Part shown: positions 1 to 41,698 of the stretch, one piece after another
Numbering within the stretch: position 1 is the stretch's first letter
How the letters are laid out: each line of letters opens with the position of its first letter
Origin: a virus
Length of the DNA: 41,698 nucleotides
Strand: one strand, 5' to 3'
IMG/VR virus record: IMGVR_UViG_3300048927_000267
Coordinates: 1-41,698 of that record
Notes under the pieces: generated by a model
The model's input: the letters and a program-made list of their open reading frames with translations, nothing else
Databases searched by the model: none
What the model was told of the DNA's origin: nothing
Translations under genes and position numbers: made by a program

Positions 1-89
1 CCGCCGCGGCGCGATACCGGCGAAGGATGCCGAAGCGCCCTATGGTCGTTGACGCCACCTGGATCACCGGCTAAGCGCCATTTGACCCG
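1..89. other. Left chromosomal flank, upstream of the split tRNA-Gly
   Basis: Host DNA to the left of the prophage. No complete gene fits. Two frames read in from the window edge and stop at 52 and 74, so this could hold the last codons of a host gene, but neither tail is recognisable. In the uninfected chromosome this stretch would be the promoter side of the tRNA-Gly gene that the phage split. Confidence 0.5.
49..77 (+). promoter_or_regulatory. Possible promoter of the original tRNA-Gly gene
   Basis: TTGACG at 49-54 is one mismatch from the -35 consensus. It is followed 17 bp later by TAAGCG (72-77), a poor -10. Transcription would start near 84, a few bases before the tRNA 5' end at 91. 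The -10 is weak, so this is only a candidate. If real, after integration it fires into the prophage rather than into a whole tRNA. Confidence 0.25.
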
Positions 90-127
90 AGCGGGTGTAG
101 CTCAATGGTAGAGCAGCAGCTTCCCAA
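90..127 (+). repeat. attL: attL core: 5' half of tRNA-Gly
   Basis: Thirty-eight bases are identical to 41463-41500. They cover one base before the tRNA and the tRNA from its first base through the D-arm to the end of the anticodon loop (CCCAA). The sequences diverge immediately after, so this copy lacks the anticodon 3' strand, T-arm and acceptor 3' strand. It cannot make a tRNA and is the left prophage junction. Confidence 0.93.
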
Positions 128-169
128 TTTCCCGCGCTCATGAATTTTCAATCACTTACATAGCGCATC

Positions 170-207
170 AGTTCCAACATCGAACAATTTACGCACGCTG
201 TTGGAAC
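170..207. promoter_or_regulatory. Left attachment arm: inverted GTTCCAACA motifs
   Basis: GTTCCAACA at 171-179 and its inverse TGTTGGAAC at 199-207 lie 44-80 bp inside attL. The same motif occurs three times just inside attR (41388-41421). In the circular phage these copies would flank the core on both sides, the arrangement expected for arm-type integrase or excisionase sites. Assignment to integrase is inference. No gene is seen in 128-260. Confidence 0.5.
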
Positions 208-260
208 GCTCCAGATGCGCATTTCCAGGTTGTTAAGCTTTCGGGACCAACTCCGTCGCG

Positions 261-872
261 ATGAAAAATTCCGCATTGATCCAAGCTGCTGACAGACTTC
301 GTCGGGCAGAAAATGCAGCACAGGCATTGGCATCAGCACAGTCTTACCAGCAGGCGGAAGATGCCTGGAGCACGTTCCTGTTGAACGCCAACGCGATCTA
401 TTCGAAGCTCGAGCAAGGCGCCAAAGGACATGGATCCAGTGAGGCATGGTTCGGCCGGATGAAGAGGGAGCGAAAGAAGGATCCTCTTCTGTCTTACCTG
501 CACTTTGCACGCAATTCAGACGAGCATGGCATCTTGCGGGTAACGGAGACCGTGCCTGGGAGCGCCACCCAATTGATCAAACCGGGCTTCGGCGAACGAC
601 ATATGATCACGCTGACACCTGCCGATCGTTTTGGGAACCCAACCGGCGAACCGGTGCCTGGGATCATGTGCGGACCCCGGCTTAAATGCGTCGCAGCCCA
701 TGATGATCGTTATGGCGATTTCAGAGATCCGCCCGAAACGCATCGTGGCGAAAGGATTGTTTGCCCCAGAAGCGGCGTCGCCGGAGGCGATTATCCCGAC
801 ATTCTTGCAGACCTAGCTGTCGGCTACCTCAGTCAGCTGGTTGCTGACGCTCGCGCGCTTCAATCTGCATAG
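261..872 (+). CDS. Unknown protein next to attL, possible cargo gene
   Basis: A 203-residue soluble protein with no signal peptide or membrane segment. The N-terminal third is helical and alanine-rich. A central segment around residues 55-95 has the feel of a conserved core (AWFGRMKRERKKDPLLSYLH, then ARNSDEHG). I do not recognise a family with confidence. It is the only rightward gene at the left end and is separated from all other rightward genes by the leftward late operon, which suits a gene expressed from the prophage rather than a virion gene. The start has no strong ribosome site. Its last 44 bases overlap the end of the convergent gene at 829-1017. Confidence 0.6.
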   Translation: MKNSALIQAADRLRRAENAAQALASAQSYQQAEDAWSTFLLNANAIYSKLEQGAKGHGSSEAWFGRMKRERKKDPLLSYLHFARNSDEHGILRVTETVPGSATQLIKPGFGERHMITLTPADRFGNPTGEPVPGIMCGPRLKCVAAHDDRYGDFRDPPETHRGERIVCPRSGVAGGDYPDILADLAVGYLSQLVADARALQSA

Positions 873-1017
873 CGACATAGATGCGCCGGACCAGGTCGCC
901 CATATCCGCGCCCAAAGGAAACCCCTTCGCTTCATCAATTCCGGCTTGCATCATTTCATCAGTAATAACGATCGGTGCAATTGCATCAGCGCCGTTGCCG
1001 GCAGACGTGCTCACCAT
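829..1017 (-). CDS. Small unknown protein at the end of the late operon
   Basis: A 62-residue acidic soluble protein (MVSTSAGNGADAIAPIVITD at the start, then a helical C-terminal half with LVRRIYVAMQIEA). I chose the ATG at 1017 because GGAG lies 8 bases upstream; a GTG at 1026 in the same frame would leave that ribosome site overlapping the start codon. It is the last leftward gene before attL, about 130 bp past the secreted protein gene. Function unknown. Its 3' end overlaps the rightward gene at 261-872 by 44 bp. Confidence 0.55.
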   Translation of the reverse strand: MVSTSAGNGADAIAPIVITDEMMQAGIDEAKGFPLGADMGDLVRRIYVAMQIEARERQQPAD

Positions 1018-1145
1018 GTTATTCACTCCATATATCCAAATTTGACGATCCCAGACTCACCAGGCGCGAAAGCGGGCCGGGAGGCTACCATAGTGCCTCC
1101 GCACCCCAGAACGCGCTCCACGGCCCGGAAATCGCATCGCATCGA

Positions 1146-1709
1146 TCAGCTGCCGGTATAGCCCTGCAGGTTGCAATAAACGCCGCCGGTAACCGCGGTC
1201 AGGGTGACGATCTCCGTCAATGTATTGGCGGTGCCGCGCAAGGGCGGCTCGAAATTGATCGTCGCCCCCGACAGATCCATTGCCGCCGTCTGCAGTCGGC
1301 CGCGCCAAAGCACAGTGCCGGCGGCTCCGTCCCTGATCGCCAGCTCGGTCGCGGCGCCGAGCGTGTCGTGCGAACATTGCATCGACATCACATAGTTGCG
1401 CACCGACGCCCCCGAAGCGGCCTTCACCGTCACGGCCGTCGCGCTGTTCACGATCCCCCCTGATGCCGCCGCATAGATCCATGAGCTCGCCGCCGGTGCA
1501 TTCTGCACGATCTGGGATCCATCCGTATCGACGCGCAACGCGCGGAGGGTGGCGGCGGGATCTTGTCCGGCGACCTGCACCGCGTTGATCGACGCGGGCT
1601 TGCCGATCGCGCCGTTCATCGAGCCACCTTGAGCGAAGGCTCCCACCGGCCGCAGAACAATCGCCATCATGGCGAGCAACAAAATCCCTGCGAATTTTAG
1701 CAATCTCAT
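1146..1709 (-). CDS. Secreted beta-rich protein after the spanins
   Basis: A 187-residue protein starting with a clear signal peptide (positive MRLLKF, hydrophobic core GILLLAMMAIVL, then AFAQ as cleavage region near residue 28). The mature part is rich in Ala, Thr, Val and Gly with alternating hydrophobics, suggesting beta structure; two cysteines occur, one mid-chain and one near the end. The start at 1709 overlaps the Rz1-like stop (ATGA) and has AAGGA five bases upstream. An in-frame extension upstream exists but only overlaps Rz1. Its place after the lysis genes could mean an envelope role or a minor structural protein; I cannot choose. Confidence 0.7.
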   Translation of the reverse strand: MRLLKFAGILLLAMMAIVLRPVGAFAQGGSMNGAIGKPASINAVQVAGQDPAATLRALRVDTDGSQIVQNAPAASSWIYAAASGGIVNSATAVTVKAASGASVRNYVMSMQCSHDTLGAATELAIRDGAAGTVLWRGRLQTAAMDLSGATINFEPPLRGTANTLTEIVTLTAVTGGVYCNLQGYTGS

Positions 1710-2065
1710 GATCCGTCCTTTCCCCAAAATTTCCACCACGGCCGAACCGCCCGCGCGAGGGCGGCGCGGTGCAGATCCTCGCACGTCTTCACCAGGCGAG
1801 CCGCGCCGCCCTTGTCGGCATTGGCGCTCTCGAGTTGTCCCGTCTGCTGGACGCCGAACACCTGCCAATCGCCAACGACATTGCCGGCAGGCAGCGGCGC
1901 GCCGGACGTTTCATTCAGCAGCCCGCTCGCATTCAGCAGCTCCGCACAGTGCGGCACATCCCGCGTCGCCACGGTAGCTGCGCATCCCGCACAGAGCCCG
2001 AAGCCCAGCATCGCGGGCAGCAGGCGTAATCTGGGCATCGCTGCCCGTCGCAGATCGGATCGCAT
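1706..2065 (-). CDS. Rz1-like outer-membrane spanin, nested in Rz
   Basis: A 119-residue protein with a basic N-terminus, a hydrophobic stretch (residues about 14-27) and a lipobox-like LCAGC, with Cys28 as candidate lipidation site. The first half of the gene lies inside the Rz-like frame (1911-2303) in another frame, the classic embedded Rz/Rz1 layout. A strong ribosome site (GGGAGG) sits 5 bases before the ATG at 2065. The end is rich in Trp and Lys (PWWKFWG). Spanins fuse inner and outer membranes in the last lysis step. It is long for an Rz1 and the lipobox is not canonical, so this rests mainly on gene layout. Confidence 0.65.
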   Translation of the reverse strand: MRSDLRRAAMPRLRLLPAMLGFGLCAGCAATVATRDVPHCAELLNASGLLNETSGAPLPAGNVVGDWQVFGVQQTGQLESANADKGGAARLVKTCEDLHRAALARAVRPWWKFWGKDGS

Positions 2066-2303
2066 CGATCCCTCCCTTCACATTGATGTGGATTTGCGCG
2101 CGCGCCTGGTCGACGGCCGATCGCTCACGCAGGGCAGCGACGCCCGCATCGGCCGCGGCGCTGGCCTGGCCGACATCGACCTTCGCCTGCGTCGCCTTGC
2201 CCTGTTGCCCACGCCAGACCAGCACACCCGCCAGCACCGCGCAGAGCAGCGCGAGCACGACGATGACGCCGAACACGCCCCATTTCTTCCAGTCGATAAT
2301 CAT
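1911..2303 (-). CDS. Rz-like inner-membrane spanin
   Basis: A 130-residue protein with a short cytoplasmic end, one membrane segment at about residues 9-30 (GVFGVIVVLALLCAVLAGVL) and a helical, charged periplasmic part (residues 35-95) fit for coiled-coil pairing. The C-terminal part overlaps the Rz1-like gene in another frame and is Cys/Ala/Arg-rich, probably shaped by that overlap. The start overlaps the holin stop (ATGA). Together with the nested lipoprotein gene this is read as a two-component spanin for disrupting the outer membrane after the endolysin has acted. Confidence 0.7.
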   Translation of the reverse strand: MIIDWKKWGVFGVIVVLALLCAVLAGVLVWRGQQGKATQAKVDVGQASAAADAGVAALRERSAVDQARAQIHINVKGGIDAIRSATGSDAQITPAARDAGLRALCGMRSYRGDAGCAALCGAAECERAAE

Positions 2304-2548
2304 GCCACCCCCTTTATCTTTTCGAGCGTCCGCACGCCGAAGGTGGCCCCGCTGTAAAGCAGCACCTGGACGAGATAGCCGTCCGCCAGCGGCGCCCCGA
2401 GAGCAGGCCCCCCGAGCAGCGCCCAGCCGACGCCGAAGGCGACCAGCCAGTCATGCGTCGGCCGAGCGAGACGGACATAGAGCTGGAATGCTTTCGTCTG
2501 CCGGACCTCATGATCCGGCGTGACGATCGCGGCCGCGACGTCGCTCAC
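2300..2548 (-). CDS. Holin-like membrane protein
   Basis: An 82-residue protein with a charged N-terminus, an RPTHDW motif and two or three hydrophobic segments (WLVAFGVGWALLGGPALG and GYLVQVLLYSGATFGV), ending in a short basic tail. The RPxxxW-then-membrane layout resembles the 3-TM holins described for gene-transfer-agent release. It starts at GTG 2548, overlapping the endolysin stop by four bases (GTGA), and ends overlapping the Rz start. Position between endolysin and spanins supports a pore-forming holin that times lysis. Which holin class it belongs to is uncertain. Confidence 0.7.
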   Translation of the reverse strand: MSDVAAAIVTPDHEVRQTKAFQLYVRLARPTHDWLVAFGVGWALLGGPALGAPLADGYLVQVLLYSGATFGVRTLEKIKGVA

Positions 2549-3021
2549 GCGACCAGCTCGAAATGAGGGCCATCGATGAAATCGGGACCGGGATGGCGCT
2601 GCGTATAGGCTTGCACCGCCTGGCGCATCGACACGTCCGTACCGGTGCCATAGTCTGCCAAGGTGCGATCCCAGACGCCTCCCCAGCGGATCCGCGATGC
2701 CACGCCCAGCCGCGTCGCCACCCGGTCGATCGCGCTCGCGATCTGGTAGAGCGGCTCCCATTCCCAACGGAAGGAACCGGCGATCCACGGTACCGCATCG
2801 AAGGCATGCGAAAATCCGTCCGCCTGTTTCAGATGCTTGCTCTTGAGCGTTTTCGTGACGCCGCGGCGTAGATATTCCCGCTGGCGCTCGGCACTGCGCA
2901 GCCCCTCATAGATGCCGAAATCATCGGCACTCTCGCCGATCGCCGCCGTCGCCACATCGCGCAGCACCGGATGACATCCCTGCAGGTTGAGCAGCGACTT
3001 TGCCCCGAATTGAAAGCTCAT
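2545..3021 (-). CDS. Endolysin, M15-type L,D-peptidase (VanY-like)
   Basis: A 158-residue zinc peptidase of the M15 family, which includes L-alanyl-D-glutamate endolysins such as that of phage T5 and cuts the peptide stems of peptidoglycan. Visible motifs: GLRSAERQ near residue 40, SKH with His63, a FDAVP segment with Asp75, WGG at 113-115 and the terminal GPHFE with His153. His63, Asp75 and His153 fit the zinc triad. The stretch between the first His and the Asp is longer than usual (12 residues), an apparent small insertion. There is no signal peptide, so export would need the adjacent holin. The start overlaps the upstream gene by ATGA. Confidence 0.88.
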   Translation of the reverse strand: MSFQFGAKSLLNLQGCHPVLRDVATAAIGESADDFGIYEGLRSAERQREYLRRGVTKTLKSKHLKQADGFSHAFDAVPWIAGSFRWEWEPLYQIASAIDRVATRLGVASRIRWGGVWDRTLADYGTGTDVSMRQAVQAYTQRHPGPDFIDGPHFELVA

Positions 3022-3347
3022 GGTTTCACCCCCGATGTTTGAAGACGCAATTCAACCTCGGCCAGGGCGCGCTGCAGATCCTGCCGCAGATCGCCCGGGC
3101 CATGAAGCATCAGCAGCGTTTCCAGCTGCCGCACGCGATCCGACAGCGCGTCGACATGCTCGGCGCACCGCTCCTCATTCTTGACGATCGTTTTTTTGAG
3201 GTCCGCGATCGTGTCGTCCTTGGCCTGGCCGAGGATCCCCCACATGAATTTGCCGATGACACCCCAAAAAGCAGTGCAGGCGACACACCCCGCCGCAAAG
3301 GCCATGGCGAGCATCCCACCTTGCTCGCCCGTATAATCAAGGCTCAT
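3018..3347 (-). CDS. Membrane-anchored coiled-coil protein of the lysis cassette
   Basis: A 109-residue protein with one hydrophobic stretch at about residues 11-33 (MLAMAFAAGCVACTAFWGVI) followed by a long charged helix (residues 40-100) with heptad-like leucines. It is the first gene of the lysis cassette, 41 bp after the tailspike, and its stop overlaps the endolysin start. Candidates are a second holin, an antiholin or a lysis accessory protein; the sequence does not decide. The frame is open far upstream, but the upstream part runs antiparallel inside the tailspike frame and lacks protein-like character, so I start at ATG 3347. Confidence 0.65.
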   Translation of the reverse strand: MSLDYTGEQGGMLAMAFAAGCVACTAFWGVIGKFMWGILGQAKDDTIADLKKTIVKNEERCAEHVDALSDRVRQLETLLMLHGPGDLRQDLQRALAEVELRLQTSGVKP

Positions 3348-3388
3348 CGCCGACGTCCCCCGATGCCGAATTGACCTGTCATGGATGG

Positions 3389-5860
3389 TTAGAAGCTGCG
3401 CCATGTCTCGACCCACACAGTGCCGCGCCGCTCGAATTCGATGCTCTGGCTTTCGGTGATGGAGACATTGGCCGCGCCCCGGCACGAAAGGCCGTCCGTC
3501 CCCGTTCCATGCTGGATGAAGAAGCCGCCCACGCCACCAATCAGGCGCAGGATCTTGCCTTCCACCGAAGGCCCTGTGATCGTCGCAAGGACTTCCGCAG
3601 CCGTCCGGGTGATGGAGAAGGTGTTGCCCACCCTTCCATTGATGCTGAACGTGGTGGCGCCGCCCAGCGCAACACCCTCGCGATATCCGCGGAAGCCGGG
3701 GCCCGTCCAATCGACGAACTGGTCATTGGCCAGCGCCGACGAGTAGAGCTTCCCGCTGATCGAACCCAACGGCACGAGATTGCGGATCCGCGGGATATTG
3801 GAAAAGCTCGAGCTTTCGTTTCGGACCAGGTTGGTGACCATCCCGTTCGAGACGTCGATATCGATGTCCCTGATCTTGGGCATCGTCGCGCCAGTCGACC
3901 GCAGCCAGATCGCATGGTTAGCTGCCCCAATCTTGTTGATTTCCTTGGCGGTGCCGTTGCGCAGCGTCGGGTTAACCGCGTTGGGGCCGCCGCTATAGAG
4001 AGGACCATAGGAACTATCGATCGTGAAATTCTTGATCGTGTTGTTGACGCCCTGGTCTAGGAATGTGCCCTGGAAGGCCCAGTTCGTCGTCCCGTCATCG
4101 CCCCAATTGTTGCCGCGACCATAGAAGCCGTCGACAACACATTCCTCGGCGCTCTCGGTCGGCCCCTTGTAGAGCGCGACGGCCGAGCCGAGGCAGTCGA
4201 TCGCACCGCAGGCCGTCATGATGACGCTGTTGCAGCGGGCGGAAAAGCCGACATGCATGCCGCCGATCGTCCAGAGGTCATGGAAGCGCTGGCCAAAGCC
4301 GAGCTGGTGCGTATCCCAGCCGGCCAGCTTCGCGTCCTGGTGCGTGCCATGGGCGACGACCGCGCCGACCGGGCGGCCCACCGTAAAGATGTAGCTCCCC
4401 CCATTGGTGTAACCGTGACGGATCCGGCGATAGCGCGAGCCGATCACGACCAGCCCGGTATTCAGGCCGCGCTCGGAAACGCCATAGCCATAGCCGCCGA
4501 ACCCGTCTGTCGCGGTGCCGTCGGACGCGGTCGCATTGCCGAAGTCATAGGCCTGGTGCCCCATGACAAGGGCATCGATGCAGCCTTCCAGGGCGATCCC
4601 GGCGCCGATGCTGTCGCGCATGCGGACATTATGGAACAGCGGCGCCAGGGCAAAGCGCGTGGTAATGACCTGGCGCGCTTCGGTCAGCGGGTCAGCGCCA
4701 CCGACCGGCGCCACCGATCGATCCATGAGGCAGGTAAAATCGCTGTAGACAAGCCCCTCTGTCAGCGTGACGGGGATGAGCTCTGGCAGATCCCCGATCA
4801 GATAATCGTCAGTCAGCGGCCCATAGAGCGTGATGGTGGCGCCCGAAATCGACTTGATCCGGACATATTCACCCTTGAGCTGCGGATCGAAATTGGGCGT
4901 GTCGTAATAGGCCTGGCTGGCGATGATCGCATAAGTATCAACTGCGAAATTCGCCGCATGAGCGACGTTCGACAGCGTGATCGTCGTGGAATGCAGTGGC
5001 GCGTTGTTGAGGTAATAGCCCTGCCGGACGGGCAGCGTGTAGCTGTTGGCGAATAGTGAGCCGGCCCCGACCTTCTTGAACACCGTTTCCCGGCCGACCC
5101 CGCGAAAGGTCGCACCAGGATTGATGAGCGAACCGGCAACCGTATAGGTTTCGCCAAGGCCATAGCAGCCAACGCCCTCAGAGCGAGCAGCCGCCAGGGC
5201 AGCGATAATGGCATCAGTGTCATCGATGGCAGGGCTGGCGCGGGCGCCGAAGTCGCGGAGGCACAGGCGGTCGCCCAGCTTTTCGCCGACATTGCGATCC
5301 GCGGAATAGCCGATCAGCGCAGCCCCGATCAGCCGGTTGGCCAGATCGGTGCGCAGGCCGGCGTCGGCCCCGGTGCCGCTGGACTGGATGGGCTGGCCGT
5401 CGGGGCCGAAGGCAAGGAACTTGCCGGCACGCGATGCCGCCGACGGCAGGACGTTCGACTGCTCGCCATCGGGAACCAGCAAGGCCCGCGCCGTCGTGTC
5501 GTCAATGCGATCGTCCTGTTCCTGGTCGATCATCATCGCGCGATCGAGCGCGCTTTCATGGCTGGCCGCGGGGAAGCGATCGGAGTTGGTATATTCCGCG
5601 ACCTGCGTGCGCAGGGTGCTGCGCCGGATCCGCAGGCGCGCACCCGCAACACTTGCCCCCAGCGTCAGGGCGCCGCCGCTATCAGTCCCGCCGCCCGTGA
5701 CAGAGAAATCGACATCCTCGGCGAGCGGCAGCACCGTTCCGTCGGCCAAAACACGGGTGACCGCCAAGGCACCGGACAGGAAGCGGAACGGCACCGCAAA
5801 GGTCAGCGTCACCCCATTTTCGAGATAATTGATATTGGACGGCAGCGATGCGACGGTCAT
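3389..5860 (-). CDS. Tailspike with pectate-lyase-type beta-helix
   Basis: An 823-residue protein. The first 170 or so residues (MTVASLPSNINYLENGVTLT onward) match the usual N-terminal particle-binding module of podovirus tail fibres and spikes. A DFGAR motif near residue 200, followed by DDTDAIIAALAAA, marks the start of a Pectate_lyase_3-type right-handed beta-helix. The Gly/Asn/Asp-rich body has repeated short beta motifs. Such spikes bind and often cleave surface polysaccharide of the host. It stands where T7 has gene 17. The stop lies 41 bp before the lysis cassette and the start overlaps the preceding virion gene by four bases. The catalytic site cannot be named from sequence alone. Confidence 0.85.
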   Translation of the reverse strand: MTVASLPSNINYLENGVTLTFAVPFRFLSGALAVTRVLADGTVLPLAEDVDFSVTGGGTDSGGALTLGASVAGARLRIRRSTLRTQVAEYTNSDRFPAASHESALDRAMMIDQEQDDRIDDTTARALLVPDGEQSNVLPSAASRAGKFLAFGPDGQPIQSSGTGADAGLRTDLANRLIGAALIGYSADRNVGEKLGDRLCLRDFGARASPAIDDTDAIIAALAAARSEGVGCYGLGETYTVAGSLINPGATFRGVGRETVFKKVGAGSLFANSYTLPVRQGYYLNNAPLHSTTITLSNVAHAANFAVDTYAIIASQAYYDTPNFDPQLKGEYVRIKSISGATITLYGPLTDDYLIGDLPELIPVTLTEGLVYSDFTCLMDRSVAPVGGADPLTEARQVITTRFALAPLFHNVRMRDSIGAGIALEGCIDALVMGHQAYDFGNATASDGTATDGFGGYGYGVSERGLNTGLVVIGSRYRRIRHGYTNGGSYIFTVGRPVGAVVAHGTHQDAKLAGWDTHQLGFGQRFHDLWTIGGMHVGFSARCNSVIMTACGAIDCLGSAVALYKGPTESAEECVVDGFYGRGNNWGDDGTTNWAFQGTFLDQGVNNTIKNFTIDSSYGPLYSGGPNAVNPTLRNGTAKEINKIGAANHAIWLRSTGATMPKIRDIDIDVSNGMVTNLVRNESSSFSNIPRIRNLVPLGSISGKLYSSALANDQFVDWTGPGFRGYREGVALGGATTFSINGRVGNTFSITRTAAEVLATITGPSVEGKILRLIGGVGGFFIQHGTGTDGLSCRGAANVSITESQSIEFERRGTVWVETWRSF

Positions 5861-8445
5861 TGCATGGTCTCCCCGAACATGTCTGTTAGGTCAGGGGCGC
5901 GATCCGGTGCCGTCTCACCGGGAGCCCAGAAATAGGGTTGGCCGAGCTTGGCGGCTGCACGTTCCGACCGGCTCCAGCTCAATGGGTAATTGGGGTCCGC
6001 CAGCTTCTGAAGCTGGTCGAACAGCAGCCGGTCGGCGACCAACTGCGAATACCAGATGTTTTGGCCTGGGATCATGTCGCGCCCTTGCCGATAGGCCTCC
6101 GCACCGATGTTCGTATCCACCTCTTTGCCATCAGCCATCTGATCGAATGCCTGCCCAGCGTTTCCACCGATCAGATTGATTGACGGGTCTACGATGCTAC
6201 CGATCGTCGGCCCCGCGGCATAACCCAGCACCGTGCCACCCGTGCGGCTGCGTCCGCCCAGCCCAGCCTGAATGAAATCGCCCGCCATTCCCGCGCCGCC
6301 GCCCTGCATGAACGCAGCGGCCCACGTGCGAGGATCATCCCACTTGGGAGGATCCTTTCCAGCAAGGATACCCTTGGCTGTCAGCACAGCCATGCCGCCT
6401 AACGTCAGGAACAGCGGCAACGTCAGGCCGTAGGCACTCCGGCTCATGCCGCCCCGTCCATAAAAGAACCGCTGCCAGTGCGTCATGAGTGCGATGACGG
6501 AGTAAGTTTTGAACTGAGTACCTGACCGCACCAGCTCGCCGATCACCGTGCCGCGCTCCACCGTCATTGCGCCGCCGAATGTTTCCACGGCGGTGGACGC
6601 ACGCAGGCTCTCGCCCGGAACGCCAAACCGCGTCTCGCTGTCGATCATCTCGCCGATCCGGACAGCGGCATCAAACGCGCGATCGGCATCGACGTCCGTG
6701 CGCGAAGCGACATCCCCGGCACGGATCATCTTCACGCCGTCCTGATCGGTGACGGGCGTATTACGGATCACGTCCCAGCCGTCCGCATCGATGCCATAGC
6801 GTTCGAACCGCAAGCGATCGGCATTGTCCAGTTTCGCCCAAGGCTTGGCCGCATGATCGGCAAAGTCCATCATGAAACTCAGACCGATCGCCTGCTTTGC
6901 GGCTTGCGTGTGGGGGGCAAGCAGCGATGCATCCATGACCGCGCTGGCGGCACGACGCGATGCTTCATGCAGGTTCAGGCGCATCGCCTCACCCTCGCGC
7001 CACATCTGCTCGGTCCGTACCGTCATCTCATTGAAAACCAAGCCAGCGTGTCGCGCCGCTGCCCGGCCGTCCGGCCCCGCCATCGCGCCAAAATAATTCC
7101 GCGTCATTTTCGCGACATCCAGCCCATTGAACTTGGCCGTCATGCTTCCGAAAACAGGATCACTTCCCAACGCCGAGATGGTGGCGCCACCCAACTTCGT
7201 CGCGACATTCCAGTTGCGCAGGCCTGAGAAGAACCGGGCAGTCCCACGGTTATCGGGCGACGGCATAGCCAACGCCCCGGTATACATGCGCCACATCCGG
7301 TCAGTCGTTTTAGCGGCCTTTGCGGCTTTTTTCTCCAGCTTCACCGCCTTGCCGCCTTTGGGCGTGGGCAGGGCATCCTGCCGGAGCACGTCGCCCAGCC
7401 ACCGCACCGTCAGCGCCGGATTGGGGCCAAGGATTTGCATCGCCGCTATCTCGCGGGTCATTCCGTCGATATGGCCGGTAATGGCCTCGAACGGACCACC
7501 CATGCCGAACCGCTCATTGTAGGCCAGCCAGTCGTCGGCAGATTTAAATTGCAGGAAACGATGGTCGGCCCGGCGGTTCGCCATCTTGCCCGATCCGCCG
7601 GGCATGCCGGGCGTGACCTTATCCAGCCCCTGGCTGGTGATCGTATCCCATACATCGTCCAGAACTTCGCTCAGCCGCTCGGCCGAAAAGGGCAGGCCGT
7701 TGTCATGATCGATCATCCGCTCCGCATCGAGCAGGGGAGTGATGAATTCTTTCCACGGGTCGCGCTTCGCCTTGGCGATGCTCAACGCGTCATGGCTTTG
7801 CGGCAGGCCCCAGCGATCCAGCTTGGCGATACTGCCGCCCGCCTCGTTGAACATCTGGCGCAGCCATTCGAATGTGTCGGTGACGGCCGCTGCAATGCCC
7901 TTCGCATCAGCGCTATCGACCTTCTCACCCTTCAAAGCGCGAACGACATCGGCCATATCCACGTCGCCACCCATCAGTCGGGACAGCTTGCCGCCCATGT
8001 CGCGGCTGAATTTATCCATGAACCCGCCCATGCGCTGCCACGCCATCTGGCCCAGCGAAGCGCGGCGATTGTCGATGTTGGAGATACCCGGTACCGCTTC
8101 GTGATGATCCAGCAGGGCGATGGCGAACTGCCCGGCCTTGCCATGGCGGCTGATCCTGTCAGCGATCGCGTTAGTCCGGGTCGGGTTCCTGACGTAGTCG
8201 GTCAGCTTTTCAAGGATATCCTGCTGTGTCCGGATTTGCAGCAGCTTCTGTCGCCGGTTATTGACCGCCTGAAATTCCAGCGCGTCCATCGCATCCCGCG
8301 AAGCCGCGTCGATCGCGCCGATCTCGCCCAGAACCTTCGCATGGGCGGAACGCAGCCGTTCATATTCGGCCTCGAACCGTTCCGCCCGCTTGGCGTCGAT
8401 GACGCCCTGTTCCTGCAATTGGGCCAGACATACGGCAAAGCTCAT
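5857..8445 (-). CDS. Large internal virion / DNA-ejection protein
   Basis: An 862-residue, largely helical protein with a strongly coiled N-terminus (residues 1-100), Ala- and Gly-rich middle, and a hydrophobic segment near residues 655-685 (YGLTLPLFLTLGGMAVLTAK) that could insert in a membrane. It lies between the transglycosylase-type virion protein and the tailspike, the place of the large core/ejection protein in T7-like phages. I infer that it is packed in the capsid core and helps move DNA into the host. It carries no enzymatic motif I can name. Start at ATG 8445, overlapping the small upstream gene by ATGA. Confidence 0.65.
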   Translation of the reverse strand: MSFAVCLAQLQEQGVIDAKRAERFEAEYERLRSAHAKVLGEIGAIDAASRDAMDALEFQAVNNRRQKLLQIRTQQDILEKLTDYVRNPTRTNAIADRISRHGKAGQFAIALLDHHEAVPGISNIDNRRASLGQMAWQRMGGFMDKFSRDMGGKLSRLMGGDVDMADVVRALKGEKVDSADAKGIAAAVTDTFEWLRQMFNEAGGSIAKLDRWGLPQSHDALSIAKAKRDPWKEFITPLLDAERMIDHDNGLPFSAERLSEVLDDVWDTITSQGLDKVTPGMPGGSGKMANRRADHRFLQFKSADDWLAYNERFGMGGPFEAITGHIDGMTREIAAMQILGPNPALTVRWLGDVLRQDALPTPKGGKAVKLEKKAAKAAKTTDRMWRMYTGALAMPSPDNRGTARFFSGLRNWNVATKLGGATISALGSDPVFGSMTAKFNGLDVAKMTRNYFGAMAGPDGRAAARHAGLVFNEMTVRTEQMWREGEAMRLNLHEASRRAASAVMDASLLAPHTQAAKQAIGLSFMMDFADHAAKPWAKLDNADRLRFERYGIDADGWDVIRNTPVTDQDGVKMIRAGDVASRTDVDADRAFDAAVRIGEMIDSETRFGVPGESLRASTAVETFGGAMTVERGTVIGELVRSGTQFKTYSVIALMTHWQRFFYGRGGMSRSAYGLTLPLFLTLGGMAVLTAKGILAGKDPPKWDDPRTWAAAFMQGGGAGMAGDFIQAGLGGRSRTGGTVLGYAAGPTIGSIVDPSINLIGGNAGQAFDQMADGKEVDTNIGAEAYRQGRDMIPGQNIWYSQLVADRLLFDQLQKLADPNYPLSWSRSERAAAKLGQPYFWAPGETAPDRAPDLTDMFGETMQ

Positions 8446-8633
8446 CCGGTTCCCCCATCGTCATTGTCGGCATCCCGCACGAAAGCGGCGATCCGCTGGC
8501 GATCTGCGATCGCAGCCACCTTCGCCACGATGCTTTCCATGGCATCGACCGACACGCCTTCGCGCCACGCCATCGCGCGCGCCGCCGCCAGCAATTCGCT
8601 GTTGCTGCTGTGGATCATGGGGACCGTCGCCAT
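8442..8633 (-). CDS. Small unknown protein between antirepressor and virion gene
   Basis: A 63-residue soluble protein, two predicted helices with an acidic Gly-rich tail (DADNDDGGTG). The start at 8633 overlaps the BRO-N gene stop as TGATG; a longer frame upstream only overlaps that gene and lacks a ribosome site. Its stop overlaps the start of the 862-residue virion gene. Function unknown. Tight coupling to both neighbours suggests co-translation. Confidence 0.6.
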   Translation of the reverse strand: MATVPMIHSSNSELLAAARAMAWREGVSVDAMESIVAKVAAIADRQRIAAFVRDADNDDGGTG

Positions 8634-9364
8634 CAGAACATCTCCCCGCGCAGGGAGGCCGGGCGCTGGAACACCCGCGCCGTCTGATGCTTCGCGATCT
8701 TCTTGTTGATCGGGTTCCAACCCCACATTTTGAGCAGCTTCCCGATCCGATACCGGGTCGGCCAGTCGATATCCTGCAACCCGATGCCGTCTGCGGCCTG
8801 CTGAATGGTCGTTTCCGCGCGACCCTCCAGCCAGATTTTCAGGGGATCGGCCAAAGGGTCGCCGCTATGATCCCCCTCCGCATCGGCGATAACCGGGGGC
8901 AGGCCGACCTGCACCCACAGGTTGCGCGCCGCCTGCGGCCCGAACAGCCGCCGCGCCTCCCGCACGACGCTGACCCCGGCGAGCAGCCGGGGCGGGTCGA
9001 GATCGGCCGAAACCATCGGCGGCGGGTCCATGTCGTGCATGACATAACGGCCCGTGCGGCGAAGCTCGGGCAGCACCTCAGCCGTGACCCATTTGCGGAA
9101 CCGCTCCGCCTCTTCCTTCCGGCTCTTGAAGATCGCGGCGTACATGCCGCTCTCCGAGACGATGCTCATTTCCTGCGGCGAGGAGGGGGTACTCACAATA
9201 TGAGTACCCCTCTCATCCTCATGCAGATTGCGGACCATGTTGCCCGCATCGCGATAGCCCAGCGCCTTCGCCAGATCGCTGGCGACGAACCACGGGTCGC
9301 CCGCGATCATGACGACGCGGACGGGATCTTCTTCGAACTGATATGAAACAAGCGCAGTAAGCAT
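8633..9364 (-). CDS. BRO-N domain antirepressor-like protein
   Basis: A 243-residue protein. Residues about 1-105 show the BRO-N pattern: IAGDPWFVASDLAKALGYRD, then a NLHEDE segment, SESGMYAAIFKSRK and FRKWVTAEVLPELRRTG. BRO-N domains bind DNA and occur in prophage antirepressors. The C-terminal half is helical and may bind DNA or a partner. The start at 9364 has GGAG seven bases upstream. It is out of place, inside the late virion operon between two internal-protein genes, with its own upstream region (9365-9625) and a divergent membrane gene. I read it as a moron that could counter a repressor of a resident or competing phage. Confidence 0.85.
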   Translation of the reverse strand: MLTALVSYQFEEDPVRVVMIAGDPWFVASDLAKALGYRDAGNMVRNLHEDERGTHIVSTPSSPQEMSIVSESGMYAAIFKSRKEEAERFRKWVTAEVLPELRRTGRYVMHDMDPPPMVSADLDPPRLLAGVSVVREARRLFGPQAARNLWVQVGLPPVIADAEGDHSGDPLADPLKIWLEGRAETTIQQAADGIGLQDIDWPTRYRIGKLLKMWGWNPINKKIAKHQTARVFQRPASLRGEMF

Positions 9365-9371
9365 GGACGAT

Positions 9372-9553
9372 CTCCAGTAGAAATCGTCCGACCACAGCTG
9401 ACCAATAGCTTGGTGGCCGGACGTGCCATGATTGGTCTTACCGCCTACTGGAGCGGCGCCCCCGAAGGAGCTCACGACACGCCCGACCATAAAAATCCGC
9501 GCCCACACTGGGCGTGTGGCGCGGGCTGCGCCAGTAGATACAGGGAGACCAAT
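9372..9553. promoter_or_regulatory. Composite repeats in the divergent BRO-N / membrane-gene region
   Basis: Three copies of a two-part element lie in the 261 bp between the divergent genes. CCAGTAG at 9374-9380 pairs with GACCAAT at 9400-9406. The inverse ATTGGTC (9431-9437) pairs with CTACTGG (9445-9451). A further CCAGTAG (9531-9537) pairs with GACCAAT (9547-9553). The first two copies form a nested inverted repeat, extended to CTCCAGTAG/CTACTGGAG. A GC-rich near-palindrome lies at about 9495-9525. These look like operator sites for control of the cassette; the binding protein is unknown, possibly the BRO-N product itself. Confidence 0.5.
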
Positions 9554-9625
9554 CCCTTGTCTGGATTTTGCCAGACGCCGCCCGCTATACTCGCCCTCGA
9601 CTCGACGAGCAAGGGGGGCTGCTCG

Positions 9626-9886
9626 ATGCTGATTTTTCTCGGATATTTGTTCTTCTGCGGAACGCAGATCGACAGCCTGTCGCGCTTTGCCTTTGGCTAC
9701 CTGCTCGCGGCGGCCACAGGCTGGGCGTTTGCCGCTGTCTATGTGAACACTGGCGGCCAACTTTACCCGCTGCCGATCGCAGCCACGGCCGCGTTCTGGT
9801 TTGCTTGGTTTTCGGCATTCTACGCTGCGGGTTGCGCCTTTGTCCGTTGGCTGCGCAGGCGATCCGCAAGACGATTGCAGGAATAG
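9626..9886 (+). CDS. Small membrane protein, opposite to the late operon
   Basis: An 86-residue protein with two to three membrane segments (start MLIFLGYLFFCG; FGYLLAAATGWAFAAVYV; AATAAFWFAWFSAFYAAGCA) and a strongly basic tail (RWLRRRSARR). A purine-rich ribosome site (AAGGGGGG) lies seven bases before the ATG at 9626. It is transcribed against the late operon and ends two bases from the stop of the 780-residue virion gene. Divergent placement with the BRO-N gene suggests one inserted cassette that may be expressed in the lysogen. Possible roles such as superinfection exclusion are speculation. Confidence 0.7.
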   Translation: MLIFLGYLFFCGTQIDSLSRFAFGYLLAAATGWAFAAVYVNTGGQLYPLPIAATAAFWFAWFSAFYAAGCAFVRWLRRRSARRLQE

Positions 9887-9888
9887 CA

Positions 9889-12231
9889 TCACAGGCACCC
9901 CCTGATCGCCGCGAGCGCCGCATCTTCCGCGTCCAGTTCGGCCAGGATGACCGTCGCGCTTTCGGGCAGCGCCACCGCCGACCCGTTGCGCTCGACAATG
10001 CCGGAGGCGGCGAAGGTCAGGCCGTCCAGGTGCCCGGCGTCGATCGACGCCTTGATGTCATGGCCCAGCGTCATTGCCTGCTCGATCGGGGCGGACCCCG
10101 CCGGATCGGCGAACCGCGCCGCCCCGCGCGCGGGCAGCGGGTCGGCACCGCCCATCGATGCCGCCGCCGGTTCGGGCGCGGCCATCCGCTCGACCGGCGC
10201 GCGCGGCGCGGTGACCGCCTCGATCGCGCGCTCGACCCGGCGGACGCGACGGCTGTTGACCAGCGCAGCGCCCGCGGGCGTCAGGTCGCCCGTGCCGCTC
10301 AGCGCATCGACGGCATAGCCCTCATCTTCCAGCGCGTCATACAGGCGCGTGGCCACGCCCTGCCGCCGAAACTCCGGCTGCACGAAGCTTCTCACCTCGG
10401 GGAAAGTCTCGCGCGCCTCGGCCGTGATCGGATATTGCACCGCGCCCCGCGCCACCCCGTCCGCATCGCGGAACACCGCCGTCGCTAGCTGGCCGTCTTC
10501 GACCCGCACCGATATGCCCGGCTCGCCGCGCGCGGGCTGAAATGTCAGGATGGAGGCGGGGCCTAGTCCTTCATCGGGCGCGGCGTCCTGCGCCACCGTC
10601 GCCCGCACGAACTCGGGCTTGCTGTCCACTTCGGCGATCAGCAGCCGGGGATCGATCCCCAGCATCTCCGCCTCATCCGCCGCCTGCGCCACCCGCCACG
10701 TCGCCTCATCGGGGAACAGATCGCGCCGCAGGTCGGGCAGCACCGGCTCATCGGGCAGGTCGGCCCATTCGGCAGGCGCGATATCGTCAGCCATGGCGGG
10801 CAGTTCGGCGGACCGCACCGGCCCATCCTCTATCCCGGTGCGCCGCCGGAAATTCTCGACATAGGCGCGCGTTTCGGCGGGGAGATATTTCTCCCAATTA
10901 TCCGGCTCGCCCGCGCGCGCCGCCCGCGCCATTGCGCCGCGCAGCCCTTTGCCGCTGCGGGCGCTGCCGGGACCTGCATTATAGGCTGCGGCAGCCTTGG
11001 CCGGGTCGCCAAACGTATCCAGCTGCTTTTTGAAATAGGCTTGGCCCAGCGCCTCATTATAGGCGTGTTCGCTGCGATAGCGGGCGTCATCCCATGGCAG
11101 CCCCGCCAGTTTCGCCGCCTCCTTTGCCGTGCCGGGCAGAACCTGCGCCGGGCCGATTGCACCCTTCGGACTGGTCAGGAACCGGCCCTGCTTATCGGTA
11201 CCGCCCTCATTGCCGATGATCGCCCGCCACATCGTCGCCATCGGTGGCGGCGCAACGGGGCGGGCCGGAGAGGGGACGGCGCCCCCCTCAATCCGGTCCG
11301 CCGCCGCGCGCAGGCCCCGCTCCATACGCGTAAAATGCGCATGGTCCCCCGCCGGGCCGCGAACATAGGGACTCGCATCGGCGATATTTTCTGTCCGCTC
11401 GATCACATTGACGGCGGCGCGCTCATCGGGCGTCCAATTCTCCTCCGGCACGACCTTGCGGAAGGCGTCGACCGTCGCGCGATCGGACAGGTAGAGGTGC
11501 GCGCCCTTGCCGATCGCGCCGCCCACAAAGCCAAAGCCGCCCTGCGCCGCCACATCGAACGCCGTGTCGCCCGGGGTCCGCTCGACGCCGAGCCGTTCCG
11601 CTTCCTTGCGCACGAACGGCTCGGCCGCGATCGCCGCGCCCGCATTGACCGCGCCCTCTTTCAGACCGGTCATGATGATCTGCCGCGCCGCGCCGCCCGC
11701 CGCGCCGCCGACCGGGATGAAGGCCGTCAGCCATGTCTCTGGATCGTCCCAGCTCGCGCCGATCGCGCCGATGAAGGAGCCGACCTTGCCCATGCCGGTC
11801 AGCCGCTCGGCTGAGAGGCTGGCCTTCTCCATGTCGGCCCGCTGCCGCACCGTCGCCGCCGCCGTCAGGCTGGCGTCGTCATGCACATCGTCATGGCCCT
11901 TGATGAGGCCCTTCGCCCGCGCATCGGCCAGCGCCCGCCAGAATTGCTGGCTGCGCTGATCCTTGCCATTGCCGCCGAGCGTGGCCATCGCCTCGCTTGT
12001 CAGGCCGAAATCGCCATAGCCGCCCTTGCGCAACTGGCCTGCGAGATCGCGATATATGTCCGTGCGATAGCGGATGCCGTTCGATCCGGTATCCGGCCCC
12101 GTCTGCGCGACATTATAGCCCACGCCGATGCCGCCAAAGAAACCGGTGTCCTTGGGGGCCTCGGCGATCGGCGTCGGGCTGGGGCGGACCTCTACGCTCC
12201 AATCACCGCGAGGATTGCGGGGGTCCGTCAT
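9889..12231 (-). CDS. Internal virion protein with lytic transglycosylase and GNAT-like regions
   Basis: A 780-residue protein. A soluble lytic transglycosylase (SLT/goose-lysozyme type) domain spans about residues 330-430: MWRAIIGNEGG with the catalytic Glu, KGAIGPAQVLPGTA, then AAAAYNAGPG. This activity in T7 gp16 opens peptidoglycan during DNA entry. A second region at about 575-660 reads like a GNAT acetyltransferase, with the acetyl-CoA loop FRRQGVATRLYDALE. The rest is Ala/Gly-rich, with a hydrophobic Gly/Ala part at 150-250. The start is ATG 12231, overlapping the upstream stop (ATGA); a GTG four codons earlier is less likely. It occupies the position of T7 gene 16. Confidence 0.85.
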   Translation of the reverse strand: MTDPRNPRGDWSVEVRPSPTPIAEAPKDTGFFGGIGVGYNVAQTGPDTGSNGIRYRTDIYRDLAGQLRKGGYGDFGLTSEAMATLGGNGKDQRSQQFWRALADARAKGLIKGHDDVHDDASLTAAATVRQRADMEKASLSAERLTGMGKVGSFIGAIGASWDDPETWLTAFIPVGGAAGGAARQIIMTGLKEGAVNAGAAIAAEPFVRKEAERLGVERTPGDTAFDVAAQGGFGFVGGAIGKGAHLYLSDRATVDAFRKVVPEENWTPDERAAVNVIERTENIADASPYVRGPAGDHAHFTRMERGLRAAADRIEGGAVPSPARPVAPPPMATMWRAIIGNEGGTDKQGRFLTSPKGAIGPAQVLPGTAKEAAKLAGLPWDDARYRSEHAYNEALGQAYFKKQLDTFGDPAKAAAAYNAGPGSARSGKGLRGAMARAARAGEPDNWEKYLPAETRAYVENFRRRTGIEDGPVRSAELPAMADDIAPAEWADLPDEPVLPDLRRDLFPDEATWRVAQAADEAEMLGIDPRLLIAEVDSKPEFVRATVAQDAAPDEGLGPASILTFQPARGEPGISVRVEDGQLATAVFRDADGVARGAVQYPITAEARETFPEVRSFVQPEFRRQGVATRLYDALEDEGYAVDALSGTGDLTPAGAALVNSRRVRRVERAIEAVTAPRAPVERMAAPEPAAASMGGADPLPARGAARFADPAGSAPIEQAMTLGHDIKASIDAGHLDGLTFAASGIVERNGSAVALPESATVILAELDAEDAALAAIRGCL

Positions 12232-14159
12232 TTGCCGTTCCACGAGAAATAGACGGTGAAGTCGGTGCCATCCTTCGCCTTCAGTGCGCGCCCAGCGCTA
12301 TCGACCATCGCATATCGATCGCCGCCAACATTGACGGGCGTGTAGTAGCGACGGATTTCGGCGGCGGAGACGGTGCCCCCGCTCGAATGTGCACCCGTCA
12401 TATTGCGTCGGGAGAACTCTCTATCGAAATCTTCCTGGCTCATCCTGTAGGGAAGGACGATCTTCTTGCCGTTCCACTCTCCGACGCCGCCCTGTTTCAC
12501 CCCGTTGCGCGCCCAGGTGCCGCCTAGTGCGCGGTGCAGTGCTTCATCCCAGATTTCGTCTGTGAGCGCCTTTGCTCGCCTTTCAACGACAAGCGTATCG
12601 GCGATGCCTTCGACCGCTTGCTTAACACCGAGCTGATAGTCGACACCCATCTGAACGAGAGCACCACCGACGCTGCGCCCGAACTTGGTATCCAGCAGGG
12701 ATGGCGTGACCGCGCCGGGATTGATTTTCCCCGCCGCCTCGCCGCGCAGGAGCAAGGCGCGGGATTGGGGCGTGAGCGTCGTCGCGACAATCATCAACCG
12801 GTTGCCGGGGTCGACCTGCCGAGCCGCCGCCATGGCTGCGCCGGTCGAGAAGTGCGCCAGCGCGTCGGCGACCTTGATCTGCCCGGCGAGGCCGCTTTTC
12901 GCCAGCGCCTGATACCGCTCGACATCATCCGGCCCGAGCGGCTGCGGCACCGCCAGCCCGCGGCGCTGCGCGTCGGCGACCGCATCCCGCTCGCGCTGCG
13001 CGAAGCTGGCAGGGTTGGCATCGTCCAGCGCCGAGGCATAATTCGGCTCGGCCTCGCGCATTTTCGTCCGCAGCGTGTCGAGCTGCTCATGCTCGGTCAC
13101 CAGATCAGGCTTGCTCCGCCAGTCGGCGGTGCGCTCGATCACACCCATGCGCTGCGAAATCTGCCCGGCATCAGCATTGCCGTCGCCATATCGAGTGTTG
13201 ATCTCCGCCTTCACCGCGCTGGCGCGGAAGGTATAGGCGCGATCGGGCTTACCCTCTGCCTCCGCTCGCTCCGCCGCTGCGCGCAGCGCGTTGGGATCGA
13301 CGGCACCCCCATCATCCGCCTGCAATTTTAGCGCATCTTCCGCGTTGGTAGCGAGTTGGGCTTGCTCGCGCGCCACCCGCTCGCCCGCAATCCTCTGGCG
13401 ATCGATGGCGGCATCAGCGCCGTTGCGCAGGGCGCGCATCTGGTCGGGCGAAACCAGATCATCGAACTGCCCTCTGTCGAGCAACACCTTGAGGGCAAGC
13501 GGGTTTTGCTCTCGCATCCCGCCAGCGAAGCCGAGCGCCGCCGCCTGCTCCTTATAACGCAGTATCTTTTCCTGCACATCGGCAGAAAGCCCGGTCATTG
13601 CCGCCACGCCCTGACGTGCAAATTCCAGCTCTTCCCGGAACTTGCTAGGGTCAGGGTCACGCTGGAGCCGGTTGCCGACAATATCGGCCGCCGCTTGATG
13701 ATCGGCCACCATCTTGCCGATGCGCGCACCCTGCTCATATTCATAGGCCGAGCCGCGCGCGCGCGCGCCGAACTGCGCCATCTGCTCGCGGGCGCTGTTA
13801 ATCAGGCGTGTCTCGGTCAGTCCCTTGACAAGCTCGCTACTCTCGGCCTCCCAAGCATCGCCAATGGCTTGAGCATGCCCAGCGCCACCGGGAGCAGGCG
13901 AGTTGCGCAGATCGAGGGACAGCTTGTCCATGCGCTCGCGCGCGGCAGCGAAGCGCGCATTGAAATCGGCGGCCTCCTGATCGGCTTTCTGCTGTCTCTC
14001 GATCTGATAGGCCGATATTTTGGCGCGGTGCAGGCTGTCGCCGACCCGCCCGATGGCCGCGCCCACATCGGCGCCAAAGGCGTCAGCGTTGGCAGAGGGC
14101 AGGGCCGCCGAACGGCCAGGGCCGGACTGCTGCTGATAGCCGCGCTCCTCAATAGCCAT
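12228..14159 (-). CDS. Internal virion protein (gp15 position)
   Basis: A 643-residue, highly helical, Ala/Gln/Arg-rich protein with long coiled-coil stretches (residues 50-330) and a more globular C-terminus. No enzymatic motif is visible. It lies between the gp14-like and the transglycosylase-type proteins, the position of T7 gene 15, whose product forms part of the internal core and the DNA-ejection conduit. The start at 14159 overlaps the upstream gene by 11 bases; a frame opening upstream at 14225 overlaps more and begins with a low-complexity Arg/Ser stretch, so I prefer the shorter form. Confidence 0.68.
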   Translation of the reverse strand: MAIEERGYQQQSGPGRSAALPSANADAFGADVGAAIGRVGDSLHRAKISAYQIERQQKADQEAADFNARFAAARERMDKLSLDLRNSPAPGGAGHAQAIGDAWEAESSELVKGLTETRLINSAREQMAQFGARARGSAYEYEQGARIGKMVADHQAAADIVGNRLQRDPDPSKFREELEFARQGVAAMTGLSADVQEKILRYKEQAAALGFAGGMREQNPLALKVLLDRGQFDDLVSPDQMRALRNGADAAIDRQRIAGERVAREQAQLATNAEDALKLQADDGGAVDPNALRAAAERAEAEGKPDRAYTFRASAVKAEINTRYGDGNADAGQISQRMGVIERTADWRSKPDLVTEHEQLDTLRTKMREAEPNYASALDDANPASFAQRERDAVADAQRRGLAVPQPLGPDDVERYQALAKSGLAGQIKVADALAHFSTGAAMAAARQVDPGNRLMIVATTLTPQSRALLLRGEAAGKINPGAVTPSLLDTKFGRSVGGALVQMGVDYQLGVKQAVEGIADTLVVERRAKALTDEIWDEALHRALGGTWARNGVKQGGVGEWNGKKIVLPYRMSQEDFDREFSRRNMTGAHSSGGTVSAAEIRRYYTPVNVGGDRYAMVDSAGRALKAKDGTDFTVYFSWNGK

Positions 14160-14670
14160 AGCTGCTGCCCGATGGCGCGAAGGCGCGCGAAACGCGGTCC
14201 TGATTGACGACGATGCCCGTCTCATTGGCGCTGGGCGCGGAAGTGGTCCCAGATTTATTGGCAGCCCAGTCTGCCTTGAAGTCCAGCACGTTGGACGCAG
14301 CGTTCAGCATCCCGGCAGTATAGGCATTCTTGCCCGCCGCCAGCGCCTGCGCCCCTTGCACACGATAGCCGATGGCGCGCGACTGCGCCTCACGCCGGGC
14401 ATTGAGCGCATCCATGGTGGCGTTGATCTGGCTTTCGGTCAGGGCGTCCAGCGCCGATCCCGTCCCGATCTGAAAGCCGTTGCCCGCCTGCGCGCTGATC
14501 TGGTTGCCCATGGCCTGCCGCGCTGCCTCGCGGATCTGCGCCACCTGTGCCGCGCCCTCGCGTTCGGATGAAATCGCGTTCTGCTCGGCAACTTTCTTGT
14601 TGTACTTTCCGGCCTCATAACCGGCCGCACCGTTGACCAGGCTGCCGACCGCCTTCACCGCGTCCGTCAT
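14149..14670 (-). CDS. Internal core protein, T7 gp14-like
   Basis: A 173-residue protein with an Ala/Gln-rich helical body (residues 15-130) and a polar flexible tail. The pattern, with a YEAGKYNKKVAEQNA segment, then IREAARQAMGNQISAQAGNG and NATMDALNARREAQSRA, resembles the gp14 virion core family of T7-like phages, in which the protein is ejected and forms a channel in the outer membrane. The order gp13-, gp14-, gp15- and gp16-like is kept here. The stop overlaps the next gene by 11 bp and the start overlaps the gp13-like stop by four. Confidence 0.7.
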   Translation of the reverse strand: MTDAVKAVGSLVNGAAGYEAGKYNKKVAEQNAISSEREGAAQVAQIREAARQAMGNQISAQAGNGFQIGTGSALDALTESQINATMDALNARREAQSRAIGYRVQGAQALAAGKNAYTAGMLNAASNVLDFKADWAANKSGTTSAPSANETGIVVNQDRVSRAFAPSGSSYGY

Positions 14671-15200
14671 CCGCCGATCCTTTCCAGCAGCATGTGAGTT
14701 TCGGCGGCCGCGCCGTAGCGGCGCAGGACGTGCGCTGGGCGCAGGCCCGACAGCATGGCGAAGCGAACCTCGCGCGACGGCCGCAGCATCGCGATCTCGA
14801 TCATCTGCTGCGCATCGAGGGCGGAAAAGCTGGCGAGCAGCGCATCGGCGTCGACCGACCGGGCAATCGCCTCGATCCGATCATAGCCACAATCCAGCAC
14901 ACGCGCCCGGGCGAAGCGGGTGACGGCCAGATGCGCCGGTCCGATCCCATTCGCCAGTATCGCCCAGGTGATGACGTGCGAACCCCCGAAGGTCGCGCGC
15001 ATCCCCAGGCACGCGACCAGATCGCCATGCCAGGAACAGGCCCACGCCTCCCCCCAAAAACCGCTTGCGCCGACGCCGCACAGCATCTCGGCATCTTCCC
15101 GCGTGGCCGGGGCGGCGAGGCCCATTTGCATCCTTTGATCGGGGTGACGCTCGATCGACAATATGTCGTCCGGGGAGCAAAGGCGCACCGACAGGCTCAA
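14667..15200 (-). CDS. gp13-like protein with acetyltransferase-type fold
   Basis: A 177-residue soluble protein. An N-terminal RLCSPDDILSIE segment, WACSWHGDLVACLGM and the following helix-strand pattern suggest a GNAT-type fold, as seen for gp13-family proteins of T7-like phages, which are linked to core assembly. No clear acetyl-CoA loop is visible, so activity is doubtful. It lies directly after tail tubular B, exactly as gene 13 follows gene 12 in T7. It overlaps both neighbours by four bases. Confidence 0.6.
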   Translation of the reverse strand: MSLSVRLCSPDDILSIERHPDQRMQMGLAAPATREDAEMLCGVGASGFWGEAWACSWHGDLVACLGMRATFGGSHVITWAILANGIGPAHLAVTRFARARVLDCGYDRIEAIARSVDADALLASFSALDAQQMIEIAMLRPSREVRFAMLSGLRPAHVLRRYGAAAETHMLLERIGG

Positions 15201-17437
15201 GCGTCATCTCCCACATCAATGCGCGGCATGGCGGCGACTATCGTGGCGGGCAGGGGGTCGCTGGATACGAACTCGGCCTGACCGTTCCGCGTCCAGCTGG
15301 ACGAGACCGATTTGCTGCTGTCACCCGTGTAAGGCGCGATCGGCTCATCCATTTTGGCACCGGCAGGGCGGTCGAACAGATTATCGAGCTTGTCGTCGAC
15401 GCCACCGACGCGGATGCCGACCGTCTCCAACACCCGCACGCCGATGCGCACAAGCCGGTGTTTCAATCCTACGCTGGTCTGCCCGTTCAGCTTCAGCTCC
15501 GGCCGAAGCGTGACGCAGCGCGCTGTGAAGGGCAGGCCAACCGTCACCCGGAAATCGACGCTCGGCACCGCCTTTTCCGGCAGGTCGAACGCGCCATCCT
15601 CGTCAACCGTGATACCATCGACCACGGCGCCGGCAGCCAGCACCGCGACCGCCTTGCCAGCCAGATGCGCTGCTCCGGTGAAATGCGTCTGCCCGGCCGT
15701 CGCCATGACGGTGAGCCCCGCATCGACGAAAAAGGCATCCTCGATCGGATCGCCGTCATCGCGCCACCTTGCCATGCGCTCGATCGACTTTACCCCGTCG
15801 CGCTCGATCAGCGCCCACAGCTCATCGTCTAGACCGTTCTGATCCGTGATACAGACGGCCGACAGGATCTTGCCGCCGCCACCCAGGATGATGCGGGCAA
15901 AACCCTTGATCTCCTGTTCGGGCGCATGAGGATGCACCGCCATCTGTCCGTCGCCGCGAACACAAAACAGCAGCTCCTCCGGCTCTTTCTGGAACGCCAT
16001 TTGCAGAATACCCGTCTTGGTGACATGCCGCGACCAGACGGTGATATTGTTGGCGATGTAGCGATCCTTGGCGAAGTCATAGCCGACTTCGCGCAGCTTG
16101 CGGCCGCCGCGCTGGATGAAGATTGTCGAGCTGGCAATCTGGACAGGATAGACGCCGACCGATCCATAGAAGCTCTGGGGATCGGCAGCGATATTGTCGC
16201 CGCTCACTGCCAGCGCGCTGTTGATGGCCCCCACCGCGATCTCGCGCGATGCTGTCCCGACGATCAGCTTACGATCGCCCACGACCCATAGCGCCGGATC
16301 TTCCGTCGCCATGGTGCGCCGAAACGCCATGTCGGCGGAGATCGTGCCGCTGGCCGTCGTCGTGGCGAAATTGACCTGGCCGCCGCCATAGTCGCCGACA
16401 ACACTGCCATGCACATCGAAATCCTTGATCGCGACCATGCGGCCGCCCCAGATCGTCACCAGGTTCGGCCAGCCCGCCGCAGTCGAGAAAGCCGCGTGCG
16501 ACCAGCGATAGGACGCGACCGTCGTCAGGCTGCTGGGCAACTGGCGCGTGACGGTGCCGGTTGCCGACAGCCCGTCTCCCGCGACCGTTACGATCGTGAC
16601 GATGCCATAGAGATCATGGACATAGCGCCATTTGACCCCATAAGGGCCATCGTCGTTGATATCCTTTGTCAGCGTCCCGTCATATTCGGAACCGCTGGTA
16701 TGGATCGGCTGATTGGAGCCGGTGGTGCCGGCCGTCTCGGCTACATAGGCCCTGCCGCTCGACCGAACCATGGTGCCGATCGTGATGTCCTTCCGGCCGA
16801 CTTCCCAGGCGATGATGTTCGAAAAATCCTTCGCCTCAATACGAAAGAAGGCGCCCACATGTCCGGCGTTGAAGATCGGCTGCGCCGCGGTGATGGTGAC
16901 CGCCGCGCCTACATTGACGGCATTGACCAGGACCGTGCTGTTTTCCGTCGTGTTCTGATCGAGGAAGGGGCCATTCTTCAGCGTCAGATTGCTATGCGAG
17001 AAAGTCGCTGCGCCGGTTCGCGCGAGCGCCGCCAGAGGATAGGACCGGTGCGCGATGTAAAGCCGGTCATAGCTTTGCTGGAACGACAGCGCCGGCGCCG
17101 CCGTGGCGGGATAGGGCGTCGTCACTTCATAGGGTACGCCTGGAGTAGCGTCGATCTGGCCGCCATTGGTAAAGAAGCGGGCCTTCAAGTCGCCCAGCTC
17201 GATGACATAGTCCTGCGTCAGGTTGAAGCGGAAGGTCGACAACCAGGTCGAGCTTTCATCCGCAGGCCGGATATATTCGAAACCCGGTCGCTTCACGATC
17301 GGCCCTTCGACCGTCGGCACGAAATTCTCGCAGGTTTCCAGCCCGATCTGATAGATCGCGGTGTCAGTGCGGCCCATCATTCGGGGCGATAACTCGCCAC
17401 CGTTGAAGCTGTTGATGATCGACCGGATGACACCCAT
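15197..17437 (-). CDS. Tail tubular protein B (gp12-like)
   Basis: A 746-residue beta-rich protein. The N-terminus MGVIRSIINSFNGGELSPRM, followed by GLETCENFVPTVEGPIVKRP, is typical of the tail tubular B / nozzle family of podoviruses; FNGGELSP is a hallmark. The C-terminal part carries many short beta motifs. The protein would form the tail nozzle to which the tailspike attaches. The start at 17437 overlaps the tail tubular A stop as TGATG. It lies immediately after tail tubular A, as in T7. Confidence 0.88.
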   Translation of the reverse strand: MGVIRSIINSFNGGELSPRMMGRTDTAIYQIGLETCENFVPTVEGPIVKRPGFEYIRPADESSTWLSTFRFNLTQDYVIELGDLKARFFTNGGQIDATPGVPYEVTTPYPATAAPALSFQQSYDRLYIAHRSYPLAALARTGAATFSHSNLTLKNGPFLDQNTTENSTVLVNAVNVGAAVTITAAQPIFNAGHVGAFFRIEAKDFSNIIAWEVGRKDITIGTMVRSSGRAYVAETAGTTGSNQPIHTSGSEYDGTLTKDINDDGPYGVKWRYVHDLYGIVTIVTVAGDGLSATGTVTRQLPSSLTTVASYRWSHAAFSTAAGWPNLVTIWGGRMVAIKDFDVHGSVVGDYGGGQVNFATTTASGTISADMAFRRTMATEDPALWVVGDRKLIVGTASREIAVGAINSALAVSGDNIAADPQSFYGSVGVYPVQIASSTIFIQRGGRKLREVGYDFAKDRYIANNITVWSRHVTKTGILQMAFQKEPEELLFCVRGDGQMAVHPHAPEQEIKGFARIILGGGGKILSAVCITDQNGLDDELWALIERDGVKSIERMARWRDDGDPIEDAFFVDAGLTVMATAGQTHFTGAAHLAGKAVAVLAAGAVVDGITVDEDGAFDLPEKAVPSVDFRVTVGLPFTARCVTLRPELKLNGQTSVGLKHRLVRIGVRVLETVGIRVGGVDDKLDNLFDRPAGAKMDEPIAPYTGDSSKSVSSSWTRNGQAEFVSSDPLPATIVAAMPRIDVGDDA

Positions 17438-18036
17438 CAGCGGCGCGGCCCCGCCATCCAGCCACCGCCGAAGCGGGCAGTTTCCCAGCCGGTCCATTCC
17501 GGAACGACAGCGGGGTTTTCACGCGCATCGACCCGTTTGGCCTGGCTCAACGCATCCTGGTAATATTGCCAGCCAGCCTGCCGGTCATAGCTGCTGCCCG
17601 CGATCCGCGTGCCGATCTGGACAGCGAGCCGCCGGGAAAAGGCGACAGCGAACAGATCGTCCCACAGCGCCGGTTCCTCGATATCCTGCAGGAACCGAAT
17701 ATAGACCGGGCCGATACTGTTGCAGAGGATCGATCGACCCTCCAACTGATAGTCATTGTCGGAAAGGTTGAGCACCTCGACCAGGCGCAGGCATTCCGCC
17801 GGCAAGGGAAAGGAATGGGCCCACGGATACGGCACATCATCCAGCGCCTCCGCTGCCAGCCCTTTGCGAGCCATAGCGAAATTCCACATATGGTCGCGAA
17901 TGGCTGCCTGCCGACACAGCGCCCACACCGCCGCGATAGTGCGGCCGATATGCGTGTCGTCTCCGGGCGACATGATCTGATCGTCCTCGCCGATCAGCGA
18001 GGCCGCCATGTTCGCGATGGTGACATAATCCGCCAT
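17437..18036 (-). CDS. Tail tubular protein A (gp11-like)
   Basis: A 199-residue protein of the T7 gp11 adaptor family, forming the ring between portal and nozzle. Visible features are the N-terminal MADYVTIANMAASLIGEDDQ, the helical VWALCRQAAIRDHMWNFAMA with the typical R..LR/RDHxWNFA pattern, AHSFPLPAECLRLVEV, and a C-terminal helix with YYQDALSQAKRVDA. Length fits the family. It ends overlapping tail tubular B and is preceded by a 66-residue gene at 12 bp. Confidence 0.88.
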   Translation of the reverse strand: MADYVTIANMAASLIGEDDQIMSPGDDTHIGRTIAAVWALCRQAAIRDHMWNFAMARKGLAAEALDDVPYPWAHSFPLPAECLRLVEVLNLSDNDYQLEGRSILCNSIGPVYIRFLQDIEEPALWDDLFAVAFSRRLAVQIGTRIAGSSYDRQAGWQYYQDALSQAKRVDARENPAVVPEWTGWETARFGGGWMAGPRR

Positions 18037-18048
18037 CGCCTCCGCCCC

Positions 18049-18249
18049 TTAGACCTGCGGCCAGGGCGCGCGCTGGATCTGCTGACTGAAGGCTTCGAGC
18101 ATGATGATCGCCTCGCCTTTGGTCAGCTTGGTCTGATCGATGTTCAGCGACATCGTGTCGCTTTGCGCCTCGGCACTGCCGGCGGCGACCGTAACATCCT
18201 TCGCGGTAAGACCCGCGCCGCGCTTCATGGTGAGCTTGAACTGGGGCAT
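18049..18249 (-). CDS. Small protein between capsid and tail genes
   Basis: A 66-residue soluble protein (MPQFKLTMKRGAGLTAKDVT at the start, then a helix EAIIMLEAFSQQIQRA). GGAG lies six bases before the ATG at 18249; an upstream in-frame ATG at 18294 would place its coding sequence over the terminator hairpin, so I reject it. It is the first gene after the terminator at 18262-18303, so its expression may depend on read-through or its own promoter. Role unknown. Confidence 0.65.
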   Translation of the reverse strand: MPQFKLTMKRGAGLTAKDVTVAAGSAEAQSDTMSLNIDQTKLTKGEAIIMLEAFSQQIQRAPWPQV

Positions 18250-18261
18250 GACACACTCCGG

Positions 18262-18303
18262 AAAAAAGAAGGTGCCGGGGCGGCTCGACGGCACCGCCCC
18301 GGC
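18262..18303 (-). terminator. Rho-independent terminator within the structural operon
   Basis: On the minus strand a perfect 10-bp GC stem (18274-18283 with 18294-18303, arm GCCGGGGCGG) with a 10-base loop is followed by ACCTTCTTTTTT. This is a standard intrinsic terminator shape. It lies after the 146-residue structural gene and before the 66-residue gene, so it would lower transcription from capsid genes into tail genes. Confidence 0.75.
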
Positions 18304-18318
18304 TTCGACCTGAAAGGA

Positions 18319-18759
18319 TCAGGCCGAAATCGTGTATTCGATGTCGATGCCGCCGATGATGGCGGAGCCGATACCGGCGGTGCCGAGCGTCAGCCAGAGA
18401 TCTTCCTCTGCGGTGAGCTTCGCCTGCGCCCAGTTCGCCGCTTTCGGACCCAACGCCACCGGCACATCGACCGTAGTGAGCACCTTGGCGTTGACATATT
18501 TGGTCGGCGCAGCAGTCGTACCGATCGACAACGTGGCGGTGCCGAGCGTGGTGTCAGTGATGCCGGTAATCGCCTTGACCTTCGCGCCGATCGGCAACCG
18601 ACCGAGGTAGAGACGATCTGCCGCCGCCTGGGCGGTGCCAGTCGGGAAAGAGGCGGTGATGACCCGCCGCTTGGCATGAACCAGGCCGCCATCGGCCAGC
18701 TTGGGAGGGAGCGTGCCATCGGCAACGCCAACCTGTTCGAGTGCATAACGATCTGCCAT
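18319..18759 (-). CDS. Putative capsid decoration or head protein
   Basis: A 146-residue protein with alternating Val/Thr/Ala-rich stretches and many small residues (ITGITDTTLGTATLSIGTTA), suggesting a beta-sandwich. It stands directly after the major capsid gene and before a terminator, a place where decoration or head-stabilising proteins are often encoded. The ribosome site AAGGA lies about 9 bases before the ATG at 18759. A GC hairpin at 18795-18814, without a T-run, separates it from the capsid gene. Family not recognised; the capsid-surface role is inference. Confidence 0.6.
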   Translation of the reverse strand: MADRYALEQVGVADGTLPPKLADGGLVHAKRRVITASFPTGTAQAAADRLYLGRLPIGAKVKAITGITDTTLGTATLSIGTTAAPTKYVNAKVLTTVDVPVALGPKAANWAQAKLTAEEDLWLTLGTAGIGSAIIGGIDIEYTISA

Positions 18760-18818
18760 GTCCTACTTCCTTGAAAGGACGAGCTTCGATGACGGGCGGG
18801 CAAACCCACCCGCCATGA

Positions 18819-19751
18819 TCAGGCTTCGCTGTTGAGGATGATGCCGACCTTGCCGGACTGGGTACGGGAGGTCGCCACGGTCGAACTGGCGAAATACTGT
18901 TCGGCGTAGCGCTTGGTCGGCAGCTTATCGCCACCCACCGCGAACAGCTGCTCCCACTCGATCTTCGCCAGGCCGTCCTTCACCCAGAACGGGTTGCGGC
19001 GGTAGCCGCTGCCGTCGACCGTCAGGGGAGAGGCGTCGAGCATCGGATTGGACAGTTCCATTTCGATGATCGTCCACCCCAGAATGCGGGTGAAGTTGCC
19101 GGTCTGCGCGTCGATCTGGGCGCCCAGGCTCTTGAAGTCCTCCGACGTCAGCTGGACATCCTTCAGCAGATCGTCCTGCTGCTCGGCCGTCAGAACGATA
19201 AACCGTTCCTGCTGCATATCGTTGAAATTCTGCGCGAGGATCTTGCGCGCCGTGCGCAGCTTGTCCAGGTTCATGCGCTGCGCGCCCGATGCGCCGCCCT
19301 GGGTGACGGGGACAGTCATGCCGCCGGCCAGCGGGGTCAGCGTGGTGCCATCCTTGCCGGTGATCATGTTTCCATACAGACCGAACAGCGACTGATCGTC
19401 CCAATGGCGATTGATCGCGTCGCGCTGGGCAATCATGTAGCCCGAACCGATGTTGATGTTAGTGGCCAGCTTGTCGTTCCGGTCGACCAGATCGGCGACG
19501 TAGCTTTCGACCGGCTTGGTCACCCACACGCGCTCATGCGGCGTATTGGTGTATTTCGTGTCGCCGTGGCGGTCATTGCCCTTCTGGACCTTCACCGCGC
19601 CAAGAAAATCTTTCAGATCGACTTTCTCGGCACCAGCACCATCTACAGGACCGGCCGCGTGCGTATAGATCAGCGACTTGCGCTGCTGCAGCATCATTTC
19701 CAGATTGTTCTGGAACTTGGATTGAGCGGTAGTGTTGACTTGATCGGACAC
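18819..19751 (-). CDS. Major capsid protein
   Basis: A 310-residue protein. The segment RHGDTKYTNTPHERVWVTKP, followed by SYVADLVDRNDKLATNINIG and MIAQRDAINRHWDDQSLFGL, matches the conserved core of a major-capsid family of podoviruses (the Phage_capsid_2 group, as I recall it). It directly follows scaffold, as in T7 gene order. I start at GTG 19751 with AAGGG nine bases upstream; a longer ATG form from 19820 has no clear ribosome site and an atypical N-terminus. It is flanked by hairpins on both sides, in keeping with separate control of the most abundant virion protein. Confidence 0.82.
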   Translation of the reverse strand: MSDQVNTTAQSKFQNNLEMMLQQRKSLIYTHAAGPVDGAGAEKVDLKDFLGAVKVQKGNDRHGDTKYTNTPHERVWVTKPVESYVADLVDRNDKLATNINIGSGYMIAQRDAINRHWDDQSLFGLYGNMITGKDGTTLTPLAGGMTVPVTQGGASGAQRMNLDKLRTARKILAQNFNDMQQERFIVLTAEQQDDLLKDVQLTSEDFKSLGAQIDAQTGNFTRILGWTIIEMELSNPMLDASPLTVDGSGYRRNPFWVKDGLAKIEWEQLFAVGGDKLPTKRYAEQYFASSTVATSRTQSGKVGIILNSEA

Positions 19752-19900
19752 GATATGCCCTTTCGAAAATCGGAGTTGAGGCCAATTTGCGAAGGGCTTG
19801 CCGGACGAATGCCGGGCCACTCTATCGTTTAACGCCCGCGATCGGCGCCCCGTTCGGGGAGAGCTCCGGGCCGCGAAGGGCTTGCCAGAGACTTAAAGTG

Positions 19901-19926
19901 TCGGGGAGATCGACCGATCCCCCCGA
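19901..19926 (-). other. Hairpin upstream of the capsid gene
   Basis: An 11-bp inverted repeat with one mismatch (TCGGGGAGATC and GATCCCCCCGA) and a four-base loop lies in the 212-bp gap between scaffold and capsid genes. No T-run follows, so it is not a clear terminator. It could be an RNA-processing or stability element of the capsid transcript. I see no gene in 19752-19963. Confidence 0.4.
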
Positions 19927-19963
19927 ACCGGAAGCCGTTAAATCTCAAAGCGCGACTCGCCTG

Positions 19964-20890
19964 TCAAGCGCGCTTTTTGGCCTCCTGATCAATCACATCG
20001 TTCAACCGATCCCAGCGCTGCCGTTCGGCGGTGCCGGGCGTCATGATCTTGTCCATGATCGACTGATCGGCCTTCATCCGGTTGATCTCGGCTTGCGCTT
20101 CTGATGCCGACACGCCGAACCGGCCCGAGCCGCCGGTGATGAGTGTATCCTCCGCAATGCCGCCGCCGATCTTCGCCAGGAACTTGAGAGCTTCATCCGA
20201 ACCCCAGGCCGCCTGCAACTGCGCCACCTTCGACCGATCAAGGCCAAGACCACGCATCGCCGCCTGACAATCCGCCAGTTTTGCATCCTTGTCGGCGCCC
20301 CAGGCCTTGAGCTGCGCCTGCGTCAGATCGTCCTGGCGCTTCACCTCCGCGATATGATCCTCGACCTGCTGTGCGACATAGGCATTGGCGACAGCCTCGA
20401 AGCCCGCCTTGGGCAAGCCATTCTCATGCGCGATCGCCGCCAGCTTGCCGATCATGTCGCCGTCGAGTTCCAGCCCGCCACTGGTTTCCGGCAGCTTGAT
20501 CTCATAGCCCTCGGCATTCTCCGGCACACCGATCCCCGCACGAAACGCAGCGACCTCCTCGGCACTGGCGCCCTCACCGGGCACTTTCACCCGCCCGCTG
20601 TCATGCAAACCCTTTTCGGCGGAGCGATAGGCCTTCACCAGGCCATCGAGATCCTTGAACCCCTTTGCCTTGATGTAGTCGCGATTGCTGGCCGTCTCCC
20701 CCTCTCCAATGTCGCCCGAAATGCCGCCATACCAGTCCGGATCGATGACAGCGCCTTCGCCACCGCCGTTGCCCCCATCGGCACCGCCGCCCAGCGCTTC
20801 ACTGCCATCGGCCGCGCCACCGTCGCCGCCATTATTGCCACCGTCACCGCCGCCCAGAAGCGCCGCTGCCCCACCCACGTCAAAGTCCAT
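19964..20890 (-). CDS. Capsid scaffolding protein
   Basis: A 308-residue acidic protein with a very Gly-rich N-terminus (residues 5-50), a middle segment with KGFKDLDGLVKAYRSAEKGL, EDHIAEVKRQDDLTQAQLKA forming a long helix, and a basic end (RLNDVIDQEAKKRA). This layout, acidic and helical with a positive C-terminal helix that docks on capsid protein, is that of podovirus scaffold proteins. Its place between the connector region and the capsid gene is that of T7 gene 9. The first 11 bases overlap the Bbp19-like gene. Confidence 0.82.
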   Translation of the reverse strand: MDFDVGGAAALLGGGDGGNNGGDGGAADGSEALGGGADGGNGGGEGAVIDPDWYGGISGDIGEGETASNRDYIKAKGFKDLDGLVKAYRSAEKGLHDSGRVKVPGEGASAEEVAAFRAGIGVPENAEGYEIKLPETSGGLELDGDMIGKLAAIAHENGLPKAGFEAVANAYVAQQVEDHIAEVKRQDDLTQAQLKAWGADKDAKLADCQAAMRGLGLDRSKVAQLQAAWGSDEALKFLAKIGGGIAEDTLITGGSGRFGVSASEAQAEINRMKADQSIMDKIMTPGTAERQRWDRLNDVIDQEAKKRA

Positions 20891-21233
20891 CGTCGACCTC
20901 CATCATCATTTGGACCGTTTTTTCATCAAGATTGAGAAAGCTCATCAGCCGCAGCCACACCTCGCGACGCCCCTCGCGGCGCGCCATGATCAGCGGATCG
21001 GGCGCGAACGCCGTCGTCTGCGCGAAACAAAAATCGCGAAGGTCGGCCAGCACCGCCTCCGCATCGCGCTTGAGCAGGCTGTTTTCCCCAAAGAACACGC
21101 GCTCCGCCGCCGCCTCGACACCTTCCTGTTCCAGTTCAACCACCTGCGGTTCAGCCATGAACAGGCGCTTGAAGGCGCGCGACTGGACGATCGCGCGCAC
21201 GCGCTTCATGTTGCGGACCTGCGTTGCACTCAT
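20880..21233 (-). CDS. Bbp19-like virion protein
   Basis: A 117-residue protein. The C-terminal half reads LADLRDFCFAQTTAFAPDPL, then ARREGRREVWLRLMSFLNLD, which is the pattern of the Bbp19 family first noted in the Bordetella podovirus BPP-1. In these phages the gene sits beside portal and scaffold, as here. The N-terminal part has a VFFGENSLLKRDAEAVL helix. A structural or assembly role is inferred; no enzymatic motif. It overlaps the portal stop by four bases. Confidence 0.72.
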   Translation of the reverse strand: MSATQVRNMKRVRAIVQSRAFKRLFMAEPQVVELEQEGVEAAAERVFFGENSLLKRDAEAVLADLRDFCFAQTTAFAPDPLIMARREGRREVWLRLMSFLNLDEKTVQMMMEVDDGL

Positions 21234-22873
21234 AGCCCACCTGCGATCTGGTTGCCCTGCGCCATGTCCTTGTACGCGCCGGCGACGGCCGCCATCTGTT
21301 CGGCCGTCTGCTGCTGCATCTCCGCATCAGCCCGCGCCTGGCGTTTCGCGGCAACCTTGTCCGGCGTCGCGATCCAGCTCGGCCGCACACCCAGCACATC
21401 CGCCAGGCCGGGCGCCGCCGTGTCGGTATCGACATGATCCCAGACGCCAGGATCTACCTGCGCCATAGGCGTCATCGCCTCAATCCAGCGCGTGAAGCCT
21501 GCGCCCTCTCCGGCGCGAGCCATCCGGGACAGAGGATTTTCATAATAGACCATCGGCGAAGCGCCCGCCTCGCGCACGACGTCAGGGAAGGGATCGACCT
21601 GCCCAGCGGACATCGCCAACTCCAGATCGCGGAGCGTGACGGGGTTCTGCTTTTCGGTTTCGAACCGATCGGCATAGGGCTCTACCAGCGCGCCCTGTTT
21701 GGCCGCGATCTCCAGCACGGCCTGCGCCGATCGCTGCACCGCCTGGTCCTGCCGCAGCAGCATCCAGAAATCTTCCAGGAACTCGGTGCGGATGACATTG
21801 CGCTCACCCTCGAGCAGTTCGATGCCTACGGGCAGATCGCCACCTTGAGGGATGGCCTTCACCAGTAAATTCCCCGCATGATCCACCAGACCGGGATTGA
21901 GCCCGCCAGGCTTGGTCGACAGGCTGGTGATGCCGTCGTCGTCATAGAAGGCGAGGGCGGGATCGACCGCCTTGTGTCCGGCGCGCAGGATCGTCTGCGC
22001 CATGACGTTGGCGCCCATGATCGACGGCAGGACATTGCTCGCAGGCGACCGCCCATATTTCTCGCCCGACGCCGTGTCGTGCCGAGACACGCTGATCGGC
22101 ATGGTGCGGAACCCGCCGCGGTTGAGGATCCATTTCTCCTCCATCGCGATGTACGTCGAAGAGACAGGCTTGCCGCGATAGTCGAGCCGATCGGGCTCCA
22201 GATCGCCATTGGGGCGAACGACGTGCAGCACTTCGAATTCATGATGCGCCTTGTCGTTTTTGATCGCCTCGCGCATTTTTGGCGTCAGGCCATCCTCGCC
22301 GAATAGTTGGCGCAACTGGCGGGCAGAGCGCTTGAAGCACCGACGCACCGTGTCGACCTCGCCCACCACATCGGTATCGATGTAACATTCATGCAAGGGC
22401 AGGGACCGGTAAAACAGCCCCTTGCCACGAAGCTCGCCGTTCCACATCGGCGCCGTGCCATAGCTGCCCGTTTGCCGAAAATCCTCAAAGGCGGCAGTGC
22501 CGAACGCGGCGCCGGGGCGATAGCGGATCGCATAAAGCCGATCACCAGCGGCCTCGCACCAGCGCCGGACCTCCGGCAGCTTGTCGAGATCCTTATCGGC
22601 GAAACGGATCTTGATATATTGCTCACGCTTGGGCAGCGTGATGGAGCGCATAGCGGCGGCAAAGCGGCCAAGGCTCTGCACCGCCGTCACATCGAAATTG
22701 CTCTGCCCGCGACGGTTGCCGGGCGTCTGCCCCAGAAAACCGCCAGCGCTGTTCGGATTGACCCGCTCCTCGATGTCGCGCCACATGCCCTCATAGGGCG
22801 CCCGCTCATTCTTGTTGCGGTCGAGCTCGGCGAGCTCGCGCTTGACCAGCGCTTCATCCTGATTTTCGTCCAT
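21230..22873 (-). CDS. Portal (head-to-tail connector, T7 gp8-like)
   Basis: A 547-residue protein of the T7-type head-tail connecting family. Signs are the N-terminal RNKNERAPYEGMWRDIEERV, FDVTAVQSLGRFAAAMRSIT, the ECYIDTDV-type middle, the YGRSPASNVLPSIMGANVMA segment and an Ala/Gln-rich C-terminal helix. It forms the twelve-fold DNA gate at one capsid vertex on which terminase docks. The protein has normal length for the family. It is followed by the Bbp19-like gene with a four-base overlap and preceded by a 58-bp gap with a strong hairpin. Confidence 0.9.
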   Translation of the reverse strand: MDENQDEALVKRELAELDRNKNERAPYEGMWRDIEERVNPNSAGGFLGQTPGNRRGQSNFDVTAVQSLGRFAAAMRSITLPKREQYIKIRFADKDLDKLPEVRRWCEAAGDRLYAIRYRPGAAFGTAAFEDFRQTGSYGTAPMWNGELRGKGLFYRSLPLHECYIDTDVVGEVDTVRRCFKRSARQLRQLFGEDGLTPKMREAIKNDKAHHEFEVLHVVRPNGDLEPDRLDYRGKPVSSTYIAMEEKWILNRGGFRTMPISVSRHDTASGEKYGRSPASNVLPSIMGANVMAQTILRAGHKAVDPALAFYDDDGITSLSTKPGGLNPGLVDHAGNLLVKAIPQGGDLPVGIELLEGERNVIRTEFLEDFWMLLRQDQAVQRSAQAVLEIAAKQGALVEPYADRFETEKQNPVTLRDLELAMSAGQVDPFPDVVREAGASPMVYYENPLSRMARAGEGAGFTRWIEAMTPMAQVDPGVWDHVDTDTAAPGLADVLGVRPSWIATPDKVAAKRQARADAEMQQQTAEQMAAVAGAYKDMAQGNQIAGGL

Positions 22874-22894
22874 CCTTCACGCCCCGCCCTTGGG

Positions 22895-22923
22895 GGCGAA
22901 CCGGCCGCCGATGCCGGTTCGCC
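22895..22923 (-). other. Perfect 11-bp hairpin upstream of the portal gene
   Basis: GGCGAACCGGC (22895-22905) and GCCGGTTCGCC (22913-22923) form a perfect 11-bp stem with a seven-base loop, placed in the short gap between the RyR-domain gene and the portal start. No T-run follows on the minus strand, so a simple intrinsic terminator is unlikely. It may be an RNA-processing, attenuation or translation-control structure. Confidence 0.55.
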
Positions 22924-22931
22924 CGATCACA

Positions 22932-23849
22932 TCAGAAAAAGATATCGTTGCTCAACTGATATTTCTGGCCGGCGCCGACCAGCAGCCGTTCCGGCCGAGC
23001 CGACCAGGCCACCTGTTTCCCATCGAGCAGCAGGGCGAAGCCCGCGACATGATAGGGTTGCGCACCCGGCCCGGGGCCCTCGATCGTCACCGGCTCGCGC
23101 AACATCAACCCCAGCGCATGATCGGCCCACGCATCGCCCTCGACGACGATCGGCGTCACCCCGCTGTCGCGCGCGCCATCTCCGAACAGGATTTCGACCT
23201 TGTCCGCCGCCGCGATCTTTGCGCGAAGCTCATCGCGATCGATCTGGTCGATAATGGCCAGTTTGCGCGGCTTGCCCGAAGCCTTCTCACCCGCCGCTAC
23301 CTTGGCGGCTTTCGCCTTTGCATTGGCCGCATCCAGCTTCGCCTGCAGATCCTTTACCTCCGCCTGGGCACTTTCGAGCTGCGCGCTCGTATCAGCATGC
23401 CCGGCAATTTCCACCGTCAGCGCTTGATCCAGTTCGGCGATCCGCCCCTCGCTCGATCCGATTTCGGAGGAGCTGTCCGACAGCAGCGGGTAAGCTGCAT
23501 GCACCACGGCCTGAAACAAAATGTCCTTTTCCTGTTGCTCCAGCGGCAGATCGGCGAACGGGACGATGCAGGGGTGGGTTTTCTTCTCCGCATCCTTCAC
23601 CTCGCCATAGACCCAACCATCGGCGAGCTTTTGCGCCATCCAGCTATCATGGCTGGCCGAAGCGTCAGCGTCGGGATTAAGCACATGAAACTCTACACCT
23701 TTGAGAACCGTTTCCTGCTGCCAACCCGGCGCATCGTCCCAGGGCAATTGACTGTCATCACCGATCGCGATGCAATGCGCCCTGTTCACCGCATGCGCGA
23801 CCTGCGCTGTCGCGAGGGCAGCCGCCGCCAAAATTATCACCTGTGTCAT
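22932..23849 (-). CDS. RyR-domain protein between terminase and portal
   Basis: A 305-residue protein. Residues about 15-120 show the RyR domain pattern known from ryanodine receptors and scattered phage and bacterial proteins: AVNRAHCIAIGD, ASASHDSWMAQKLADGWVYG, EVKDAEKKTHPCIVPFADLP, then EKDILFQAVV. A coiled coil follows (about 130-195; LDQALTVEIAG..LQAKLDAANAKAKAAK) and a third part ends in YQLSNDIFF. The first residues are hydrophobic (MTQVIILAAAALATAQVAHA) and could be a weak signal or the first helix of the domain. Position between the terminase and portal genes is stable packaging/assembly territory. Its function is unknown. Confidence 0.72.
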   Translation of the reverse strand: MTQVIILAAAALATAQVAHAVNRAHCIAIGDDSQLPWDDAPGWQQETVLKGVEFHVLNPDADASASHDSWMAQKLADGWVYGEVKDAEKKTHPCIVPFADLPLEQQEKDILFQAVVHAAYPLLSDSSSEIGSSEGRIAELDQALTVEIAGHADTSAQLESAQAEVKDLQAKLDAANAKAKAAKVAAGEKASGKPRKLAIIDQIDRDELRAKIAAADKVEILFGDGARDSGVTPIVVEGDAWADHALGLMLREPVTIEGPGPGAQPYHVAGFALLLDGKQVAWSARPERLLVGAGQKYQLSNDIFF

Positions 23850-23860
23850 GATTTCTCCTT

Positions 23861-24088
23861 TCAGCTACCGAGCGTCGTCTTGCCGCCAGCGGAGGCCTCG
23901 GCGCCCCCCGTGCCGGTCAGGATGTCCGCCGCGCCACCCTTGCGCCGCAGCAGTTCATCATTGGCCTGGATCTGGGCTGCGGCGTCGTCGCGCGTCGCGG
24001 TGGGGAGGGCGTTCGGCACCTTCCCCGGCGTGGCCACCAGCCCCACCGCCTTCAAAACCCCCGTCACCGCTTTCCGCACGAACGCCAT
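23861..24088 (-). CDS. Small protein after the large terminase
   Basis: A 75-residue basic protein with a short hydrophobic N-terminal stretch (VRKAVTGVLKAVGLVATPG), then DDAAAQIQANDELLRRKGGA and a Gly/Thr-rich tail. Proteins with a similar end (GGAADILTGTGGAEA) are, from memory, common next to portal or terminase genes of podoviruses. Probable minor virion protein; no specific role can be given. Confidence 0.6.
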   Translation of the reverse strand: MAFVRKAVTGVLKAVGLVATPGKVPNALPTATRDDAAAQIQANDELLRRKGGAADILTGTGGAEASAGGKTTLGS

Positions 24089-24097
24089 AAAACCTCC

Positions 24098-25660
24098 TCA
24101 AAATCCCCGCAGAACATCGAAATCGCTGTCATTCACGACGCGCCGACCAGACCCACGCGGATCTCGGCCGCGAATTTTCGTGATGACATGCTCGCCCTCG
24201 AGGGCGGCGTATTGCTCGGCATCGACCACATGCGTGAAGATCGTGTCGGCGACTTCCATCGAACCGCGCGTTTCGCCCGTCGAAAGCTGGGCCTTCTGGT
24301 AGCGATAGCCCCCGCTATGCGCCTTGATCAGGTGCGAACAGGCCTGGTTGACGTGATAGCCATCCCGCTCCGACTGCGCCTTCCAGATCGCTTCCTGCCG
24401 AAGCGCCTCGCGATTGCTTTTCGCCCGCCGGATCGGGCCCAGGCCGATCGCGGCCTGGCACGCGAGGATCCAGTCATGTTCATTGTCTTCGCGATCGTCG
24501 GCGGCGAAAGCGGCAGGATCGGCGACCAGGCGGACATCATCGGCCGTGACGCCGGGAAAATGCTCCAGCGCGGCGGCGCGCACTTTCTTGCCGAACGCCG
24601 TCGGGCCCATCTTGAGCAGCTTCCCCTTTTTCGCGCGGTCGAGGTTCACGACCTCGCGATGGGTGCGGATCTGATTATATTCATTCCGCTGCAGGAAAAC
24701 CGCCGCCGCGAACAACCCCTGGTCAAGCCCGACGATCAACTTGCGCTTGCGCATCCATTCGGTCGGTCGGACATGCAGGCCATGCGCGAATTCGCCATTG
24801 ACCGGCAGACCGTGCATCAGTGCGACCGGCTTGTTATGCACCATGCGGTCGACATAGCCGGGCTTATGCTTGTTCGCGGCGATCTGCAGGACGTAATAGC
24901 CCCTGCCGTTGGGCAGGTTGTGCAGATTTTCCGCGTCCGCTTCCATGCCGCCGGGCTGCACGAACGTCTCGATCAGGTCGCGGCCGTTCAGCGCGGTCTC
25001 CAGCATCGCCTTGTCCTCATCGGACATGCCGGCCAGATCCTTGTCGAAAGCCAGCTCATAGGCGTGGTTCTCGACATCGGGCATGTTCATCGAGATGATG
25101 ATCTGCGGATCGACCACGCTCGACGGGTCAAGATCACTGAAACGACCGACGCGGCCCGTCAGATAGGGCACCAGGTCGGCGGGCTGGAGATCCGCCTCAT
25201 CGATGATGACGGCGTTGACTTCCCAGCCGCGACAGGCTTCCTCGACCGTCTGCGTGCCGATCGCCCGGAACTCATATTCGATATCGAGGATTTCGAGCAC
25301 GGCGCCCGACTGGGCGTCACGCCGGATAACCTTGCGGAACCGATGGGTACGCGGCGCGGACCAACTGAACTTCCCCTCGCTTTCAGGAACGATCGTATGC
25401 CAGGATTTGATCGTGGTACTGTCGAGGCTGGGATAGCTTTCGCGGATGACGCCGATGCGCGCCTTGCGCACCAGCACCCCATTGACCACCCGGCCGCCCT
25501 GCTGCGCACCGACGACCAGGCCGCATTGCAGCGCCGCCATGGTCTTACCCGAGCCCACCGGCCCGATGATGATCTTGATGAACGCCCGCGACCGCATGAA
25601 CGCATCCGCGATCGGGCCTGGCGAGCGCAGCAGCCGCCGCTGAAGATCCCGCGTCGTCAT
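24098..25660 (-). CDS. Terminase large subunit
   Basis: A 520-residue packaging motor. The Walker A motif GPVGSGKT is at residues 33-40, Walker B with acidic switch AVIIDEAD at about 150-157, and a coupling segment follows at IIISMN. The nuclease half begins near GLDQG (Asp313) and contains VADPAAF with a second acidic residue; a further acidic site is expected near the C-terminus (SMEVADTI). The ATPase pumps DNA into the capsid through the portal and the RNase-H-like nuclease cuts the concatemer. The start overlaps the small-subunit stop by ATGA. All visible motifs look intact. Confidence 0.92.
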   Translation of the reverse strand: MTTRDLQRRLLRSPGPIADAFMRSRAFIKIIIGPVGSGKTMAALQCGLVVGAQQGGRVVNGVLVRKARIGVIRESYPSLDSTTIKSWHTIVPESEGKFSWSAPRTHRFRKVIRRDAQSGAVLEILDIEYEFRAIGTQTVEEACRGWEVNAVIIDEADLQPADLVPYLTGRVGRFSDLDPSSVVDPQIIISMNMPDVENHAYELAFDKDLAGMSDEDKAMLETALNGRDLIETFVQPGGMEADAENLHNLPNGRGYYVLQIAANKHKPGYVDRMVHNKPVALMHGLPVNGEFAHGLHVRPTEWMRKRKLIVGLDQGLFAAAVFLQRNEYNQIRTHREVVNLDRAKKGKLLKMGPTAFGKKVRAAALEHFPGVTADDVRLVADPAAFAADDREDNEHDWILACQAAIGLGPIRRAKSNREALRQEAIWKAQSERDGYHVNQACSHLIKAHSGGYRYQKAQLSTGETRGSMEVADTIFTHVVDAEQYAALEGEHVITKIRGRDPRGSGRRVVNDSDFDVLRGF

Positions 25661-26262
25661 TTGCCGTCGCCCTCGTCATCGAGCGGCATGAAATCGCCCT
25701 CGATAATATTCTGCACTTCAGCCGCGTTGTGCGTGACGCCCGCGATGACCAGATCGGACAGGCCGGTGAAATTCATGTCGACCGCGAGCGGCTTTTTCCC
25801 GACCAGATAGGGCATGAGGGTTTCCGCGCAGCGGACGCGTAGCGCCTCGGCCTCGCCATAGCTCATCCGCTCGACCACGATGTTCGGCTTGCCGTTCTTG
25901 CGGAAGCTATGGACCTTGGGTTGCTTCGACGCTTCGATCAGCACCTCCGGCGGCGTCGACTGGATTTGCATCAACGTGATCGCGGGATGCTGGCCGAACT
26001 GCATGATGTAGCGCTCGAAATCATCGGTTCGCTTGTTCCGGGAACCCTTGGGTCGGCCACCCCGACGCTTCCGCGCCTCGCGCAGCACCGCCATATGCGG
26101 CGCTTCCCGTCCCAACGCTTCGCGGGCTTCGACCATTTCCTCGGGCGTCACCGGGCCGAACAGATCTTCCTGCTGCGCCTCCTCGGCAGCGGCGACCTCG
26201 ACTAATGCCTTGGCCTGCTCGATCTGCGCGTTAAGCGGATCCTTGGGCCGATCAGTTGACAT
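25657..26262 (-). CDS. Terminase small subunit-like DNA-binding protein
   Basis: A 201-residue protein with an acidic helical N-terminus, a basic AT-hook-like patch (GGRPKGSRNKR, about residues 75-85), a helical middle with MSYGEAEALRVRCAETLMPY and an acidic tail. Its coupling to the large terminase and the DNA-binding patch support a small terminase that recognises the packaging site. I use ATG 26262, preceded by GGAGG at five bases, rather than an in-frame start at 26313. The 1.27-kb element-rich region directly upstream may contain its recognition site. Confidence 0.75.
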   Translation of the reverse strand: MSTDRPKDPLNAQIEQAKALVEVAAAEEAQQEDLFGPVTPEEMVEAREALGREAPHMAVLREARKRRGGRPKGSRNKRTDDFERYIMQFGQHPAITLMQIQSTPPEVLIEASKQPKVHSFRKNGKPNIVVERMSYGEAEALRVRCAETLMPYLVGKKPLAVDMNFTGLSDLVIAGVTHNAAEVQNIIEGDFMPLDDEGDGK

Positions 26263-26494
26263 GCGCGCCTCCGCCGTTACCCTGACCAGATCGACGAAGC
26301 CCCCAATCGGCACTCACACCCCGGCCCGGCGCTGCAGAGCGAACGGCAAGGGAAGCGCGATCCCCCGGCCCCGTATCCCCCCTTCGAACTTGGCGCGCCT
26401 CCGGCTTCCCTGCATGGCAGGCATGAAAACGGCTTTGGGCCGAAATCAGAAAAATCGCGTCCGCTAGGGGGCTGGGGACAGGGCGGCGCGGCGA

Positions 26495-26511
26495 AGGGGG
26501 GGCACCCCCCT
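26495..26511. other. G6/C6 hairpin in the intergenic region
   Basis: A run of seven G, two bases (CA) and six C, closed by an A-T pair, can form a tight GC hairpin on either strand. On the minus strand TTCGCC follows, which is not a good terminator tail. It could still stall polymerase between the replication and terminase genes. Confidence 0.35.
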
Positions 26512-26636
26512 CCGGCTGGGCGAGCCGATCGGCACCGGCCCCGCCGACCAGGGCGACCCGCGCCGCGCCGCTGTTCAGCCTGCATAGCTTCCGCCGAGGC
26601 TCGACAACCCACGGATTTCCGCGCCCTTCGCCCACC

Positions 26637-26660
26637 TGTTCCAACATCGCTGTTCCAACA
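26637..26660 (+). repeat. Tandem TGTTCCAACA motif
   Basis: TGTTCCAACA occurs at 26637-26646 and again at 26651-26660, start to start 14 bp. Each copy is itself a dyad (TGTT-CC-AACA). The same motif forms the arm sites at both prophage ends (171-207 and 41388-41421), with a perfect inverse copy at 41412-41421. A common phage or host protein probably binds all of them. Confidence 0.65.
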
Positions 26661-26921
26661 CGCCCCGAGCGACCCGCGCAAACCCGCAGAAATCCGCCAT
26701 TCTTGCCGACGCGCCGCGCCTGGTCGCGATCAGCGCCGCCGACCCAGCCACCCCGCCGCCCGGCCGGAATTCCGGCCCCGAAAGTTTCGCGGCCGCGCCC
26801 CTCTTTTTGCCCCCTGATCCGCAGGTCCGAAGGGCTGGCATGAAGGGAGATTGTGTTTCCGCCCCCTATTTTATTCCGAAACTGGCGGTTTTCCGTGGGT
26901 TTCAGGTCGCAACGGCGCGCC

Positions 26922-27167
26922 GGTTCTGGCGAGAACCAAGTGAGAACCAAGCCAGAACCATTAAACCTATGATCATAAAGGATAATCACATGTGGTTCTG
27001 TGGTTCTGTATTTTTGCCTCGCATATACGCGCGCGTCTACGCGTACGTACGCGTACGCGCATGACGCGAGGGCAAAACCCGAGAACCGGAGAACCGGACG
27101 AAAATATCCTGCGATTTCAATATGTTGATGGTTCTGGCGCGGTTCTGCGTTGGTTCTCGTCAGAACC
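26922..27167. repeat. Mirror-symmetric array of twelve GGTTCT/AGAACC sites
   Basis: Forward GGTTCT starts at 26922, 26994, 27002, 27130, 27141 and 27152. Inverse AGAACC starts at 26932, 26943, 26954, 27082, 27090 and 27162. Every site has a partner reflected exactly around 27044.5 (first start plus partner end is always 54089). Outer groups have four sites at 10-11 bp steps, one helical turn; inner pairs are 8 bp apart. The intervening bases are partly palindromic. The centre (27021-27063) alternates purine and pyrimidine with one break. Adjacent 11-bp steps also create four GTTC-N7-GTTC boxes, the LexA site form of alphaproteobacteria. Candidate origin, packaging site or regulatory hub. Confidence 0.9.
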
Positions 27168-27537
27168 AACCCCCCCGGCCCGAATGGCGTCGGCCAATGG
27201 CAATCCATCTTAACTGCCACCCAACGGGCCGGGGTGCAACGCGAAACAAACGGCGCGCGATGACACGGGCCAGGGTTCGCTACGGCGAGGGGAGCGAATG
27301 CAGAGCGGCCGCCGGTCGCTGCGCTCGTCGCCAGCTGCTGCGCAGCCGTCGCCGTGCTCGCTGCGGCCGCAGTTGAGGCGCCAAGATCTTCCCTCGGCGA
27401 GAGAGCCCCAAGAGAGCACCCGCGCACCGCGTCGCTGCGCGCCGCTGCGGGTGCGATTTTCGCTCTTGACATGGCGCTTACATGCGGGGTTTCGCGGGCG
27501 AAAATCTTTTTTGTTGAGTGGATTGACAGGTGCGAAA

Positions 27538-29427
27538 TCATGCCTCGCTCCCCTTATTATTCCACCGCGCGGCAGCCGGAATTTCACTCTCGTCAATGAC
27601 CTGATCCAGAGGCACCAGAGTGGCGGTCAGGCTTGATCTGGCGAACTTGACCTTCACACCCTCGACCGCCCCCGGGCTGCGTCCCAGCGCTTGCGCCCAG
27701 ACGCCATTCGCCCACTTCTTGCCAACGAACATGCCCGCAATGGCCTGATGCGAATTGGCGACCGCAAGAAACCCGGGCGTGCCAGGCTCCCAGATCTTCG
27801 ACCCGGTTTCGGTCGTCGACACGATTTTGAGGCCCATTTCCTGCAGGCGCCGGTGATAGCGGTTCTCCGACAACGGATCGCACATGTCCTGGACGGCCGA
27901 GCCGATCCACGTCCCGATGCTTTCCCGTTCGTCCCCGCCGCGCGCCTGCACCATCGTGGTGCGCATGTGGGTCAGGCAAAGCTCATGCTCTTCCGCGCTA
28001 TCCGCGACCTCGCGCAACAACCGGACCTCGCACAGGCTCGCAATCTCCTCGACCGTCTCCAGATCGGGCAACTCATCGTAAAGCACCAGGTCGGCGCAGG
28101 CGAGCAGCGTGCCGAACTGGTCGCACGCGCGCGCCTTGTGCCCCATGTCGGACAGCGCGGTTCGATAGGCGCGCAGCGTCTCATCCCAGCGCGGCCAGCC
28201 ATCGACCATCCGGCGCAGGATCTTGCGCCCCATCTCCGGCAGGCGCGCCGCCTTCAGATCTGGCTCCTTCGCGCCTTGGGGCAGGGGATTGAGCGCGCAT
28301 ACGGCCCATCGGCTGCGATCCTGCGGTTCCATCGGCGGAATAAGGATCGACGACGCCCAGAACACGCTCTGCAGCGTGAATTCCATCGCCTGATGGTCCT
28401 GCCCGCCGCGATGGGCATCATCGCCGCTGGAAGATACGCGGGCGAGCTCCAGAATGGACTTCGTGCGCCGCTGATCTTCCTCCGCTTCCAGCTCGTCCAG
28501 GAACACCGGCACGGTCGCGTTGCGCAATCGCTGGCGGATGCCCGCCGCCGTGGTGTCGGCCGATCGCAGCTGCCCTTTGCCGAACAGCTGATGAAGCAGC
28601 ATATTCTTGCCGTTCAACGTCGATTTGCCCGTGCCGCGTCCGCCCGTGATCCAGATATTCGGACGCCAATCGAGCGCGCCACCGATGTAACTGGCGCCGA
28701 TCGCGCCGACCACCAGCAACGGATCGAGCAGCGGCCGCTTCCAGTTCCACGTCGCGATCATGGCGCGTAGCTGCTCGCCGGTCAGGACGGGCCCGGGCTC
28801 TGGCCACGGCGTCGCCAGCGCTGGAGCGCTGGGATAGACATGGTCGCCATGCATGCCGGTCGGAAAATATTCGATCTCATCGCCGTCGCCATTCAGGCGC
28901 AGCCGCCGACGCATCACGCGATTGCCCAAATGCAGCACCAGCGCATCATTGTCGCTGCGATGGGCTCCAGCGCCGCGAATTTTCCCCGCCGGGTCGAATA
29001 TCCCGCGCCTGGTGCATTCGATGATCAGCGCGCGGCTTGCCTCATCCTGCTTAAAGCCAGTGATGCGCGATGGCTCAGTAATCTCGCCCGATTTCTTGTC
29101 GACTTTCGGCGCAGACCATTGGGGAAAATTCAGTTCCAGCCAGTTATACTTCGCGCCGAATAGACCAACGAGGCTATTCTTGCCGTGGCGATTGCCCATA
29201 TCCAGATCAATGATTTGACCATTGATGTCGAGATACCAGCATTTCTGGTGCAGCACGCCCAAACAAGTCACCGGACATTCGCGGGGCAGGGGAGGCGCAT
29301 CCAGATCGTCGCCATCATCATAGCCGCCGAACGGCCCGATATCGCCCTCATCCGCCAGCTGGGGCGCATCCTGCGCGCCGTCGATCGCGGCGCCGATGTC
29401 GACGATGTTGTCGCGCCTGGTCGCCAT
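27538..29427 (-). CDS. AAA+ helicase-like replication protein
   Basis: A 629-residue protein. The C-terminal two thirds is a P-loop ATPase: Walker A GGRGTGKST at about residues 262-270, Walker B VFLDELE near 308-314, and a sensor-type QSVFWASSILIPP around 350-365. The N-terminal 200 residues resemble the primase-side part of phage replication helicases of the DUF927/D5-like kind, where a hexameric motor is fed by a neighbouring primase. Its gene follows the Toprim primase. I use ATG 27 codon-frame position 29427; a GTG one codon earlier is equally reachable from the ribosome site GGGGAG. The stop marks the edge of the element-rich non-coding region. Confidence 0.78.
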   Translation of the reverse strand: MATRRDNIVDIGAAIDGAQDAPQLADEGDIGPFGGYDDGDDLDAPPLPRECPVTCLGVLHQKCWYLDINGQIIDLDMGNRHGKNSLVGLFGAKYNWLELNFPQWSAPKVDKKSGEITEPSRITGFKQDEASRALIIECTRRGIFDPAGKIRGAGAHRSDNDALVLHLGNRVMRRRLRLNGDGDEIEYFPTGMHGDHVYPSAPALATPWPEPGPVLTGEQLRAMIATWNWKRPLLDPLLVVGAIGASYIGGALDWRPNIWITGGRGTGKSTLNGKNMLLHQLFGKGQLRSADTTAAGIRQRLRNATVPVFLDELEAEEDQRRTKSILELARVSSSGDDAHRGGQDHQAMEFTLQSVFWASSILIPPMEPQDRSRWAVCALNPLPQGAKEPDLKAARLPEMGRKILRRMVDGWPRWDETLRAYRTALSDMGHKARACDQFGTLLACADLVLYDELPDLETVEEIASLCEVRLLREVADSAEEHELCLTHMRTTMVQARGGDERESIGTWIGSAVQDMCDPLSENRYHRRLQEMGLKIVSTTETGSKIWEPGTPGFLAVANSHQAIAGMFVGKKWANGVWAQALGRSPGAVEGVKVKFARSSLTATLVPLDQVIDESEIPAAARWNNKGSEA

Positions 29428-29430
29428 CAC

Positions 29431-29586
29431 TCAGCGCTCCCCGCAAAGGCGGCAGAGAAACGCGAGGCATGCCCCCCCCCCATAGACACGATTGGCCAGA
29501 ACCAAGATCCAGCCAGCAGGCGGCGTATCAGGCACGGCGCCTATCCCCTTGGCCCGGCACTGGCGGCAATGGACGATCCCGCTCAT
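29431..29586 (-). CDS. 51-residue zinc-finger peptide with a G10 tract
   Basis: A small gene coupled at both ends: its ATG at 29586 overlaps the stop of the HTH-like gene and its TGA lies one base before the helicase start region. The peptide has two CxxC pairs (Cys7/Cys10 and Cys45/Cys48, plus Cys40), a zinc-ribbon layout, joined by a hydrophobic strand (GWILVLANRVYGGG). Ten consecutive G residues (29472-29481 on the opposite strand as C) encode the GGG stretch just before the second cysteine group, so a one-base slip would remove it. Role in replication is inferred only from position. Confidence 0.7.
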   Translation of the reverse strand: MSGIVHCRQCRAKGIGAVPDTPPAGWILVLANRVYGGGACLAFLCRLCGER

Positions 29587-29972
29587 GCCGCGTCACCCCG
29601 CGAAAACCGATCATAGCGCTTCTCCATCTCGCCATAGCGAGGCAGCGCGATCTTCTCGGGACGGGGCCGAGGAGGCGACACCAACCCCTCGGCCCGCGCG
29701 CCTGCGGACGGGGACGCTTGTCTGTCGCCCCCATCCACCGCGACCGGCGCCCCCGCAACGCCGCCCTTCTCCAACTCCGCCATGCGCGCCTCGGCCTGGG
29801 CAGCGGTGCAGCTGCCACCCAATATCTTCGCGCACTCGGCAAAGCTGAACAGATCCTCGCGCAGCTGCCTCAACTCGCGATCGCGCCGGGGCGTCCAGCG
29901 GAACGGCCGACCGTCCCCTGCGCCCCGCGCCTTAGCCGCGGCGATCGCAATCGCCTCCGCATGCGTCATCAT
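29583..29972 (-). CDS. HTH-like protein between primase and helicase
   Basis: A 129-residue protein. Residues about 20-65 (FRWTPRRDRELRQLREDLFS, FAECAKILGGSCTAAQAEAR) look like a tri-helical SANT/GcrA-like DNA-binding unit, starting with the typical WTPxRD. The rest is Pro/Arg-rich and probably flexible. The start at 29972 overlaps the primase stop (ATGATGA) and its stop overlaps the zinc-finger gene. Plausible accessory factor of phage replication or a regulator; it could bind a site in the non-coding region, but no direct evidence links them. Confidence 0.6.
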   Translation of the reverse strand: MMTHAEAIAIAAAKARGAGDGRPFRWTPRRDRELRQLREDLFSFAECAKILGGSCTAAQAEARMAELEKGGVAGAPVAVDGGDRQASPSAGARAEGLVSPPRPRPEKIALPRYGEMEKRYDRFSRGDAA

Positions 29973-31075
29973 GCCGCTTTCTCCCCAGCGCCACCGCGCT
30001 GCAGCCATTCGTTGAAATCCTTGAACCCGACCGGCGGCATCGCATATTTGACCCGCACGCCCCGCGCCTGCTGCCGGGCGATCACCCGCTCCAGCAGATC
30101 AACGGCCGAACTGCCCGCCTCATCGCGATCGCACAGGATCACCAGCTCGCCGACGCGATCCGGCCACACGATCGACCCGATATTGCCCAGCGAATAACCC
30201 GCGCCGACGCGGATCTCCGGCTTGGCCATGGCGACCGTCAGCGCATCCTCGATCCCCTCGGCGACGTGCATGGCCTCGCCCTCGGGCATGTCCGCCATCG
30301 ACTTGCCCGACGCGCCCTTGCGCAACGGAATGAAGGATCCGCCGCAAGCGCCCAGCACCATCTTGGCGTTGGGGCTGTCCAGCTTCACCCAGCCGCGCCG
30401 GGGATCATGCTGCAGATAGGTGCGATGCGTCGCCACATGCTGCCCGTCGGGCGTGAACATGGCCGACACCATCGCCGGGATCTTCACGCTCAACTCGCGG
30501 TTCCACACCTCGGCATGGAAGCGCAGCGCGCCGGGCCACTTGCCCAGCGCTTCGATCTTGATGCCGCGTCCGCGCAGATAAGCCTCGGCCGGGGTGCCGC
30601 CGATCGGCTTGCTCCCCATCCACAACGCCACCGCGCGTCGGCGCTTCTGCTCCTTGATCTCGCGGGCCTTGCGCTCGCTTTCTTCGCTCGCCTCGCGTGC
30701 CTCGCGCTTGCGGACCTCCAACCGGGCCGGGTCGAGATGATCCAGCCCCAGCCAGCTTTTCGCCCACTTGATCGCCTCGCCAATCTCGCCGCCGAACCGC
30801 ACATGGCGGATCAGATGCAGGCAGTCGCCGCCCAGATAGCCATTGCCGCTGGGCTCGGAAAAATCGGTCCACATGCCCTTATTCGGGCCGGACACATTGA
30901 TTTTCAGGCTCTGCCCCGGCTCGCCCGACAGCGACCCGACGCTCAGGAAATGCCCGTCGCGCCGACAGTTGGGCAACAGCTCCCAGGCAAGCCGCTCGAT
31001 ATCCTCGCGCAGCAGCTGCTCGATCTCGCGGACCTCGATGGCATAGCGCCCGGCGGATGCACCGCGATCGCTCAT
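29969..31075 (-). CDS. Toprim-domain DNA primase
   Basis: A 368-residue protein. The N-terminal part (residues 20-110) has the phage-primase front domain: a CRRDGHFLSVGSL segment, FSEPSGNGYLGGDCLHLI and no clear CHC2 zinc set. A charged linker follows (115-150). The Toprim core lies at about 265-345, with VAEGIEDALT (Glu273), GYSLGNIG and the metal-binding ILCDRDEAG (Asp316, Asp318). It would lay primers for host polymerase, working with the AAA+ protein encoded two genes on. The start overlaps the 31-residue peptide stop by ATGA. Confidence 0.85.
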   Translation of the reverse strand: MSDRGASAGRYAIEVREIEQLLREDIERLAWELLPNCRRDGHFLSVGSLSGEPGQSLKINVSGPNKGMWTDFSEPSGNGYLGGDCLHLIRHVRFGGEIGEAIKWAKSWLGLDHLDPARLEVRKREAREASEESERKAREIKEQKRRRAVALWMGSKPIGGTPAEAYLRGRGIKIEALGKWPGALRFHAEVWNRELSVKIPAMVSAMFTPDGQHVATHRTYLQHDPRRGWVKLDSPNAKMVLGACGGSFIPLRKGASGKSMADMPEGEAMHVAEGIEDALTVAMAKPEIRVGAGYSLGNIGSIVWPDRVGELVILCDRDEAGSSAVDLLERVIARQQARGVRVKYAMPPVGFKDFNEWLQRGGAGEKAA

Positions 31076-31167
31076 GGCCGACCGTCCCGCCAGTCGCGAA
31101 GCTTCCGCGACAGCTCGAATAGCCCGATGGAGCCGATCAGGATGAGGATATCGATCGTCAGCCTCAT
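31072..31167 (-). CDS. 31-residue single-pass membrane peptide
   Basis: A very short gene coupled on both sides by ATGA overlaps: its start lies in the stop of the 104-residue gene and its stop in the primase start. The peptide is a hydrophobic helix (IDILILIGSIGLFEL) with a basic end (RKLRDWRDGRP). The precise coupling argues for a real gene. Function unknown; it may hold the primase transcript in step or act at the membrane. Confidence 0.6.
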   Translation of the reverse strand: MRLTIDILILIGSIGLFELSRKLRDWRDGRP

Positions 31168-31478
31168 CGCGCCCACTCCGGCGGAAAGACTGACAGTTCC
31201 AGCCTGGTGAATGGACGCCCTGCAGATCCGGCGGGGACGGGAACCGGTGCCCCCGCCGGATCTGAGGCGACCCCCGGCGATGTCAAAGCATCGCCAGTCG
31301 GCAAACCTTCCACTTCACGCAGCAGCCTGTTCGCGACGCGCAGCTCCACCAGCGCATCGTTGACCGCGCGCACGGCATTTTGCTTCCGCCATTTCGCTAA
31401 AGCTAATTCCCCCGCCATCCCGGCTAACCCGCTCTGAAATGCTGAGATTTCAGCAAAGGAAGGAAAATCGTTAACCAT
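31164..31478 (-). CDS. First gene of the leftward replication operon, unknown
   Basis: A 104-residue protein with a helical N-terminal half (QSGLAGMAGELALAKWRKQN, VNDALVELRVANRLLREVEG) and a Pro/Gly-rich tail ending in RLELSVFPPEWAR. It starts the tightly overlapping leftward replication genes. The ribosome site GGAAG is only three bases from the ATG at 31478, so translation may be weak. The promoter should lie between it and 31815, but no clear consensus was seen. Confidence 0.65.
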   Translation of the reverse strand: MVNDFPSFAEISAFQSGLAGMAGELALAKWRKQNAVRAVNDALVELRVANRLLREVEGLPTGDALTSPGVASDPAGAPVPVPAGSAGRPFTRLELSVFPPEWAR

Positions 31479-31528
31479 GATCTTCCAAGAAATTCCGCCA
31501 CGACAACTTGAAAAGAGCGGGATTTAAC

Positions 31529-31720
31529 TTGGACTATTGGATTGAAAATGCGCCGATCGTCGAAACCACCGGCGACAATGTCCGTATGAAGACCGGCGCC
31601 CACGGCGTCGTCATGCCGCGCCACGTCGCCCTGCGCCTGGCCCGCGAACTGTTCGCGGCGATCGCGGAACTGGAAGACCGCCCGACGGCGCCCGTCGTGG
31701 CGCTGCATCAGGCCGGATAG
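31529..31720 (+). CDS. Small unknown protein, divergent from replication operon
   Basis: A 63-residue protein (DYWIENAPIVETTGDNVRMK, then a helix ALRLARELFAAIAELED). No ATG begins the frame near the conserved part. A TTG at 31529 with GGGA six bases before it is the best start; another TTG at 31508 would add seven residues. It faces away from the replication operon. Function unknown. Confidence 0.5.
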   Translation: MDYWIENAPIVETTGDNVRMKTGAHGVVMPRHVALRLARELFAAIAELEDRPTAPVVALHQAG

Positions 31721-31740
31721 ACAGGGCCGGGGGGTCTTTC

Positions 31741-31768
31741 GGGCGGCGAGGCTTGCACCCCGCCGCCC
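31741..31768 (+). terminator. Possible terminator hairpin
   Basis: GGGCGGCG (31741-31748) and CGCCGCCC (31761-31768) form an 8-bp GC stem with a 12-base loop, followed by TTCC only. The weak T-run makes this a doubtful intrinsic terminator for the small gene before it. Confidence 0.3.
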
Positions 31769-31814
31769 TTCCATCCATGCCGTCAGAACCACCAATGACC
31801 AAATTGAGGGCGAC

Positions 31815-32099
31815 ATGGACGAAATCAAAATCACGCCGCTGCACACGCTGGCGGCGCGGCTTTCAGTGATCGAGCTGCTGATGCACGACATCATCGCCCA
31901 CTCCCTCGCGGACGAAGCGGACCTGCAAGCATGGATGCAATCCATCGCGCCGGGCGCGAGCGCAGCTGCCGATGCTCGCGGCCTGACGCCGGAGGCGATC
32001 GCCTATCAGACGGCATGGGATGATGCGCTGACGGGCGTGCAGCGTCAGTTTGCACATCTGCGTCGAGCGCGTGGCCAAGCTCGGCGAGCTGGTCGATAG
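31815..32099 (+). CDS. Helical small protein, unknown
   Basis: A 94-residue protein made of helices: LHTLAARLSVIELLMHDIIA, then a more polar middle and a basic Arg-rich end (LRRARGQARRAGR) that may touch nucleic acid. The ribosome site GAGGGCGAC precedes the ATG. It converges with the small HTH gene at 32133-32384, leaving 33 bp between stops. Not recognised. Confidence 0.6.
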   Translation: MDEIKITPLHTLAARLSVIELLMHDIIAHSLADEADLQAWMQSIAPGASAAADARGLTPEAIAYQTAWDDALTGVQRQFAHLRRARGQARRAGR

Positions 32100-32132
32100 C
32101 CGCCAGATGAGCGGAAAGGGGGAACCGCAACA

Positions 32133-32384
32133 TTATGCAGCATCCTTTTGCGCATCAAGTGGCGGCAAATCGTAAAAATCATTAGGTGCAATGACGCCAT
32201 CAGTGATGGCGTACAGATCCGCCATCGTCGTTTGGCCGGGAATTCGCTTGCGCTTCTCCCAGTCATTCCACGCCGCACGACTGACACCGATCAGACCGGC
32301 AGCATGCTCCATCGTCATCGGCTTGCCGTTCACAATCTGCGAGCGGCGCCACTTTTCGAGAGGATGCAATGCTTGTTTCGACAT
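32133..32384 (-). CDS. Cro/CI-type HTH regulator (leftward)
   Basis: An 83-residue XRE-type helix-turn-helix protein: EKWRRSQIVNGKPMTMEHAA, then the HTH AAGLIGVSRAAWNDWEKRKR, and the typical end YAITDGVIAPNDFYDLP seen in small Cro-like proteins. It is divergent from the larger HTH gene across a 68-bp gap that holds the palindromic operator. A minus-strand promoter (TTGTCA, 17 bp, TAACTC) overlaps the operator and would start transcription only a few bases before the ATG, with no ribosome site, so translation may be from a leaderless message as for lambda cI. Which regulator is repressor and which is Cro is not settled. Confidence 0.8.
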   Translation of the reverse strand: MSKQALHPLEKWRRSQIVNGKPMTMEHAAGLIGVSRAAWNDWEKRKRIPGQTTMADLYAITDGVIAPNDFYDLPPLDAQKDAA

Positions 32385-32395
32385 GGGACGCCTGA

Positions 32396-32412
32396 GTTAG
32401 CATTCTGCTAAC
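32396..32412. promoter_or_regulatory. Immunity operator O1, between divergent regulators
   Basis: GTTAGCATTCTGCTAAC is a perfect 7-3-7 palindrome. It lies within the candidate leftward promoter (-35 TTGTCA 32422-32417, -10 TAACTC 32399-32394) and just before a rightward consensus -35 (TTGACA, 32416-32421). The same palindrome with one change is at 33415-33431. Expected target of one or both HTH proteins. Confidence 0.75.
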
Positions 32413-32452
32413 ACCTTGACAACGCTTTGTTCGCAATTCACGAGCTATTTTC

Positions 32453-32827
32453 ATGTCAGCAGAAGTCTTACATTTTCGTCCCATGACGGAGATGCCGAAC
32501 AGGATCAGGGAGTTGCGCATGGCGCGTGGCTGGTCCCAAGACCAGCTTGCGGCGCGTGTCGGTTGTTCGAAGCCGCAGATCAGTGACCTCGAACGCGGCA
32601 ATCGCGGCCTCGATCTGGACTGGATGCGGCGCCTTGCTGACGCTCTAGGCGTCCTGCCCGCGCATCTCCTCAGTGACCATGACAACCCCGAACGTCTGAC
32701 GGACGAGGAACGGGCATTGATCTGGCGCTACAGAGATATGCCGGCTGGTGAGCGAGAAATGCTGGAGCGCGTCGCGGACGTTCGTCCGGCTTATCGTGAG
32801 CAGCCGAGGGATAAGAACGCCGCCTAA
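32453..32827 (+). CDS. XRE-family phage repressor candidate
   Basis: A 124-residue protein. The HTH is textbook: MPNRIRELRMARGWSQDQLA, ARVGCSKPQISDLERGNRGL, then DWMRRLADALGV. The C-terminal part (DEERALIWRYRDMPAGEREM) is helical and resembles the dimer region of short XRE repressors; there is no LexA-type peptidase domain, so induction would not be by RecA-driven self-cleavage. It starts at ATG 32453 or possibly at 32483. The next two genes follow directly, the first overlapping the stop (TAATG). The operators at 32396 and 33415 flank this gene block. Confidence 0.85.
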   Translation: MSAEVLHFRPMTEMPNRIRELRMARGWSQDQLAARVGCSKPQISDLERGNRGLDLDWMRRLADALGVLPAHLLSDHDNPERLTDEERALIWRYRDMPAGEREMLERVADVRPAYREQPRDKNAA

Positions 32828-33021
32828 TGCGGCGACATTCCTACGACATTTCTACCATCGTTGTGCGGGCCCTACTGCTCGGCTCCTTCGCGACGCTCAT
32901 CGCGGGAATTATTGCCGAACCGCTGGGCTACTGGCGCGCTGGCGAAATCCTGATCGATGTCGGCCTTTTCGGGAATGTGGCCGGAATTATCGCGATGGTC
33001 TGGGTGGGGGTGAGATATTGA
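32827..33021 (+). CDS. Small membrane protein in the immunity operon
   Basis: A 64-residue protein with two hydrophobic helices (IVVRALLLGSFATLIAGIIA and GLFGNVAGIIAMVWVGV), joined by a short polar loop. Its ATG overlaps the repressor stop, so the two are co-translated. Expression with the repressor in the lysogen suggests an effect on the host envelope, for example superinfection exclusion; this is inference from context. Confidence 0.65.
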   Translation: MRRHSYDISTIVVRALLLGSFATLIAGIIAEPLGYWRAGEILIDVGLFGNVAGIIAMVWVGVRY

Positions 33022-33022
33022 G

Positions 33023-33376
33023 ATGCGCAAATTGATGACGATCTCAATCGTGGCATGTTTAGCCGCTTCTTCGCCGCTCTATGCTGGCGATCGGTTTGAT
33101 CGCGCCAAGGCTGCCAATGACACGTGGGAGAAATGCGTCATCGGTCAAGCTGTCATTCTGAAAGATCAAACCTCGCCTTACAACGCCGTGGAAGCGGCTT
33201 TCGGCCGCTGCGATGAGGCGGAGCAGTCTTTCCGCTTTGAACTAAAGCGCTGGTCGAAGGGGCCTCTCGGCGCATTCGGGTCATCAGCCTCACCGCGCCG
33301 CTTGGATGAGATGCTGGAGCAGGAGCGCGAACGGATACGTCGGCGCGCGACCTCTGAAATGTTCATAGGTCGCTGA
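33023..33376 (+). CDS. Secreted protein in the immunity operon
   Basis: A 117-residue protein with a signal peptide (MRKLMTISIVACLAASSPLY, cleavage near AGD at about 21-23). The mature part is charged and helical, with two cysteines (Cys in WEKCVIG and in GRCDEAE) about 30 residues apart that could form a disulfide in the periplasm. It begins one base after the membrane-protein gene. Third gene of the repressor unit; likely periplasmic, possibly a partner of the membrane protein. Function unknown. Confidence 0.68.
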   Translation: MRKLMTISIVACLAASSPLYAGDRFDRAKAANDTWEKCVIGQAVILKDQTSPYNAVEAAFGRCDEAEQSFRFELKRWSKGPLGAFGSSASPRRLDEMLEQERERIRRRATSEMFIGR

Positions 33377-33382
33377 CGAGGA

Positions 33383-33436
33383 GTTAGCAAAACGCGAACT
33401 TTGTTATTGACGTTGTTAGCATATTGCTGACATAAG
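33383..33436 (+). promoter_or_regulatory. Early rightward promoter with operator O2
   Basis: GTTAGCATATTGCTGAC (33415-33431) matches O1 except for one base in the right arm and the central three. A half-site GTTAGCA lies at 33383-33389. TTGACG (33407-33412) and CATAAG (33431-33436, 18-bp spacing) make a plausible promoter with the operator filling the spacer, so repressor binding would block polymerase. The transcript would enter the early operon at 33470. Confidence 0.75.
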
Positions 33437-33469
33437 ACCTCCGTTCACACCGAACGGAGGCCCAATGCC

Positions 33470-33886
33470 ATGCACCTTGTCCCGATACCGGCCGACAATG
33501 TGATGCCTTTCCCGGCGATGCCGGCGGCACCACGTCAAAGCCGTCCTTCACCGATCCCCGACCGCGCCGACCCCACCTGGACGATGGCCGCCATCGCCCG
33601 CATGCTGGGCGTCCACTGGCGCAGCGAGCGCTGGCAGCGCGCCTATTTTCGCGACCTGATCGCCAACGCCCGCTTCCCTAAACCACTGCCGACCCGCCAC
33701 CTTGGCGGACTGGTCGACGATGTGGTGCCGCGCAAATCGCGCTGGCTGCCCGCCGCCGTCACCGGCTGGATCAACGGCCACCTGCCCAGCGAAGCGCTCG
33801 AAGCCCAGGCCGAGCAGGACGCCACCGCCGCCGCCGACCGCCTAGACGCGGCCGCCGACAATCTGTTCGGAGGCAGCGCGGCATGA
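33470..33886 (+). CDS. First early-operon protein, possible DNA-binding regulator
   Basis: A 138-residue protein. After a Pro-rich N-terminus, residues 35-95 (WTMAAIARMLGVHWRSERWQ, then DLIANARFPKPLPTR, then SRWLPAAVTGWINGHLP) look like a winged HTH of the AlpA/excisionase type, ending in an Ala/Asp-rich helix. GGAGG lies nine bases before the ATG. As first gene behind the operator-controlled promoter it could be an early activator or excisionase. The HTH reading is moderate. Confidence 0.65.
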   Translation: MHLVPIPADNVMPFPAMPAAPRQSRPSPIPDRADPTWTMAAIARMLGVHWRSERWQRAYFRDLIANARFPKPLPTRHLGGLVDDVVPRKSRWLPAAVTGWINGHLPSEALEAQAEQDATAAADRLDAAADNLFGGSAA

Positions 33887-34218
33887 GGAACCTGCGGGGG
33901 GAAAAGACCCAGGGCTTCGTTTCCATGGACGGAGACGATCCCGAATATGGCGCGCCCACCCGGCCGATTACGGTCGACGGCATCACCTATTTGCCAGCGA
34001 CCGATTGCACCTTCGCATCGCCGGAGGACAATCGCGGCCGCAGGCACGGGATGCTGTTGGTCAGCCTGGGACGCGCTGGCCTGAATGTCGCCATGTCTCC
34101 GGCGTCGCTGCGCACCTTCGCCAGCCACATGAACAAGGTGGCAGGGGAGATCGAGGCAGCCGCCAAGGCGCAGACCGACGCGGCACTCGCCCGCGCCGCC
34201 GGGAGGAACCGGGCATGA
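33883..34218 (+). CDS. Early protein, unknown
   Basis: A 111-residue protein: a mixed N-terminal part (RPITVDGITYLPATDCTFAS) and a C-terminal helix with many Ala (VAGEIEAAAKAQTDAALARA). It overlaps both neighbours by four bases. Not recognised; no motif points to a function. Confidence 0.6.
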   Translation: MRNLRGEKTQGFVSMDGDDPEYGAPTRPITVDGITYLPATDCTFASPEDNRGRRHGMLLVSLGRAGLNVAMSPASLRTFASHMNKVAGEIEAAAKAQTDAALARAAGRNRA

Positions 34219-34472
34219 CCGCTCCGAAGCTCGCTCCGGCGCAAATGGCGCATAAGCATTTAGGCGGATTGTATTTGCAGCCCGTCAGCCGCAACACGAA
34301 AGAGCCGGGCGATGCATCCCCCCGCCGCGTCCGGCTCCAGGCGCCACCGCGCCGACCCGATCCGTTGGCAGTGACTGACACTCCTGTTCAGCGGGTCGGG
34401 CTTGTGGTGGCCATCCTGATGATCGGCCTTGGCCTTCTCGTCATGACGCCGAACCCGGTCACCTGGCCCTGA
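34215..34472 (+). CDS. Small C-terminal-anchored membrane protein
   Basis: An 85-residue protein, basic and Pro/Arg-rich for the first 55 residues, with one membrane segment near the end (VGLVVAILMIGLGLLVM) and a short tail. The layout is of a tail-anchored protein with the basic domain in the cytoplasm. Start at 34215 overlaps the previous stop. Role unknown. Confidence 0.6.
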   Translation: MTAPKLAPAQMAHKHLGGLYLQPVSRNTKEPGDASPRRVRLQAPPRRPDPLAVTDTPVQRVGLVVAILMIGLGLLVMTPNPVTWP

Positions 34473-34595
34473 CGGCCAATTCCCAAATTCAGATGCGCGA
34501 GGCGGGGCGCGCGGCGCGGCGGTACGACCGCCGGGGCGAAAGCCGGTAGACCAAAGGCGTTGACGCCACCCGCCACCTTCACAGGAGGCACCCCC

Positions 34596-34901
34596 ATGAA
34601 CCGCGCAGAACGCCGCAGCCTTGGCGTCAAGAAAGACTTGATCGAAACGCAGTGGCGGTCGCTCGCCAAAGCAACCGGCATTTCAGAAAAAGACAATCCG
34701 GTTCAGTATCAGGAGATGCGGCGAGGCTTCTTCTCAGGAGCTTTCGCGCTGCTGCAATCGATCATCAGTGTCCTCGAACCAGGCGACGAACCCACCGACA
34801 AAGATCTGGCCCAGATGGATGCCATCGATCAGGAAATAACCCAATTCTTTCTGACGATCGGCAGCCCGTTCGAGGGACAGTCCATGGGAGGGGAGGCATG
34901 A
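34596..34901 (+). CDS. Early protein, unknown
   Basis: A 101-residue helical protein (MNRAERRSLGVKKDLIETQW, FFSGAFALLQSIISVLEPGD, DKDLAQMDAIDQEITQFFLT). A strong ribosome site (AGGAGG) lies seven bases before the ATG at 34596; an in-frame start at 34560 has none. A 123-bp gap precedes it, with a small hairpin (34517-34533, CGGCGGT/ACCGCCG) and no gene seen. Not recognised. Confidence 0.65.
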   Translation: MNRAERRSLGVKKDLIETQWRSLAKATGISEKDNPVQYQEMRRGFFSGAFALLQSIISVLEPGDEPTDKDLAQMDAIDQEITQFFLTIGSPFEGQSMGGEA

Positions 34902-35335
34902 CCGACGCCTTCACCCCGCAAAGCCTGCGCCTCACGCCCGAGCCGCCGATCGCCACCGCCAACAGCGAACCGACCCTCGACTTTCTCACCGGTCCCGCAT
35001 TGCGAATGGTTATCGCCGAGCGGATGGAGCAGATCGAGACGCACGGGCACCACCCCGACCATGATCTCGCCTACGACCAGGTCGAACTGGCGCTGGCAGG
35101 CAAGGCCTATCTCGACACCTACATCGATCTGGCCTTGGCGCCGGAGATGGCGCGCAAGCCCGACGACGTGCCGGAAAGCTGGCCGTGGCCGCATCATTTC
35201 TGGAAGGAACCCGGTCCGGCCGACCAGGTCAAGGCGCTGACCAAAGCCATCGCCCTGCAAATGGCCGAACTGGACCGCGTCCTTGCCGCCCTCGCCATCA
35301 TCCACGCGGCCCGACCGCTTATCACCCAGGAGTAA
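34898..35335 (+). CDS. Early protein, unknown helical family
   Basis: A 145-residue protein. The segment [40 protein letters not shown] and [20 protein letters not shown] is the core of a protein type that, from memory, recurs in phages of diverse hosts; no function is established to my knowledge. It resembles the fold pattern of MazG-like NTP hydrolases only loosely. Overlaps the previous stop by ATGA. Confidence 0.6.
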
Positions 35336-35339
35336 AATT

Positions 35340-35582
35340 ATGAGCGAAGGAAACGTCGCAGCCGACCAGCTGCGCCTGCTGATCGAGCGCATCGAGCGCC
35401 TCGAGGACGAGAAAAAGGGCATCAGCGACGACATCAAGGATGTCTATCTGGAGGCCAAGGCCACCGGCTACGACCCCAAGATCATCCGCAACATCGTCCG
35501 CCTGCGGAAGATGCCCGCCCACGACCGGCAGGAAATGGAAGCGATCCTGCAGACCTATCTCGCAGCGCTGGGGATGGAATGA
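35340..35582 (+). CDS. GapR-like DNA-binding protein (DUF2312)
   Basis: An 80-residue protein matching the DUF2312/GapR family: [60 protein letters not shown]. GapR of Caulobacter clamps overtwisted DNA in front of forks and polymerases and helps topoisomerases. Length is normal for the family and the lysines and arginines of the DNA channel look kept. The ribosome site AGGAG is seven bases before the ATG at 35340. The family is near-confined to alphaproteobacteria and their phages, which supports the host assignment. Confidence 0.9.
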
Positions 35583-35881
35583 TGGCGACGATCGCGCACA
35601 CGCCGGGGCCTTGGACGGTTAATGGCTCAACGGTTTTTGGCCCTGATGACGCACATGGTCATGTGGTTCATGTTGCTGTCCTTGCTCATGGGTTGAAGCT
35701 CGAAGCTAATGGCCGCCTGATCACGACCGCGCCAGATCTACTCGATATCGCGGTTCGATTGGTGAAATGGGACAAGGAATTCCCGGTCAACTGCCACAAT
35801 GGATATGTCGGCCTTAAGGAACTCGACGCGATCATCGCCGCCGGTTCCGTCGCGATCGCGAAAGCGATGGAGGCTTCCTGA
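35579..35881 (+). CDS. Phage-type HTPGPW protein
   Basis: A 100-residue soluble protein. It begins with [12 protein letters not shown] and has [20 protein letters not shown] in the middle, a pattern common to small phage and prophage proteins of unknown role. It may be a mixed alpha-beta fold. It overlaps the gapR-like stop and its own stop overlaps the next start (TGATG). Confidence 0.65.
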
Positions 35882-36021
35882 TGTTCCAGCCCGACGATCA
35901 CGATCGCCGTCAGGCGGAAAGCGTTCGCCGAGCCGAGCGGGGCATGCTCGGCCTAGTCGCCGTGTTCGTCCTGCTCATGATCTATCGGGTCGGACAGGCA
36001 TGGTGGGAGGGTCGGCTATGA
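35881..36021 (+). CDS. 46-residue membrane peptide
   Basis: A short gene held between two overlaps (TGATG at its start, ATGA at its stop). A charged N-terminus (FQPDDHDRRQAESVRRAERG) precedes one membrane helix (MLGLVAVFVLLMIYRV) and a short tail with WWEGRL. The tight coupling supports reality. Role unknown. Confidence 0.6.
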   Translation: MFQPDDHDRRQAESVRRAERGMLGLVAVFVLLMIYRVGQAWWEGRL

Positions 36022-36230
36022 CTAACGCCGAACGCATCCAGCTCCACCGCCTGCCGACCCAACTGGATCTTGTCCGCCGCCGCCTGGAGCAACTGGACCG
36101 CACCCCGCGCCATGAGCGCAAGAAATACTGGCGCCACCGCCACGCCGCGGCGGTCGCCAAGCACAAACGCCTGACCGAACGCGCCGCCGCCTTCGGACTG
36201 GCCGACCTCGTCACGGGAGAAGTCGCATGA
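36018..36230 (+). CDS. Basic helical small protein
   Basis: A 70-residue, Arg/His/Lys-rich helical protein (IQLHRLPTQLDLVRRRLEQL, then KKYWRHRHAAAVAKHKRL). Strongly basic, so nucleic-acid contact is possible. It overlaps both neighbours by four bases. Not recognised. Confidence 0.6.
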   Translation: MTNAERIQLHRLPTQLDLVRRRLEQLDRTPRHERKKYWRHRHAAAVAKHKRLTERAAAFGLADLVTGEVA

Positions 36231-36877
36231 CCGCCATCGACCACAATTTCCCCTGCCTGTCGCCCGACAGTGCCCCCCCTCAGACCATTCCCAATCGTCT
36301 GCTGCTGGCCGAACTGGAGCGAGAGCTGCACCAGCGTCGCGACAGCTATCCGGGGCGCGTCGACAAGGGACGGATGCACCGCCTCGACGCGGAGCGCGGC
36401 ATCGACCTGATGCGCGCCCTGGTCGAGGATTACAAACGGTCCGTGGCTCTGGACCTGTGGTACGAAAACAAGGAAAGCCCCCAGGGCGATGCGCTTTGGC
36501 TGGCCCTGGTAAAACAGCAGGCAGCCGCCGACGCGGCGCTGCAACCCTTCCGCTGGTCGGAGATCGTGGCCGAGCTGCAGCGCGAAATTCGCAAGCGCCG
36601 CAAATATTATCCGCAATGGGTCGCCGCCGGCACGCTGGAGCCGATGCGCGCCCGCCACCAGATGGAACGCATCGAGACAGTCCACTTCCACTGGTGGCGC
36701 GGCATGGCCCACTTCATGCCCGACGATCTGCACCATGTGCAGCACAAGGTCCGCCAGCCCGGCCCGGAGCGCAACGCCTACTACACCGCCTGCCGCGCCC
36801 ACCGCGCCCGCTTCGATCCCGACAGCGACCGGGGCGATTATGCCGCAGCCGAGGAACAGCAGGAACTGGCGCTGTGA
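36227..36877 (+). CDS. Early protein with a duplicated helical domain
   Basis: A 216-residue protein with two copies of a roughly 47-residue unit. Copy one, residues 25-71, holds AELERELHQRRDSYP and a following V..G; copy two, residues 112-158, holds AELQREIRKRRKYYP and V..G. Shared positions are AEL, RE, RR, YP, V and G. A Trp/His-rich C-terminal part follows (WWRGMAHFMPDDLHH). It overlaps both neighbours. An Arg-rich repeat protein of unknown function; a nucleic-acid or oligomer role is possible. Confidence 0.65.
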   Translation: MTAIDHNFPCLSPDSAPPQTIPNRLLLAELERELHQRRDSYPGRVDKGRMHRLDAERGIDLMRALVEDYKRSVALDLWYENKESPQGDALWLALVKQQAAADAALQPFRWSEIVAELQREIRKRRKYYPQWVAAGTLEPMRARHQMERIETVHFHWWRGMAHFMPDDLHHVQHKVRQPGPERNAYYTACRAHRARFDPDSDRGDYAAAEEQQELAL

Positions 36878-37254
36878 AATGGCACCTGTCCGCCAGCGCC
36901 TATCATGAACTCCAGCGAAGCGAGAACGCCTCGCTCCGCCCCGGCTTCGACCTGATCGGCAACCCGACCTTCGGCCAGTGGATGGGAACGCAGATCTTCG
37001 AAAGCCACCTGTTCCCATACCAGTCGACCTGCGCCCAATGCCACGGAAGCGGCGACGGCGGCGAGACCTCGACATGGTGCCTGTCATGCCAGGGAACCGG
37101 CGGCGCCACGATCGACGGCCTCGGCATCGACCATCGGAACAAGACCTATCTACTCGCCAAACCGCTACCGCGCCGCTTCGCGATCAGCTTCCCCACCAAG
37201 ATTTCAGTCCCCGCCGCGCCGATGCGCGGCCGTATCAAGGAGGTTCGCCTGTAA
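36874..37254 (+). CDS. DnaJ-type zinc-finger protein
   Basis: A 126-residue protein with two CxxCxGxG motifs (CAQCHGSG and CLSCQGTG) separated by about 11 residues, the DnaJ cysteine-rich zinc-finger signature, here without a J domain. Such stand-alone fingers appear in phage proteins and can bind proteins or nucleic acid. The GTG start at 36874 overlaps the previous stop (GTGA), and the stop overlaps the DHH start (TAATG), so it is co-translated with the phosphoesterase. Confidence 0.75.
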   Translation: MKWHLSASAYHELQRSENASLRPGFDLIGNPTFGQWMGTQIFESHLFPYQSTCAQCHGSGDGGETSTWCLSCQGTGGATIDGLGIDHRNKTYLLAKPLPRRFAISFPTKISVPAAPMRGRIKEVRL

Positions 37255-38162
37255 TGACCTGGAAACCCGACATCGTGATCTATCACAGCCCCTGCGACGA
37301 TGGCTTTGGAGCCGCCTGGGCAGCCTGGAAGCGCTGGGGCGACAGCGTCGAATATGTGCCCGCCACCTATGGCAAGCCCGCTCCAGACGTGGCGGGCAAG
37401 CATGTCCTCATGGCTGATTTCAGCTACAAGCGCCTGGAGCTTGAGGCGATGGCCCAATCTGCGAAGTCGATCATCATCCTCGACCACCACAAGACCGCCC
37501 GTGACGAGCTGGCGCCATTCCAATATGGCGCATCCAACTCGCGAGGCGCGATGTCGATCGACGATGTCCCGGCCGTCATGATAGCGACCGCCGAATTTCA
37601 GAAACCCGCTGTTGCTGCCGTATTTGATATGGATCGCAGCGGCGCCCGCATGACATGGGACTTTTGTCACCCGGACAAGGATGTCCCCGAGCTGATCCGC
37701 TTAATCGAGGATCGCGATCTCTGCCGCTTCGACTATCCGCAGACCCGCGCTTTCAGCCTATGGCTTCGCTCGCACCGCTACGATTTCCAGACATGGGACC
37801 GCATTGCTCAGCAGATGGACAGCGCCGCAGCCGCCGACATCATGCGCCAGGCGATCGCGATCGAGGGCTTTTACGACCAAAAGATCAGCGAGATCGCCGC
37901 GACCGCCCGCTGGTTGAAGATCAACAATATCCCCGTACCAGTCGCCAACTGCACTTGGGCATTCGCCAGCGACGTCGCCCATGCTCTGCTGGTCAAGCAC
38001 CCGGAAGCTGCGTTCGCCGCCACCTATTACGATCGCGGCGACGGCGCCCGCACCTACAGCCTGCGCAGCGAGGACGAACGCGACGACGTGTCGGTCCACG
38101 CCAGGCGCTATGGCGGCGGCGGCCACCGCAACGCCGCCGGGTTCGAGGTGCCGGCGATATGA
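37254..38162 (+). CDS. DHH/DHHA1 phosphoesterase
   Basis: A 302-residue protein with the DHH superfamily layout. Motif I is YHSPCDDGFGAA (His11, Asp15, Asp16), motif II MADFS (Asp55), motif III LDHHK (Asp77, His78, His79). The C-terminal DHHA1 part has RRYGGGGHRNAAGF, the substrate-binding glycine loop. This family (NrnA/RecJ-like) uses two Mn ions to hydrolyse short oligonucleotides, pAp or cyclic dinucleotides; which one cannot be told from sequence. AAGGAGG precedes the start. In an early phage operon it may recycle nucleotides or destroy host signal nucleotides. Confidence 0.88.
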   Translation: MTWKPDIVIYHSPCDDGFGAAWAAWKRWGDSVEYVPATYGKPAPDVAGKHVLMADFSYKRLELEAMAQSAKSIIILDHHKTARDELAPFQYGASNSRGAMSIDDVPAVMIATAEFQKPAVAAVFDMDRSGARMTWDFCHPDKDVPELIRLIEDRDLCRFDYPQTRAFSLWLRSHRYDFQTWDRIAQQMDSAAAADIMRQAIAIEGFYDQKISEIAATARWLKINNIPVPVANCTWAFASDVAHALLVKHPEAAFAATYYDRGDGARTYSLRSEDERDDVSVHARRYGGGGHRNAAGFEVPAI

Positions 38163-38368
38163 GCATGGACTATATCCGCCGCACCTACGGCGTTCCCGCG
38201 AAGCGAGGCGCCCGCGTAGCTTATACCGGCAGCGGCAAGCGGCAGCTGGGCGAGATCACCGGCGCAGACGGCGCGCACCTGATGATCCGGTTGGTCGGAT
38301 CGCAGCATTCGCTGCCGTACCATCCGACCTGGGAGATCGAATATATCGATCAGCAGGAGGCGGCATGA
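38159..38368 (+). CDS. Small SH3-like phage protein
   Basis: A 69-residue protein (MDYIRRTYGVPAKRGARVAY, then GEITGADGAHLMIRLVGS, then PTWEIEYID). The alternating pattern and length suggest a single beta-barrel of SH3/KOW type, a common small phage accessory protein. It overlaps both neighbours by four bases. Function unknown. Confidence 0.6.
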   Translation: MSMDYIRRTYGVPAKRGARVAYTGSGKRQLGEITGADGAHLMIRLVGSQHSLPYHPTWEIEYIDQQEAA

Positions 38369-38640
38369 GCACGATCGTCGGCAACTACGTCAAAACCTTC
38401 GCCGAGGCCGACATGGGGATGCTGGAGGGCGCGAGCCTGAATGCGCCCTACAAATTCTTTTGGGTCTATGTGTCGGCCGTCGAGAAGGATCACATCGTCT
38501 GCACCGGCGGGGGCCAGGAAATGCGCTTACCATACCGACGGACGCGCCTCGGCGATCGCGCCAAGGCCATTGTGCAGGATCCCGTTTTTGGCCCGATAGA
38601 ATTCAAGGTTGCGCCGTTCAAGCGGAGGGACGAGGCATGA
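38365..38640 (+). CDS. Early protein, unknown
   Basis: A 91-residue soluble protein of mixed character (VGNYVKTFAEADMGMLEGAS, YKFFWVYVSAVEKDHIVCTG, a basic tail ending PFKRRDEA). It overlaps both neighbours by four bases. Not recognised. Confidence 0.55.
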   Translation: MSTIVGNYVKTFAEADMGMLEGASLNAPYKFFWVYVSAVEKDHIVCTGGGQEMRLPYRRTRLGDRAKAIVQDPVFGPIEFKVAPFKRRDEA

Positions 38641-38912
38641 TCGTGGTCAGCGTTATTCTCCTGTCTGCCCAGGACGGCAGTTCGCAAGAGCTTGCCCGCA
38701 TGGAGATCTGCAACATGGGCACGGGCACCGCCCAGACCGGCAACTATTCGGCCGAGACACTGCGCGGTCGATCGACGGAACAGCTCAACCGCCGCGCGCG
38801 CCAGCGCATCGGCTATGTGAACGGCCATCCACGCCAGCGCGAGCATGTCTGGAACCTGGTCGCGAAGTGCTTGCGCGCGCTGCGTTATGGGGAGCCGGAT
38901 GAAGGGCGCTGA
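38637..38912 (+). CDS. Early protein, unknown
   Basis: A 91-residue protein with a beta-like front half (MIVVSVILLSAQDGSSQELA, CNMGTGTAQTGNYSAETL) and a basic helical back half (LNRRARQRIGYVNGHPRQRE). It ends by overlapping the Cys-rich gene by 14 bases. Not recognised. Confidence 0.55.
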   Translation: MIVVSVILLSAQDGSSQELARMEICNMGTGTAQTGNYSAETLRGRSTEQLNRRARQRIGYVNGHPRQREHVWNLVAKCLRALRYGEPDEGR

Positions 38913-39384
38913 CCAATGCCCGAAATGCGCAAGCCGCAGCTGGTCGGACGTGGAGCAGCAGGTGACGGACTTCTACGCCGCCACGCTCCGCGTCTGCGGA
39001 AACTGTGCCACCGCGTGGGAGCCGTTCGAGCAGGCCGATCTGCTCGACGATGACGATCGCCATTCCAGCTTCAAACATCCTTGTGACAACTGCGCATTCC
39101 GGAAGGGATCGCCAGAGCAGCGCGACAAGGAGGGGTGGGAAAGTAAGATGATCTCACTATCGTTCGGCAACAGCTTTCACTGTCACAAGGGCGTGCCCGT
39201 CACGCCCGACAGCAAGAACGGCTTCGACTATCCGACTGATCGCAGAAAGCTCCGCCTGTGTAGGGGATATCTGAATTCGATCGTCGGCCCGCGCTTGAAC
39301 GAGCTCGCGCGCAAATATGAGCCGACCGACAGTTGCGGGGGCGAAACGCCTTGGATTGACCCGGCCTATCCACCGCGCCCATAA
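38899..39384 (+). CDS. Cysteine-rich protein with zinc-ribbon motifs
   Basis: A 161-residue protein. Residues about 7-45 form a zinc ribbon (CPKC ... CGNC, with a YAATLRVCGNCATAWEPF segment), and a second Cys/His group follows (CDNC at about 62-65, HCH near 93-96). The start at 38899 has GGGGAG four bases upstream and overlaps the previous gene. It ends 29 bp before the integrase. A nucleic-acid-binding or regulatory role is likely from the ribbon, but no family name can be given. Confidence 0.65.
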   Translation: MKGADQCPKCASRSWSDVEQQVTDFYAATLRVCGNCATAWEPFEQADLLDDDDRHSSFKHPCDNCAFRKGSPEQRDKEGWESKMISLSFGNSFHCHKGVPVTPDSKNGFDYPTDRRKLRLCRGYLNSIVGPRLNELARKYEPTDSCGGETPWIDPAYPPRP

Positions 39385-39413
39385 TCACCCCGCCTTATCG
39401 ACGGAAGGCTCCC

Positions 39414-40796
39414 ATGGCAAAAATCGACATACCCGGCCTGGTCATCAAGCGCCGGGACAAGAAACTCTATCACTACTGGCAGCCATCGGCGACGCTGAAA
39501 CGGGCGGGCTGGCAGTCGGTCCCTCTCGGCACGGATCCACGCGCCGCACAACGCGCTGCCGAGCAGCAGAACGACAAGGTCGCCGAATGGCGCGCCGGCG
39601 GCGCTGCGCCGCGCACCGTCAAGAAATTCATCAAGGGCGGCACCGTCGACCAGCTGATCGCCCGCTACATCACCGATCGCTTCCCCGAACTGGGCGAGAA
39701 GACCCGCAAGGAATATCGGACCAAGCTGAACATCATCCAGCGCTGGGCGGGCGCCGAGCAGGTGTCGCACATCGACCGCAAACGCGTCCGCAAATTGAAG
39801 GAAGTATTGCTGCGCCCCGACAAGGATGGCGTGGTGAAGCTGCACCGCGCCGCCGGCGCAATGCGCGTCCTGAAAACCCTGCTCGAATTCGCGATCGACG
39901 CGGGCTTTCTGCCCGAAGACACGCGCAATCCCGCGTCCAACCAGAACATGCCCACGCCGCCGGCGCGTGCGCACATCTGGTCGCAGGCCGCGATCGACGC
40001 CGTGACCGCTGCGGCTATCGAGGAGGGACAGCCCGGCGCCGCGCTCGGCATCCGCCTCGGCCGCGAGATCGGCCAACGCGAGGCCGACATCCTGAAACTG
40101 GTCATCAGCCGATGGATCGAGATCCCGCGCCATAAGCTCAACCCCGAAGATTGGGACGCCCTGGCCGAGCCAAGCATCAATGGTCCGAGCGTCTGGGGCG
40201 TTCGCCTGCGGCAGGGTAAGACCAACCGCTGGGTCGAAATCCCGCTGGTCGGCCAGACCAGGCGCTTGATGGAAACGGCGATCGCCGAGGCGAAGGCCAT
40301 GGGCACGACCGTCATTCTGCATGAAATGGCGATCCCGCAGGAATTTCGCGACGTGACGCAGTTCGAACGGCACTTGGCGCGCTCCTATGCGCGAGAGACC
40401 GGCCGCATCGCCACGCCCGAACAGATCGAGCAGATGGTGCGCGAGGGCTATGTGCCCCGCCCATGGACAGAAACCCGCTTCCAGCGCGCGATTGCCCGCA
40501 TCCGCGACAAGGCGGCCGAGCAGGCCCGAGCCGCCGGCGACGAGGAACTGGCGGCCGAGATCGAGACGGTCGAATTCCGCGACCTGCGCCGCACCGCCGT
40601 CGTATCCCTGGGCGAACTCGGCATCGAGGACCAACTCATCGCCGCCATCACTGGCCACCAGCTGGACCATACCAAGAAGATCCTCGAAACCTACATGCCC
40701 CGCACGACCAAGATGGCGGGCAGGGCGATCGCGCTCCAGCAGGAACGCAGCAACGTCACGCCGATCGACCGGAGCAAGCAGGCCGATGGGCGTTAA
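39414..40796 (+). CDS. int: Tyrosine-family integrase
   Basis: A 460-residue tyrosine recombinase. Residues 1-60 form an arm-binding-type front part, about 75-175 the core-binding helical domain, and 190-440 the catalytic domain. Catalytic residues: Arg222 in GQREADIL, Arg392 in FRDLRRT (Arg stands at 389 where His is usual), His415 in GHQ and the nucleophile Tyr427 in ETYMPR. It directs recombination at the tRNA-Gly core. The gene lies near attR, as is usual. A long insertion around 235-375, before the second Arg, makes it larger than lambda Int (356 residues). Confidence 0.92.
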   Translation: MAKIDIPGLVIKRRDKKLYHYWQPSATLKRAGWQSVPLGTDPRAAQRAAEQQNDKVAEWRAGGAAPRTVKKFIKGGTVDQLIARYITDRFPELGEKTRKEYRTKLNIIQRWAGAEQVSHIDRKRVRKLKEVLLRPDKDGVVKLHRAAGAMRVLKTLLEFAIDAGFLPEDTRNPASNQNMPTPPARAHIWSQAAIDAVTAAAIEEGQPGAALGIRLGREIGQREADILKLVISRWIEIPRHKLNPEDWDALAEPSINGPSVWGVRLRQGKTNRWVEIPLVGQTRRLMETAIAEAKAMGTTVILHEMAIPQEFRDVTQFERHLARSYARETGRIATPEQIEQMVREGYVPRPWTETRFQRAIARIRDKAAEQARAAGDEELAAEIETVEFRDLRRTAVVSLGELGIEDQLIAAITGHQLDHTKKILETYMPRTTKMAGRAIALQQERSNVTPIDRSKQADGR

Positions 40797-41073
40797 CATC
40801 AACATCGAAACAACCGACGGGCAGCGACATCCCGACTGGGACTATACCCGATATGGCGGCGATCGCGATTTCGCCTCAGCCTTCCACGACCTCGATGTAG
40901 ATGAGTGGACCCCGAAAGGCTTCCCCTGGGAGGATGACAGGATCGTGTATCGTCCGAAGGATTTCGCCGCCTTTCGGGCGCTGGCCGCAAAAAGCGAGTG
41001 GCCGGAAAGATGGGCAAAGGCCGCCGATATCCTCGAGACGAACCCTGAATATTGGCTATATTTTTCGTACTGA
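40786..41073 (+). CDS. Small acidic protein after the integrase
   Basis: A 95-residue acidic protein, rich in Asp, Trp and Tyr (RHPDWDYTRYGGDRDFASAF, DVDEWTPKGFPWEDDRIVY). It overlaps the integrase end by 11 bases and so is likely co-translated with it. Small acidic proteins beside integrases can be directionality factors or DNA mimics, but nothing here proves either. Unknown. Confidence 0.6.
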   Translation: MGVNINIETTDGQRHPDWDYTRYGGDRDFASAFHDLDVDEWTPKGFPWEDDRIVYRPKDFAAFRALAAKSEWPERWAKAADILETNPEYWLYFSY

Positions 41074-41102
41074 ATTTCACCATCGGATCAGCAGGAGCAA
41101 GC

Positions 41103-41363
41103 ATGAGCGACCGGAAAAAAATTTTCGATGCCATGCGCGAGATGCGGGACGCTGCCTGGCGATCCGGCAGGACGCCGCGTCGCTGGGAGATCAATGGTGC
41201 GGGGCTGGACGAGCTAATGATGGATGAGCGCCTCACGGGCCGAGACATAAACGCCGGGCTGGTCGGCCAGCCATTTCTCGGGGCACCTATCGCCATGATG
41301 CCCACGCCAGGAAACGGCCCTATGGTTGAACTGATCGTTGACGAACTGCCGCCTCAAAGATAA
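41103..41363 (+). CDS. Last phage gene before attR, unknown
   Basis: An 86-residue protein (MSDRKKIFDAMREMRDAAWR, then GLDELMMDERLTGRDINAGL and a Pro-rich end). The front resembles a short HTH or helix pair. AGGAG lies five bases before the ATG at 41103. It is separated from the attachment arm by 24 bp. Function unknown. Confidence 0.6.
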   Translation: MSDRKKIFDAMREMRDAAWRSGRTPRRWEINGAGLDELMMDERLTGRDINAGLVGQPFLGAPIAMMPTPGNGPMVELIVDELPPQR

Positions 41364-41387
41364 GGGCGGCTTACTGACCGACGGGGC

Positions 41388-41421
41388 ATGTTGGAATTCC
41401 AACATTTCCCATGTTGGAACA
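41388..41421. promoter_or_regulatory. Right attachment arm with palindrome and repeat
   Basis: ATGTTGGAATTCCAACAT (41388-41405) is a perfect 18-bp palindrome, two inverted copies of the arm motif sharing an EcoRI-type centre. TGTTGGAACA follows at 41412-41421, a perfect inverse of the copies at 26637 and 26651. They lie 42-76 bp inside attR and match the left arm motifs at 171-207. Expected arm-type sites for integrase, with the binding protein unproven. Confidence 0.7.
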
Positions 41422-41462
41422 AATCGGCGGAAACGCGGATTTATCTAACAAAATCAACGGTT

Positions 41463-41500
41463 AGCGGGTGTAGCTCAATGGTAGAGCAGCAGCTTCCCAA
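41463..41500 (+). repeat. attR: attR core
   Basis: The right copy of the 38-bp direct repeat, identical to 90-127. It supplies the 5' half of the tRNA from the phage, joined to the host 3' half. The base before it (41462) and the bases after the CCCAA of the anticodon loop differ from attL, which fixes the core limits. Confidence 0.93.
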
Positions 41501-41537
41501 GCTGACGACGGGGGTTCGATTCCCCTCACCCGCTCCA
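41464..41537 (+). tRNA. tRNA-Gly (anticodon CCC)
   Basis: A 74-base cloverleaf with the acceptor stem GCGGGTG pairing with CACCCGC, D-arm GCTC/GAGC, anticodon loop TTCCCAA (anticodon CCC), T-loop TTCGATT, discriminator T and an encoded CCA end. The first pair of the anticodon stem looks like a G-A mismatch. It resembles E. coli tRNA-Gly(CCC). After integration its 5' half and upstream DNA are phage-derived, so its promoter must lie in phage DNA; a possible -10, TATCTA at 41442-41447, is the only candidate seen, without a good -35. Confidence 0.95.
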
Positions 41538-41552
41538 AATTCCTGAAATTCG

Positions 41553-41698
41553 CTATCCGACCTGACGCTTAGCCAATTTGCGCGCCAGCGTGCGGCGGTG
41601 CATGCCCAATCGGCGCGCGGCTTCGGAAATGTTGAAGTCGCTGTCCTTCAAAACCTCATGAATATGCTCCCATTCCAGCGTCTTGATAGATGTCGGAC
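41553..41698 (-). CDS. RegA/PrrA/ActR-type response regulator, C-terminal part
   Basis: The last 47 or so residues of a host gene that runs off the window. The visible part, [38 protein letters not shown], is the Fis-type HTH of the RegA/PrrA/ActR redox response regulators of alphaproteobacteria. These activate respiratory, nitrogen and (in phototrophs) photosynthesis genes with a partner sensor kinase. It converges with the tRNA and ends 15 bp beyond it. Only the DNA-binding end can be judged here. Confidence 0.85.

What the first reader, a model, noticed from the sequence alone, without database searches (positions are those of the whole stretch)
8633..9886. BRO-N and membrane-gene cassette inserted in the virion operon
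A DNA-binding antirepressor-type gene and a divergent membrane gene sit between two internal virion genes and share a 261-bp control region. Everywhere else in the late operon genes overlap or nearly touch. This looks like a self-contained acquired unit, perhaps acting against other prophages.
Basis: partly seen in the sequence, partly recalled or inferred. Interest (0 to 1): 0.58.

Follow-up and report, generated by a model that had tools for sequence, protein, structure and literature searches.

The report
Roaming RNA-controlled antirepressor cassette with cargo
Between two virion genes of a temperate phage sits an inserted immunity cassette, a prophage-switch protein kept silent by a small antisense RNA and paired with an exchangeable gene for a small membrane or secreted protein, which recurs at several different places in related phages.

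Summary
It holds a C4 antisense RNA (Rfam RF01695, 56 bits, cut-off 45), preceded by an isrK-like leader (below cut-off) and a terminator. Both antisense segments of C4 have two complementary sites each, one pair over the BRO-N ribosome site and one pair in the leader. These covary across 28 related modules (0 of 10,000 permutations in four tests). So the cassette is a P1/P22-style secondary immunity ("immI", "ant moron") unit. It is an insertion: the two closest virion relatives lack C4 and BRO-N in their whole records and have the flanking genes overlapping by 4 bp. Other phages carry the module at four further junctions. In 22 of 27 modules a divergent gene starts 122-151 bp before C4 and encodes a small, mostly unrelated, membrane or secreted product (chance 1.4%). 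The control logic is known; the roaming C4-BRO-N form with a fixed-geometry slot for envelope proteins is a new variant of the P22 ant moron. Action on other prophages, and exclusion by the divergent protein, are plausible but untested.

The parts
8446..9888 (.). whole inserted block between the 784-aa and 862-aa virion genes (1,443 bp)
   Evidence: The two closest virion relatives have these genes overlapping by 4 bp; 46 of 67 relatives show -4 and 56 of 67 at most 30 bp
8633..9364 (-). BRO-N domain antirepressor-type protein, 243 aa
   Evidence: Pfam PF02498 6e-23, PHROG 130 anti-repressor Ant 2.5e-45
9409..9494 (-). C4 antisense RNA
   Evidence: Rfam RF01695, 56.2 bits, gathering 45; folds at -47.7 kcal/mol, z -5.9
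9445..9453 (-). C4 loop b' (CUCCAGUAG), complementary to the BRO-N ribosome site
   Evidence: Sequence; covariation
9430..9438 (-). C4 segment a' (AGACCAAUC)
   Evidence: Sequence; covariation
9372..9381 (-). downstream target b2 (UCUACUGGAG), covers the Shine-Dalgarno of BRO-N, in a hairpin
9400..9406 (-). downstream target a2 (AUUGGUC); read by eye, not the script's top hit in this locus
   Evidence: sequence; the class of sites is significant
9492..9577 (-). isrK-like leader (sub-threshold)
   Evidence: Rfam RF01394 32.7 bits, gathering 50, E=1.8e-5 for a 401-base search
9546..9554 (-). leader copy a1 (GAUUGGUCU) of the C4 a' target
9531..9537 (-). leader copy b1 (CUACUGG) of the C4 b' target; read by eye, not the script's top hit in this locus
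   Evidence: sequence; class of sites significant
9500..9514 (-). intrinsic-terminator-like stem followed by a T-rich tail, between leader and C4
9584..9612 (-). candidate promoter TTGCTC-17-TATAGC of the leader/C4/BRO-N transcript
   Evidence: weak consensus (7 of 12), but 26 of 29 listed modules have a top-two candidate with the -35 at -113 to -120 from C4; not called by the stricter scan
9626..9886 (+). divergent small membrane-protein gene, 86 aa (cargo)
   Evidence: start 132 bp from C4, as in other modules; homologue in L012; AlphaFold model helical, pLDDT 72.5, pTM 0.42
8442..8633 (-). 63-aa ORF coupled to BRO-N and to the 862-aa virion gene
   Evidence: no PHROG match
9889..12243 (-). 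flanking virion gene, 784 aa, SLT transglycosylase domain
5857..8445 (-). flanking virion gene, 862 aa, PHROG 684
32453..32827 (+). phage repressor candidate, 124 aa, HTH only: possible partner of the antirepressor
   Evidence: Pfam HTH_31 4.8e-16, no non-HTH domain; PHROG transcriptional repressor

Best explanation
The cassette is a secondary-immunity (immI-type) moron. A promoter near 9584-9612 transcribes leader, C4 RNA and BRO-N as one RNA. In a lysogen the C4 RNA is cut out of this transcript and pairs through two short segments (a', b') with the region just before and over the BRO-N ribosome site, so no antirepressor is made. The leader carries decoy copies of both target segments just before a terminator; a short leader RNA can therefore titrate C4 and release BRO-N. 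BRO-N then inactivates the phage repressor (probably the 124-aa HTH protein) and favours lytic growth. A resident C4 also silences an incoming ant mRNA of the same specificity, while an incoming phage of another specificity escapes and can induce residents. The divergent gene, whose start lies 14 bp upstream of the candidate -35, makes a small membrane or secreted protein, most likely a lysogen-expressed, superinfection-exclusion-type factor that is swapped among phages. Shown here: the C4 match, the paired and covarying segments, the insertion, the roaming positions, the fixed-distance divergent envelope-protein genes. Inferred from P1/P22/Gifsy knowledge: processing, silencing, titration, repressor inactivation, exclusion.
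For: C4 above the Rfam gathering score in the window and in L003, L004, L005. An own C4 model finds 54 matches in 86 loci, all on the BRO-N strand. Own antisense/target pairings beat all 10,000 permutations in four tests on 31 unique C4s and again in 28 modules of the window's type (z 11.0, 7.4, 7.6, 7.7). The BRO-N ribosome site lies in a hairpin whose loop region is the b' target. Empty sites: L153 (56% identity in the 862-aa protein) and L154 (51%) have no C4 and no Bro-N in their whole records. Five junctions in one gene order. Divergent envelope-type ORF in 22 of 27 modules against 1.4% at 10,800 random anchors. A family used as divergent cargo in L013 occurs in the window beside the repressor gene (E=6e-16). 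Precedents: P22 immI inside the late operon between genes 16 and 9, with sieA (PMC8022706); the 'ant moron' with ten types in sixteen P22-like phages (PMC2629481); C4 blocking ant translation in P1/P7 (PMC12197685; PMC5320573); IsrK activating anrP translation in Gifsy-1 (PMC4825925).
Against: No expression or functional data. The isrK match is below its gathering score. In the window itself the best-scoring a2 and b1 hits of the script are elsewhere; the expected sites are read by eye. The candidate promoter is weak by consensus and not called by the scan. No cargo protein matches a known exclusion or defence family. A divergent gene is not general for C4: of 14 modules of this C4 sequence type without a detected BRO-N only 2 have one (1 envelope-type), and most C4 loci from the genome draws have none.
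Confidence: 0.85

Rival explanations
1. The BRO-N gene is a core late gene of this phage type, and the gap is an ordinary promoter region for downstream late genes.
For: BRO-N, the 63-aa ORF and the 862-aa gene overlap by a few bases, so late transcription could carry them together.
Against: Only 1 of 80 loci with a relative of the 862-aa protein has a C4 within the fetched segment, and 3 of 80 have a BRO-N; closest relatives lack both in whole records; other phages carry the module elsewhere. The 80 loci are a pattern-limited sample: L012 and L013 carry the gene and the module but were not among them.
Confidence: 0.03
2. The C4 RNA has changed its partner and now mainly regulates host genes, as proposed for Acinetobacter C4-like sRNAs; BRO-N is a passenger.
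For: C4-like RNAs possibly acting on host mRNAs are proposed in A. baumannii (PMC5320573, passages); several genomes carry 8-10 C4 copies.
Against: Both antisense segments of the module match sites at the BRO-N ribosome site and covary with them.
Confidence: 0.04
3. The divergent small proteins are not exclusion factors but regulators or partners of the switch (for example tethering the repressor or antirepressor, or a reversible growth inhibitor like P1 icd).
For: Fixed geometry, with the start 14 bp from the candidate -35, suggests coupled expression. P1 immI also carries icd (recalled; the gene name is in a reference title).
Against: Products are mostly unrelated to each other, including secreted proteins that would leave the cytoplasm, which fits an exchangeable envelope function better than a conserved partner.
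Confidence: 0.3
4. The divergent ORFs are chance ORFs on the strand opposite the leader region.
For: The window ORF has no family match and modest GC3 (0.678).
Against: Divergent ORFs with ribosome sites occur in 22 of 27 modules against 6.8% at random anchors, and all 22 are envelope-type; window and L012 products are homologous, as are L237/L242 and L234/L240/L268. One of the 22 (L266, 383 aa) does look spurious.
Confidence: 0.04

Closest known systems
P22 immI / 'ant moron' of P22-like phages (sieA, mnt, arc, ant, sar RNA between gene 16 and tailspike gene 9)
   Same: Antirepressor unit inside the late operon among injection/tailspike genes, own control, antisense RNA on ant, exclusion gene alongside, highly variable between phages (PMC8022706, PMC2629481, passages read)
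   Different: Control by C4 plus isrK-like leader; no Arc/Mnt match among the ORFs scanned; BRO-N antirepressor; divergent gene unrelated to any named family; module found at five junctions, not one
Phage P1/P7 immI operon (c4, icd, ant)
   Same: C4 RNA acting on the antirepressor mRNA; a'/b' segments, b' over the ribosome site (PMC12197685, PMC5320573 passages)
   Different: Late-operon location; BRO-N protein directly behind C4; divergent cargo gene
Gifsy-1 isrK-orf45-anrP locus
   Same: isrK leader with terminator, complementarity between leader and downstream RNA, antirepressor behind it (PMC4825925 passages)
   Different: The term 'C4 RNA' does not occur in that paper; that its processed STnc1160/orf45' RNA corresponds to C4 is my inference. 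The window's isrK match is below cut-off
Weinberg 2010 motifs 'c4 antisense RNA' and 'c4-a1b1'
   Same: Apparently the same pair of elements, C4 and upstream a1/b1 sites, listed in a table (PMC2864571, passages)
   Different: c4-a1b1 is listed there for gammaproteobacteria and phages; no cargo slot in the passages seen
Pseudomonas phage PAJU2 antirepressor locus
   Same: C4 directly before a BRO-N gene (L069)
   Different: On the strand opposite to the late genes, next to an O-antigen acetylase gene

Membership tests
C4 antisense RNA (RF01695) | Covariance-model score above the curated cut-off | tested here: met
   56.2 bits against 45
C4 antisense RNA (RF01695) | Segments a' and b' complementary to the leader of an antirepressor mRNA, b' over its ribosome site | tested here: met
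   b' pairs with UCUACUGGAG at the BRO-N ribosome site; covariation 0 of 10,000 permutations in 28 modules
C4 antisense RNA (RF01695) | Processing by RNase P to a ~77-nt RNA | not testable with these tools
   The GGW cleavage motif named in PMC5320573 is present at the start of the stem (AUGGUCGG), by eye
isrK RNA (RF01394) | Score above the curated cut-off | tested here: not met
   32.7 bits against 50; E=1.8e-5 in a 401-base search. It looks and may work like isrK but is not filed as a member
BRO-N antirepressors | Bro-N domain | tested here: met
   PF02498 81.7 bits against 25.6
BRO-N antirepressors | Inactivation of a phage repressor | not testable with these tools
   Only a candidate partner of 124 aa with HTH and no other kind of Pfam domain
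P22-type ant moron / immI | Insertion in the late operon, absent or different in relatives | tested here: met
P22-type ant moron / immI | mnt and arc repressor genes | tested here: not met
   None of the module's three ORFs matches an Arc/Mnt family; the 261-bp region is occupied by the RNA elements
P22-type ant moron / immI | Superinfection exclusion gene | tested here: inconclusive
   A divergent membrane-protein gene is there, but no match to any named exclusion family

The most novel reading that the evidence does not exclude
The C4-BRO-N unit is a portable platform with a defined cargo slot. A divergent gene starting 122-151 bp from C4, its ribosome site abutting the ant promoter, accepts mostly unrelated small membrane and secreted proteins that guard the lysogen's envelope against superinfection. 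Because the two transcription units start back to back, cargo (exclusion, lysogen) and antirepressor (induction) may be expressed in opposition, so one RNA-controlled switch decides between defending the resident prophage and inducing it. The slot would then be a marker for finding new exclusion proteins.
Probability: 0.35. Interest if true: 0.7.

Novelty: new variant of a known kind. Interest (0 to 1): 0.5.

Why it matters
If true, it ties together three classical cases (P1 C4, P22 immI with sieA, Gifsy isrK) in one portable layout. It also gives a sequence handle (C4 + BRO-N + fixed-distance divergent start) to collect many small uncharacterised envelope proteins that are likely anti-phage factors, and it predicts immunity groups from the two C4 segments alone.

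Tried and rejected
Core late gene with an ordinary promoter: rejected by empty sites and varied positions. C4 loci of other types as evidence for the cargo rule: tested and not supporting it. Across 60 unique C4 loci only 15 have a divergent ORF in a looser window and 8 of these are envelope-type; 6 of the 8 are copies already in the viral set (L089-L092, L095, L097), the other two are L125 and the doubtful L135. The rule is therefore a feature of the window's type of module. An earlier version of that script ignored strand and is not used. Relatives of the 86-aa membrane protein in IMG/VR by peptide patterns: none. Structure prediction of the 86-aa protein: helical, pTM 0.42, not used further. 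The 117-aa secreted protein gave a fair model (pLDDT 82.5) but no PDB match with E <= 0.001. PADLOC: no match for 10 proteins. Host of the phage: not determined; the 862-aa protein resembles those of SPN1S-type podophages and others at 27-36%. One search counted L208 as a BRO-N locus without C4; its whole record does hold a C4 elsewhere, so only the fetched segment lacks one. The regular expression missed the BRO-N gene of L246; it was counted there as non-BRO and is included. L018/L252 has BRO-N and C4 but no divergent gene.

Full report
What is there. On the minus strand a BRO-N gene (8633-9364) and on the plus strand a divergent 86-aa ORF (9626-9886) lie between a 784-aa SLT-domain virion gene and an 862-aa PHROG 684 virion gene. 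Their starts are 261 bp apart. A further 63-aa ORF (8442-8633, -) sits between BRO-N and the 862-aa gene and overlaps both by a few bases. The window is a 41,698-base virus record with an integrase-type gene (39414-40796, PHROG integrase 1e-16), an HTH repressor candidate of 124 aa (32453-32827) and a tRNA-Gly near its right end, so it looks like a temperate phage.

The control region is an RNA switch. Folding of 9360-9630 (-) gave a z-score of -6.9. Rfam identifies C4 antisense RNA at 9494-9409 (-) above its cut-off, and an isrK-like element just upstream below its cut-off. C4 in P1/P7 is an antisense RNA that silences the antirepressor mRNA; its loops a' and b' pair near and over the ribosome site (PMC12197685 and PMC5320573, passages). 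In the window, loop b' (CUCCAGUAG) is complementary to the BRO-N ribosome site (CUACUGGAG), and a' (AGACCAAUC) to a site shortly behind C4; both have second matching sites in the leader before a terminator-like hairpin.

Test of the pairing. For 31 unique C4s found by an own model in 86 loci (54 matches) I scored contiguous pairing of each C4's segments with its own and with all other loci's target regions. Own pairings exceeded every one of 10,000 permutations for b'/downstream, a'/downstream, b'/upstream and a'/upstream. The same four tests on 28 modules of the window's sequence type gave z = 11.0, 7.4, 7.6 and 7.7, again 0 of 10,000. In single loci the top-scoring hit is not always the expected site; in the window this is so for a2 and b1, which I read by eye. 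Relatedness between loci is not modelled, but shared ancestry would raise the off-diagonal scores as well.

It is an insertion. In relatives found by the 862-aa protein (80 loci) the junction with the upstream gene is tight: 46 of the 67 loci with a callable upstream gene have exactly -4, and 56 of 67 at most 30 bp (12 of 80 were dropped because the match did not reach the gene start, and 1 had no upstream gene). The two closest, L153 and L154 (56% and 51% identity), have the genes overlapping (L002 is the same contig as L154) and no C4 or Bro-N anywhere in their records. Only 1 of the 80 loci has a C4 in the fetched segment, and it is the contig of L005. These 80 are a pattern-limited sample: L012 and L013 have both the gene and the module and were not among them.

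It roams. I placed modules against the window's gene order. Of 20 distinct modules (window and 19 others) 16 could be placed: between the 784- and 862-aa genes in window, L004, L012 and L013; between the 862-aa gene and the tail spike in L005, L016 and L268; between the 173- and 665-aa genes in L241 and L251; behind the portal gene in L267; beside the primase/terminase boundary in L003, L262 and, on the opposite strand to the terminase-side genes, L014, L015, L234 and L265. L235, L244, L246 and L252 could not be placed. Pairwise identity of BRO-N (56-76%) and of the 862-aa protein (32-45%) is uncorrelated over 15 pairs of 6 loci (r = -0.09), as expected if the module moves on its own.

The divergent gene is a cargo slot. 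A pattern scan of IMG/VR for this type of C4 gave 42 loci. With the window there are 43 unique copies. In 28 a BRO-N motif follows within 420 nt. Of the 27 with at least 300 bp upstream, 22 have a divergent ORF of at least 50 aa with a ribosome site starting 118-153 bp (observed 122-151) before C4, and all 22 products have a hydrophobic segment typical of membrane or secreted proteins by a simple hydropathy rule. At 10,800 random anchors in the same loci 6.8% have such an ORF and 1.4% an envelope-type one. One of the 22 (L266, 383 aa) looks spurious. Among 14 copies without a detected BRO-N, 2 have a divergent ORF and 1 is envelope-type (that one, L246, does have a BRO-N that the motif missed). 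The products are mostly unrelated. All-against-all comparison links L234/L240/L268 and L237/L242, and a single comparison links the window to L012 (E=1e-5). The family of the L013 cargo also occurs in the window as a 117-aa secreted protein beside the repressor gene (E=6e-16), which suggests that such proteins belong to the lysogenic state. A candidate promoter for the ant transcript sits at -113 to -120 from C4 in 26 of 29 listed modules (among the two best candidates; one of the 29 is a duplicate). The cargo start in the window lies 14 bp beyond it, so the two transcription units start back to back.

How it most likely works. Constitutive C4 made from the leader transcript keeps BRO-N untranslated in the lysogen. 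The leader RNA, which holds decoys of both targets, can titrate C4, much as IsrK activates anrP in Gifsy-1 (PMC4825925, passages). Released BRO-N inactivates the repressor, which has no kind of domain beyond its HTH in Pfam, so an antirepressor may be the route to induction. The late operon runs through the module in the same direction and meets the terminator before C4; in P22 read-through of the ant moron is discussed as a way of setting tailspike level (PMC2629481, passage). Silencing, titration, repressor inactivation and exclusion are inferred.

What is known and what is new. [quoted passage not shown]). Ten types of "ant moron" were counted in sixteen P22-like phages (PMC2629481, passage). 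C4 and a motif named c4-a1b1 are listed by Weinberg et al. (PMC2864571, passages), and C4 next to isrK is annotated in Xylella (PMC12189769, one passage). My searches for C4 with Sphingomonas prophages (none), C4 RNA with IsrK (one review), exclusion with antirepressor and moron (ten papers) and C4 with superinfection exclusion, BRO-N or antirepressor (six papers, of which I read passages of two, PMC12197685 and PMC8546580) did not bring up a description of the cargo slot; the library holds only open-licence papers and I read passages, not whole texts. I therefore call it a new variant of a known kind.

Noticed in passing
window 33023-33376 (+): 117-aa secreted protein directly behind the repressor gene and a 64-aa membrane-type ORF; homologous to the divergent cargo of the L013 module. 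Same protein family in two lysogeny-linked places.
   Followed up: partly
L235/L240 (one IMG/VR record, G002 8868-8954 and 42872-42955): One 45-kb phage record carries two C4-BRO-N modules, each with its own divergent envelope-type gene and different antisense segments.
   Followed up: no
The genome search draws: C4-like RNAs in 36 of 398 genomes of one phylum draw and 35 of 394 of one order draw; single genomes with 8 to 10 copies (G139, G246, G295, G319).
   Followed up: no
window 9500-9514 (-): A terminator-like hairpin now interrupts the late operon ahead of the 862-aa virion gene and tail spike; late expression downstream would need read-through.
   Followed up: no
L208, record G748: BRO-N gene on the opposite strand behind the 862-aa homologue without C4 nearby, plus a second Bro-N and a C4 elsewhere in the record.
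   Followed up: no
window 41464-41537 (+): tRNA-Gly (CCC) at the right end, 667 bp behind the integrase-type gene: possible attachment site.
   Followed up: no

Follow-up and report, generated by a model that had tools for sequence, protein, structure and literature searches.

The stretch of DNA analysed here (the window, 41,698 nucleotides) corresponds to a complete IMG/VR provirus record and includes short flanks of host DNA. Its only complete tRNA gene, a tRNA-Gly(CCC), lies at the right end and is preceded by phage DNA; an exact 38-nt repeat, AGCGGGTGTAGCTCAATGGTAGAGCAGCAGCTTCCCAA, which consists of the one base preceding the tRNA plus tRNA nucleotides 1-37 (the 5' half of the gene), has one copy at either end. 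An earlier note on this DNA had held that the 5' half of tRNA-Gly is the shared core and that the whole tRNA beginning at 41464 has only phage DNA upstream, and the exact repeat bears this out. The features of the two ends are:

2-52, plus strand: C-terminal part of a host sugar kinase of the PfkB family
49-77, plus strand: host tRNA promoter TTGACG-N17-TAAGCG, now stranded (promoter score; same place in empty sites)
90-127, plus strand: left att core, the base before the tRNA and tRNA nt 1-37
171-180 (minus strand) and 198-207 (plus strand): two integrase arm-like sites, P' side (TGTTGGAA sites; same pair in the relative L081)
41388-41405 and 41411-41420: P-arm, a palindromic pair and a direct site (same layout in 11 related elements)
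41442-41447, plus strand: lone -10-like TATCTA (p 0.44 to 0.62 for the region against shuffles)
41463-41500, plus strand: right att core, phage-borne tRNA 5' half
41464-41537, plus strand: complete tRNA-Gly(CCC) (ARAGORN; Rfam, 69.9 bits)
41494-41500, plus strand: anticodon loop TTCCCAA, likely crossover region
41553-41698, minus strand: C-terminal part of a host response regulator with a Fis-type HTH (homologous to L016 6629-7174; Response_reg, HTH_8)

The displaced 5' fragment at the left end has the same orientation as the complete tRNA at the right end. No tRNA 3' half follows the left copy at 90-127, its place being taken by phage sequence (TTTCCCGCGC...).

A tRNA-pattern scan located the exact complete tRNA at 40 genome loci, about half of them in Sphingobium; genome contigs searched with a single integrase protein gave no match, and an INPHARED search with the phage DNA returned matches that were almost all tRNA. 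At the empty site L016 (S. limneticum), the order is PfkB kinase gene, promoter TTGACA-N17-CCATGG, complete tRNA and response regulator. The sugar kinase gene of L016 (PfkB match of 163 bits) ends in RRGAIPARDADAPYG, the counterpart of which, RRGAIPAKDAEAPYGR, is encoded at 2-52 of the window, and the right flank corresponds to the response regulator of L016 (87% DNA identity over 239 bp, tRNA included). The score of the host promoter at 49-77 is attained by 0.4% of random phage windows (p 0.02 against shuffles). Since the flanks that are split in the window are joined around the tRNA in L016, the prophage lies inside the tRNA gene, with the 5' part of the gene replaced at the right end. The case that would speak against this is a left flank with a tRNA 3' half of its own; it was sought and not seen, and the L016 order agrees with 5' replacement. 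At the level of sequence, the comparison shows that at the right end the phage copy of the 5' half rebuilds a complete gene, now preceded by phage DNA, and that the host promoter is left 41 kb away at the left end, together with the broken tRNA copy. The window therefore combines a complete tRNA with element DNA upstream, a displaced fragment, a matching empty site and a tyrosine integrase, as looked for in a 5'-type element. We conclude that a temperate phage has almost certainly integrated into the tRNA-Gly(CCC) gene of a Sphingobium-like host and that the locus is its right att site.

Elsewhere in the phage genome, the minus strand carries a C4 antisense RNA at 9409-9494 (Rfam RF01695, 56 bits; cut-off 45) and, immediately downstream of it, a Bro-N antirepressor-like gene at 8636-9343. 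This pair is reminiscent of C4/ant immunity control in phages P1 and P7.

Related elements and the probable site of crossover

Relatives were found with the 37-nt half gene and the integrase as queries:

G093 (41 kb), G289 (41.6 kb), G340 (9.6 kb), G235 (7.3 kb) and the viral L086/L088: 5'-type elements, both ends located
G004 (1.8 kb): 5'-type remnant without integrase, both ends located
G223: 5'-type element, two ends on two contigs
L081, L115: free attP forms
L109, L111, L128: tRNA-Gly(TCC) as target
G003/L118, L113: integrase family of the window, 3' part carried (nt 31-74)
L136: integrase family of the window, at tRNA-Arg, same arms

The 5'-type core ends at nt 37 in the window, L081 and L086/L088, and the 3'-type fragments start at nt 31, so that the two overlap in TTCCCAA, the seven-base anticodon loop. 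We infer that crossover probably takes place within this loop (nt 31-37), in which case the half carried by the element would decide which end keeps the gene. The member at tRNA-Arg (L136 2793-2958, in G080) has its integrase beside a tRNA-Arg(ACG) with the same palindromic TTGGAATTCCAA arms; the integrase family appears to have changed its tRNA target while its arm sites were kept.

G340, whose integrase is clearly a Phage_integrase, and G235 form a second element family with TGTAAA repeats, to which G005 and G006 probably also belong. In G005 (C14:9820, C30:162844 and C30:182363; L104, L096), tRNA-Gly is present as two 5' half copies and one complete gene, with phage-like arms before the middle copy; the arrangement resembles 5'-type elements in tandem, with metal-resistance-like genes. 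G463, which has arm-like DNA upstream of an intact tRNA and neither an integrase nor a half copy within 50 kb, is a possible remnant only.

Transcription of the rebuilt tRNA gene

TGTTGGAA occurs seven times in the window against 0.46 expected, a count reached in 0 of 100 shuffles, and five of these sites (41389+, 41397-, 41412+, 172- and 199+) surround the two att sites. Arm sites had previously been proposed in the upstream region, and this clustering at att substantiates them. The remaining pair lies far from att at 26638-26661, between a terminase small-subunit-like ORF and a primase-like ORF, with no obvious gene there. The elements of the family to which the window belongs have in common a palindromic pair of arms and a third arm, which in most cases lies about 45 nt from the tRNA. 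The IHF consensus is WATCAANNNNTTR. Directly before the tRNA, this consensus is matched within 2 mismatches in 12 of the 17 phage flanks and in none of the 27 host flanks; nine of the 12 matches end exactly on tRNA base 1, and the match in the window is out of this usual register. Base composition can account for some of this excess but not for the fixed position, raising the possibility that IHF binds before the rebuilt tRNA.

Promoters were scored with two matrices, one trained on host tRNA-Gly promoters and one for sigma-70 in general, and compared with dinucleotide shuffles of the same flanks. The 17 phage-side flanks include that of G006, admitted on its TGTAAA arms (no 5' half was found and the contig starts 38 kb upstream); L066 and L070, suspected from their flanks, were left out. 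The signal in these 17 flanks was no better than in the shuffles (Fisher p 0.91 and 0.78 with the host-trained matrix, 0.28 and 0.15 with the general one), a result that concerns sigma-70-type promoters and leaves room for other types. Eight left, host-side flanks of such elements exceed the shuffles (p 1e-6 and 0.004). For a local sigma-70 promoter, the rank against random windows was slightly better (top 13%), an advantage that was lost against composition-matched shuffles. Taken together, the DNA directly upstream of the rebuilt tRNA looks like an attachment arm, with arm sites for the integrase and, in the majority of relatives, an IHF-like site, and not like a dedicated promoter.

Transcription might nevertheless start within this arm, a few bases before the gene, from a weak promoter on the TATCTA at 41442-41447. 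The hexamer lies where the earlier note had placed it, and in empty sites of the Sphingorhabdus type (L015, L030) the same hexamer, again -10-like, stands 14 nt ahead of this tRNA; fair matches also exist in some phage flanks, such as TTGCAA-N17-CATTCG in L138, and the intact tRNA of G463 has arm-like DNA upstream with no integrase nearby. However, there is no -35 at 16-18 nt from TATCTA, the phage flanks as a group do not rise above the shuffles, and what is conserved between relatives is the arm sites and nothing promoter-like. We consider a start in the arm unlikely. The proposal that the phage must supply transcription of the tRNA thus stands as regards separation from the host promoter and dependence on phage sequence, but a promoter within 41388-41463 is unsupported, and a better candidate is found 2.1 kb upstream, in front of the integrase operon:

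39356-39385, plus strand: putative integrase operon promoter TTGACC-N18-CATAAT (10/12 consensus matches; same hexamers in L107)
39414-40796, plus strand: tyrosine integrase, 460 aa (PHROG 1 integrase, 1e-16)
40789-41073, plus strand: small gene overlapping the end of int (homologue beside the G223 integrase, 5e-14)
41103-41363, plus strand: small gene, 86 aa (homologue beside the L107 integrase, 60% identity, 4e-25)

The putative promoter scores at p 0.003 to 0.015 against shuffles. The integrase gives 16.3 bits against PF00589, which is below the cut-off, and its residues R222, R392, H415 and Y427 are conserved in relatives. Each small gene has a homologue next to a related integrase, which lends credence to the order int - orf - orf - arms - tRNA. 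The integrase and both small genes read toward the tRNA, and no plus-strand terminator was found between the promoter and the tRNA.

In nine elements whose integrase reads toward the tRNA, a TTGAC-type promoter lies 25-39 nt before int. Within the 110 nt before int, a sigma-70-type promoter is commoner in these nine than in shuffles (Fisher 1.7e-9; p at most 0.03 in seven of the nine), and lower scores are obtained for six relatives that either follow the 3' mode or have their integrase at the opposite end (Mann-Whitney p 0.009), although the elements compared are related, so that their effective number is smaller and these statistics overstate independence. A promoter match is nonetheless present in two of the six comparison integrases, those at tRNA-Arg and tRNA-Met, and the match of the L081 integrase is poor (p 0.3). 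In G340, 47 nt separate the end of the integrase gene from the tRNA, and both are on one strand. Integrase read-through cannot serve the tRNA of G289 and L086, since the integrase of these elements lies at the opposite end; a different phage gene reads toward the tRNA there.

We propose that the promoter at 39356-39385 would start a transcript running int - orf - orf - tRNA, in which the tRNA would be the last gene, reached by read-through, and that this transcript would then be cut to yield the mature tRNA. Read-through from the integrase promoter is favoured by the phage flanks without promoter signal, the TTGAC-type int promoters, the lack of a terminator, the G340 layout, the case of G223 described below and the precedent of pTN3-like elements. 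Against it, int promoters are often weak or repressed in lysogens, and we put the chances of read-through at about even.

Alternatively, the tRNA-Gly(CCC) could be silent or nearly so in the lysogen and its loss tolerated, which we consider improbable. tRNA-Gly(UCC) can read GGG by wobble, so phage-supplied expression of the CCC gene is not certain, and typed relatives have one separate tRNA-Gly(TCC) gene beside the CCC gene. A silent gene would also suit the tRNA-Gly(CCC) at L185 1501-1574 in G223, which has altered bases in its D loop and also at position 37 (anticodon loop TTCCCAT) and whose upstream flank has no recognisable host promoter. These base changes fit relaxed constraint in what is a single case, a gene possibly decaying after an older 5'-type insertion. 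However, a CCC-like match is retained in nearly all of 94 Sphingobium genomes, and the same integrase family also uses tRNA-Gly(TCC), whose product is the sole reader of GGA. In G223, the only tRNA-Gly(TCC) found in the draft genome sits in a 5'-type arrangement, with its half copy on another contig behind a host TTGACA promoter; as the sole copy found, it must be transcribed from phage DNA. It is scarcely credible that the left half is the native gene and the window a normal 3'-replacing prophage viewed in reverse: the 3' mode does occur at this tRNA among related integrases (G003/L118), but the left end has no tRNA 3' half, and the reading is refuted by the empty sites, which join the promoter-bearing left flank, a complete tRNA and the right flank.

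The explanation as a whole, in which 5'-half replacement, crossover in the loop and arm DNA upstream are combined with integrase read-through, draws on empty sites that have both flanks and on 5' and 3' cores that overlap exactly in nt 31-37, and we judge it somewhat more probable than its negation. More tentatively, the host tRNA may be the last gene of the integrase operon throughout a group of alphaproteobacterial phages, whose lysogens, including those with a sole tRNA-Gly(UCC), would depend on the int promoter for an essential tRNA. If so, tRNA supply would be tied to integrase transcription and loss of the int region would be penalised.

Comparison with known systems

Replacement of the 3' part of a tRNA gene was said in the earlier note to be usual, and the Islander survey agrees: in its published counts, 3760 of 3919 islands have a 3' fragment and 159 a 5' fragment (PMC4383910). 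The 5' exception is already described (PMC4383910, PMC8371274), and sites in the anticodon loop are a known class (PMC4383910). As in the window, the 5'-fragment islands of Islander have the tRNA gene rebuilt downstream of the element and the displaced 5' fragment upstream; the passages of that report covered here count such islands and leave the mode of tRNA transcription untreated (PMC4383910). Little literature was found on 5'-half integration in bacteria, and the type of system is known but uncommon there. Replacement of the 5' half, about 4% of tRNA islands, has rarely been examined, and it can now be studied in a set of bacterial cases that comprises empty sites, free attP forms, an integrase family in which both modes occur and one apparently sole essential tRNA. 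With this set, expression of a rebuilt tRNA without a promoter of its own becomes directly testable.

The closest contrast is provided by the 3'-replacing G003/L118, which shares with the window the tRNA-Gly(CCC) target, a related integrase (42% identity) and the same inferred crossover loop. Unlike the window, it carries the 3' half, so its rebuilt gene retains the host TTGACC promoter. In tRNA-dependent lysogeny (PMC10865867), integration likewise puts a host tRNA at risk and obliges the phage to compensate, but the tRNA is not rebuilt there and a separate phage tRNA gene has its own strong promoter, whereas the phage in the window rebuilds the tRNA at the junction and carries no separate one.

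The pTN3-like archaeal integrases, for which attB is the 5' half of a tRNA gene, are described in PMC8371274 (citing Cossu 2017; Krupovic and Bamford 2008), where the integrase promoter is said to drive expression of the rebuilt tRNA and the arrangement is reported as seldom met in bacteria. In both systems the integrase lies upstream of the rebuilt tRNA and is co-directional with it, with a promoter that is putative here. The pTN3-like elements are archaeal and their integrase gene is split by integration; here the host is bacterial and the integrase intact, the att core not being inside the gene, as in a suicidal integrase, but 667 nt past its end. The phage in the window would therefore work like the pTN3-like elements without being a member of that group.
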